36,994 bases of DNA from a virus, in IMG/VR virus record IMGVR_UViG_3300022752_000190, positions 1-36,994 of that record; one strand, written 5' to 3'. This document shows positions 1 through 36,994 of the stretch, in pieces. Under the pieces are notes generated by a model, which was not told where the DNA came from, did no database searches, and saw nothing but the letters and a program-made list of their open reading frames with translations. The position numbers and the translations under genes are program-made. The first letter of the stretch is position 1. Every line of letters starts with the position of its first letter.

Positions 1-28
1 CTGCTTTAAGTCCTACGGGATCGCTCAT
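1..28 (-). CDS. Start of a gene cut by the left window edge (unknown product)
   Basis: Only the first nine codons (MSDPVGLKA) are in the window; the gene continues past position 1. The ATG at 28-26 is preceded by a strong Shine-Dalgarno AAGGAG six bases upstream, which overlaps the stop region of the giant polyvalent gene. It is therefore the next gene of the same late operon. Function cannot be inferred from nine residues. The spacing shows that the structural operon continues leftwards. Confidence 0.7.
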
Positions 29-38
29 GATTCACTCC

Positions 39-3000
39 TTAGATTTGGCTTGCTAATTCTACAAAACCTTTGTTTTGCTTGGTAGTTTCCACTCCCCCAA
101 TTACACCACGTTCTCGCTTCATTGCGGCCATTGGTGCTTTAAAAAGGTCGGACATTGGTTGTCTTTTGTATCCATTTGACACACGGGAATCTTCCAATCG
201 CTGGAATTCTTCACGGGCTTCGGCCATACCTTTGGCGTCATTTTCCCTGTACGCTTTGACATACGCACCTTTAATATCTGTTGACTTCTGTGCATAAAAC
301 TTGTCGTACTCAGCTTTTACATTCTGGGTAAACTGACGGTTAGTCACAGTGTTTGTCGGCAAACCCACAGCTTGGAAGGCGGCATCAACCATGCCAAAGT
401 CTTCTGGCTTAAGAACGAGGTCACCATTACGCATGGTGATACCCTCAGAACTAAAACGAGCTGCCTTCATTACGTTGGCAAATCCGTTGGGCAGGGCCAT
501 CTCTAGGCCCTTGTAATAGTCGCCCTTCAAAATCATCCCAAACGCATCAGCAAACTTCATCGACATACTGGCACTTGGCCCCATCGCCGCCACAATAATC
601 TTCTCTGCACCAGAACGGCTGGTCAAGTCGCCTTGCGCAAACGGCAGGATAGAAGCCACACGACCCATACCCAGCTTGTCACTGACATCCACACCCAAGG
701 AAGCAGGTACTCCCCTCAAAAGCAGGTCAGCAACAACCTTGTTGTCAATCATGCGGCGCAACTTGAACTCAAAATCATCGGGTTCATCTGGGTCTCCCAG
801 AATCTTGGACATCATCCATGCGATCTGGTTGAAGAACGGAACAGCCATCGCGCCGCCAATCACAGCCATCTGTGCAGTGATAAACCCAAGGGCTTTGCGG
901 GCTACCATCTTCTCATCAGCCGATGCACCCTTGAACGCATTGTTCATCAGACGTGCCAGCATGGACAACTGAATAATCTGGAAGCGGCGGAACTGTCCAA
1001 TTACTTTACCAAACCCGCCAGTCAATGCACGCGGAGTGTTGAAGCCATCGTATGAGCCGTGTGTATCGGACACCACTTGGGCAGCGTACTGTGTAGCAGC
1101 TTCGGTATTGTTGTTGCCATAACGAGCCAAGTATCCACGGTATGCAGCGATGGCAGCCACGGAGCGGTTAACAGCTTCGATGCGGTTGTTCACACCCTGC
1201 ATCTTGTACATCACCTTTGCAAAGATACCCTTCTCGTCAGCCGTGGCTCGTTCATCAGCATCCATACTAATGTCAATCTTACCCATACCAACCAGCTTAT
1301 TGAGCATGTCGCGCACATCAGCAGGAGCCTTGCTAAAGTCAATATGGTCGTTGATGCCTAAGCCTTTGACCAAGCTAGCGATGTCTTTGTACCCACGATT
1401 GACTTGAGATACAGCATTACTGTAACCAAGGCGACCAGCCAAATATGGCACGGATATCACCGCAGTTTGTAAAATCTGTTGCATGTAATACGCTGGGCTG
1501 AATGTCAGACTCCACAACGTGTTCATACGATTAAGTGCAATTACCAGCGTACTGGGAGTTTTGTACTCCATGCTATTGGCTTGGCGTTTCATCAACTCGT
1601 TGTAGATGGGCATGGCCTCACGGCGCTGATTCTTAGCCTCATTACGCATACGTTCCATCGAGTCAGTGATGGCGTCATTGTGCTCCAACGTAGACAAGAA
1701 GTGAGCATCGGCACGGCCACTGGTGGCCAAGTTACGCATCATGTTGTCATCGGCACCGGCCACGTTTTTACGCTGTATCTCAGACTTACGTGCGCTGGCT
1801 TCAGCCACGGTCATCAAGTACAAATCCCCAACCATCTTATTCATGGAATGGAAGTTTGCAGAAGATATGTCGCCATCACTGACTTGACGTTGCAGCAGGT
1901 TGCGCAAGCGACTAACAGCCAAATGGATATCACCGCCGCCTGTGTAGGACTCTTCGGCTTCTTTCACACCAGCATCTTCTGGCATGATGTCGTAGTTACC
2001 TGTGGCGTGCAGCCGGTCAGCAATGGTGTCGGCTTCTGATTGGGTCTCAGCAAACTGCACTACGTAGTGGTCAGCGTTGGAGATATTTTCTTGCAGCCAG
2101 TCTTTGGCTTGTTGCATATCCCAGTCACCCAGCTTGGCACGTTCTTCGTAGTGCTTGAACTCAGCAGACTTGGCAACCACCACATAGTCACCGTAGCGAC
2201 CAAGGTAGGCATAAGGCGATGACACGTCGATACCACGGATTTTGGCTTCACGGGCAAGCAGCAGTTTCTTTTCTTTGGCCAGCTCTTGCAGCTGTTCTGT
2301 GTCGCCCATAACGGCTTTTTCACGGTCAGCAAACTCGCGGTCGATGGCGGCTTCCACTGCTTTCTTCTTGAGCATCAGGGCTTCGTAGCCGTGTTCAAAC
2401 ACATCCTTAATTACTTTCTGGGCAGCAGAACCTTCGCCAAAAGCGTCAAACCGTTCTTTCATCTCTGGGTCAACAGTAAACAGCTCAGTTCCCACACGGT
2501 GTTCGCCGGGGTAGTAGCCCCACAAGCCACTGACTGTAGAGTCCTTGATGAACTTGTTGACTGAGTTGGCTCCAGTGCCTTTATATTCACCAGACAGCTT
2601 GTCAAAGTCGGACAGAATTTTATTGATACGCTGTTCAAACTGGATGCGTGTAGCTTGCCGTGCGTACTGTGCATTCAGATAGTCATTGGCAGACTTCATG
2701 TACTTGGACGCCAGCTTGACCACGTCTTCTGTAATAGCAGACGCATACACAGTGTTCTTGGCTTGGTGCAACAGGTCGGTCACCAGACTGCGCGTAGTGG
2801 TGCGTATAAACGAAGGCAGGCGATTTATCGTCTGGTCAACAGTAGCGGCAGGGTTGATACCAAACTTAACCTGTTCTTTGTCCGCGCCAATGTTGGTAGC
2901 CGCACGGAATATGTTTGCATCGTTGAAGACAACAAGGTTTCGAGTGATGTCTTTGTTATCAACAACTTTATCGCGGCTACGAGCATCCAAGAACTTGATG

Positions 3001-6000
3001 CCTTTGATGCCCAAACTATCCAACAACATGCTGGATGCCTTGTTAGCCTTCATGCGGTCTGACCCGGGGACATCATGGAATATCTTGGCATCTGCTTCAT
3101 GCGCTTTATTCAAGATTGTTTTATAAAGGTCAGCGCCGGTCAGTTCTTCCCAGTCAGCATTGAGCTTACCCAAGTAGCCTTCCAGCAAACCTTCAGCCTC
3201 AAGACTATCCTTAATTTTGGCCAAGGCATCTTGGACTTCCTGCGGCATAGCACTGATCTTCTCATCCCAGTTCAGTGTTTCGTTATCTTCCATGTTGACG
3301 TCAACACGCATCAGGGAGCCTACGGGATTGTTTGATGTCCTATTAACATAGTCCGACATCTGAGCAATTTGCTGGTCGGAAAAAAGCGGAGAACCGTCTT
3401 TTTTGAAAATTTGATCAGCGGCTTTATAAGACAAAGCCCCCGGAGTTTTATTCCCAGTAACTTCGATAGTGGGAATATACAAATTACCGGAACGCATACG
3501 CAAACGATGCAGCATAGTCAAACCAAGTTTGATCGGTGTTCCGCCATCGCTAAAATATTGTTGTTGCTGTTGAAAGTTGTTCAATCCGCCATAAGAATAA
3601 GCAAGCTCGTTAAGCCCGGCTTTTGTTTTACGCTTTATGTCAGCTGTCCTATAACCTTCGGCAATACCGTAACGCTGAGCAAAGTATGAACCCCAGCCGT
3701 ATGCTTGAGCGCCTTCACCAGTACCCATGTACTGGTGGTTAAATTTACGGAACTCAGCAGCCGTGCCGTGCCATGTGCCAGCAATTTCCAAACGAGCAGC
3801 GCCGTAGGCCATATTGACCACATCTTGTGCGGTCAAAGATTCTGGTTTGAAGCCAAGTTTACGGACGGCATTTTTAAAGCCAGCCCACAATGTGCGGAAC
3901 CAACTACCAAATGAGCCTGTCAATTTTGCGGCAGCAGTTGGGTCAACACCTGACAGAATGGCTTCTTCAACAAAGTACGCAATCAACTCAGACATCACGT
4001 CTTCATCTGCTACCTTGGCGTTACCTACACGATCAATGGCTTTACGTGCCAGTACAGATTCTTTGGAGTTATTGTTGAGATCAGCCCAAGTTCCGATCTG
4101 GCTAGCCAAAGCAATAATATCTTTTTCTGCAAGCATCCGGTCAAGACCAAGGTGGCTACCCACTTCGTGCATAAACTTGGCACGACCCTGACCTTCTTGG
4201 ATACGGCTTGCAATCAAAATAACTTTGCCGTTACGTTCCCAACCAAAGGCTTTATCATTTGACCAACCAATAGCTTGGTCGCGCAAGTCTTCAAGTTCAG
4301 CCACATTGTCAACGATAAGTACGTTCCGGCCAAGAGCATCAACCCGCATGAACGCTTTGAGTTCAGCAATCAAGGACTTGGCAGTGTATGGTTTTGCAGG
4401 TGCTGTACCTTTACCGAACTTGGGTTGTTCTACTTCTTGCGGAGCCGTGACAATTTGGTTGACAACAGCTGCAAGGTTGGCTTTACCACGGTTTGCCAAG
4501 TCATCAAAACGTATTCTTTGATCTTTGTTGAGATCGCTGTAAGCTGGGAGCTCAGGTGCAAGAGTGCGTAGTTCATTCCATTGTTCCTCTGGGGTTTTTA
4601 CTTCTTCGACTTTGGTTTCTGTTTTGGCTTGCTCAACTTTTCCGGCAGGCTTTTTGGGTTTGGTGTTTCCTTTGCCCACCGTTTTGCCACCTCCGGCTGG
4701 TTGGCGAACATCTCCCTCATCTGCGCTTTCGACTTGAACGGCATTTGTTTTCTCCAGTTTGGCTGATGCTACGGATAAAGTTTTTGTGAGTCCGTTTTGG
4801 AACTTTACAGTAACAGTAGTTTCTGCGCCGTCACCAGCAAAGCTTTCAACGACACCAGTTCCTAGTTTGGGGTTGGCTACTGTATCTCCAACATTTAAAC
4901 CTTTGCGGTCGGCTTTACGTTTTGTACGAGCTTCAGCAACCAGCTTGTCTCGCTTTGTTTGTTCGGCGACATCAACTTCTGGTTCTGCCTCTGTCTCTGT
5001 CTCTGCCGTTGTGGTTTCACCTGTTAAATCAGCTTCTTCATCTTCTGCATAGGCAACAGTTTTTTCACCCTTGCCTGCTCTTTCTTTTTGTAGCTCAGCG
5101 TACTTAGCCCAAGCTTTAGCTAAATCTGCCGCAGCTTTTGTATCAGTGGGGTCTGCGTTTACTTTGGCTTGCAGTTTGTCAATTCGGTTTAGGATGACTC
5201 TACCTTCAGAGTCAACAGCCCCTTGGCTTCCGCCTGCATTTGCAACAGTTCCCATAGTGCGGTCTTCACCGCCTTCACCGCGCTGCATTTCTTCAGCCAG
5301 CAGTTTGCTACGGTCACCTTCTTGTTCACCAGCCTCAAGTTCTTCAGCCAGCGTTTGGGATTTATTGGCCTCGTACTCAGAACGAGTGGCATACAAGCCA
5401 GCTAACTCACCTTCACCAATGCCATCAGGAAATTCCACAGAACGGAAGTTAGCGGCTTCGGCTACTATCTTCACGGCAATGTCTGGGTCAACCACAACGT
5501 ATTGCCCAATCTCTCTGTCCATCTTGACGCCCATGCGCTCAATTTGTTTTTGAACAGCAGCTTCTGACATGCCTACCAAATCAGCAATGTCTTTTTCCTT
5601 GAACTGTTCCAACAAAGACAACCGCAAAATCTCTGCACGTGTTTCAGCATTAGCCCCTTTAGTAGTAGCCAATACTTTGTTAAACAACTCCAGAATGATG
5701 TTTATGCGGCGTTCGCTTGAGATGTGGGCGAGGTCGGAGGCGTAGTAGCCAATGGTTGGGCTGTATTTTCTTGGGCCGTTTTGAACAGTTTGCTCACCCA
5801 CAGCGCCTGTGGCGGTTTGTTGAGGTTGATTGGGTGTTTGCCCTTCACCCACCCCACGTGTGGTTTGTTCATTTACTTGCCCTTGCGCTGGCTGACCACC
5901 AGAAACGTTGGGGGTGACACTGGTGCCATTCCGTATTCCTTCTCCTGATGGCTGTCCAGTTTGCTGGCCAGTCTGTCCTTGAGGCTGACTTCCTGTGAGG

Positions 6001-7916
6001 AGGGATTGAACTCCGCTGGGTTGTACATTCCCAGTGTTTGCCCCATTGCTTTCTCCTGCTCCGCTTTGGATTGGTACTGTTCCCACCCCGGTAGTTGTTT
6101 GCTGTTGCAGTCCATTTTTAGCTCCTTTGGTTTGTTGTGACGCAATATAACCGTCCGTGTCTCTGCCTGTCAGAGCTTCATGGATAGCGTTGATTTGTTC
6201 AAGTTGATTTCCTTTGGCTGTAACTGAAAGTGTATTCAGATTACTTGCAGCCATCTCCACAGAATCTACATGCCCGATCTGGAATTTGTCTGTTACCTTT
6301 GCCAAGGCTTGTAGGGCTTTATCAGCGGATGCAACTGGGTTATTGCCGTTGTACGTAAAGCTTACCAAAGGACTTGGCTTTTCTGTAGTGCCTAACACAG
6401 CATTTGCTTGAGATATGGCATTTGCAATTGCATGAGCTTGAGGTGGCAACGCTGCTACTTTAGCAGCCAGTGCTGTACCAAATGTATTGACTTGCGGGCC
6501 AAGAATAGTCTGGCCAAAAATCTGTAATGACCCTTGACCTTCTGGGTTGTAAACAGCTCCAATTTTGGAGAAAGCATCTTCACGTGCAGCTTGTTCTTTT
6601 TGAGCTTGATTTACTTGTTGCTGTTGTTGATTTGCTGCGGCATTTGCTTGAGCAATGTCCGTAGTTCCGCCTGTTACAGCTGGAGCCGCAGGCGTGATAG
6701 GTGCTGTTGTTTCTGGTGCAAGCTGTTGGTTATATAACGAAGAACGACCCGCAAGTGGATCAGTTCTACCAGCAGTGCCGCCCATTTGTTCGGCAAGACG
6801 GTTTACAGGGATTGCAGTGGGCGTTGTACCAGTAGTAGTCTGTTGAAAAGTTTGTTGAATATCGTTGGTTGTCTGCTGACCAGTTTGAGTATTTGTGTCA
6901 GTATTTGCGTTGGGGATAAAACTTTCGCTGCGTCTCCAGCCGCCCAAACCACCGCCCATAAGTCCGCCAAGGGTAGCGCCGCCAATAAAGGATTCTTTGA
7001 ATCGCTCGTTGGATTTTTCGTTGAAGAACTGTTCTGTGGGGTCAACGGCCATGCGGCCAGCTTGGTTTATAAACTCTTGACCTGTCTCAGAAGCACCTTC
7101 TTTAAGAGCTGCAGTTGTACCAGTAGCCGCAGTTCGGGCCAAACCGCCTTTAAGCCCTGAGACATTGTCCAGTAAGTTGAGTGGGTTCTTAAATAACTGT
7201 GCTCGTCCTACAGCACTTTCAACACCAATTACGTTTAACGCTGCGTATGGCACGCCAAGGGCAAATGCAGAAGCTGCATCAGTTTTACCGCCAGTTTGTT
7301 CCCGTTGATTGGACAATACATCGCCAACAGCGGAAGGATAAGACGCAGCCGCAACACCAACGTCGGAACCAATGTTCAATGCACGTTTTGCACGTGCAGC
7401 AGCAGCTACGTCACCAGAAGCCTCGGCAGCAGCCAAAGCAGCGCGAGTACCGCCCATAGCCAAACGACCACCAATACCACCAACCAAAGCTTCGCCAAGA
7501 TATGGGGCAGACTGAATTGCTAAACCAGTAGCGTAATTTACTCCGCTTGAAAAATCGTTTACGTCTTTGTACGACTCAACGGCCCCCATGTCTTTAGCAC
7601 GGGTAGAAGCTACGTTGGCTTGGAATTCATTAGCACGGCGTTTTTCAGCCAAGTAATCTCTGACGCCACTAAAACCTACTGCACCAGCTAGTTCTTCGCC
7701 TACCCCTTGTAGGTTACCAACGTAGTTACTGATTGCTGCTGTAGCCCGCTTTGATTCACGGCCACCGGAACCGGCGTCATACCCAAGGGTACGAGCAACT
7801 TCTACCGGATTCATTTTTACTGAATCCGCGTATGACTGAATCAAATCTTCATCAGAAACACTATCCCAGTCTTTTCCGACAGCACTACGAAGATCAGAAA
7901 TTGAACGGATTGGCAT
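39..7916 (-). CDS. Giant polyvalent internal-virion/ejection protein with metallopeptidase-like and ADP-ribosyltransferase-like domains
   Basis: At 2,625 residues this is the largest gene in the window. An alanine/glycine-rich N-terminal part (about 1-330) leads into a Gln/Thr-rich low-complexity linker (about 340-700). A helix-turn-helix-like stretch follows near 760-800 (KDIADLVGMSEAAVQ), then a small beta-barrel-like module near 1003-1058 (NVGDTVANPKLGTGVV). A metallopeptidase-like segment has HEVGSH at 1250-1255 and a downstream SELIAYFVEE. A segment at about 1383-1665 (HGT at 1383, GTGEGAQAYGWG from 1398, NLVVFND near 1659) matches my memory of ADP-ribosyltransferase domains of phage polyvalent proteins. 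The C-terminal part (about 2110-2600) resembles the LPD38 region and has a hydrophobic stretch near 2340-2365. Polyvalent proteins are thought to be injected with the DNA and act on host targets. AAGG lies just before the ATG, and the gap to the upstream gene is 3 bp. Family assignments are from recall; enzymatic activity is inferred. Confidence 0.85.
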   Translation of the reverse strand: MPIRSISDLRSAVGKDWDSVSDEDLIQSYADSVKMNPVEVARTLGYDAGSGGRESKRATAAISNYVGNLQGVGEELAGAVGFSGVRDYLAEKRRANEFQANVASTRAKDMGAVESYKDVNDFSSGVNYATGLAIQSAPYLGEALVGGIGGRLAMGGTRAALAAAEASGDVAAAARAKRALNIGSDVGVAAASYPSAVGDVLSNQREQTGGKTDAASAFALGVPYAALNVIGVESAVGRAQLFKNPLNLLDNVSGLKGGLARTAATGTTAALKEGASETGQEFINQAGRMAVDPTEQFFNEKSNERFKESFIGGATLGGLMGGGLGGWRRSESFIPNANTDTNTQTGQQTTNDIQQTFQQTTTGTTPTAIPVNRLAEQMGGTAGRTDPLAGRSSLYNQQLAPETTAPITPAAPAVTGGTTDIAQANAAANQQQQQVNQAQKEQAAREDAFSKIGAVYNPEGQGSLQIFGQTILGPQVNTFGTALAAKVAALPPQAHAIANAISQANAVLGTTEKPSPLVSFTYNGNNPVASADKALQALAKVTDKFQIGHVDSVEMAASNLNTLSVTAKGNQLEQINAIHEALTGRDTDGYIASQQTKGAKNGLQQQTTTGVGTVPIQSGAGESNGANTGNVQPSGVQSLLTGSQPQGQTGQQTGQPSGEGIRNGTSVTPNVSGGQPAQGQVNEQTTRGVGEGQTPNQPQQTATGAVGEQTVQNGPRKYSPTIGYYASDLAHISSERRINIILELFNKVLATTKGANAETRAEILRLSLLEQFKEKDIADLVGMSEAAVQKQIERMGVKMDREIGQYVVVDPDIAVKIVAEAANFRSVEFPDGIGEGELAGLYATRSEYEANKSQTLAEELEAGEQEGDRSKLLAEEMQRGEGGEDRTMGTVANAGGSQGAVDSEGRVILNRIDKLQAKVNADPTDTKAAADLAKAWAKYAELQKERAGKGEKTVAYAEDEEADLTGETTTAETETEAEPEVDVAEQTKRDKLVAEARTKRKADRKGLNVGDTVANPKLGTGVVESFAGDGAETTVTVKFQNGLTKTLSVASAKLEKTNAVQVESADEGDVRQPAGGGKTVGKGNTKPKKPAGKVEQAKTETKVEEVKTPEEQWNELRTLAPELPAYSDLNKDQRIRFDDLANRGKANLAAVVNQIVTAPQEVEQPKFGKGTAPAKPYTAKSLIAELKAFMRVDALGRNVLIVDNVAELEDLRDQAIGWSNDKAFGWERNGKVILIASRIQEGQGRAKFMHEVGSHLGLDRMLAEKDIIALASQIGTWADLNNNSKESVLARKAIDRVGNAKVADEDVMSELIAYFVEEAILSGVDPTAAAKLTGSFGSWFRTLWAGFKNAVRKLGFKPESLTAQDVVNMAYGAARLEIAGTWHGTAAEFRKFNHQYMGTGEGAQAYGWGSYFAQRYGIAEGYRTADIKRKTKAGLNELAYSYGGLNNFQQQQQYFSDGGTPIKLGLTMLHRLRMRSGNLYIPTIEVTGNKTPGALSYKAADQIFKKDGSPLFSDQQIAQMSDYVNRTSNNPVGSLMRVDVNMEDNETLNWDEKISAMPQEVQDALAKIKDSLEAEGLLEGYLGKLNADWEELTGADLYKTILNKAHEADAKIFHDVPGSDRMKANKASSMLLDSLGIKGIKFLDARSRDKVVDNKDITRNLVVFNDANIFRAATNIGADKEQVKFGINPAATVDQTINRLPSFIRTTTRSLVTDLLHQAKNTVYASAITEDVVKLASKYMKSANDYLNAQYARQATRIQFEQRINKILSDFDKLSGEYKGTGANSVNKFIKDSTVSGLWGYYPGEHRVGTELFTVDPEMKERFDAFGEGSAAQKVIKDVFEHGYEALMLKKKAVEAAIDREFADREKAVMGDTEQLQELAKEKKLLLAREAKIRGIDVSSPYAYLGRYGDYVVVAKSAEFKHYEERAKLGDWDMQQAKDWLQENISNADHYVVQFAETQSEADTIADRLHATGNYDIMPEDAGVKEAEESYTGGGDIHLAVSRLRNLLQRQVSDGDISSANFHSMNKMVGDLYLMTVAEASARKSEIQRKNVAGADDNMMRNLATSGRADAHFLSTLEHNDAITDSMERMRNEAKNQRREAMPIYNELMKRQANSMEYKTPSTLVIALNRMNTLWSLTFSPAYYMQQILQTAVISVPYLAGRLGYSNAVSQVNRGYKDIASLVKGLGINDHIDFSKAPADVRDMLNKLVGMGKIDISMDADERATADEKGIFAKVMYKMQGVNNRIEAVNRSVAAIAAYRGYLARYGNNNTEAATQYAAQVVSDTHGSYDGFNTPRALTGGFGKVIGQFRRFQIIQLSMLARLMNNAFKGASADEKMVARKALGFITAQMAVIGGAMAVPFFNQIAWMMSKILGDPDEPDDFEFKLRRMIDNKVVADLLLRGVPASLGVDVSDKLGMGRVASILPFAQGDLTSRSGAEKIIVAAMGPSASMSMKFADAFGMILKGDYYKGLEMALPNGFANVMKAARFSSEGITMRNGDLVLKPEDFGMVDAAFQAVGLPTNTVTNRQFTQNVKAEYDKFYAQKSTDIKGAYVKAYRENDAKGMAEAREEFQRLEDSRVSNGYKRQPMSDLFKAPMAAMKRERGVIGGVETTKQNKGFVELASQI

Positions 7917-7919
7917 TTT

Positions 7920-9683
7920 TTACCTTACTTGTGGGATAGCAGCAGCTTCGTTCTTCATTGCGTTTTCGTACGCTTGTTGTGCTTCAGCCCTAGAGCCAAA
8001 GGTGATGTTGTTTAAATAAGCCAATGGGTTAGGTATCTCTCTGTAATATGGCACAGAAGGGTCTCTTATTGTTTCCGGCAAAGCTGAAGTATATGTCTTA
8101 CCGCCATTAGTAGACCTAAGCGGAATAGCTGTCTGCTTGGCAGCTTCAGGCTTGGCTGGATTTGCTGCAGGAGCATTTGGAACTTCTCCCGGTTTTTTCA
8201 TTTCTCCAACAACAGGCATTGGTAATGCACCAGAGCCGGTACCTTTTTGATAGAAATCTTCAGCGGCTTGGCGTTGCTGAGACAAAGGTAATTCCCTTAC
8301 ACGAAGTTCTTTTCCGGTATTTTTGTCTTTGATACCACTTGGTGCGTCGCCATTTTTTTCAACAAAATCCAATACGTCTTTATTAGTGATTGGTTCTTTA
8401 GCCGCTTTTTCACCAGTAATTTTCTTAAAGAACTCAACGTCTTGAATTTGTTTTCCATCAGGTCGTGCAGCAGAACCATCATTCTTGTTATAACTGATGG
8501 GTGCGCCATCTTTGTCTGTACCAATTACAGCCCAATTACCAGTTTTTTCACCAGCAGCTTTTGCAAGAGCATTTCTATAATTAGCATCAGCGTTGTAGTT
8601 TTTGATTTTGGCATCCATCTCAGCCAGTTTCTTAGGATTATTTTTAACCTCAAGATTAAATTTCTCCCACTCAAGGCCAAGCTTACCTGCGTCCATACCA
8701 AGCCTACTGGCTTCAATATCAACTTTTCTACCTTCAAAACCAAGTTTTGTGTTTTCGCGGGTTTCAGCGAGAGATTTTTCAAAATTGCCGGGTAGTGATG
8801 ACCATTTTTGGAAAGCCATAAATTTAATAGCTTCTCCCACGTTTTTGTCGTCGACAGGATAAGCTGATTTAACTTCGCCTGTTTTATCGTTTGTAATAGT
8901 GAACACGGAAGAACCGTCTTCGTTTTTTATAACCTTGGCAGTGAAACCATCTTTATGGTCTGGGCCTGTGTTGTATTCTTTAGCCAATACATCAGCGGTA
9001 GCCTGCGGGCCTTTTGTAAGCAACATCTCTTGAGAATTACCAAGCCAATCATAAAACTTGTCTTCTTTATCAGCGCGTTTTTCACCACGCTCAAGTTGTT
9101 TTGTTTGTAAAGACTGTGAGTACAGCTGGTTTGCTTTCTCCATAGCAGCAGTATTACCTGATGCACCAGCCATTTGTCTATAGCGAACAAGAGCTTCTCT
9201 TTCGCCCAAGGGTTGGGCAGCGTAAGTCTGACCGTCTTCGCCTTTACGTACAGTAGTCGTACCCAACTGAGCAGCTTTTAACTCAGGGATTGCCGCAGCA
9301 GCTTGGCCACCGGGGGTATTTGCAGAACCGTATCCTTGTAATACTGCGGCTTGTTGTTGTGGAGTAAGGTTACCAAACGCACTTTGAAACGCTTGGCGGT
9401 ATTCTGGTGTAGTCTCAGTTTCACCAGCGCGTTGGCCGATAGGCAAAGCCCCAGTAATATCTTGCGTGGATACACCACCTGTATCTGGTGTGTAGGCATT
9501 TTTTAAAAGTTCGCGGGCTTCACGTTCTTGTTGGTAACGTTCTTCTTCCCGCGCAGCTTGTGCTTTCTGGATGTCCAGAGCTTGCTGGCGCATCTCACGA
9601 TCTTTTTCTCTTTCCTCAAGTTCTTTTGAACTGAGATACCCTTTGGCGGCTCCGCTTGCAAATGCACCTAGATTAAATGCCAT
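7920..9683 (-). CDS. Probable internal virion protein (587 aa, coiled coil)
   Basis: The protein starts with a short hydrophobic Gly/Ala patch (residues 3-16). A highly charged coiled coil of Glu/Arg/Gln repeats covers about residues 20-65, and a long soluble alpha-helical body with many Lys, Glu and Asn follows. I recognise no catalytic motif. It lies between the Ala-rich 314-residue protein and the giant polyvalent protein. In podoviruses this block, after the tail nozzle gene, normally encodes the proteins ejected with the DNA. AAGGG lies eight bases before the ATG, and the stop is three bases from the next start, which indicates co-translation. A role as core or ejection protein is inferred from position and composition, not from a recognised family. 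Confidence 0.75.
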   Translation of the reverse strand: MAFNLGAFASGAAKGYLSSKELEEREKDREMRQQALDIQKAQAAREEERYQQEREARELLKNAYTPDTGGVSTQDITGALPIGQRAGETETTPEYRQAFQSAFGNLTPQQQAAVLQGYGSANTPGGQAAAAIPELKAAQLGTTTVRKGEDGQTYAAQPLGEREALVRYRQMAGASGNTAAMEKANQLYSQSLQTKQLERGEKRADKEDKFYDWLGNSQEMLLTKGPQATADVLAKEYNTGPDHKDGFTAKVIKNEDGSSVFTITNDKTGEVKSAYPVDDKNVGEAIKFMAFQKWSSLPGNFEKSLAETRENTKLGFEGRKVDIEASRLGMDAGKLGLEWEKFNLEVKNNPKKLAEMDAKIKNYNADANYRNALAKAAGEKTGNWAVIGTDKDGAPISYNKNDGSAARPDGKQIQDVEFFKKITGEKAAKEPITNKDVLDFVEKNGDAPSGIKDKNTGKELRVRELPLSQQRQAAEDFYQKGTGSGALPMPVVGEMKKPGEVPNAPAANPAKPEAAKQTAIPLRSTNGGKTYTSALPETIRDPSVPYYREIPNPLAYLNNITFGSRAEAQQAYENAMKNEAAAIPQVR

Positions 9684-9697
9684 GATCTAAACCCTTT

Positions 9698-10642
9698 TTA
9701 TGCTACTTTTTTGCCAAAATAGCCACCGATGCTAGCACCGATTGGGCCACCAAGAGCCATACCAGCCATTGTTCCAAGGCCGCCCCACATAGCGCCTTCA
9801 GCGGCTTGCTGGGCATTGTATGCACCAACGTCAGCTTGATATTTCTGAACACCCAGAGTACCAACTTGCCCCCAGCCGCCCATAGCTGTAGAAGCTGCGG
9901 CATTATTTACACCACTCATAGCGGCAGCATTACCTACCTGCGACTGACCTGCAGCCGTTCCTTGAGCATTAGCATTCAAACTAGTATTGTTTTGGTTCAT
10001 CGACTGCGCTGGTAATCCTGCGTACATGTTGTACACGTTGGCTTGTTTTTGTAAACCAATTTGTTTGGCAGCTTCACGGGTTTGATTCATCGCTGCGGCA
10101 GTAGCAGCGGCTTGCATTACAGAATTTGCATTAGCCTGTCCTTGCGCTACCCCAGATGTTGGGTCAATACCATAAGCACGTTGGCGCATGGCTGTTTGTT
10201 CACGTTGGACTTGTGCGGCTTGACCGATGTCTCCGGCAGCTTGAGATGCCAGCTGTTCTTGATATGCAGCAGTATTGTATTGGTCTGCATCTGCTTTCAG
10301 CTTTTCCATTGCTGGAATTGCGCCTTTCTTATACATGGCATAAGATTCGTCGGCTCGTTCCATATTTTTCTTGGCAATTTCTTGGCTAAGTTCGTAAGCA
10401 CCTTGGAGGCGTGCATTTTGCGCAGCTGTTTGCTTTTGTAACTCAGGGTAAATATTATTTTTAAATTCGTTCCATTGCGCTGTAGCCAAATCAGCCATCT
10501 GTTGTTGAGCTCTACCAATGTTTGGGTCGGGCGCTGGAGCGTCGCCACCATCTTTACCGCCTTCAAAAGTCATAGGGCCAAACTTTCCGTGTCGAGGACG
10601 GAAAGCGTTTATTGGCAACATCTCAAATTCATTGAGTCTCAT
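9698..10642 (-). CDS. Probable internal virion protein, Ala/Gln-rich with C-terminal glycine zipper (314 aa)
   Basis: Residues about 40-210 are Ala/Gln/Met-rich and predicted helical. Residues about 210-260 are Asn/Ala/Ser-rich and probably flexible. The C-terminus (about 285-312) has a glycine-zipper-like pattern (GGLGTMAGMALGGPIGAS) suited to membrane insertion. The composition and the position after the tail nozzle gene fit an ejection protein that enters the host envelope, comparable in role to the small internal virion proteins of T7-like phages. The ATG overlaps the stop of the upstream GNAT-like gene by four bases and is preceded by AGGAG seven bases upstream, which supports this start over internal methionines at residues 8 and 24. 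Confidence 0.75.
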   Translation of the reverse strand: MRLNEFEMLPINAFRPRHGKFGPMTFEGGKDGGDAPAPDPNIGRAQQQMADLATAQWNEFKNNIYPELQKQTAAQNARLQGAYELSQEIAKKNMERADESYAMYKKGAIPAMEKLKADADQYNTAAYQEQLASQAAGDIGQAAQVQREQTAMRQRAYGIDPTSGVAQGQANANSVMQAAATAAAMNQTREAAKQIGLQKQANVYNMYAGLPAQSMNQNNTSLNANAQGTAAGQSQVGNAAAMSGVNNAAASTAMGGWGQVGTLGVQKYQADVGAYNAQQAAEGAMWGGLGTMAGMALGGPIGASIGGYFGKKVA

Positions 10643-11064
10643 ACTTTAACTCCTAGCCAGCGGCATTCTTCTTTCAACATACCGTATAAAACAAAATTTG
10701 TTCCGTCAGTCGCACCCTTACGGATAAGACCTTCACGTTTAAACCCAATGTGCTCATCAAACTTTTGAGCAACAAGATTGTCTTCACGTACTAAACCAGT
10801 TACACGGTTACACTTAAGTTGAATAAACGGATAAGCAAACACGCGCCACAAGTACTCTTTGGTCATCCAACGTTTTCCCGGTACGGCTGCTACGTGCATA
10901 CAAATGGAGGCTTTGGTGTACATGCTGAAAACAACTCCTGCAATTAACTCACCATTTTCTTCAAGCCCTATGCCTACAGCACCGGGGGAGAATTCTTCTT
11001 CATCAATTCGTTCTCCGACCCATCTCAATACGCGTTCATCTTGGCCGTAAACAATTGATTTCAT
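10639..11064 (-). CDS. GNAT-fold acetyltransferase-like protein (141 aa)
   Basis: The order of elements fits the GNAT fold: IGLEENGELIAGVVFSMYT (beta strands), a central VAAVPGKRWMTKEYLW where the acetyl-CoA pyrophosphate loop would lie, and a C-terminal VREDNLVAQKFDEHIGFKREG, typical of the final helix-strand unit. The Q/RxxGxG loop is degenerate, so catalysis is uncertain. Similar GNAT-like genes occur among podovirus tail and internal-virion genes, where some act structurally. It overlaps the following internal virion gene by four bases. No good Shine-Dalgarno precedes the ATG, so translation may be coupled or weak. Confidence 0.7.
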   Translation of the reverse strand: MKSIVYGQDERVLRWVGERIDEEEFSPGAVGIGLEENGELIAGVVFSMYTKASICMHVAAVPGKRWMTKEYLWRVFAYPFIQLKCNRVTGLVREDNLVAQKFDEHIGFKREGLIRKGATDGTNFVLYGMLKEECRWLGVKV

Positions 11065-11075
11065 AGGGCTGTATC

Positions 11076-11279
11076 TTACCCGTTTTGATCAATTCTGGAA
11101 AGTATTTGATTGACTTTTGTTATAACGTCTGATAACGAAGCAGATGTACTCAAAGCACTCAAAGCAACAGACCCGGGTCGAGCCCCAGTAATCAACTCCA
11201 CATTGATCTTCAAAGGTTCAATAACTTGCGCCATATTCTGCGGCAGGTTTAACGTTCCGGGAATAGCTGGTTTTTTCAT
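11076..11279 (-). CDS. Small protein after the tail nozzle gene (67 aa)
   Basis: This short protein begins MKKPAIPGTLNL and ends in a helical segment rich in Ser, Leu and Ile (SLSDVITKVNQILSRI). It has no signal peptide, cysteine cluster or membrane segment. The ATG overlaps the stop of the nozzle-like gene by four bases, so it is co-translated with a virion gene. It is probably a minor structural or assembly protein. I do not recognise the family. Confidence 0.65.
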   Translation of the reverse strand: MKKPAIPGTLNLPQNMAQVIEPLKINVELITGARPGSVALSALSTSASLSDVITKVNQILSRIDQNG

Positions 11280-13111
11280 GATTGTTTCAACTCACCGATG
11301 CTGGTAGCCATACGGAACTGACGGATGGGGGCGTTTCCTGTCAGCTTGATTTCATATATATAATTTTTATTACTTGCGGGAAGGCGCACTGGCTCTTGGC
11401 TAGTAATACCTTGAGAAAATATCTGTGTATCGTCAGCAATTATTGACGCTTGGATATTTCTAAGGCTAGCTACCGCTGAAACGTTTTGCAAAAGGTTTCC
11501 ATTTACAGGAAATTCGTTCAGATAATTACCATTTAGCGAACCGCGCAAATCAGTTGTACCAGACCACAAAACTTGGTTTGCAGCAATAACTGCAGCAACA
11601 GCTGTATTATATGCAGTGGTGTCGCTAATGTATGCCCAATCTGCTTGCAGTTTAAGCGCCGCAAAGCTCATGGGTTCCGGCATTACAAACTTCTTTGACT
11701 TCCATTCATAAACTAAATTGTTTACAGTATCGGCATCCAGTTGATAAATTAAGTTATCTAATGGATTAAGTATATATACATTAGCAGTTGACCGCTCAAG
11801 AAATATACAAGTCGCGGCTGTACTTAAACTGATTAGCGGTGGGTTATCGCCACGTATGATAACCAAGGCTGCTTTTACAGAGCCTGATTGGTAGAACCCG
11901 ATGTACATATTTTGGTAAATAGCGCCAACCATAGTCGTGGGCAAGTACGTAGACCACTCATCTCGGGTGAATAACTGCCTTGTAACCACATCCTGAGCGC
12001 CGGGGGCAATATTTACAAGCCCGTTTGGGCTGGCATAAAGAACACCATACTGGTCACTGGCAATTGATTTCTTTGATACGCAAGGCTCAAAGAGACTGAG
12101 TTTTTCCTGAGACATTGCGCCGGGACTAGAACCTGTAATAAGGTATGTGGCTTTGCTTGTACATACAACTAGCGTCTGACCGTACACCCCTAAACCGACA
12201 ATTGGAAACCCTACCGTCATCATGTAGCTTGATGGCCATGCGTGAGGAAGATATGGTTCGCAGAACCAAACTTGGTTATTAGTAAACCCCGCCAAAATGC
12301 CGTTAGGCATAGCAATTAATCCAGTTAAGCCAGATGGTGGTGGTATGTAATATAGTGATGGAAGGGCAGTCCCAAGAGCGGCTGCCAAGAGAGTGTCTGA
12401 AAAATTATTAGCAGCTACACCTGTAGCTGGGTTGACGGCAACTTGACCAACATACAAATATGTAACAGACGCTGTGCCAGCCACTGCCCGATAAATACGG
12501 ATCGCAGTGATGTTATATCCGGCGGAAGCCAAAGGCGCGGTGGCAAATCCACTGACTGTAACTGTAGCGCCTGTGACAAATGAAGCGACTGTAGCTGCCG
12601 GGCTTGGGCCTGATTCTTCTAGCACAGCGCCAAATGTACTGACGTACGTATATACATACGTTCTAGTTTCCGCAGTTGTACCACCTGCGTTTGCAAGTGA
12701 TGGTGCAGCTGTTGGGTTTGGCACACCCATCTGATAATAAGCATCAGGAAACGGTTTAGTCCCTGTGCCGTTAGTAGTTGCCAAATTCCAATTTGTTTTT
12801 TTCGGAGTGCCGTCACCAGTGTAATAAATACGAAAATCTGTTGTGTCGGCTACAGGGCCGGGAGCAACGTCTACATCTGTAGTCCACTCAAGCCAGACTT
12901 TATCTCCTGTACTTGTTTTTTCAAGCTGGTATATTGTCTGGACGTTGGAGGTTATCCCGGGTGTATATGTAAGTAATGGTTTTCTCCAAGGGCGAAGTTC
13001 ACCAGATTGAAGTTTTACGTCCGATGCTGTTTGTGCTTGGTTTGGTGCAAGCTCGGTTGGGCTGATACGGGGGGCGATCCCTGAAAACTGTTCTAATTTG
13101 ATAGTAGTCAT
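11276..13111 (-). CDS. Tail nozzle-like protein (611 aa)
   Basis: The N-terminal pattern, IKLEQFSGIAPRISPTELAP followed by a GELRPWRKPL segment, resembles the start of podovirus tail nozzle proteins (the T7 gp12 type), which form a beta-propeller platform at the tail tip. A fibronectin-like stretch with TYVYTYVSTFG lies near residues 150-170. The rest is beta-rich and contains GLIAMPNGILAGF, which fits a propeller blade. The length is close to that of other nozzle proteins. GGGGCGG lies just before the ATG. It precedes the internal virion genes, as in T7-like gene order. It is separated from the adaptor genes by the fibre and lysis cassettes, which is unlike T7. Confidence 0.75.
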   Translation of the reverse strand: MTTIKLEQFSGIAPRISPTELAPNQAQTASDVKLQSGELRPWRKPLLTYTPGITSNVQTIYQLEKTSTGDKVWLEWTTDVDVAPGPVADTTDFRIYYTGDGTPKKTNWNLATTNGTGTKPFPDAYYQMGVPNPTAAPSLANAGGTTAETRTYVYTYVSTFGAVLEESGPSPAATVASFVTGATVTVSGFATAPLASAGYNITAIRIYRAVAGTASVTYLYVGQVAVNPATGVAANNFSDTLLAAALGTALPSLYYIPPPSGLTGLIAMPNGILAGFTNNQVWFCEPYLPHAWPSSYMMTVGFPIVGLGVYGQTLVVCTSKATYLITGSSPGAMSQEKLSLFEPCVSKKSIASDQYGVLYASPNGLVNIAPGAQDVVTRQLFTRDEWSTYLPTTMVGAIYQNMYIGFYQSGSVKAALVIIRGDNPPLISLSTAATCIFLERSTANVYILNPLDNLIYQLDADTVNNLVYEWKSKKFVMPEPMSFAALKLQADWAYISDTTAYNTAVAAVIAANQVLWSGTTDLRGSLNGNYLNEFPVNGNLLQNVSAVASLRNIQASIIADDTQIFSQGITSQEPVRLPASNKNYIYEIKLTGNAPIRQFRMATSIGELKQS

Positions 13112-13126
13112 GACCGCCCCGTTTCT

Positions 13127-13375
13127 TTACTTAAGGAATGTAGGGATTTCTTCAACCGTTTCTGCAGGGGTGTCTTCAGCTTTTTTGCGTGACTTCTTAG
13201 GCGAATTTTCTTGAATCTCATCAGCCATTGTCTTGCCCTCGTCGGTCAAGCTGAATACGCCATCGCTTTCCAAGCGGCCAATTATACGGCGGTCTGCCAT
13301 AATACCAATAATAATATTACCAGCGCAAATTTCTGCTCCAGTGGCTTCCATAAATTGTTCAAAACTGATTGCCAT
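13127..13375 (-). CDS. Small protein between lysis and tail genes (82 aa)
   Basis: Residues 1-50 form a compact alpha/beta segment, including RRIIGRLESDGVFSLTDEGK, which resembles the last helix and wing of a winged-helix domain. The C-terminal third is a charged Lys/Glu tail (SPKKSRKKAEDTPAETVEEI). AAGGA lies six bases before the ATG. It sits between the M15 peptidase and the nozzle-like gene in the same operon. DNA binding is only a possibility; I do not recognise a family. Confidence 0.65.
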   Translation of the reverse strand: MAISFEQFMEATGAEICAGNIIIGIMADRRIIGRLESDGVFSLTDEGKTMADEIQENSPKKSRKKAEDTPAETVEEIPTFLK

Positions 13376-13384
13376 AATTTTTCC

Positions 13385-13813
13385 TTATGCGTAGGCACGG
13401 GTGCCTGATTTATCAATGATCAATGCCATGTTTCTTGGCTTTTGACCTTCTTCGTTCGGAATTGAGACATGAGTCCAGCGGTCAAATTCCCGAATAACTT
13501 GATCATAATGCAAACCAGCTGCAATAATTGTTTTTACAACTTCGTCAGGAGTTAGTCCTTTGACACGAATATCGGCTGCACAGCCTCGTCGATGTTGTGA
13601 TTTGTCCGAGCTGCCCACTGCTCGGTTGACTTCTGCACTACGGAACGCACTATTCACGATGATGGTCTTGTCGCCCAAAACTTCACGCACTTGTTCTAAA
13701 AATGCAGCGAGACGTACCAAATTTGCCAACTCTGCGTCGTTGGGGGTATTATCAAACTCACGGTGATCAGTGTGGGTCAATTCTTCTAAAGTGAAGTTTT
13801 CTGATAAGTTCAT
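13385..13813 (-). CDS. Peptidase M15-family endolysin (D-Ala-D-Ala carboxypeptidase-like)
   Basis: The protein spans 142 residues, the usual size of a stand-alone peptidase M15 domain. The zinc-site pattern is visible: SDKSQHRRGCAADIRV gives H74 and D81, and WTHVSIP gives H115, with the usual NSAFRS segment before it (54-59). Enzymes of this family cut peptide cross-links in peptidoglycan, which suits host lysis. The ATG overlaps the stop of the i-spanin gene by four bases, completing a holin, spanin, endolysin cassette. There is no signal peptide, so release would depend on the holin. An N-terminal Glu-rich segment (SENFTLEELTHTDH) is typical of phage members of this family. Confidence 0.9.
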   Translation of the reverse strand: MNLSENFTLEELTHTDHREFDNTPNDAELANLVRLAAFLEQVREVLGDKTIIVNSAFRSAEVNRAVGSSDKSQHRRGCAADIRVKGLTPDEVVKTIIAAGLHYDQVIREFDRWTHVSIPNEEGQKPRNMALIIDKSGTRAYA

Positions 13814-14292
13814 GGTTTACCTTTCAGGGTTTGGTAGGCTTCGTTGTAGAGGGCAATACAGGTATTGAGCTTTCTGATTGCGGCGTCTCCTTCGTCTGTG
13901 ATGGCGATAAGAGATTTAGCAGTCGCTGTGTCAAGTTCGGCTGATGTTGTTCCAACGTCACTTCCAGTGGTAATGGGGGCATCTGTGGGGGTTGGTACGG
14001 TGCAGGTGGTTTTGAGGCGCAACTTGAAAGTACCAGAGTCAAGGGAAGAATATAACTTTTGGGTTTCAAGTTTTGCATTTTGATTTGCTTTCATCAATTT
14101 AGTGGATTGAATAGTTACAGCAGCAATAAGTGCTTGTTCTTTTTGTCTGGCTTCGGCATTAAGCTTGGCAATTTCCAGTTGCTGTCGGCCAACTTCGTCT
14201 TGGCTACCTTTGTAATACCCACCGCCAAAAGATGAGCAGATAGCCATCAAGATAGCCAACAGCACCCAAGGATTAAAGAGGCTTAACATCAT
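13810..14292 (-). CDS. Rz: Rz-like i-spanin (160 aa)
   Basis: A single N-terminal membrane anchor (about residues 5-25, LFNPWVLLAILMAICSSFG) is followed by a periplasmic alpha-helical region (about 30-85) with coiled-coil character. The C-terminal segment KSLIAITDEGDAAIRKLNTC resembles the end of lambda-type Rz proteins. Rz spans from the inner membrane to the o-spanin and fuses the membranes in the last step of lysis of Gram-negative hosts. A complete Rz1-like lipoprotein is encoded inside it in another frame. It starts within the end of the holin candidate and its stop overlaps the M15 peptidase start. A start at the second of two adjacent ATG codons is equally possible. Confidence 0.85.
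   Translation of the reverse strand: MMLSLFNPWVLLAILMAICSSFGGGYYKGSQDEVGRQQLEIAKLNAEARQKEQALIAAVTIQSTKLMKANQNAKLETQKLYSSLDSGTFKLRLKTTCTVPTPTDAPITTGSDVGTTSAELDTATAKSLIAITDEGDAAIRKLNTCIALYNEAYQTLKGKP
13824..14078 (-). CDS. Rz1: Rz1-like o-spanin lipoprotein nested in the Rz gene (84 aa)
   Basis: This reading frame lies wholly inside the Rz-like gene in a different frame. A signal sequence ends in the lipobox LSSC, with the lipidated cysteine at residue 20. The mature part opens with a proline-rich segment (CASKPPAPYQPPQMPPLPLE), the hallmark of Rz1 proteins, and the remainder is Pro/Ser/Thr-rich. It would be lipidated, sorted to the inner leaflet of the outer membrane, and bind the Rz C-terminus. 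The Shine-Dalgarno is weak, so translation may depend on ribosomes already on the Rz message. Nesting in Rz, the lipobox and the proline content together make a chance frame very unlikely. Confidence 0.85.
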   Translation of the reverse strand: MQNLKPKSYILPLTLVLSSCASKPPAPYQPPQMPPLPLEVTLEQHQPNLTQRLLNLLSPSQTKETPQSESSIPVLPSTTKPTKP

Positions 14293-14542
14293 CAGCTTTC
14301 ATCATTGCATCAGTCTTGTCTTTGCTTGACTTGCTTGAGCCATAAAAGAAGGAAATGATTGTGGCGACTGCGGTACCCAGCAAGAAGCCAAGGATGATAT
14401 TGGCAAAGTCTCTACCACCCTCTGGCAACAAAATAAATGTTACACAAAAAAAGTAGAACACTGAGGTTGCGGCCCAAAACCATGCGTACCAGTAAATAAA
14501 GTGGGCAGCTGTTTTATCGTTAGGGTCTATTGGTGGTTGCAT
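14273..14542 (-). CDS. Holin candidate with two membrane segments (89 aa)
   Basis: Two strongly hydrophobic segments lie near residues 15-40 (HFIYWYAWFWAATSVFYFF) and 45-67 (FANIILGFLLGTAVATIISF). A charged C-terminal tail rich in Lys and Asp follows. The size, topology and place just before Rz fit a class II-type holin. An in-frame TTG lies six codons upstream, but AAAGGA stands eight bases before the ATG at 14542, so I use that start. The gene overlaps the end of the 57-residue membrane protein upstream and the start of Rz downstream. Holin function is inferred from topology and context; an antiholin or other membrane protein remains possible. Confidence 0.75.
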   Translation of the reverse strand: MQPPIDPNDKTAAHFIYWYAWFWAATSVFYFFCVTFILLPEGGRDFANIILGFLLGTAVATIISFFYGSSKSSKDKTDAMMKADDVKPL

Positions 14543-14693
14543 CTCGTTTTTCCTTTTCAACTTGGCGTCTTAATCGTTCAATTTTTTCAAGCTGTGCTTT
14601 AGTTTCGTGTTTGGCGTCTAGGATGTCTAAATACAACATCCCCCCCAATGGTAATAGAAAGGCAATCAGTACACAACAAGCAACCCATCCCAT
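14520..14693 (-). CDS. Small membrane protein with cytoplasmic or periplasmic coiled coil (57 aa)
   Basis: An N-terminal membrane segment (about residues 2-24, containing WVACCVLIAFLLPLGGMLYL) is followed by a charged helix (KHETKAQLEKIERLRRQVEK). The frame is open up to position 14816, overlapping the upstream gene, but GGGGA lies seven bases before the ATG at 14693. That start gives almost no overlap, so I prefer it. It is a lysis-cassette membrane protein, possibly an antiholin or holin partner. I do not recognise the family. Confidence 0.7.
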   Translation of the reverse strand: MGWVACCVLIAFLLPLGGMLYLDILDAKHETKAQLEKIERLRRQVEKEKRDATTNRP

Positions 14694-14704
14694 GATTTCT
14701 TCCC

Positions 14705-15298
14705 CTACTTTCTGATGTACAAAAGCCACATCCATATGTACAGAAGAAAAATCGCTGTCCCTGCTAGGTACGCTTCTTTTAACAGGAACTGTCTTTTTGC
14801 TTCCCTGCGTTGCCATAATCTGTACCTTTCTTTAACTTCCTCCTTCAGTCTTGCGTTTTCTTGTTCTTGCTTGATGATATCCCGCATTTCAAACACTTTG
14901 GAATACAGCGCACCCATCTCAGGCGGGCTTTGATATACCATCGTTTCCCTGATCGTCACTTCCAGTGCCGCCATCTGGTCTTGTGCCATAACCCTTTTTA
15001 GGGCGGCTTCCATCAAGTTGGCATTAGGGTCGTAGACGTTTTTAGACTTTTCTTCCTCGGTTCTTATGTGGTCGGCAAGTTGTTCTTGTAATTTGAAAAA
15101 TTCTGTAAGCTGGCTGACGACGTCTGCCATAACTTTTGTTTCGTCAACAGCAACAAAGGCTTTCTTTTTCGCCACAGGCTTGGGCGCGGCTTGGACGGGG
15201 GCGGGGTTTCCGCCAAACATTTTTGCCAGTTTCCCCCAGAAGCCATATATTTCTTTACCAATCCCAACAGCTTCATCCACAGTAGCTTTGACTTCCAT
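14705..15298 (-). CDS. Lysis-cassette protein with C-terminal membrane anchor (197 aa; may start further upstream)
   Basis: The protein is mainly helical and charged, with a Pro/Ala linker near residues 33-45 and a C-terminal membrane segment (AGTAIFLLYIWMWLLYIRK). The listed ATG has AAGG eight bases upstream. The frame stays open for 31 more codons to an ATT at 15391, which follows a GGGG Shine-Dalgarno and encodes IDPISILFAANACVAAIKEG. That N-terminus resembles the MDPIS-type start I remember from related small phage membrane-associated proteins. No ATG, GTG or TTG lies in the extension, so either translation starts at 15298 or a rare ATT codon is used (228 aa). The gene opens the lysis cassette; its exact role is unknown. 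Confidence 0.75.
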   Translation of the reverse strand: MEVKATVDEAVGIGKEIYGFWGKLAKMFGGNPAPVQAAPKPVAKKKAFVAVDETKVMADVVSQLTEFFKLQEQLADHIRTEEEKSKNVYDPNANLMEAALKRVMAQDQMAALEVTIRETMVYQSPPEMGALYSKVFEMRDIIKQEQENARLKEEVKERYRLWQRREAKRQFLLKEAYLAGTAIFLLYIWMWLLYIRK

Positions 15299-15406
15299 GA
15301 AGGAAACCTTGGCTTGCTTATATAACTCACAACCTTCTTTGATGGCTGCGACACAGGCATTGGCTGCAAAGAGGATACTGATTGGGTCAATTTTTTATGC
15401 CCCGTT

Positions 15407-16882
15407 TTATATAGAAATTTTATACACAGTATCTTGTGTAGAGTCAGAATAAACATCAAAAGTACTGCTGACTGTAAACCCTCCTGCAGCATCAGTACCG
15501 CTAGTTGTTACTGGTGACATATCTGCTGTTGAAGTCCAAGTAACATTAGTATTATTAAAATAATATACATTATGCGACACTGTTGTATAAATGTTACCTA
15601 AGCGACTTCCATCTGGCGGCAGTCTAAAAGTAGTCCATGCTCTATTTTTTGAACTTCCATAATTGTAAATCCACCCTGTAACATTTACTGTGCTACTTGT
15701 TGCAGATATCCCAAGCAATGGTGTTGTTATTTGTTGCGCAGAACTATTGGTTCTATAAAAGTAGTTTGTCCATAATCTAGCACCATCTGAAGTTACTTTT
15801 GTTATAGTGGGAGACGTAGGGTTGTAATAATTACCTTCGTTATCCAAATAATGACTAGACAAAACATATAAATTTCCACCGGGGTCACAATTTACAGCTT
15901 TTATATATGGATAATCATAGCCGCCTGTTTTATAATATCTTTGCCAAGTTATATCACCATTTGAATTAAGTTTAATTACATACATACGTCCATATGAGTA
16001 CGAAGGTTGACCGTAATCTACATAGGTACCACCTAAAAATATATTACCTGAAACATCAACGGCTACTGGTGATGGTCTACCGTATGAAACATCTAAAAAA
16101 CGATTAACTCTATCAGTATTAAATCCTTTTTGCCATTGAAGGTTTCCGCTACTATTATATTTAACCAATACAAGCATTCCGTAATACGGGGCTCCACCTG
16201 TTTTACAAAGTCTTCCAACTGAATATACATTACCGTTTGAGTCTACGGCCAAGCTTACGCCTGTCATTCCAGTTGAGTCTATAGGTGTCCCCGCTGGCCA
16301 TGTAAGAACTCGTGACCATTGCAAAGCAAGATCTTTATTAAGTTTTACGGTAAACATCCCGTTGTAACTTGCGTTGCCCCCCATAGAAACATAAACATTT
16401 TCTGCGGCATCAAGTGCTAATTTTAACCCCAATTGTGTACCAATTGATGCGTTTACAAGATAAGTAACCCCCCCAGTACCAGAAGTAAGATCAACACGCA
16501 TCTTAACTACTTCCGCAAGTCGACCATTATATATGCTTGTTGGGTTAAACAGCATGTACAAATACCCGCTAGGCGCATAAGCTATGTCTATGCCTCTCCA
16601 GTTGGTAAAATAATCATATTTAAATACTTTCTTCCATTGCACAACACCGGCACTATTTACTTTAATTATTTTTGGCACTATGTATTGTGTACTGCTAATT
16701 ACTATATCATCTGTCCCAATATAATAAGTGTTGCCTTGATTATCACTTGTTGACTGCATTGCAGCCATTTCAGCATTAGAAGTAAGGCCGGTATATGTGT
16801 CTAGAGAATAAAAAGAAATATTTGCGTTACGCCCGCCAAAACCTTGGGCTGATGCTGCACCTGTTGTAATTAGCGTAGGCAT
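15407..16882 (-). CDS. Beta-propeller tail protein (491 aa)
   Basis: After an N-terminal ITTGAASAQGFGG segment, a motif of the form (V/I)K-x-N-x-x-G-x-x-x-W-x-(K/R) recurs at intervals of very roughly 55-75 residues. Examples are IIKVNSAGVVQWKK, TVKLNKDLALQWSR, LVKYNSSGNLQWQK, VIKLNSNGDITWQR and ITKVTSDGARLWTN. Between the copies lie segments such as DSNGNVYSVG and DVSGNIFLGG. This is the pattern of SBBP/delta-60-type beta-propeller repeats. The gene lies at the end of the fibre cassette, so the propeller may form a receptor-binding head or attach a fibre. AAAGG lies just before the ATG. It is very Tyr-, Ser- and Asn-rich. Confidence 0.75.
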   Translation of the reverse strand: MPTLITTGAASAQGFGGRNANISFYSLDTYTGLTSNAEMAAMQSTSDNQGNTYYIGTDDIVISSTQYIVPKIIKVNSAGVVQWKKVFKYDYFTNWRGIDIAYAPSGYLYMLFNPTSIYNGRLAEVVKMRVDLTSGTGGVTYLVNASIGTQLGLKLALDAAENVYVSMGGNASYNGMFTVKLNKDLALQWSRVLTWPAGTPIDSTGMTGVSLAVDSNGNVYSVGRLCKTGGAPYYGMLVLVKYNSSGNLQWQKGFNTDRVNRFLDVSYGRPSPVAVDVSGNIFLGGTYVDYGQPSYSYGRMYVIKLNSNGDITWQRYYKTGGYDYPYIKAVNCDPGGNLYVLSSHYLDNEGNYYNPTSPTITKVTSDGARLWTNYFYRTNSSAQQITTPLLGISATSSTVNVTGWIYNYGSSKNRAWTTFRLPPDGSRLGNIYTTVSHNVYYFNNTNVTWTSTADMSPVTTSGTDAAGGFTVSSTFDVYSDSTQDTVYKISI

Positions 16883-16890
16883 ATTAACCT

Positions 16891-17766
16891 TTACTTAAAT
16901 TGAGACTGACTGGCCAAAACAGTAAATGTAGCGGCATCTGTTTTAATGATGGTATATGTATAAGAATCAATACCGCTTATGTTGCCAGAACTCCATGTAA
17001 CCCCATTAGAATATTTTGGTGTTACTGCGGAACCATCAATTTGAATTATGCTATTGTAATAAGCAGTAGTGCCTTGCGTGGCCAAAAAAACTACTGTAAC
17101 TGCTTGCCCTATAGCCATAACAGAATTTAAAGTTGCACTTGCAGACCCCCTAAAATTCATTGTCCAATTACCTGATGCTGTATTTGTGTAATACAAAATA
17201 GATTGTGTGGCTACATCAAAATTGATTGAGCTTGCTGCTCCGCTGCTAGAAATAGTAATTGGTTCGGCAATATTGGTAATCACGGTTGCCAGCTGTGAGG
17301 TAGACCCAGTTAAGTTGGCTCTAGTAATAGAAGCCGATGAAATAGTACCTGAAAATGTGTTTGTACCAGAAAACGTGTTGGTTCCCGATGAGGAAATATT
17401 ACCAGTAAAAGTGCTTGTGCCAGAAAACGAATTAGCCCCAGTAAATGTATTATCACTGACTTCAACAGCAAAATCATTTAAGGCCGCAGCAATAAGGCGT
17501 AGTTCTATTTTATCGCCTGCGTTGTACGCCCGAGCAGTAGTTCCGTCTTGTGCTCGAACAACAGTCAGTGTGTCATTTGTACGTGCAGTAACTTTTACAA
17601 TTTCAATATTGTTGCTGGAATTGAACAATGTGGCATAAAAATAATCACCTGTAGCAAGCGCAGGAAATAAGTTACCTTGACCGGTTGTTACGGTAATAAT
17701 CGTTGCGCTTGATGTAATAGATGCCGCAAGAAGCGCTGTGGCGTTGTTGGTAAATTTTAATGCCAT
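16891..17766 (-). CDS. Tail fibre protein (291 aa)
   Basis: The N-terminal 70 residues (ALKFTNNATALLAASITSSA and then GDYFYATL) match a virion-attachment module that I recall from fibre genes of many podoviruses. A shaft of short Thr/Ser/Gly repeats follows near residues 105-150 (NTFTGANSFSGTSTFTGNIS and NTFSGTNTFSG), typical of trimeric beta-helical fibres. The C-terminal 120 residues form a beta-rich tip. It lies between the cupin and the beta-propeller gene and is probably one subunit of a branched or layered fibre system. The Shine-Dalgarno is weak (GAAAG). Confidence 0.8.
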   Translation of the reverse strand: MALKFTNNATALLAASITSSATIITVTTGQGNLFPALATGDYFYATLFNSSNNIEIVKVTARTNDTLTVVRAQDGTTARAYNAGDKIELRLIAAALNDFAVEVSDNTFTGANSFSGTSTFTGNISSSGTNTFSGTNTFSGTISSASITRANLTGSTSQLATVITNIAEPITISSSGAASSINFDVATQSILYYTNTASGNWTMNFRGSASATLNSVMAIGQAVTVVFLATQGTTAYYNSIIQIDGSAVTPKYSNGVTWSSGNISGIDSYTYTIIKTDAATFTVLASQSQFK

Positions 17767-17781
17767 GATCTATCTTTCAAG

Positions 17782-18075
17782 TTACGTTGTTGGGTCAAAG
17801 CTGTTTTTTGCTACATTGATGATTCTAGTATTGTCTTCAAGGGCAACAATTTCATGCGGCTCATTTGGACGGAAGTCAAGGGTTGCACCAGCTGAGGCTT
17901 CCTTCTCCCAGTCGTGGGAATACGCCTTGATTTTACCACGGGCAACGATAGTAATGTGGGCAGTTTTTTCGTCATGCACATGAAAAGGCAACACATCCCC
18001 AGCAACTTCAAAGTCAAAAATGCTCACAAAAAGGCCGCCAAAATTAGCTTGTTTATTCAAAAGCATCTGGCACAC
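17782..18075 (-). CDS. Cupin-domain protein (97 aa)
   Basis: A single small cupin barrel is visible: FHVHDEKTAHITIVARG supplies H32, H34 and H40, and NEPHEIVAL supplies H74. These are the positions of the metal ligands in cupins. The GATLDFRPNEPHE segment is typical of the second cupin motif. It overlaps the 98-residue gene upstream by 23 bases (14 if the start is the Met at residue 4). It lies inside the tail-fibre cassette. It may be a virion part, a fibre-folding factor or a small metalloenzyme; no substrate can be read from the sequence. Recognition of the fold is good, function is open. Confidence 0.75.
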   Translation of the reverse strand: MCQMLLNKQANFGGLFVSIFDFEVAGDVLPFHVHDEKTAHITIVARGKIKAYSHDWEKEASAGATLDFRPNEPHEIVALEDNTRIINVAKNSFDPTT

Positions 18076-18349
18076 TCCCGGAAACTTCTAAAAGTGAGTT
18101 GTTGGCATAAGTAACTTCTTCAGGTGTTAAGTCCCTAAAAACAAGTTTTTCAGTTACTATATCGCCTTCAATAAAAAATTCATACTCTGCTTTTTTTAGA
18201 ACACTATGAAATCCATTAGTTGACTGGCGCACAAACGGCCTCCACTCTGGATTATTGCGCGGGTCTGTGCCACACTGTAATAAATTGTCTAGAAAAAATG
18301 GGTACCCAACAGGCTGGCCATTTTCAATTTTTATATAAAGCGAGTCCAT
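18053..18349 (-). CDS. Small protein in tail-fibre cassette (98 aa)
   Basis: The protein starts MDSLYIKIENGQPVGYPFF and has a C-terminal segment FRDLTPEEVTYANNSLLE. It has no membrane segment or cysteine pair. It lies five bases after the large glycine-rich adhesin and overlaps the cupin gene. Small proteins with an ENGxPVGHP-like opening occur next to fibre genes in other phages, as assembly or cap proteins. That comparison is from memory and weak. Confidence 0.65.
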   Translation of the reverse strand: MDSLYIKIENGQPVGYPFFLDNLLQCGTDPRNNPEWRPFVRQSTNGFHSVLKKAEYEFFIEGDIVTEKLVFRDLTPEEVTYANNSLLEVSGSVPDAFE

Positions 18350-18354
18350 ACATA

Positions 18355-21300
18355 TTACCCAGTTGCAGTTGAAACGTTTGTGCTCGGGAAGCTTCTACCA
18401 GTTCCCCATAAAATACGAATAGCACCAGATGTCGTTCCCGGATTAGCGCCTGACCCCACTCCACCAGTGCCGCCGCCGTACAGCATACCACTACCTCCGC
18501 TACCCGCTGTTGCATTAGCACCTTGGCCATAACTACCGGTTGCTCCAGAACCACCACTTCCAGAAGTGCCAGAACCATAAATCCCCACACCGCCGCCGTT
18601 GCCGCCGTCTGTTATATTTCCAACAGTGCCTAAATATCTTCCGCTTGCACCGCCGCCTCCGCCGCCGCCTGATCCGGCAGCGCCATTATTAGTTGTAGTA
18701 GTTGTGCTTGCAGCACCACCATTTCCGCCATTACCAGAATATCCGCCTGCACCACCGCCGCCGCCGCTGCCTATTGTGCCTGAACTAGTATCATATAGTC
18801 CGGGAGAACCGCCGCTACCGCCATTACCCCCTCCAACTGTATATCCAGAGTTATAAGTGTCGTTGGCCCCACCTAAACCACCAGCGCCAGTTGAGTATCC
18901 AGAAAGTGTATAGCCGCCAGCACCAGCAGACGCTAAAACAGTGCTTCCACGTTTGATGGCATACCGGTAATAACCACTAACAAACTCATACATAGAAACA
19001 GTTAATACTTCTCCGGGGGTAACTGGGATATCATTTCTATATGTAAGACCACCACCACCGCCGCCGCCTTCGGCAATAACTAAACCACCTGTACAACATA
19101 TGTATTTTGTCTCTCCCTTACCAACAATAAGCACGCATATACTTGAAACAAAAGCTGGCACTTGGAAACTATAAGTTCCGTCAGCGGTGTATATTTGATG
19201 GTTTGGAGTAGCTGCACCAGTGGTAAAACTTGTGACAATTGCTGAATTTAAATTTCCATAATTGTCTCTATAAGCACTTGCATCTGTTTCAACATAATAT
19301 GTTGTTGATGGCAACAATGCTGGTAACGTAACGCCAATCGCTGATGGGTAATTTATACTATTTCCACTGCTGAAAGTTTGTGCAGTACTAAAAGTAATTG
19401 GTGCCCCGCCTTGAGATGCGCTAATAATATAGTCATAACCACTTCCACTTAATATGTAATATGTTGTGCTTGCAGCCAAATAATTGGTTTGGGCCCAAGA
19501 ACTTGCCGTAATAAAATATTGTCCTACAGAAAAAACATTATATGCAGCTACAGTTATTGTACCACCCGATGTAGTAGTTATACCAGTTATAGTTGTAGTA
19601 GCACCAGCGGAACTTAAACTATTGTTATATCTACTTATTTGAATAGTGTTGTTTGCGCTTATGTTGCTTGCTAATGTGGTTGTAGTAAGCGCAGTTGCTG
19701 AATATTGTCCTAAAACATAGCTTGTGCTTGAACCACTTACCACAAAATAACTTGCTCCTGCTGTCAATCCGCCAACATTAGGCCAGTTTGAAGGTAAAGT
19801 TATTATGCTATTTGCGGGAATTGTATTACCAGAAGTAGTAGTTCCAAGTGTTATGCCGCCAGTTCCTGCGGTTACTGCAGTAATTGTGTTTGTTTCTGTA
19901 TTATTTGGGAATGGAGCATTAATAGTGGATAGCAAAGTTCCACCGGAACTACTTGATGCGTCCCGATATATTTTTATTGTTTTAGTAGTGTCAACATATT
20001 CATTAATGTTGGCGGGTGTTATTACATACCCAGACCCCGCAAAACCTGTTGCCGCATTAGCTGGATATGTTGTATACCCGTAGCTAATTACTATTGTTGA
20101 TGACCCTGGGCCAATACTCTGTACACCACTTTGTCTTTGCGACGACCAAGGAACTACTGTGCTGCCCGTTGGTTCGGGGGTTAAAGTGATTCCATTTAGA
20201 GCTGTAGCAGTACCCGCTGGTATTGTAAATGCCCCTGCTGCAAAAGAAACACTCATACTACCTGTGGCTACAGTAGGAGTAAATGTAACAGAGTAGCTTG
20301 TGCCAGATGGGTCTGTAGTATCAATAGCTAAACTGCTGAAAGTTCCATAAGATGATGTTATTTTTGAAATATCAGCAACAGATACTAAACTTACAAAATG
20401 ATCAAGTTTAATTTGTATTTTAGATATGTTATTGCCTGATTTGCGAACTGTTGTTACGCCAAGAGATATTGATGCAGTAGGAAAATACCCAAAATATATG
20501 GGGGTAACCGCTACATTTAACGTACCGTTGTCTGTATATGCCCCTGCAGCAATATTAAATCTTTGAATCGAATTTGTATTTACATATGTAGAACTAGGAT
20601 ACATTTCGATGTATCTGGTAATATCTGTACCGGCACTAGCTGTAGTACCTGTAACAGTTGTATAAGGCCCTGCAGTAGTAAACGTAGTAATGGAATTTGA
20701 ACCATAGCTAGTTTTAGTAATATCAGTTGATACAAATGTAGTTGTCGTACTTACGCTACCAGAGCCATTTGCAAAAGTCAGTTTAATTCTTCGGTTTGCT
20801 GCGTTACTTGCTGTTGTTCCACTTGCGGCTACTGTAAAGTAACGGGTCGCGTTGGAAAAATTAGGGTCGTTAAAAGCATAAACAGTATAAGTTGAATTAC
20901 CAGTAGTTTTTTGTACTACAGACATAATAGCGTACGGCAAATACGCGCCCGGTACTACGGGAGAATACAAATCTAAATTATTACTGTTATTAATAGTTAC
21001 TGAGTTAGCAGGAATATAAAATTGACAAAACGCACCTGAAAACGAAAAAGTAAATCTATAAACAGCAGATGAAACCTGCGTAAACCCTGCTACGTTACTG
21101 CTAGCCGCACTTGGATTAAACGACAGCATCGCCTGAGTAAACTCAGAAGTAGAAACCGGTTGGTTCCATGTAATGGTGGCTGTAATAAGTTGACCCACAA
21201 CTACTTGTGCGCCAGTATCTGCACCAGAATAATCAATAGTTATAGTTGCATCAGGAGCAGTAGGAACAACACGCTCCCAACGGGTGGCAGATGAGTTATA

Positions 21301-21366
21301 AATATACTGTTTGTTTCCCAGTAATCTGTAAGTACCGTTGGTGGTAGCAGTTAAATCATAAGCCAT
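18355..21366 (-). CDS. Large tail fibre/adhesin with glycine-rich C-terminal tip (1003 aa)
   Basis: The N-terminus (about 1-35, GTYRLLGNKQYIYNSSATRW) probably docks to the tail. Ig-like beta domains follow: ITIDYSGADTGAQVVVGQLI near 40-130 and a second near 280-400. Thr/Ser-rich beta repeats (about 400-740) come next. The last quarter (about 775-990) has runs of glycine (GGGGGGG and GSGGGGGAGGYSG). It ends in AIRILWGTGRSFPSTNV, a form I recall at the end of phage adhesins with polyglycine tips. Such tips bind host outer-membrane receptors and vary quickly. GGGAGG before the ATG lies in the last codons of the upstream fibre gene. This is the best candidate for the main receptor-binding protein. 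Confidence 0.8.
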   Translation of the reverse strand: MAYDLTATTNGTYRLLGNKQYIYNSSATRWERVVPTAPDATITIDYSGADTGAQVVVGQLITATITWNQPVSTSEFTQAMLSFNPSAASSNVAGFTQVSSAVYRFTFSFSGAFCQFYIPANSVTINNSNNLDLYSPVVPGAYLPYAIMSVVQKTTGNSTYTVYAFNDPNFSNATRYFTVAASGTTASNAANRRIKLTFANGSGSVSTTTTFVSTDITKTSYGSNSITTFTTAGPYTTVTGTTASAGTDITRYIEMYPSSTYVNTNSIQRFNIAAGAYTDNGTLNVAVTPIYFGYFPTASISLGVTTVRKSGNNISKIQIKLDHFVSLVSVADISKITSSYGTFSSLAIDTTDPSGTSYSVTFTPTVATGSMSVSFAAGAFTIPAGTATALNGITLTPEPTGSTVVPWSSQRQSGVQSIGPGSSTIVISYGYTTYPANAATGFAGSGYVITPANINEYVDTTKTIKIYRDASSSSGGTLLSTINAPFPNNTETNTITAVTAGTGGITLGTTTSGNTIPANSIITLPSNWPNVGGLTAGASYFVVSGSSTSYVLGQYSATALTTTTLASNISANNTIQISRYNNSLSSAGATTTITGITTTSGGTITVAAYNVFSVGQYFITASSWAQTNYLAASTTYYILSGSGYDYIISASQGGAPITFSTAQTFSSGNSINYPSAIGVTLPALLPSTTYYVETDASAYRDNYGNLNSAIVTSFTTGAATPNHQIYTADGTYSFQVPAFVSSICVLIVGKGETKYICCTGGLVIAEGGGGGGGLTYRNDIPVTPGEVLTVSMYEFVSGYYRYAIKRGSTVLASAGAGGYTLSGYSTGAGGLGGANDTYNSGYTVGGGNGGSGGSPGLYDTSSGTIGSGGGGGAGGYSGNGGNGGAASTTTTTNNGAAGSGGGGGGGASGRYLGTVGNITDGGNGGGVGIYGSGTSGSGGSGATGSYGQGANATAGSGGSGMLYGGGTGGVGSGANPGTTSGAIRILWGTGRSFPSTNVSTATG

Positions 21367-22182
21367 TTATGGCCTCCCAATTTCAACCCATCCAGCGGAT
21401 GTTACACCATTACCAGCTGTGAGGTACATTGACCAAATGCCTGTTGTTGTATCAAGCCACGTATCCCCTTCAACAGGGCTTGTTGGGGCAGTTGCCGATG
21501 CCGTTTTAGTAACTCGGTTTTGCCATACAAGCGCAGACCCCGAACTAGGGTATATAAGGTATTGTCCTGCTGTACCAGCAGCTGTTTGGCCAGTGCCCCC
21601 GTTTGCAACTGCAATAGTTCCAGCGCCTATACCACTGCTAAACTGTGTAAAAACAATAGACGTGGTTCCAAGTGTTAGCCCGGTTGCTGACGTCTGTTGT
21701 ATCCACGAAGTGTTAGCATTTGTGCTACCAGATAAAACAAGAATAAAGTCACCGGCTTCAATTTCATTTGCATCTGCGCCAACCACATCATAATCAGAAG
21801 CACGTGTCAGGATGTAAGTAAGACTTGCTGTACCAACTCGGGTTACAACATATACGCCGTTTTGCAAGCTTCCATAAGGCGAGGTTGCACCTTGGTTTTT
21901 GACAAGAATACGTTTGCCCTCATCCCCAGAAATAAGGCTAACACCATCAATAGATAGCACACCATTAGAACTACCAGTTAATGTAGCTCCGACACCTGCT
22001 GTGCCGTTAGAGTAAGTTGCTGCCGGAGACAATATTCCTGTTGTTGCATAGTTACACGCAGGGTGAAAGTTCACCCCTCCCACAACTGCATCAACGTAGG
22101 ATTTTAAATTGTTAAAGTTGGCATCGAGCTCAGTATTGGTTAACGGAGACCCTTTGCCAGCTCTAGTAACAAGCGTTACCAT
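21367..22182 (-). CDS. Tail fibre protein (271 aa)
   Basis: The N-terminal segment (residues 1-35), TRAGKGSPLTNTELDANFNN, is a frequent opening of phage fibre proteins. Near residue 190 it has VANGGTGQT, another common fibre motif that precedes a C-terminal tip. The tip ends in DTTTGIWSMYLTAGNG and WVEIGRP. It is joined to the large adhesin gene without a gap, the stop being directly followed by that ATG, which suggests coupled translation and a shared fibre. GGA precedes the ATG. Confidence 0.8.
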   Translation of the reverse strand: MVTLVTRAGKGSPLTNTELDANFNNLKSYVDAVVGGVNFHPACNYATTGILSPAATYSNGTAGVGATLTGSSNGVLSIDGVSLISGDEGKRILVKNQGATSPYGSLQNGVYVVTRVGTASLTYILTRASDYDVVGADANEIEAGDFILVLSGSTNANTSWIQQTSATGLTLGTTSIVFTQFSSGIGAGTIAVANGGTGQTAAGTAGQYLIYPSSGSALVWQNRVTKTASATAPTSPVEGDTWLDTTTGIWSMYLTAGNGVTSAGWVEIGRP

Positions 22183-22193
22183 TTATTTTCCAA

Positions 22194-22640
22194 TTAGGAA
22201 ACGGTGACAGTCCAAGTGATCGTTAAGGTATCACTTGCTCCCTTGTTTACAACAGAAAACACTGTACGGCACAACATAGTTCCGGCTGCTGAAGCATTGA
22301 AAATACCTGCTTCTGTTATTGCACCTGTACCTGTACCTGCTGCAAATGTCCCAACATAAGCAATAGCGTTCGCAGTTACAGTTACTGAAGTCAAGGCTAC
22401 GCGTGATGCAGCCAGCGCCGAACCTAGTGTAGTATCACCGACGGCAGCAACCGTTGTACTAGTACCAACTTCCATGTGGGTCATGGCTGTTGCAGTAGCG
22501 TCTTTCATGCGAGAAGCAATAAAACTTTTACCAACCGTTACTACAAGATTTTTGATTTCACGGCTGTCTTTGATAGCACCAGTCTCGTCAAAAAGGTTAA
22601 TGCAAACATCGCCAATCATTTTGATGCTGTCGTTAATCAT
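22194..22640 (-). CDS. Tail fibre-associated protein (148 aa)
   Basis: This small beta-rich protein has segments VCINLFDETGAIKDSREIKN and THMEVGTSTTVAAVGDTTLG. It ends in SDTLTITWTVTVS, like phage tail-collar or fibre-tip modules. AGGAG lies five bases before the ATG. Adjacent genes are fibre proteins. The assignment is from style and context, not a named family. Confidence 0.7.
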   Translation of the reverse strand: MINDSIKMIGDVCINLFDETGAIKDSREIKNLVVTVGKSFIASRMKDATATAMTHMEVGTSTTVAAVGDTTLGSALAASRVALTSVTVTANAIAYVGTFAAGTGTGAITEAGIFNASAAGTMLCRTVFSVVNKGASDTLTITWTVTVS

Positions 22641-22652
22641 ACATACTCCTGT

Positions 22653-23699
22653 TTAAAAAGTTCTGGCTTCACCAACATAGTCCTGAGCAAAGTAGTCTGC
22701 ACCATAGTTCTGTGATGATACAAGACCTGAATCTGATAAGCTAAACGAATCAGAAAGTGCTGGGGCTATTGAAAGGGTTTTGCTATCCGTCAGTGTCTGA
22801 GTATCAGCTAAATTGAATGAAAAATCAAGCGCCGCAGCGTCAGATGTGGTAAAAGAATCCGAAACTGTGGCACTAAGGCTAAACGCAGTTGCATCTGTAG
22901 GTGTTGCTGAATCAGAATACGCATTAGAAAAATCAAATCTTGCAGAGTCGCTCAAACCAAAACTGTCGGCTGCTGCTGTGTCTATTCCGCCTGCATTTAC
23001 AATCTCAGTACCAAGAATATCTGTTGGTGTTACGCTATCTGTTAAAACTTTAGTAACACTTTGTGTTACAGAATCTGATAAGCTAAATGAATCAGAATAA
23101 GCTGTACTTGAAGACAAAACCGCCGCATCGCTAACGGTAAAAGAGTCTGCACTTGGCTTACCAAATTCAATTACCCTTTGATCTGTAGGTGTTGCTGAAT
23201 CAGATAGTTTTTGGGCAAACGTAAATTTTGTAACATCGCTTATAGAAAGCAAATCAGTTTCTACATCAGTGAGCTGCCCCGCTGTTATTTTTTGTACCGT
23301 CGTATCGTCTGTTATTGTTACGCTGTCTGACAGTGTTTTTCCAAAAGACTGAGCTATTGCGTCGTCAACAACCGCCAAATCGTTCACGACCTTTAAAACA
23401 GTAAATGTCAGATTATCATCAAGGATGCCAAACAAATCGCCAACAGCAAACCTTACACCAACAAAATTCTCAGGTGCTATAGCAACCGATGCTACAAGGA
23501 ATGCATATGTTTGATTCGGCGCTAAAAACTGACTGTTTAGCGTAACTACGGGAACTACATTTACAGCCCCGGCCCGCAGCCTTGTCTGTATAAAATTTAC
23601 TAAAGTACTTCTTGCCGGTATGACAACTACAACCCCTGCCTTTAGATTTGCAAGTGTTGCATTAACTGTTAAGTTAGCAGAAGTAGCCTTTATGTACAT
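22653..23699 (-). CDS. Repetitive tail protein with SDS/TD repeats (348 aa)
   Basis: After a non-repetitive N-terminal domain of about 115 residues, about ten copies of a roughly 22-residue repeat follow. They have cores such as LSDSVTITDD, LSDSATPTDQ, YSDSFSLSDS, LTDSVTPTDI and VSDSFTTSDA. The C-terminus, GADYFAQDYVGEARTF, resembles the end of other tail proteins I recall. The repeats are acidic and Ser/Thr-rich and probably form an extended or beta-stacked rod. The DNA carries near-identical copies of 24-27 bp, which could allow repeat loss or gain. The ATG overlaps the stop of the preceding gene by one base. Confidence 0.75.
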   Translation of the reverse strand: MYIKATSANLTVNATLANLKAGVVVVIPARSTLVNFIQTRLRAGAVNVVPVVTLNSQFLAPNQTYAFLVASVAIAPENFVGVRFAVGDLFGILDDNLTFTVLKVVNDLAVVDDAIAQSFGKTLSDSVTITDDTTVQKITAGQLTDVETDLLSISDVTKFTFAQKLSDSATPTDQRVIEFGKPSADSFTVSDAAVLSSSTAYSDSFSLSDSVTQSVTKVLTDSVTPTDILGTEIVNAGGIDTAAADSFGLSDSARFDFSNAYSDSATPTDATAFSLSATVSDSFTTSDAAALDFSFNLADTQTLTDSKTLSIAPALSDSFSLSDSGLVSSQNYGADYFAQDYVGEARTF

Positions 23700-24031
23700 T
23701 AGAAGTCATCTCGGACTTTAAACTTTAGAGTATCGTACAGAGTTTGCGTGGAACCGTCAGTGAACAAAATTTGAATTTCACCTTCGTAGTCACCGGCATC
23801 GCCAGACAACATTTCTGGAGCAGTTGAAGGATAAAACGTAACTTGCCCATTTAAGCCGTCCGTCACTGACCCCAGCACAGTAGCTTGCAGTGTAGATGAA
23901 CCAACGGCTCTGAAAAATAAGTTTATCGTGCAGCCAGTTATGTCAACGGTCGAACCTGTTGTATCGTCTGTAATAGTGCAGACAATCGCAGGGCGGGTAT
24001 CATTTCTTACAAGTTTGATTTTGTCAGCCAT
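23699..24031 (-). CDS. Ig-like tail/fibre attachment protein (110 aa)
   Basis: The pattern KIKLVRNDTRPAIVCTITDD, then DITGCTINLFFRA, and a C-terminal DYEGEIQILFTDGSTQTLYD resembles the N-terminal Ig-like domain of phage baseplate upper proteins (BppU type), which hold receptor-binding subunits. Here it is a stand-alone domain between the second adaptor gene and the repeat-rich tail gene, so an adaptor between tail and fibres is plausible. Its ATG shares a base with the upstream TAA stop. Confidence 0.7.
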   Translation of the reverse strand: MADKIKLVRNDTRPAIVCTITDDTTGSTVDITGCTINLFFRAVGSSTLQATVLGSVTDGLNGQVTFYPSTAPEMLSGDAGDYEGEIQILFTDGSTQTLYDTLKFKVRDDF

Positions 24032-24681
24032 TATACTAACCTCTGAAATTCAATCTGCACAGACGCACGTGTCAAGCCCTTGTTTACTTGAGTACGAACA
24101 TCAGCCATTACGTCGTTGAACCGTTTTGTGTACTCCAAGGCGGCTCTAGCATCATAATACGGTTGGTTTGGTGTGTTGTAAAGTCTTGCTCGGGCTCCGC
24201 TTGCAATGTCTTCCAAAAAGCGTTCAAAGATTTCTTCTTTGACTGTGGTTGATGCCCGGCTTGGTTTTAGCGCGACCAAGGCTTTTATTTTATCCGCCTC
24301 AGTCACTTTTGGGTACGGCACTAACCGAAGTTCTTGTGACGAAGGGCGATAGTAGTAATAGGGGTTTCCGTCCAACGTATTCCAGTTGGTTGTGCGGTAA
24401 ATTTGGGTGAGTTGCTCAATAGAACGGGGAACTAAAAACTGTTCGCCATACCAACACTCAATAATGTCGGCAATTTTGTATGTCCCATCATTAGCCTCAA
24501 GATCGTACGTTCCTGTCTTAGCAATACCAGCCATTGGGTCAAGATGCTGCTGAATATAACGGGTCTCTTGGCAAAACTCAATACAAGAATTGCGGATGGC
24601 ATTGACAGCCACGAACTCAGGAACGTTCTTAACGAACTGCAAGACTTCTGGCAAAAATTGTTCGTAAGAAACTTCGCTCAT
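24031..24681 (-). CDS. Head-tail connector/gatekeeper-like protein (216 aa)
   Basis: The protein contains SYEQFLPEVLQFVKNVPEFV, an AIRNSCIEFCQET helix, and a GTYKIADIIECWYGEQFLVP then YYRPSSQELRLVPYP segment. A C-terminal helical arm (EYTKRFNDVMADVRTQVNKG) follows. A helical bundle with an inserted beta domain is the form of podovirus adaptor and tail-tubular A-type proteins. Together with the preceding DUF6682-like gene it gives two tandem neck proteins. The genes overlap by four bases. The assignment is by architecture and order. Confidence 0.7.
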   Translation of the reverse strand: MSEVSYEQFLPEVLQFVKNVPEFVAVNAIRNSCIEFCQETRYIQQHLDPMAGIAKTGTYDLEANDGTYKIADIIECWYGEQFLVPRSIEQLTQIYRTTNWNTLDGNPYYYYRPSSQELRLVPYPKVTEADKIKALVALKPSRASTTVKEEIFERFLEDIASGARARLYNTPNQPYYDARAALEYTKRFNDVMADVRTQVNKGLTRASVQIEFQRLV

Positions 24682-25364
24682 GATATTGACCCGGGTATGT
24701 TAGGATTGCGAGGCTGTAGGCCTTGTTCTGGTGTGGCTTTTGTTTCAGATTCTTCTTTGACGTTTGTAGCCGCAGTAAATGTAGTAAGGTACATTTGGCC
24801 AAGCTGTACACCGGGTGCGTATTCGGCATCTTTGGTACAGGCACGGAACATAATATAGTCAAGTAAAGGGTTCTGATACAAATCAAACATTGGGATAACC
24901 TGACTTTCAGAAGTCAGATCAGTCGGTTGCGCTGAATAATTTATTTCAATGTAGTTTGTGCCCGTGCTTGGTGGGTACACATAGTATGCAGTCTGATCCT
25001 GCAAATCATAAATATAATTTTTTGTAGTGGCGCTTGCTGTTGCTGTATGCCAATTAGGGTCATATGCGTCCAACAGTTCGCGTGAAATAACTCGGATTGC
25101 ACGCCCCGGAGTACTTCCATTTATGCCCATATTTCGATAAATGCTAAGCAGGAGCCATCCGTTTGTGGGTAGTGTCTGCCGAGTACCTGCTACAAGTTTT
25201 ACTGCAACGGGCGTATTTGTAGCCGTAGGCTGCATGAGTACAATCTGCCGCAAGCCGTCATTGAGCCACTTTAACAACTCTGCCCTTGTCCAGCGGACGC
25301 CAGCAATATCAATAAGTTGCACAACAGCTTTGTCAATAATTTGACCTGCGGTAACTGTAGCCAT
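24678..25364 (-). CDS. Phage adaptor protein, DUF6682-like (228 aa)
   Basis: The opening VTAGQIIDKAVVQLIDIAGV, followed by RWTRAELLKWLNDGLRQIVL, matches the helical start of adaptor proteins that I know as DUF6682. A central beta segment follows (DLQDQTAYYVYPPSTGTNYI), then a C-terminal helix with DYIMFRACTKDAEYAPG. These proteins sit below the portal and join head and tail. The gene lies after the capsid genes and before a second connector. The Shine-Dalgarno is weak (GAAAG). A strong hairpin lies just upstream of it. Confidence 0.8.
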   Translation of the reverse strand: MATVTAGQIIDKAVVQLIDIAGVRWTRAELLKWLNDGLRQIVLMQPTATNTPVAVKLVAGTRQTLPTNGWLLLSIYRNMGINGSTPGRAIRVISRELLDAYDPNWHTATASATTKNYIYDLQDQTAYYVYPPSTGTNYIEINYSAQPTDLTSESQVIPMFDLYQNPLLDYIMFRACTKDAEYAPGVQLGQMYLTTFTAATNVKEESETKATPEQGLQPRNPNIPGSIS

Positions 25365-25380
25365 GCATTTTCTTTCAGTT

Positions 25381-25402
25381 AATAGGGGCCGAAGCCCCTA
25401 TT
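25381..25402 (-). terminator. Perfect 9-bp stem hairpin after the small capsid-associated gene
   Basis: On the minus strand the RNA would be a 9-bp perfect stem (AATAGGGGC/GCCCCTATT) closed by a UUCG loop, one of the most stable tetraloops. It lies three bases after the stop of the 122-residue gene and before the adaptor gene. No long U-run follows, so it may be a partial terminator, a 3'-end stabiliser or an RNase processing site. Its core is the same GGGGC-UUCG-GCCCC as in the hairpin at 25807-25820. Confidence 0.7.
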
Positions 25403-25405
25403 CTA

Positions 25406-25774
25406 TCAGGCTGATGTCATTGCGTACCAGTTCAAACCATCAGCAGTTACATAACGAGCACATTTAGAAACGGCTTGTGAGTAAGATGCGTTGGCTGAAC
25501 CACCATTGATTGTGCCGCCGATTGGGGGGAACACAACCAAAGCGTTGGTAGCTTGACCGTTCATTACGAGAATGTCAGCAGCTCCGCCAGCAGGCAGAAT
25601 GGCTGCGCCAGTAGAAGCAACGGTAGAAAAGACAGTGACGTCAGCAGTGATTGCAGTAGCAGTTGCTTGGGTGGTATTGTTTGCTGTTTGACCAGTCAAA
25701 ACGTCACCAATAATCAATTGCTGAGTTGCTTCACCCCAAACACCTTGCCCGATGACTTTGTATTCTTGAGACAT
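25406..25774 (-). CDS. Small capsid-associated protein, candidate decoration protein (122 aa)
   Basis: The frame is open to 25822, but that extension would include the hairpin after the capsid gene. The ATG at 25774 (MSQEYKVIGQGVW) has AGGA eight bases upstream, so I use it. The protein is rich in Ala, Thr and Gly and predicted all-beta, with EATQQLIIGDVLTGQ near the start. Placement directly after the major capsid gene, flanked by two hairpins, suits a capsid decoration or stabilising protein made in large amounts. The family is not recognised with certainty. Confidence 0.75.
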   Translation of the reverse strand: MSQEYKVIGQGVWGEATQQLIIGDVLTGQTANNTTQATATAITADVTVFSTVASTGAAILPAGGAADILVMNGQATNALVVFPPIGGTINGGSANASYSQAVSKCARYVTADGLNWYAMTSA

Positions 25775-25806
25775 GATGAATCCTATGTGTGATGGTTTAA
25801 GAAAGC

Positions 25807-25820
25807 GGGGCCGAAGCCCC
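25807..25820 (-). terminator. GGGGC-UUCG-GCCCC hairpin after the major capsid gene
   Basis: The minus-strand RNA gives a perfect 5-bp GC stem with a UUCG tetraloop ten bases after the capsid stop, followed by GCUUUCUU. The short, imperfect U-tract makes this a leaky terminator or a 3'-stabilising hairpin rather than a full stop. It lies where high capsid expression would have to be lowered for downstream genes. Confidence 0.6.
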
Positions 25821-25830
25821 ACCTTTGCTA

Positions 25831-26853
25831 TTAGCCTGCGACTTGCAACAGAGCCAAACCGTTTGCTTGAGCAACTTTGGTGCCGTACACATTCAGACCA
25901 CGAACCAATGTACCGAAGTCATTGGGGTTTTGCAGCGACTCAACCTTGGCAATCTGCGATGCAAAAGTGATGGCAGACTTGTGACCTGCGATCACGGCGT
26001 GACGCTTCAACGCATTGGACAAAGTGGTATCTGAACCGGAGTTGGGGTTGTAGTAAGTCTTACCAGCAGCGCCGCGTGGAACGAGGTTGGAGACATACAC
26101 AGTGAAGCGGTCGATCATGCCGATCTTGCCGTTACGCAAAACGCTAGATGCGTCACCCATGAACTGGGCTTGTGCCAAGTTGGATTGCATCAGGATTTGA
26201 CGTTCTGTTGGGGTGATGATCAACCAACGGTCAGTCTCAGGAACGTTAGCTTCATCCAACACGCTAGACAAAGCAGTGATGCTTTGCAGAATGTTAGCAG
26301 CAGTCAATGTGATTGGAGCCAGATCGGTACCCAGATTGAATGCGCCAGAGATTGCACCAGCGGTAGCGCCTTGGTTGGCAGCAGCGCCTTGGTCAAAGTT
26401 GGTAAACAAAACATCTTTGTCGATCTGAATCTTCATCTGCATGGCAGCATCATTGGTGAACATGTCCATCAATTTAGGCTTGGCTTGCAGCTCCAACACG
26501 TTGTTCACGTTGACGCCGAAGTATTTACCTTTGTTGATGACCAAGCTGATGGTGCTGGGAGCAGGGACTTCGTAAGCCAAGTTTTGGCCAACAGAGTAGC
26601 TGTTGATGGTGATGGTAGGGATGGTGTTGATAATCACGGTGTCGCCCATACCAGTGATGTCACCTTGCCAGTCGGTGTTGGCAATCTCACCGAAAACGGT
26701 GGCGGCATAGAATTTCTGTGCCAATTTGCCAGACCAAAGGGCTGGGATGAAAGAACCGGAATAAGCGGTGCCGGAATAGGCAACCTGACCGCCGGGGGTA
26801 TTAAAACCGCCGGAGTTAATGGGATACGCTGCTGCTGCGGTGATCGTGGACAT
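25831..26853 (-). CDS. Major capsid protein, P22-coat-like (340 aa)
   Basis: The opening third contains SFIPALWSGKLAQKFYAATV, then EIANTDWQGDITGMGDTVII and INTIPTITINSY. This is the pattern of the P22-type coat family, an HK97-fold capsid subunit (entry helix, the GDTV strand, then a spine helix near DMFTNDAAMQMKIQIDKDVL). The later part has ERQILMQSNLAQAQFMGDAS and a FTVYVSNLVPRG strand. The length is normal. The gene follows the scaffold candidate and a hairpin, and AAAAGGA lies before the ATG. Codon use is even and the gene looks highly expressed. Confidence 0.88.
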   Translation of the reverse strand: MSTITAAAAYPINSGGFNTPGGQVAYSGTAYSGSFIPALWSGKLAQKFYAATVFGEIANTDWQGDITGMGDTVIINTIPTITINSYSVGQNLAYEVPAPSTISLVINKGKYFGVNVNNVLELQAKPKLMDMFTNDAAMQMKIQIDKDVLFTNFDQGAAANQGATAGAISGAFNLGTDLAPITLTAANILQSITALSSVLDEANVPETDRWLIITPTERQILMQSNLAQAQFMGDASSVLRNGKIGMIDRFTVYVSNLVPRGAAGKTYYNPNSGSDTTLSNALKRHAVIAGHKSAITFASQIAKVESLQNPNDFGTLVRGLNVYGTKVAQANGLALLQVAG

Positions 26854-26867
26854 GATGATTCCTTTTT

Positions 26868-26891
26868 AAAAAACGGTTTAAATTTGAACCG
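26868..26891 (-). terminator. Terminator-like hairpin between scaffold and capsid genes
   Basis: On the minus strand, CGGTTCAAATTTAAACCG can fold with CGGTT/AACCG pairing and is followed by six T. It lies about 18 bases after the scaffold stop and just before the capsid Shine-Dalgarno. The stem is AU-rich in its middle, so termination would be partial. I see no obvious sigma-70 promoter between it and the capsid gene, so read-through must supply the capsid message, or a phage-specific promoter exists. Confidence 0.5.
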
Positions 26892-26908
26892 CCATGTCCG
26901 GGGAACCT

Positions 26909-27859
26909 TTATCGGATTCGACCTTCAGAATAGGCGGCATTGATATCTTTCTCAATTCTTTCCGCTTCGGCTGAGTCTAAATGCCCCTTAATCCACTCAT
27001 TATAGAAATTAGCAATCTGGTCTTGCGTATAGATCGGCTTATCTCCAGCAGAAGTAGCAGGTGCAGGCGACGAACGTGAGCGGGTCGGTGCAACTTGACT
27101 TTGCAGCTGTTGGCTAGGTTTCTGTTGAGTTGGAGCTACCTTACCTTGGTACTGGTTAAAGATTACTGCTGTACGGCTTGCATCAAGCGACTCATATGCG
27201 TTTGTCAACGCTACTTGTCTAGGCAATCCATAAACAGGATCAACTTCAGCCAACCAATTCAGGAATCCTTGATCTGTGTTCAAAGTTTCCCAGTTCGGTA
27301 CTTGGGCAGAAAGCTTAGCCAAAAATTGATCTTTATCAGACACAACCTGACGTTCACTTACGTTACCAAGCTTGCCCTTCAACTCCCTGATCTCATCTAC
27401 CAGCTGGGCGTTATGGCTGCGAAACTCCGCAACTTTTTGCTCAGATGCACGGTCAATAAGATCAAGCAGATCGGAACCAAATGCTTCTTTGTCTTGTTCA
27501 GTGATAAGAGTCTTTGCCGTAGCTGTCTGTGCCGCAGGCTGTTGTGCTTTAGCTGTTGCATTTTCTGCAATGAGAGACTGGACTTGTCCATTCAACTCAC
27601 GCATCTGCGCGTGTAAGCGTGGCACTTCTGCGTCATACATCCCTTTGAGCGTCAGGTACTTGCGTTCCCAAGTTTCTTCTGGAATTACTGGCTTCGGTTC
27701 TGGCTCTTGCGAGACTGGTTGCGGTTGGGGTTCAGGGTCTAGGGCTGTGTCTTGTATCAGGTTTGGGTCAGTCTCCGTGTTATCGGTCTGTCCGTTTATC
27801 TGGGCTACAAACGCATCAGCGTCGTCAACTTGTTTCTGAACTGCTTTTGGCAATGCCAT
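26909..27859 (-). CDS. Capsid scaffolding protein candidate (316 aa)
   Basis: The N-terminus is charged and the region near residues 45-60 is Pro/Glu/Gln-rich (EPQPQPVSQEPEPKPV). A helical region (about 70-190) includes a Leu/Glu/Gln coiled coil, and the C-terminus is helical and charged (KGHLDSAEAERIEKDINAAY). This composition and the place directly before the major capsid gene are typical of scaffolding proteins, which bind coat subunits by a charged C-terminal helix during procapsid assembly. AAGGAG precedes the ATG. The leader between this gene and the one upstream holds repeats. No protease motif is visible. Confidence 0.75.
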   Translation of the reverse strand: MALPKAVQKQVDDADAFVAQINGQTDNTETDPNLIQDTALDPEPQPQPVSQEPEPKPVIPEETWERKYLTLKGMYDAEVPRLHAQMRELNGQVQSLIAENATAKAQQPAAQTATAKTLITEQDKEAFGSDLLDLIDRASEQKVAEFRSHNAQLVDEIRELKGKLGNVSERQVVSDKDQFLAKLSAQVPNWETLNTDQGFLNWLAEVDPVYGLPRQVALTNAYESLDASRTAVIFNQYQGKVAPTQQKPSQQLQSQVAPTRSRSSPAPATSAGDKPIYTQDQIANFYNEWIKGHLDSAEAERIEKDINAAYSEGRIR

Positions 27860-27875
27860 ATCTCTATCTCCTTCG

Positions 27876-27978
27876 CTCCGACTACGCTTGGGACTCCGAC
27901 TTTACGGTCAGTCCGGGCACGCTTACGGTCTGCTACTTGGTTTAAAAAATTTTGACTGTGGGCTCCGACTTAACGGTC
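27876..27978. repeat. Short direct repeats in the leader of the scaffold gene
   Basis: On the plus strand, CTCCGACTTTACGGTC (27894-27909) and CTCCGACTTAACGGTC (27963-27978) differ at one base and lie 69 bp apart. A partial copy, CTCCGACTACG, lies at 27876-27886, and ACGGTCTGC at 27925-27933 recurs at 27972-27980. They occupy the 122 bp of non-coding sequence before the scaffold start. They may be an operator, a promoter element read by a phage-specific factor, or RNA-structure elements. Confidence 0.6.
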
Positions 27979-27981
27979 TGC

Positions 27982-28215
27982 CTACTGTCTTCGGGTTTTG
28001 GCGACTAGAGTTGAACTCTGGTCTACCAGCTCAAGGATTTCCTTGAGTTCGACAGCTCGCCCTTGCAAGCGAATCATCTGATCTTTGTCTTGTGCCTCAA
28101 CAAGTCTTTCGAGAGTCTCTTGTTGACGCGCTTGGAAATATTCTAACAGTGGTTTGAATTCTTGGGATTGCAGTTGTAATAAACAACGTGCAACCCTTTC
28201 GTCGATTCTAACCAA
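27982..28215 (-). CDS. Small helical protein (77 aa) before the scaffold gene
   Basis: The sequence is almost entirely helical and amphipathic (QEFKPLLEYFQARQQETLER, then RLQGRAVELKEILELVDQSS), which suggests a coiled coil. The start is a TTG directly after the upstream TAA, implying translational coupling. It lies between portal and scaffold, where small head-assembly proteins are common. I recall similar short proteins at this position in other podovirus genomes, but cannot name a family. Confidence 0.7.
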   Translation of the reverse strand: MVRIDERVARCLLQLQSQEFKPLLEYFQARQQETLERLVEAQDKDQMIRLQGRAVELKEILELVDQSSTLVAKTRRQ

Positions 28216-28425
28216 TTACTTGCACATTCCATCTGTTTTGGCAGTTTCGGAAGTGTATTCAGCACCACCACGTTTGCCTAAATTGAAATTGCCGCCATCG
28301 GAACCGCCGTTGCCTTGAGTGGCTGGGCCTTTAGACATGCCGTCAGTCTTCGCAGACATTTGGCCATATTCTTTACCGTTTGCTGCGATAGACATGCGCT
28401 TATCCATTGGGTCAACTGCTTGCAT
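28216..28425 (-). CDS. Small Gly/Lys-rich protein (69 aa) after the portal gene
   Basis: The protein is flexible and hydrophilic. The motif KTDGM occurs twice, in SAKTDGMSKGP and at the C-terminus ETAKTDGMCK, with a Gly/Asn-rich middle. It has no hydrophobic core and may be disordered. It has its own near-consensus promoter and a strong AAAGGAG Shine-Dalgarno, so it is probably made in quantity. No known family is recognised. Confidence 0.7.
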   Translation of the reverse strand: MQAVDPMDKRMSIAANGKEYGQMSAKTDGMSKGPATQGNGGSDGGNFNLGKRGGAEYTSETAKTDGMCK

Positions 28426-28451
28426 AAGAAACTCCTTTTGCGATGGTGTGT

Positions 28452-28479
28452 ATTATCACCTGTTAATGATACTTGTCAA
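28452..28479 (-). promoter_or_regulatory. Sigma-70 promoter for the scaffold/capsid block
   Basis: On the minus strand, TTGACA (28479-28474) and GATAAT (28457-28452) are separated by 16 bp. The -35 overlaps the portal stop codon. The first transcribed bases would read near ATACACACC, as in the promoter at 33520-33547. It is well placed to lift expression of the head genes. This is a sequence match only. Confidence 0.7.
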
Positions 28480-30617
28480 CTACTTACACCAACCATTGGT
28501 GCAAAATTGTTTGTAACTGGCGCTCCGTTTTGTAACTGAGCCCCGCCTGATTGTACTGGAGGAGTTCCTCCGGCTTGCGCTTGACCGTTCTGCTGGTTAA
28601 GCATCATTTGCTGTTGAGCCGCAATTTGCTGCTGTTGAGCCATGCGCTGTTTAAGAATCTCAATTGGCGGAACAATGTGATCTGGGTTGAGATCAAGCGT
28701 TTTAGCCGCTTGGCGCAAGAGTTCTGCAATACCTTCCATGCCAATAACTTGCTGCACGATGGGGCTTTGCAACGCAACTTGGAGGAACTGGTTTTGGCGA
28801 ACCTGAGACTGCTCCTTGACCACGAGTGCTGTTGCGCCCCGAGCAATGATATTGATGTCGCCTTTCAAATCAGGATCGTCTCCATAACGCATGTTGTAGT
28901 AATACAACCTTTCAATCACGGGGGAGATTACAGATTCGTCAATATTGGCAATAACTTGCTTGATGGCTTTACCGGCGTTGCTCATCAACATAGACATACC
29001 GGAAGCCGTACGGCCTGCGCCGCCTGCTGGACTATCGCCTGACATGTAACGTGGGATGCCTGTGTATTCATCGGCCAACGTAGCAAACTTTTCATACACG
29101 GCCATCAACTCGCTAGCTAATGAATTGGGTTGATAGAACTGCATCGGGGGAGCTGAACCAGCCAACGGGTCAGATGTGACCTGCCACACCTTCCACGGAT
29201 ACATCTGAGTAATATTCTCACCCTGAGGCAAGCGGTCGATGTTATACACAACCTGCGGGCCGCTTGAGATTGACATGTTGTTTACCAGCGAACGGGCTGC
29301 GGCGTTGCAAATATCTTGGGTATCCCGGCACAGGTCAGCTACAGAGTTGCCCCAGAACGCACCGGGAACTTCCTCATAGGAAGCTTTGAAATATGGTTTA
29401 CGCCCCATTGGATCAGGATTCACAACGGCTTTGATAACCCAGTTACCAATAACCCAGCCCTCGATGGGGTAGTCCATCAGTGGATCAGGGACATCTTCTT
29501 CTTGTAGACCCCAATCACGCAACAACTGGCCCTGCACGCTGCCCCAGAACTGGAGGGCATCAATCAACTCAGACGGGTTCTGTTGCACACCCATTGTGGA
29601 CTTGCCTTCAGCGGCGGCCTTGTTCATGTCAACGTAAATCCAGTCGCGCAAGCCGCCTTTGCCGTATTCTTCAAGCACAGCGCGGATCGCACCGTCGCTA
29701 TAACCCTCAACGCCAATCAAGGCCTGTAAGTCAGACCGGTGCAACTTATGGCGCTCAATCAGGTAGCCATCGTCAATGCTTGTTGCGTCTGCTGCTGGGT
29801 AGAGATTAAATGGATCAACACGCTCCCACTCAAGAACCAACTCGTCTTTCACATCCATCATGTACTGTCCGTTTTGACCGGGCACCCACTTCATTTTTGG
29901 ACGCTTACGAACGACTGGGCCTTTCATGATGGCCGATGGGAATGTAGTGATGTCGTCAAGGAAGTCTGCAAAAGCCCGGCTCCAGTTACCTTCTTTGAGC
30001 TGGTCATCCATCTTTGCTTCCATACGCTCAGCCGTACGGCTAGCCATATCCTTCAGGTGGGACATGGCCATGTCTTTCATCTCAAGTAAGCGCTCACGTA
30101 CCTGCTGATCCGTTGGTGGCGTGCCTTGCATGTAAAGCTGCTGCACTTCTTGTTGTGCCTGCTGCATGATGGACTGGACTTGATCGGGGGGCAAATCTGG
30201 AACTGGGGTTGGAGTAATAGTCCAAGGTTTGTCTTCTGTTGCGGTAACAAGTGTATCTTTTAACCAACTAGATGCAGCACGGCACTTGTTGCTTGTAAGC
30301 ATCATATAGATAGTCGCACTGCCTTGCTCACGCAGCTGGGCCAGCTTGTCAGGGTCATATTCCCCCCTACGCGCACGCACGGATTTCAACATCTTAATTT
30401 CAGAAGTCTGCTGCTTGGCCAGCATCGCGGCCTGCCACTTCTTACGAATATAGCCCGACAGGGCTTGCACAACTGGTTGTGAGTTGGCTAACTGAGCCGC
30501 TGCTCGAGATTCCTCTTGCAGAGCTTTTATAGATTTAATGGTGACAAGTCCGCCCGCCGTGACTGTGCCCGGCGCATTGGTATTCGTAATGTTAAGTCCA
30601 AGTTGCATATACGTCAC
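28476..30617 (-). CDS. Portal protein (713 aa)
   Basis: This large podovirus-type portal has a long N-terminal helical region with RAASSWLKDTLVTATEDKPW (clip and stem entry). A central region carries DLCRDTQDICNAAARSLVNN and GPQVVYNIDRLPQGE. ANIDESVISPVIERLYYYNM precedes the C-terminal crown. The Gln-rich C-terminus (about residues 665-700) is probably the barrel or a disordered tail. Twelve copies would form the DNA channel at one vertex. The gene follows the large terminase, as usual, with its own promoter in the gap. A strong Shine-Dalgarno is not visible before the ATG. Confidence 0.88.
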   Translation of the reverse strand: MTYMQLGLNITNTNAPGTVTAGGLVTIKSIKALQEESRAAAQLANSQPVVQALSGYIRKKWQAAMLAKQQTSEIKMLKSVRARRGEYDPDKLAQLREQGSATIYMMLTSNKCRAASSWLKDTLVTATEDKPWTITPTPVPDLPPDQVQSIMQQAQQEVQQLYMQGTPPTDQQVRERLLEMKDMAMSHLKDMASRTAERMEAKMDDQLKEGNWSRAFADFLDDITTFPSAIMKGPVVRKRPKMKWVPGQNGQYMMDVKDELVLEWERVDPFNLYPAADATSIDDGYLIERHKLHRSDLQALIGVEGYSDGAIRAVLEEYGKGGLRDWIYVDMNKAAAEGKSTMGVQQNPSELIDALQFWGSVQGQLLRDWGLQEEDVPDPLMDYPIEGWVIGNWVIKAVVNPDPMGRKPYFKASYEEVPGAFWGNSVADLCRDTQDICNAAARSLVNNMSISSGPQVVYNIDRLPQGENITQMYPWKVWQVTSDPLAGSAPPMQFYQPNSLASELMAVYEKFATLADEYTGIPRYMSGDSPAGGAGRTASGMSMLMSNAGKAIKQVIANIDESVISPVIERLYYYNMRYGDDPDLKGDINIIARGATALVVKEQSQVRQNQFLQVALQSPIVQQVIGMEGIAELLRQAAKTLDLNPDHIVPPIEILKQRMAQQQQIAAQQQMMLNQQNGQAQAGGTPPVQSGGAQLQNGAPVTNNFAPMVGVSS

Positions 30618-30634
30618 ATTTTAAACATGGTGGG

Positions 30635-30663
30635 GGTATAGCAGCTTGCAGTGACTCTGTCAA
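30635..30663 (-). promoter_or_regulatory. Sigma-70 promoter for the portal gene
   Basis: On the minus strand, TTGACA (30663-30658) and TATACC (30640-30635) are separated by exactly 17 bp. The -35 overlaps the end of the terminase gene. The spacing is optimal and the -35 perfect, so host RNA polymerase should use it. It would decouple head proteins from terminase. Confidence 0.72.
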
Positions 30664-32060
30664 GACCAAACATAGTCAATCTTCTTGACTTCCACTGCTT
30701 TGCGCTGCCACGTGTCTCCGGTCACATTACCATCTGCGTGTAGACATGCATACTGGTGCGCATCAGCAATGTGGGAGTGATGATTCTTTTCCGGCTTGTC
30801 GTCTCTGTCGCCGTTTTGCCGTATTTTATACCTATATCCGCCGCGTAGGGAAGAAATTAAATGTGTACAACATGGATCAATTAGATGGGCAGGTTTACCA
30901 TCCACACTTCTAGTGAGCATCTTATCGACTGCATTGATACGTGCCACGACACTGTTTGACTTGGCTGAGATGACTCGGAATCCTTCTGCTCGCAAAATAT
31001 CAAACACTGAGCGCTCGTCGGTCTGCGCCCGCTGTTGCCCTGCTGGGTCACCAACAATCAAAACGTTCATACCCGGGAATCGGTTGACAAGCAGTGGCTT
31101 TAATTTCTCACGACAGAACCGTAGTGTGCCCATGCCGTCCGACACCAGATCAGCAAATGTCAGCAACCGACCCTGTGCATCCACCTGATTTATGGTGCAA
31201 GCTGGTGTGAGCCCGAAGTCCATCCCAATGATGAGTGGGTGTGTCTGCAACTTGATATGGTTCAAAGTCTGTTTGGCCACGTGGGTGTCTCGGTCGAACG
31301 CTCTAAACACTGGCTGCCCGCTCAACGATTTACCAAACTGACCGTTGACATATACGTCAATCCAATCGTCTGACTTGCCTTCACACAAGTTCTCATAGTA
31401 CCCATCCGGCAGATACTGCACCCAGTCAGCTTCTTGGCTCAGACCACTAGGCTGTATGGTGACGTGCATGTTGCTAGGCGGCTCGTTGAGCGTAGTCTCC
31501 CAAAACGTATCCATGTCTGGTGGGTTAGTCGCGCCCCACACTTTATGAATCTGCTTGCCGTTGTCATCGCAAGCACCCACGCCGTTCATAGTCTTGTCAG
31601 GGTATCGCCCCAAGCGACCAGTCAGCGCGTTGTAAATGTCGGGGTTAATCTCACGGAACTCATCCATAACGCCGAACGTTAACTGTAATGAAAGTAACCG
31701 ACGCACGTCATTGGCGTCATCCAGTCCCCGGAACAGGACTTCGCACTCCACATCATCGAACTTCAACTGGAACTTGGAGTTAGTCTTCTCCAGTATGCCC
31801 GCCTCACCGTCTGGATACCACTTGGTAAAGTCAGGGATCGTCGTGTCCCACAGCATCTGACGGGTGTTACGGATAACAGCCACACGACTACGCCGTATGC
31901 CATCAGGGGACGCTGCAACACGCTTGGCTTCATACCCAATCTTGATGAGCGCTGCTGTTGTTTTTGTCGAACCCACCGGCCCCACGATAAAATTGGCAAA
32001 CTTGTCGGATGTCAGAAATGGAACTACCGATGTGGGTGGTGTATAGACTAGGTTAGCCAT
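30660..32060 (-). CDS. terL: Terminase large subunit (466 aa)
   Basis: The ATPase domain shows a Walker A-like GPVGSTKT at 27-34 and Walker B LTFGVMDE at 127-134. The C-terminal nuclease domain has acidic residues in place: D281 in LIIGMDFGLTP, D338 in VLIVGDPAG and D433 in HSHIADAHQY. The enzyme packages DNA into the procapsid through the portal and cuts the concatemer. The length is normal for a podovirus TerL. It overlaps the small-subunit candidate by eight bases. The packaging strategy cannot be inferred here. Confidence 0.92.
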   Translation of the reverse strand: MANLVYTPPTSVVPFLTSDKFANFIVGPVGSTKTTAALIKIGYEAKRVAASPDGIRRSRVAVIRNTRQMLWDTTIPDFTKWYPDGEAGILEKTNSKFQLKFDDVECEVLFRGLDDANDVRRLLSLQLTFGVMDEFREINPDIYNALTGRLGRYPDKTMNGVGACDDNGKQIHKVWGATNPPDMDTFWETTLNEPPSNMHVTIQPSGLSQEADWVQYLPDGYYENLCEGKSDDWIDVYVNGQFGKSLSGQPVFRAFDRDTHVAKQTLNHIKLQTHPLIIGMDFGLTPACTINQVDAQGRLLTFADLVSDGMGTLRFCREKLKPLLVNRFPGMNVLIVGDPAGQQRAQTDERSVFDILRAEGFRVISAKSNSVVARINAVDKMLTRSVDGKPAHLIDPCCTHLISSLRGGYRYKIRQNGDRDDKPEKNHHSHIADAHQYACLHADGNVTGDTWQRKAVEVKKIDYVWS

Positions 32061-32529
32061 CTATTGTCACAGGCTGAGCACCCTGCGGTATGTTAATTGT
32101 GATGCTGAATTTCGGAGCAGTATTGGTGTTGCCCGGGTCGTTTTTCGGTGCTTTGAGTCCTGCCACGTCTGTCAACGCTTGGAACACCGATAGTTTCTGC
32201 ATGATCGTGCTATCGTTTGATACGGCCTGCTTGAACATCATGCCCATCATCTCTTCGGCCATTAGCCCCGCCTTAAGGCGAAACGTCATGCCGTTACGTT
32301 CAAACTCTGACCGCTGGGTCTGTACTGCACTGATGAATGGTGGCCACTGCGCTAGACGCTCCCACTTCTCGCCTTCAAACCCAAACCGTTGCGCTATGGA
32401 TACAGGGTCTTCCAAGCCAGCCGCACACTCCCACACCAGCTGGGGTGGGATATCCAAAGTCACATGGGCTTCTGGTGCGGTCGGTGAGAGCGCAAACTCT
32501 GTATGGTCAACGATCAGGTCTTCATTCAT
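32053..32529 (-). CDS. terS: Terminase small subunit candidate (158 aa)
   Basis: The gene is directly upstream of, and overlaps, the large terminase. The protein has a helical N-terminal part (QLVWECAAGLEDPVSIAQRF), compatible with the DNA-recognition helices of TerS, and a helical middle that would oligomerise (MAEEMMGMMFKQAVSNDSTI). The C-terminus is beta-like (PKFSITINIPQGAQPVTIDG), similar to TerS tails that contact TerL. No strict family motif is visible. Position is the main support. Confidence 0.75.
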   Translation of the reverse strand: MNEDLIVDHTEFALSPTAPEAHVTLDIPPQLVWECAAGLEDPVSIAQRFGFEGEKWERLAQWPPFISAVQTQRSEFERNGMTFRLKAGLMAEEMMGMMFKQAVSNDSTIMQKLSVFQALTDVAGLKAPKNDPGNTNTAPKFSITINIPQGAQPVTIDG

Positions 32530-32665
32530 GTTCTGCCACGGATTGCTTTAAGAAGTCAGACAGGGCCCGGCGGATTAACTCCGACACAGTTAGCCCCGTC
32601 TCCTCAGACATATCGCGCAGTTCATCCATGATCTGCTCTGGCAGGTGGAAGTTATAACGCTTCAT
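32522..32665 (-). CDS. Ribbon-helix-helix DNA-binding protein (47 aa)
   Basis: This short gene encodes MKRYNFHLPEQIMDELRDMS followed by EETGLTVSELIRRALSDFLK. The beta strand RYNFHLP, the helix QIMDELRDMSEETG and the helix TVSELIRRALSDFL are the ribbon-helix-helix (Arc/MetJ/CopG) fold, with the G-x-(S/T)-x-S-E-x-I-R turn. Such proteins bind DNA as dimers. It overlaps the small basic protein gene before it and the terminase small-subunit gene after it by a few bases. It may regulate the operon or take part in DNA recognition for packaging. Confidence 0.85.
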   Translation of the reverse strand: MKRYNFHLPEQIMDELRDMSEETGLTVSELIRRALSDFLKQSVAEHE

Positions 32666-32838
32666 TTCATCTTTTTGAGAGTCTGAGCCAGACGTGCACG
32701 TTGGCCAACCTTGCCGCCCTTTTCAGCGGCTGCGGCTAATTTTTTAGCTGGGATTTTTTGTCCAGCTGGCACGCCTAAGTCTTTATGAAGTGCGCCGGGT
32801 TTTTTGATTGCGCCAGCAATCCAATTCTTAGTTGCCAT
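32662..32838 (-). CDS. Small basic KNWIxxAIKKPGAL protein (58 aa)
   Basis: The frame starts MATKNWIAGAIKKPGALHKD and ends RARLAQTLKKMK; it is basic and helical. I recall proteins with a KNWIxxAIKKPGAL opening in many phages and larger DNA viruses, but no function is established to my knowledge. The start ATG shares a base with the upstream TAA stop, and the stop overlaps the ribbon-helix-helix start by four bases. That continuous coupling supports a real gene. Confidence 0.8.
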   Translation of the reverse strand: MATKNWIAGAIKKPGALHKDLGVPAGQKIPAKKLAAAAEKGGKVGQRARLAQTLKKMK

Positions 32839-33071
32839 TATCTGTACCTCGCTGTTTTCTTTGCAATGCCTTTGGGCTGCGCCACAAACTGTTTACCTTC
32901 CGCTTTACCTTTGCGCTTGGCTTTGGTTGTCGCCGCATACTCTGCGGAGCTTAAGGACTTAATCGCCGCCTCTGGTAAATATCTTTCACCAGTTTTTGAC
33001 GAAGGCTCTCCTGACTTGGTACGCCATTTCTGGTCACCCCAATTTTTTAGAGAAGTCTGCGGCGCTTTCAA
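32838..33071 (-). CDS. Small basic protein, DUF5872-like (77 aa)
   Basis: The sequence has LKNWGDQKWRTKSGEPS, then TGERYLPEAAIKSLSSAEYA and a basic C-terminus (KQFVAQPKGIAKKTARYR). This matches a small basic virus-associated family that I believe is DUF5872. It is probably nucleic-acid-binding by charge. The ATG overlaps the upstream stop by four bases. The label is from memory. Confidence 0.78.
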   Translation of the reverse strand: MKAPQTSLKNWGDQKWRTKSGEPSSKTGERYLPEAAIKSLSSAEYAATTKAKRKGKAEGKQFVAQPKGIAKKTARYR

Positions 33072-33250
33072 TCTTTGTATCCTCCACCAGCAGCTTTGTA
33101 TTTTTTAGCCACTAGCTGTGCTTTACGGGCTGACCACTGGCCAGCCTCCGTGCCTTGTGTTGCCGCCGCTTTTACCTGAGCCACAATTTTTTTACGCAGA
33201 GTTGGCTTGGTGTAGTTGCCAGCGGCATTCACGGTACTGCTCTTGGCCAT
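33068..33250 (-). CDS. Small basic protein (60 aa)
   Basis: The sequence is AGNYTKPTLRKKIVAQVKAA, then QWSARKAQLVAKKYKAAGGG. The AGNYTKPxLRKxI and GQWSARKAQ segments are ones I recall from many phages and giant viruses next to the DUF5872-like protein. It is basic and helical and may bind DNA. It shares the TAATG stop/start with the upstream gene and overlaps the next by four bases. Confidence 0.78.
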   Translation of the reverse strand: MAKSSTVNAAGNYTKPTLRKKIVAQVKAAATQGTEAGQWSARKAQLVAKKYKAAGGGYKD

Positions 33251-33489
33251 TACTTTTTCTTTTCCATCTTGGCTGATTTGGCGTAAGCATCGGGGCTCAT
33301 CTTGCCGGACTTAATAGCCATAGCGGTTTTCTTGGATGGGTTTTTGTCGCCTTCGGACTTCTCGCCCTTCATGTATTGGCCAACGGTCATCTTGCCGGAT
33401 TTCAGCGCTTTAGCTTCGCCTTTTTCTTCTTTAGCAGTCTCTTTACCTTTGAATTTAGCCATGAGGGATGCGGGCATTTTGGTAGCCAT
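33250..33489 (-). CDS. Lys-rich small protein with two KSGKM repeats (79 aa), first gene of the late operon
   Basis: The composition is extremely Lys/Glu-rich. A motif recurs: ALKSGKMTVGQYMKGEK near residues 28-44 and AIKSGKMSPDAYAKSAK near 58-74. The protein is probably disordered or helical and DNA-interacting by charge. AAAGGAG precedes the ATG by six bases and a TTGACA promoter lies just upstream, so it opens the minus-strand operon. No function is known to me. Confidence 0.75.
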   Translation of the reverse strand: MATKMPASLMAKFKGKETAKEEKGEAKALKSGKMTVGQYMKGEKSEGDKNPSKKTAMAIKSGKMSPDAYAKSAKMEKKK

Positions 33490-33519
33490 TAAAAACTCCT
33501 TTGGTTGAATGACGTGTGT

Positions 33520-33547
33520 ATGGTAGCTATATGGACGAAATTGTCAA
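33520..33547 (-). promoter_or_regulatory. Sigma-70 promoter at the head of the late operon
   Basis: On the minus strand, TTGACA (33547-33542) and TACCAT (33525-33520) are separated by 16 bp. Transcription would start about 25 bases before the Lys-rich small gene. ATACACAC follows, as at the promoter near 28452. The -10 is imperfect (four of six). Confidence 0.6.
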
Positions 33548-33646
33548 GTGATTGTGCAGTAATGGGTAAGAAGCTCGCCTGCCGTTTCGTTGGCCTTGAT
33601 ATGAAAACCGGAAAATAATCAAGTTCTCCGTCCCCATTGCGCCGGT

Positions 33647-33673
33647 TTGACAACTGCACGGGTTAAGTATAGT
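33647..33673 (+). promoter_or_regulatory. Possible rightward sigma-70 promoter (short spacer)
   Basis: TTGACA (33647-33652) and TATAGT (33668-33673) are separated by only 15 bp. Both boxes are good but the spacer is short, so activity would be low or need an activator. It is the best sigma-70-like site I found for the rightward genes. It leaves a leader of about 500 bases. Confidence 0.35.
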
Positions 33674-34051
33674 TTTTTAAGATTTCTATGCACGTGGCCC
33701 GGGATATGTATAGATTGATGTAGGTGTGGCAATCGTGTGTATAGTGTAAAAAATTGGCCTTGTTATGTGCGCAACAGGTAAACAGGGGCCGCCGTCCCGC
33801 TAGCCGTGTCCCTCCCCCCACCCCGTCCGTTCGGTTGTCGGGTCAAAACCATTAGTGTAGGGCATCGTATCCCTCGGCTTTCAGGCTCATTAAATTGGCG
33901 ACATGGTTCGGCTTATGCTGTGCTTCGTGGTTCAAGGCTTCATGCCTTCGGATTCAAGCATGGATAAACATAGGTTGCATTGTGTGAGAGCAGTTCATTA
34001 AAAAATTAGTAGCGTTTTGCGTGTTTGGGTGAAGTAACACGCCGATGATAT

Positions 34052-34151
34052 CCGACTCTATTGCCTAACCCGTAAGGCATGGCATAAACACGCACGGCAA
34101 AGTGTGGGAGTCGGTTTCAAGATGTGCATTGCATGGTGTAGTGTGCATCTT
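34052..34151 (+). ncRNA. Candidate structured leader RNA before the first rightward gene
   Basis: An outer stem CCGACTC (34052-34058)/GAGTCGG (34108-34114) encloses a hairpin TGCCT (34062-34066)/AGGCA (34075-34079). A further stem AAGATG (34119-34124)/CATCTT (34146-34151) follows just before the Shine-Dalgarno of the gene at 34183. The nested, non-overlapping stems suggest a folded 5' leader or a small RNA. No known riboswitch class is recognised, and no covariation can be tested here. Confidence 0.35.
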
Positions 34152-34182
34152 CCAAACCAACTAACTGACTCAAAGGATTATC

Positions 34183-34581
34183 ATGAATCTCGTTAATATC
34201 ATCGACAATGGCACTTCAATCGTTTTGTCCTCCAAAACTGGCAAAACTGGTTCGTTTGCTCGGGCAGTGGCTTTCGCTGACCGCCAAACCCGCATGGACA
34301 TGGGACACGCCATGTATGCCAAATGGCTCGCTAACGGACAGTATCGTCCCTTGGTGAATGACATTCTCGATACGCTTGTGCCAAAGTCTGCCGCACCTTT
34401 TATCGGTGGCTTAGTTCCCCAAACTGGTGCAGTGTCTAAAGACCAACTGATTGGCTTGTGCTTGGCTGTCAACAATGCAGTCGTGACCAAGGGCAAAGAG
34501 CTCAAGGGTCAAAAGGGTTTCGTGTACGGCATCGTTCAGCGTATCGCTGAGCAAGGCACTCCTGAGACTATCGAGGCTTGA
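34183..34581 (+). CDS. First rightward gene, unknown function (132 aa)
   Basis: AAAGGA lies six bases before the ATG. The protein is mixed alpha/beta with SFARAVAFADRQTRMDMGHA and a hydrophobic QLIGLCLAVNNAVVTKGKEL segment that is probably a buried helix. It has no catalytic or DNA-binding motif I can identify. The place at the head of the rightward block, after a structured leader, suggests an early gene. Product unknown. Confidence 0.7.
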   Translation: MNLVNIIDNGTSIVLSSKTGKTGSFARAVAFADRQTRMDMGHAMYAKWLANGQYRPLVNDILDTLVPKSAAPFIGGLVPQTGAVSKDQLIGLCLAVNNAVVTKGKELKGQKGFVYGIVQRIAEQGTPETIEA

Positions 34582-34643
34582 ACCACACAATTCCTGAGTA
34601 TGAATCTAAACTGCTCAACATCATTCACTTACTTGGACACATC

Positions 34644-34895
34644 ATGCAAACTACTCCCAAAGTACACAGAGTGCCACGCGGCACAATGCCCCCGACTATC
34701 TTCTCAGGTGTTAAGGGCGATATTGATAAAGTATTACAAGGCGGCTTGCCTCCTGTTCCGTATCGTTCTATCTACACCAAGCTAACTGGTCACCACAAAT
34801 CAACACAACGCCACACACAACAATGGCGTGACAATCGTAGCCACGGAGAGACACGTGTGTATGTAGGCGCGGCGGCGCAAGCCAAGCTCGCATGA
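34644..34895 (+). CDS. Small basic protein of unknown function (83 aa)
   Basis: The frame is open from a TTG at 34578 that overlaps the upstream stop (105 aa). The ATG at 34644 is preceded by TCACTTACTTGGA, a 13-base sequence repeated before the ATG at 35351, so I take it as the start. The protein is basic, Thr/His/Arg-rich in its C-terminal half (THQ-type composition, ending VYVGAAAQAKLA), and may bind nucleic acid. No family recognised. Confidence 0.55.
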   Translation: MQTTPKVHRVPRGTMPPTIFSGVKGDIDKVLQGGLPPVPYRSIYTKLTGHHKSTQRHTQQWRDNRSHGETRVYVGAAAQAKLA

Positions 34896-35009
34896 GATTT
34901 GAATTTTCCAAGTTAAACACTACGGAATATTCTCCGGAATATTCAGTATTACAAAAAATCTCCCTTGCGGGTCAACCACTTACATCAATATTAATACTTT
35001 GAATTTTCC

Positions 35010-35148
35010 AATATTCCAATATTCCATACAATACAGCCTCCTATGGAAATTATTTTTGCGGTGACATGACGTGCGCGAAGCGCACACATAATCCTCATCA
35101 TCTCAAAACCCGCCTGACCCTTTCCAAAACTTGGAATATTGGAATATT
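35010..35148. repeat. 17-bp perfect inverted repeat flanking a central hairpin
   Basis: AATATTCCAATATTCCA at 35010-35026 is the exact reverse complement of 35132-35148. The centre of symmetry lies at 35079, one base from the centre of the GTGCGC-GAA-GCGCAC hairpin at 35071-35085. The dyad could be bound by a multimeric initiator or could extrude as a cruciform. Confidence 0.7.
35071..35085. other. GCGAAGC mini-hairpin at the dyad centre
   Basis: A 6-bp perfect stem (GTGCGC/GCGCAC) closed by a GAA loop contains GCGAAGC. Single-stranded d(GCGAAGC) is known to fold into an unusually stable mini-hairpin and is found near single-strand phage origins. Here it lies in the repeat-rich gap, midway between the inverted-repeat arms. 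Confidence 0.7.
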
Positions 35149-35350
35149 CTATTTTGCCCCTACTCCCCACGCACGTAAGTCGTTGATTTGCTAGGGAGTT
35201 TTTTGTTAGTACCCACTCACGTGAATATTCCAGCCCATTTCACCCACGGAATATTCGATGCAATATATTGCAGGTGCACCTATCACGCGCACAACTGTCG
35301 ACCGATTTTCACGCCACGCCTTTCCCTCAACTCACTTACTTGGAGAACCC

Positions 35351-35536
35351 ATGAAAACAAAACTCATGTATCTGACCACCCCAAACGCACACTTGGACAA
35401 TCTCATCATCGAACCCAACTTTGCATCAGATGACCACGAATTCGTGTTCGAGTGCGACATGGACGACAACCCATTGGACTCAGATGACCCCGAAAACTAT
35501 CTGCGCGAATACTACAAATCCACATCGTTGCGCTAA
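35351..35536 (+). CDS. Small acidic protein of unknown function (61 aa)
   Basis: GGAG lies five bases before the ATG. The frame extends in-frame to an ATG at 35258 inside a repeat, but that one has no comparable ribosome site. The protein is strongly acidic in its C-terminal half (FVFECDMDDNPLDSDDPENY), as are many small early phage proteins that mimic DNA or bind host proteins. That role is only a possibility. Confidence 0.65.
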   Translation: MKTKLMYLTTPNAHLDNLIIEPNFASDDHEFVFECDMDDNPLDSDDPENYLREYYKSTSLR

Positions 35537-35551
35537 GCAAAGGAATCCACA

Positions 35552-35722
35552 ATGCAAACTAAACTATACATCCTGTTAATGACCCTTCTTTCAATAGCCA
35601 TGATAACTTTAGGTTTCACTGGCGAAAGCGTCATGCACAACATCTCGCTCATCATTGGCGGCACATACTTTGGACACACCTTGACCGAAGCCCTTAACAA
35701 CCCGACTGAGGAACCCCTATGA
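35552..35722 (+). CDS. Small membrane protein (56 aa)
   Basis: The frame starts MQTKLYILLMTLLSIAMITL, a clear membrane segment (residues 5-22). A second, weaker hydrophobic stretch follows (MHNISLIIGGTYFGHTL), then a short acidic tail. AAAGGA precedes the ATG. The stop overlaps the next start by four bases (ATGA). It could act in the inner membrane during early infection, for example in superinfection exclusion, but nothing specific supports this. Confidence 0.65.
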   Translation: MQTKLYILLMTLLSIAMITLGFTGESVMHNISLIIGGTYFGHTLTEALNNPTEEPL

Positions 35723-35940
35723 CAACCAAATCCATCACAGTCAAAGTCCGTAATGTGTACGGCAATACGCTGGTCTATCCAGTATGCGTCAAAGCTCAGA
35801 TATTCGCAGAGATTGGCAACCGAGAAACACTAAGCCCTGCCATGCTCAACAAGATCGTACAGCTTGGATACACAGTCATAACTGCCCAGGCGGAACTGCC
35901 CTTCACCCTTAAACAGCCAACAACTGAGGAACTTGTATGA
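35719..35940 (+). CDS. Small protein of unknown function (73 aa)
   Basis: The frame has a beta-rich start (SITVKVRNVYGNTLVYPVCV) and a helical middle (ETLSPAMLNKIVQLGYTVIT). The ATG overlaps the upstream stop by four bases, and its own stop overlaps the next start in the same way. It is a real member of the coupled block. No family recognised. Confidence 0.7.
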   Translation: MTTKSITVKVRNVYGNTLVYPVCVKAQIFAEIGNRETLSPAMLNKIVQLGYTVITAQAELPFTLKQPTTEELV

Positions 35941-36092
35941 GGACATACAAAACCAGAGTGTTTCACGCAGGACTCCATTGGTATCACGCAGTGGAGTTGT
36001 TTGTCGATGATAAATGTATCGGTGAGATGACGTTTGGCAATGTATCCGAACGAGATGCGTTCATCAAAGAATGGAGGAACTTACATGAATGA
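35937..36092 (+). CDS. Small protein of unknown function (51 aa)
   Basis: The frame reads MRTYKTRVFHAGLHWYHAVE, then LFVDDKCIGEMTFGNVSERD and a helical end (AFIKEWRNLHE). It overlaps the upstream gene by four bases and the zinc-ribbon gene by eight. A Shine-Dalgarno lies inside the upstream gene (GAGGAA). No family recognised. Confidence 0.65.
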   Translation: MRTYKTRVFHAGLHWYHAVELFVDDKCIGEMTFGNVSERDAFIKEWRNLHE

Positions 36093-36309
36093 AGACTACC
36101 ACCTACCTGTATGCACGAACTGTTATGCCGTGCGAGTCGAACCACAACGTAAGCACCATGCAAGGCCAACCTGTTCTGATTGTGGCGACAAGATTGCCAA
36201 GAAACAGAAGCACACCATCGTGCCCATGCCCAAGAGTAACTACATCGTGGTGACAGACATGTCACTGCTTGTCGGACTGAACTCATCACATAAAGGAGGA
36301 ACGCTATGA
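36085..36309 (+). CDS. Zinc-ribbon protein (74 aa)
   Basis: Two CxxC knuckles are visible, C10-C13 (VCTNC) and C30-C33 (TCSDC), 16 residues apart with basic residues between (QRKHHARP). This is a zinc-ribbon or treble-clef-like module that may bind DNA, RNA or host polymerase. GGAGGAA lies five bases before the ATG at 36085, which decides this start over an in-frame ATG at 36034. The stop overlaps the next ATG by four bases. Confidence 0.75.
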   Translation: MNEDYHLPVCTNCYAVRVEPQRKHHARPTCSDCGDKIAKKQKHTIVPMPKSNYIVVTDMSLLVGLNSSHKGGTL

Positions 36310-36533
36310 CATACAAAACGATAACAACAGAGGTTGACATTGACGTTGACCTGAGCGACTTTGACACCGAGGACTTGGTGGAGGAGTTGAGGGAACGAGG
36401 TTCGCAAGGTGTGAGCTTTGATGACTGTGAAACGCTGACCAAGGCATGGTTGCACGACCGAGAGGGTCGCAAAGACGAAGCTTACGTAATCCTGCGTGAG
36501 TACATGTTAAACAAACTGAACAAGGTGGTGTGA
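36306..36533 (+). CDS. Small acidic protein of unknown function (75 aa)
   Basis: AAAGGAGGA lies before the ATG, the strongest ribosome site in this block. An acidic segment (TTEVDIDVDLSDFDTEDLVE) is followed by a helical, mixed-charge C-terminus (KDEAYVILREYMLNKLNKVV). The pattern resembles small early proteins with a beta-strand and helices. No family recognised. Confidence 0.7.
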   Translation: MTYKTITTEVDIDVDLSDFDTEDLVEELRERGSQGVSFDDCETLTKAWLHDREGRKDEAYVILREYMLNKLNKVV

Positions 36534-36760
36534 TGAAAGCCAGACAGATACGCCAAAGGGCGAAGAGTAAGTATGTATCGGACGAAGGGTTTGCTTTACT
36601 GCGTGGATGCTTTGCCAAACGATGCCGTACCTATGTGGCGGGGTGTCCCATCTGTGATGAGTGGCGGTTCCGTGATGAGCATGGACGGTTCACCTACAAC
36701 TTTGAAGAGTTACGTAAATTCATGAACACAACGGAGGAACAACATGACCGAAGAATTTGA
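36533..36760 (+). CDS. Small basic protein with a Cys pair (75 aa)
   Basis: The frame reads MKARQIRQRAKSKYVSDEGF, with CFAKRCRTYVAGCPICDEW later. The C-x2-C (CPIC) and C-x4-C (CFAKRC) may form a small zinc site. The ATG overlaps the upstream stop (TGATG). A GTG just before is an alternative start. Function unknown. Confidence 0.65.
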   Translation: MKARQIRQRAKSKYVSDEGFALLRGCFAKRCRTYVAGCPICDEWRFRDEHGRFTYNFEELRKFMNTTEEQHDRRI

Positions 36761-36994
36761 ATTCCACTGGAACTACCGCATCGTCAACACCAAAACTGCC
36801 AACAACGGCGAGGACTGGTACTGCTTACAAGAAGTGTTCTATTCCAACGGCAAACCCATCGGGTATGGCGCACCATGCACTGGGTCTGAGGACATGGAGT
36901 CAATGAAAGAAGTGTGGCGACTGATGCAAGGTGCAATGGACAACCCGCCACTGCAAGAGGAAGACTTCCCAAGCTCATCAGCTGAGCTAGCCAA
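36744..36994 (+). CDS. Gene cut by the right window edge (at least 83 aa)
   Basis: GGAGGAA lies before the ATG at 36744. The visible part reads EEFEFHWNYRIVNTKTANNG, then DWYCLQEVFYSNGKPIGYG and an acidic helical segment; the frame is open at the end of the window. It overlaps the previous gene by 17 bases. A small beta-sheet protein with WYCLQEVFY strands is a form I recall in phage early regions, without known function. Confidence 0.65.
   Translation, partial: MTEEFEFHWNYRIVNTKTANNGEDWYCLQEVFYSNGKPIGYGAPCTGSEDMESMKEVWRLMQGAMDNPPLQEEDFPSSSAELA

What the first reader, a model, noticed from the sequence alone, without database searches (positions are those of the whole stretch)
39..7916. 2,625-residue polyvalent protein with protease-like and ADP-ribosyltransferase-like domains delivered with the genome
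One gene carries a helix-turn-helix-like segment, a small barrel, HEVGSH (1250-1255, HExxxH rather than canonical HExxH), an ADP-ribosyltransferase-like domain (1383-1665, GTGEGAQAYGWG) and an LPD38-like end. Its position at the end of the internal virion genes suggests it is packaged and injected as an effector. A protease-like segment beside the toxin-like domain suggests self-processing in the host.
Basis: partly seen in the sequence, partly recalled or inferred. Interest (0 to 1): 0.8.

Follow-up and report, generated by a model that had tools for sequence, protein, structure and literature searches.

The report
Phage injected multi-enzyme protein with cassette
A phage makes one giant protein, probably carried in its particle, that holds a metalloprotease-like domain followed by an exchangeable ADP-ribosyltransferase; the type is already described, but related phages show that the enzyme behind the protease is swapped like a cassette and that the same short motif marks the joints, which makes the proposed self-cutting testable.

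Summary
The ORF is real: 2,625 aa, minus strand, 39-7916, last gene of a late virion operon. It is a phage 'polyvalent protein' (Iyer et al. 2017, PMC5512222), a class whose HEXXXH metallopeptidases, H-Y-D ADP-ribosyltransferases (ARTs) and proposed self-processing are published. The ART is well supported: H1383 and Y1411 are kept in 86/87 and 87/87 relatives, and a confident model of the ART in the same slot of an 86%-identical relative matches PARP/diphtheria-type folds. HExxxH and E1310 are invariant in 71/71 relatives, but no solved zincin was matched. The HTH passes Pfam's cut-off; the small barrel is tudor-like, sub-threshold. 'LPD38-like end' is not supported. New here: the position behind the protease is a cassette slot (two kinds of ART, LPD23, LPD39, other sequence, or nothing in relatives); between the window and its relative the ART was replaced at codon 1384. 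A motif [KRQ][FY][GS] marks the joints before the protease and after the cassette (34/50 and 40/50; 7% by chance) and is enriched only in proteins with this protease: candidate processing sites. Virion presence is inferred from synteny with phage JC1, whose DarB-like protein was found in virions.

The parts
39..7916 (-). Polyvalent protein gene, 2,625 aa (P0001)
   Evidence: PHROG 10089 'DarB-like' E 1.4e-49 over residues 908-2580
6897..7916 (-). N-terminal module, residues 1-340; the first about 100 aa diverge (30-40% identity) from close relatives, possible capsid-targeting region (inference from P1 DarB)
   Evidence: PMC9024508
5535..5645 (-). HTH-like segment, residues 758-794 (Sigma70_r4_2-like)
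   Evidence: 26.5 bits, cut-off 25.7
4761..4892 (-). Tudor-like small barrel, residues about 1009-1052
   Evidence: PF21196 E 0.0022, below cut-off; same in L002 and L010
4410..4424 (-). Joint motif PKFGK, residues 1165-1169, candidate processing site upstream of the metallopeptidase
3783..4394 (-). HExxxH metallopeptidase-like domain, residues 1175-1378
4152..4169 (-). HEVGSH, residues 1250-1255; H1250, E1251 and H1255 invariant 71/71; E1310 (window 3987-3989) invariant 71/71
3795..3806 (-). YGAA, residues 1371-1374, end of the protease module; G1372 and A1374 in 70/70, A1373 in 68/70
2889..3782 (-). ADP-ribosyltransferase cassette, residues 1379-1676 (H1383, GTGEG 1398-1402, Y1411, LD 1643-1644, SR 1647-1648, NLVVFND 1660-1666)
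2856..2870 (-). Joint motif VKFGI, residues 1683-1687, candidate processing site downstream of the cassette
1917..2849 (-). 'Mid' chassis module, residues 1690-2000
42..1919 (-). C-terminal chassis module, residues 2000-2625, shared at about 25% identity with 48 phage records (DarB-like/PLxRFG proteins)
7920..9683 (-). Upstream gene, 587 aa, at the position of JC1 gp68; only about the first 70 aa are conserved in L002
9698..10642 (-). Virion structural protein (phrog_8003), homologue of JC1 gp64, which was found in virions
10639..11064 (-). GNAT acetyltransferase (phrog_4470), homologue of JC1 gp63 and Atu_ph08 gp24
11276..13111 (-). Internal virion/head-closure protein (phrog_511), homologue of JC1 gp61

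Best explanation
This is a phage polyvalent (DarB-like) protein, most likely packaged in the virion and delivered with the DNA. A conserved chassis (N-terminal part, HExxxH metallopeptidase, 'mid' and C-terminal modules) carries an exchangeable effector directly behind the metallopeptidase; in this phage it is an ADP-ribosyltransferase of the ART-PolyVal type that would modify a host macromolecule early in infection. The metallopeptidase probably cuts the chain at KFG-type sites on either side of the protease+effector unit (near residues 1166 and 1685), freeing a piece of about 57 kDa. Shown: domains, conserved active-site residues, ART fold in a family member, cassette exchange, motif enrichment. 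Inferred: virion packaging, injection, catalysis, the cleavage sites, the target.
For: ART: H1383 86/87, Y1411 87/87, GTGEG nearly invariant; Pfam ART-PolyVal hits 60/64 members of the alignment; model of the compact ART in the same slot of L002 (pLDDT 86, pTM 0.81) matches tankyrase ART domains and a diphtheria-toxin homologue at Foldseek probability 0.98-1.00. Peptidase: HExxxH 71/71, E1310 71/71. Cassette: between window and L002 nucleotide identity falls from 86-92% to 44% at codon 1384 and recovers after about 1670-1690; peptidase and ART trees disagree; in 80 loci found by the peptidase alone the slot holds GTGEG-ART (53), canonical ART-PolyVal, LPD23, LPD39, other sequence or nothing. 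Joints: motif in 34/50 and 40/50 linkers against 7.1% of random windows; enriched only in proteins with this peptidase (156 against 98.8 expected; controls 38 against 55.3 and 18 against 20.9). Virion: synteny with JC1, whose gp64 and DarB-like gp69 were found in purified virions.
Against: No mass spectrometry of this phage. JC1 gp69 is not a direct phmmer hit of the window protein; the link is the shared PHROG 10089 and gene order. No solved zincin matched the peptidase. The third ART catalytic residue is unsettled: where the family mostly has D, the window has N1665 (D at 1666). The joint motif was noticed before it was tested, on the same proteins; the proteins are related to each other; and the motif is absent from a third of the linkers upstream of the peptidase.
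Confidence: 0.6

Rival explanations
1. The metallopeptidase-like domain does not cut its own chain: it is an effector that cuts host proteins, and the KFG-type motif is only a linker feature or a recombination joint.
For: Iyer et al. note that N4 vRNAP, pSa ArdC and RP4 TraC1 travel uncut although they hold MPTases, and that some MPTases may act on host proteins. A repeated short joint could also serve as the place of module exchange.
Against: The motif is enriched only in proteins that carry this peptidase clade and stands at both joints in unlike linkers. The DNA of the two window copies is not the same, which speaks against simple sequence-driven recombination.
Confidence: 0.25
2. The ART is a defence or superinfection-exclusion factor expressed from a prophage, not an injected effector.
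For: A minority of phage ARTs belong to toxin-antitoxin systems (PMC9503650).
Against: The domain is built into a virion-type protein encoded at the end of the late virion operon, 3 bases after the preceding gene; PADLOC gives no match.
Confidence: 0.07
3. The protein is mainly an internal virion/ejection structural protein; the ART and peptidase domains are degenerate passengers.
For: The part shared with distant phages is the C-terminal chassis; seven distinct relatives have an empty slot.
Against: Active-site residues are nearly invariant across very divergent relatives, which degenerate passengers would not keep.
Confidence: 0.08

Closest known systems
Phage polyvalent proteins (Iyer et al. 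2017, PMC5512222)
   Same: Very long multi-domain protein in a late virion gene cluster; zincin-like HEXXXH MPTase, H-Y-D type ART, MPTase-ART fusions, proposed self-processing
   Different: Slot directly behind the peptidase with documented cassette exchange, and a recurrent joint motif; neither was found in the parts of that paper read or searched here
DarB-like proteins of Bcep22-like podoviruses (JC1 gp69) and Atu_ph08 gp21
   Same: Same position at the end of the same run of virion genes; shared PHROG 10089; Atu gp21 shares the C-terminal module (E 2.5e-41)
   Different: Those match DNA methyltransferase and helicase families and are 4,500-4,900 aa; JC1 gp69 is not a direct sequence hit
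ART-PolyVal (PF18760) / Tox-ART-HYD2 clade
   Same: H in strand 1, Y in strand 2, GTGEG region; PARP/diphtheria-type fold
   Different: Window member has a long internal insertion and is sub-threshold for the Pfam model on its own (18.5 bits, cut-off 31.2)
T4 Alt
   Same: Proposed role: ART packaged in the head and injected
   Different: Alt is of the R-S-E clade; this one has H and Y
Polymorphic toxins
   Same: Exchangeable effector next to a releasing protease
   Different: Here the effector is internal and the carrier is a phage virion-type protein (comparison from general knowledge and PMC5512222)

Membership tests
Phage polyvalent protein | Two or more unlike enzymatic domains in one long polypeptide | tested here: met
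   HExxxH peptidase-like and ART domains
Phage polyvalent protein | Late virion gene context | tested here: met
   Synteny with JC1 and Atu_ph08 virion genes
Phage polyvalent protein | Packaged in the virion and injected | not testable with these tools
   Only by homology and position: JC1 gp64 and gp69 in virions
ART-PolyVal / H-Y-D ART | ART fold | tested here: met
   Tested on the homologous ART of L002; the two-domain window model gave BFVD ART-PolyVal hits but no PDB hit
ART-PolyVal / H-Y-D ART | H in strand 1 and Y in strand 2 | tested here: met
   H1383, Y1411
ART-PolyVal / H-Y-D ART | Catalytic D in strand 5 | tested here: inconclusive
   Window reads FND: N1665, D1666; D1644 also nearly invariant
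ART-PolyVal / H-Y-D ART | Pfam PF18760 gathering score | tested here: not met
   18.5 bits, cut-off 31.2; 60/64 alignment members match at E 0.01; this is a library threshold, not a biochemical feature
Zincin-like MPTase, HEXXXH set | HEXXXH helix and downstream E | tested here: met
   71/71 for both
Zincin-like MPTase, HEXXXH set | Zincin fold | tested here: inconclusive
   No PDB match by profile or by the two-domain model
LPD38 (PF18857) | Match to the LPD38 profile | tested here: not met
   No match; the model does work on related L168, 2.8e-32
T4 Alt / R-S-E ART | R-S-E active site | tested here: not met
   H and Y motifs instead

The most novel reading that the evidence does not exclude
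The HExxxH peptidase clade is a self-processing enzyme that recognises a KFG/KFS-type site repeated at the module joints, so that a constant virion protein can carry and release interchangeable effectors: a plug-in delivery system within one polypeptide.
Probability: 0.35. Interest if true: 0.75.

Novelty: new member of a known kind. Interest (0 to 1): 0.45.

Why it matters
Self-processing of injected polyvalent proteins was proposed in 2017; no defined cut sites were found in the literature searched here. A clade with an invariant active site, empty-slot and swapped-effector relatives, and a motif that tracks the peptidase gives concrete sites to test, and shows how phages could change injected effectors while keeping the packaging part.

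Tried and rejected
LPD38 assignment: rejected. PDB sequence search with the whole protein and with the peptidase profile: nothing; the ART profile against PDB gave only chance helical hits to gp41 constructs. Foldseek of the two-domain model against PDB: nothing above chance, so a compact ART from the same slot was modelled instead. Relatives of the window's peptidase+ART region by exact peptides in genome contigs and viral contigs: none; alignments were needed. Testing the joint motif in distant polyvalent proteins (Atu_ph08 gp21, JC1 gp69, F116, vir555, L009): weak or none, so the claim is limited to this peptidase clade. Recombination through identical DNA at the joints: the two window copies differ.

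Full report
The observation. The window is a whole IMG/VR record of 36,994 bases, a virus fragment. The ORF 39..7916 is on the minus strand, 2,625 aa without interruption. HEVGSH lies at 1250-1255 and GTGEGAQAYGWG at 1398-1409. It is the last gene of a run of minus-strand virion genes: terminase, portal, major head protein, tail and fibre-like genes, internal virion protein, GNAT, structural protein, a 587-aa protein and then this gene, 3 bases after its neighbour. The order from head-closure protein to polyvalent protein is that of Burkholderia phage JC1 (gp61, gp63, gp64 ... gp69) and, apart from the strand of the last gene, of Agrobacterium phage Atu_ph08.

Relatives. An 86%-identical protein of 3,094 aa lies in L002, and a partial one in L001. 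In 48 phage records only the C-terminal part, about 2025-2580, is shared, at about 25% identity. PHROG 10089, 'DarB-like antirestriction', matches over 908-2580; the same PHROG takes JC1 gp69, which was found in CsCl-purified virions with 51 unique peptides (PMC9144972). Direct comparison of the two proteins by phmmer gave nothing at E 1e-3, so virion presence here rests on position and on the shared family, not on a direct orthologue.

The ART. In an alignment of 87 sequences H1383 is kept in 86, Y1411 in 87, and the GTGEG, LD..SR and N-[YLF]-VVF stretches are nearly invariant. Pfam ART-PolyVal matches 60 of 64 members, the window member itself only weakly. A model of window residues 1165-1690 was of medium quality (pLDDT 73.7, pTM 0.61); it matched ART-PolyVal and MuF-type proteins in BFVD but nothing in the PDB. 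The compact ART that fills the same slot in L002 modelled well (pLDDT 86, pTM 0.81), and the 50 best PDB matches are tankyrase ART domains and one diphtheria-toxin homologue. I take the ART fold as supported. The third catalytic residue is open: the family mostly has D where the window has N1665, followed by D1666.

The peptidase. A search with the peptidase alignment alone found 252 relatives in viral contigs, of which 80 loci were kept. HExxxH is present in 80/80; in 71 non-redundant sequences H1250, E1251, G1253, H1255, G1257, W1277 and E1310 are invariant. This is the active-site form that Iyer et al. describe for one set of polyvalent MPTases (PMC5512222). No zincin structure was matched.

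The cassette. Between window and L002 the gene is about 86% identical in DNA over most of its length, but from codon 1384 identity falls to 44% and recovers only around 1670-1690. The L002 ART is much shorter. Peptidase sequences put window and L002 together with full support, whereas the window ART is nearer those of L011 and L013 (40-44%) than that of L002 (25%). Across the 80 loci the place behind the peptidase holds a GTGEG-type ART in 53; others hold a canonical ART-PolyVal (L147, L157, L162), LPD23 (L113, L117, L122), LPD39 (L151), other sequence (L130, L163, L168), or nothing: in L139, L142, L152, L153, L156, L161 and L167 the peptidase is joined to the 'mid' module with a gap of -8 to 33 residues. 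The 80 kept are the best-scoring of 252, so the proportions lean towards window-like proteins. L002 and L010 also carry an extra module with a YkuD-like L,D-transpeptidase upstream of the peptidase, absent from window and L001.

The joints. Linkers upstream of the peptidase and upstream of 'mid' share a short motif, in the window PKFGK (1165-1169) and VKFGI (1683-1687). In 50 non-redundant proteins [KRQ][FY][GS] occurs in 34 and 40 of these linkers, against 7.1% of random windows of the same proteins and 5-6% of shuffled linkers. The longer form is enriched in proteins with this peptidase (156 against 98.8, s.d. 9.1) but not in long ART proteins without it (38 against 55.3, s.d. 7.0) nor in other ORFs of the same contigs (18 against 20.9). 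Cautions: the motif was noticed before it was tested, on the same proteins; and these are related sequences. The specificity control and the occurrence at two unlike places are the stronger arguments.

Mechanism. I think it most likely that the protein is packaged, enters with the DNA, is cut by its own peptidase at these joints and so frees a peptidase+ART piece; the ART then modifies a host component. The domains, the conserved residues, the ART fold in a family member, the exchange and the motif statistics are shown; packaging, injection, cutting and target are inferred. For the class, P1 DdrB is processed before packaging while N4 vRNAP is not (PMC5512222), so the time of cutting is open. 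P1 DarB is directed to the capsid by its N-terminal 30 residues (PMC9024508); the window's N-terminus is among its most divergent parts against L002, and whether it acts so is unknown.

Verdict. LPD38 is not supported. What is added is the exchangeable slot and the candidate processing sites.

Noticed in passing
L002:14150-14539 (residues 1384-1513) and L010: YkuD-like L,D-transpeptidase module (SRYSFGCINV) in the polyvalent protein, absent from window and L001; no YkuD or transpeptidase is named in the main text of PMC5512222.
   Followed up: partly
window 7920-9683: 587-aa protein of which only about the first 70 residues are clearly conserved in L002's 764-aa counterpart; the rest diverges.
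   Followed up: no
window 10639-11064: GNAT acetyltransferase kept at the same place among virion genes in JC1 and Atu_ph08.
   Followed up: partly
window 7617-7916: The first 100 residues of the polyvalent protein are only 30-40% identical to L002 while most of the chassis is 80-95%.
   Followed up: no
L168: HExxxH polyvalent protein that ends in a true LPD38 domain (2.8e-32) instead of the chassis C-terminus.
   Followed up: no
L139, L142, L152, L153, L156, L161, L167: Natural versions without any effector between peptidase and 'mid' module.
   Followed up: partly
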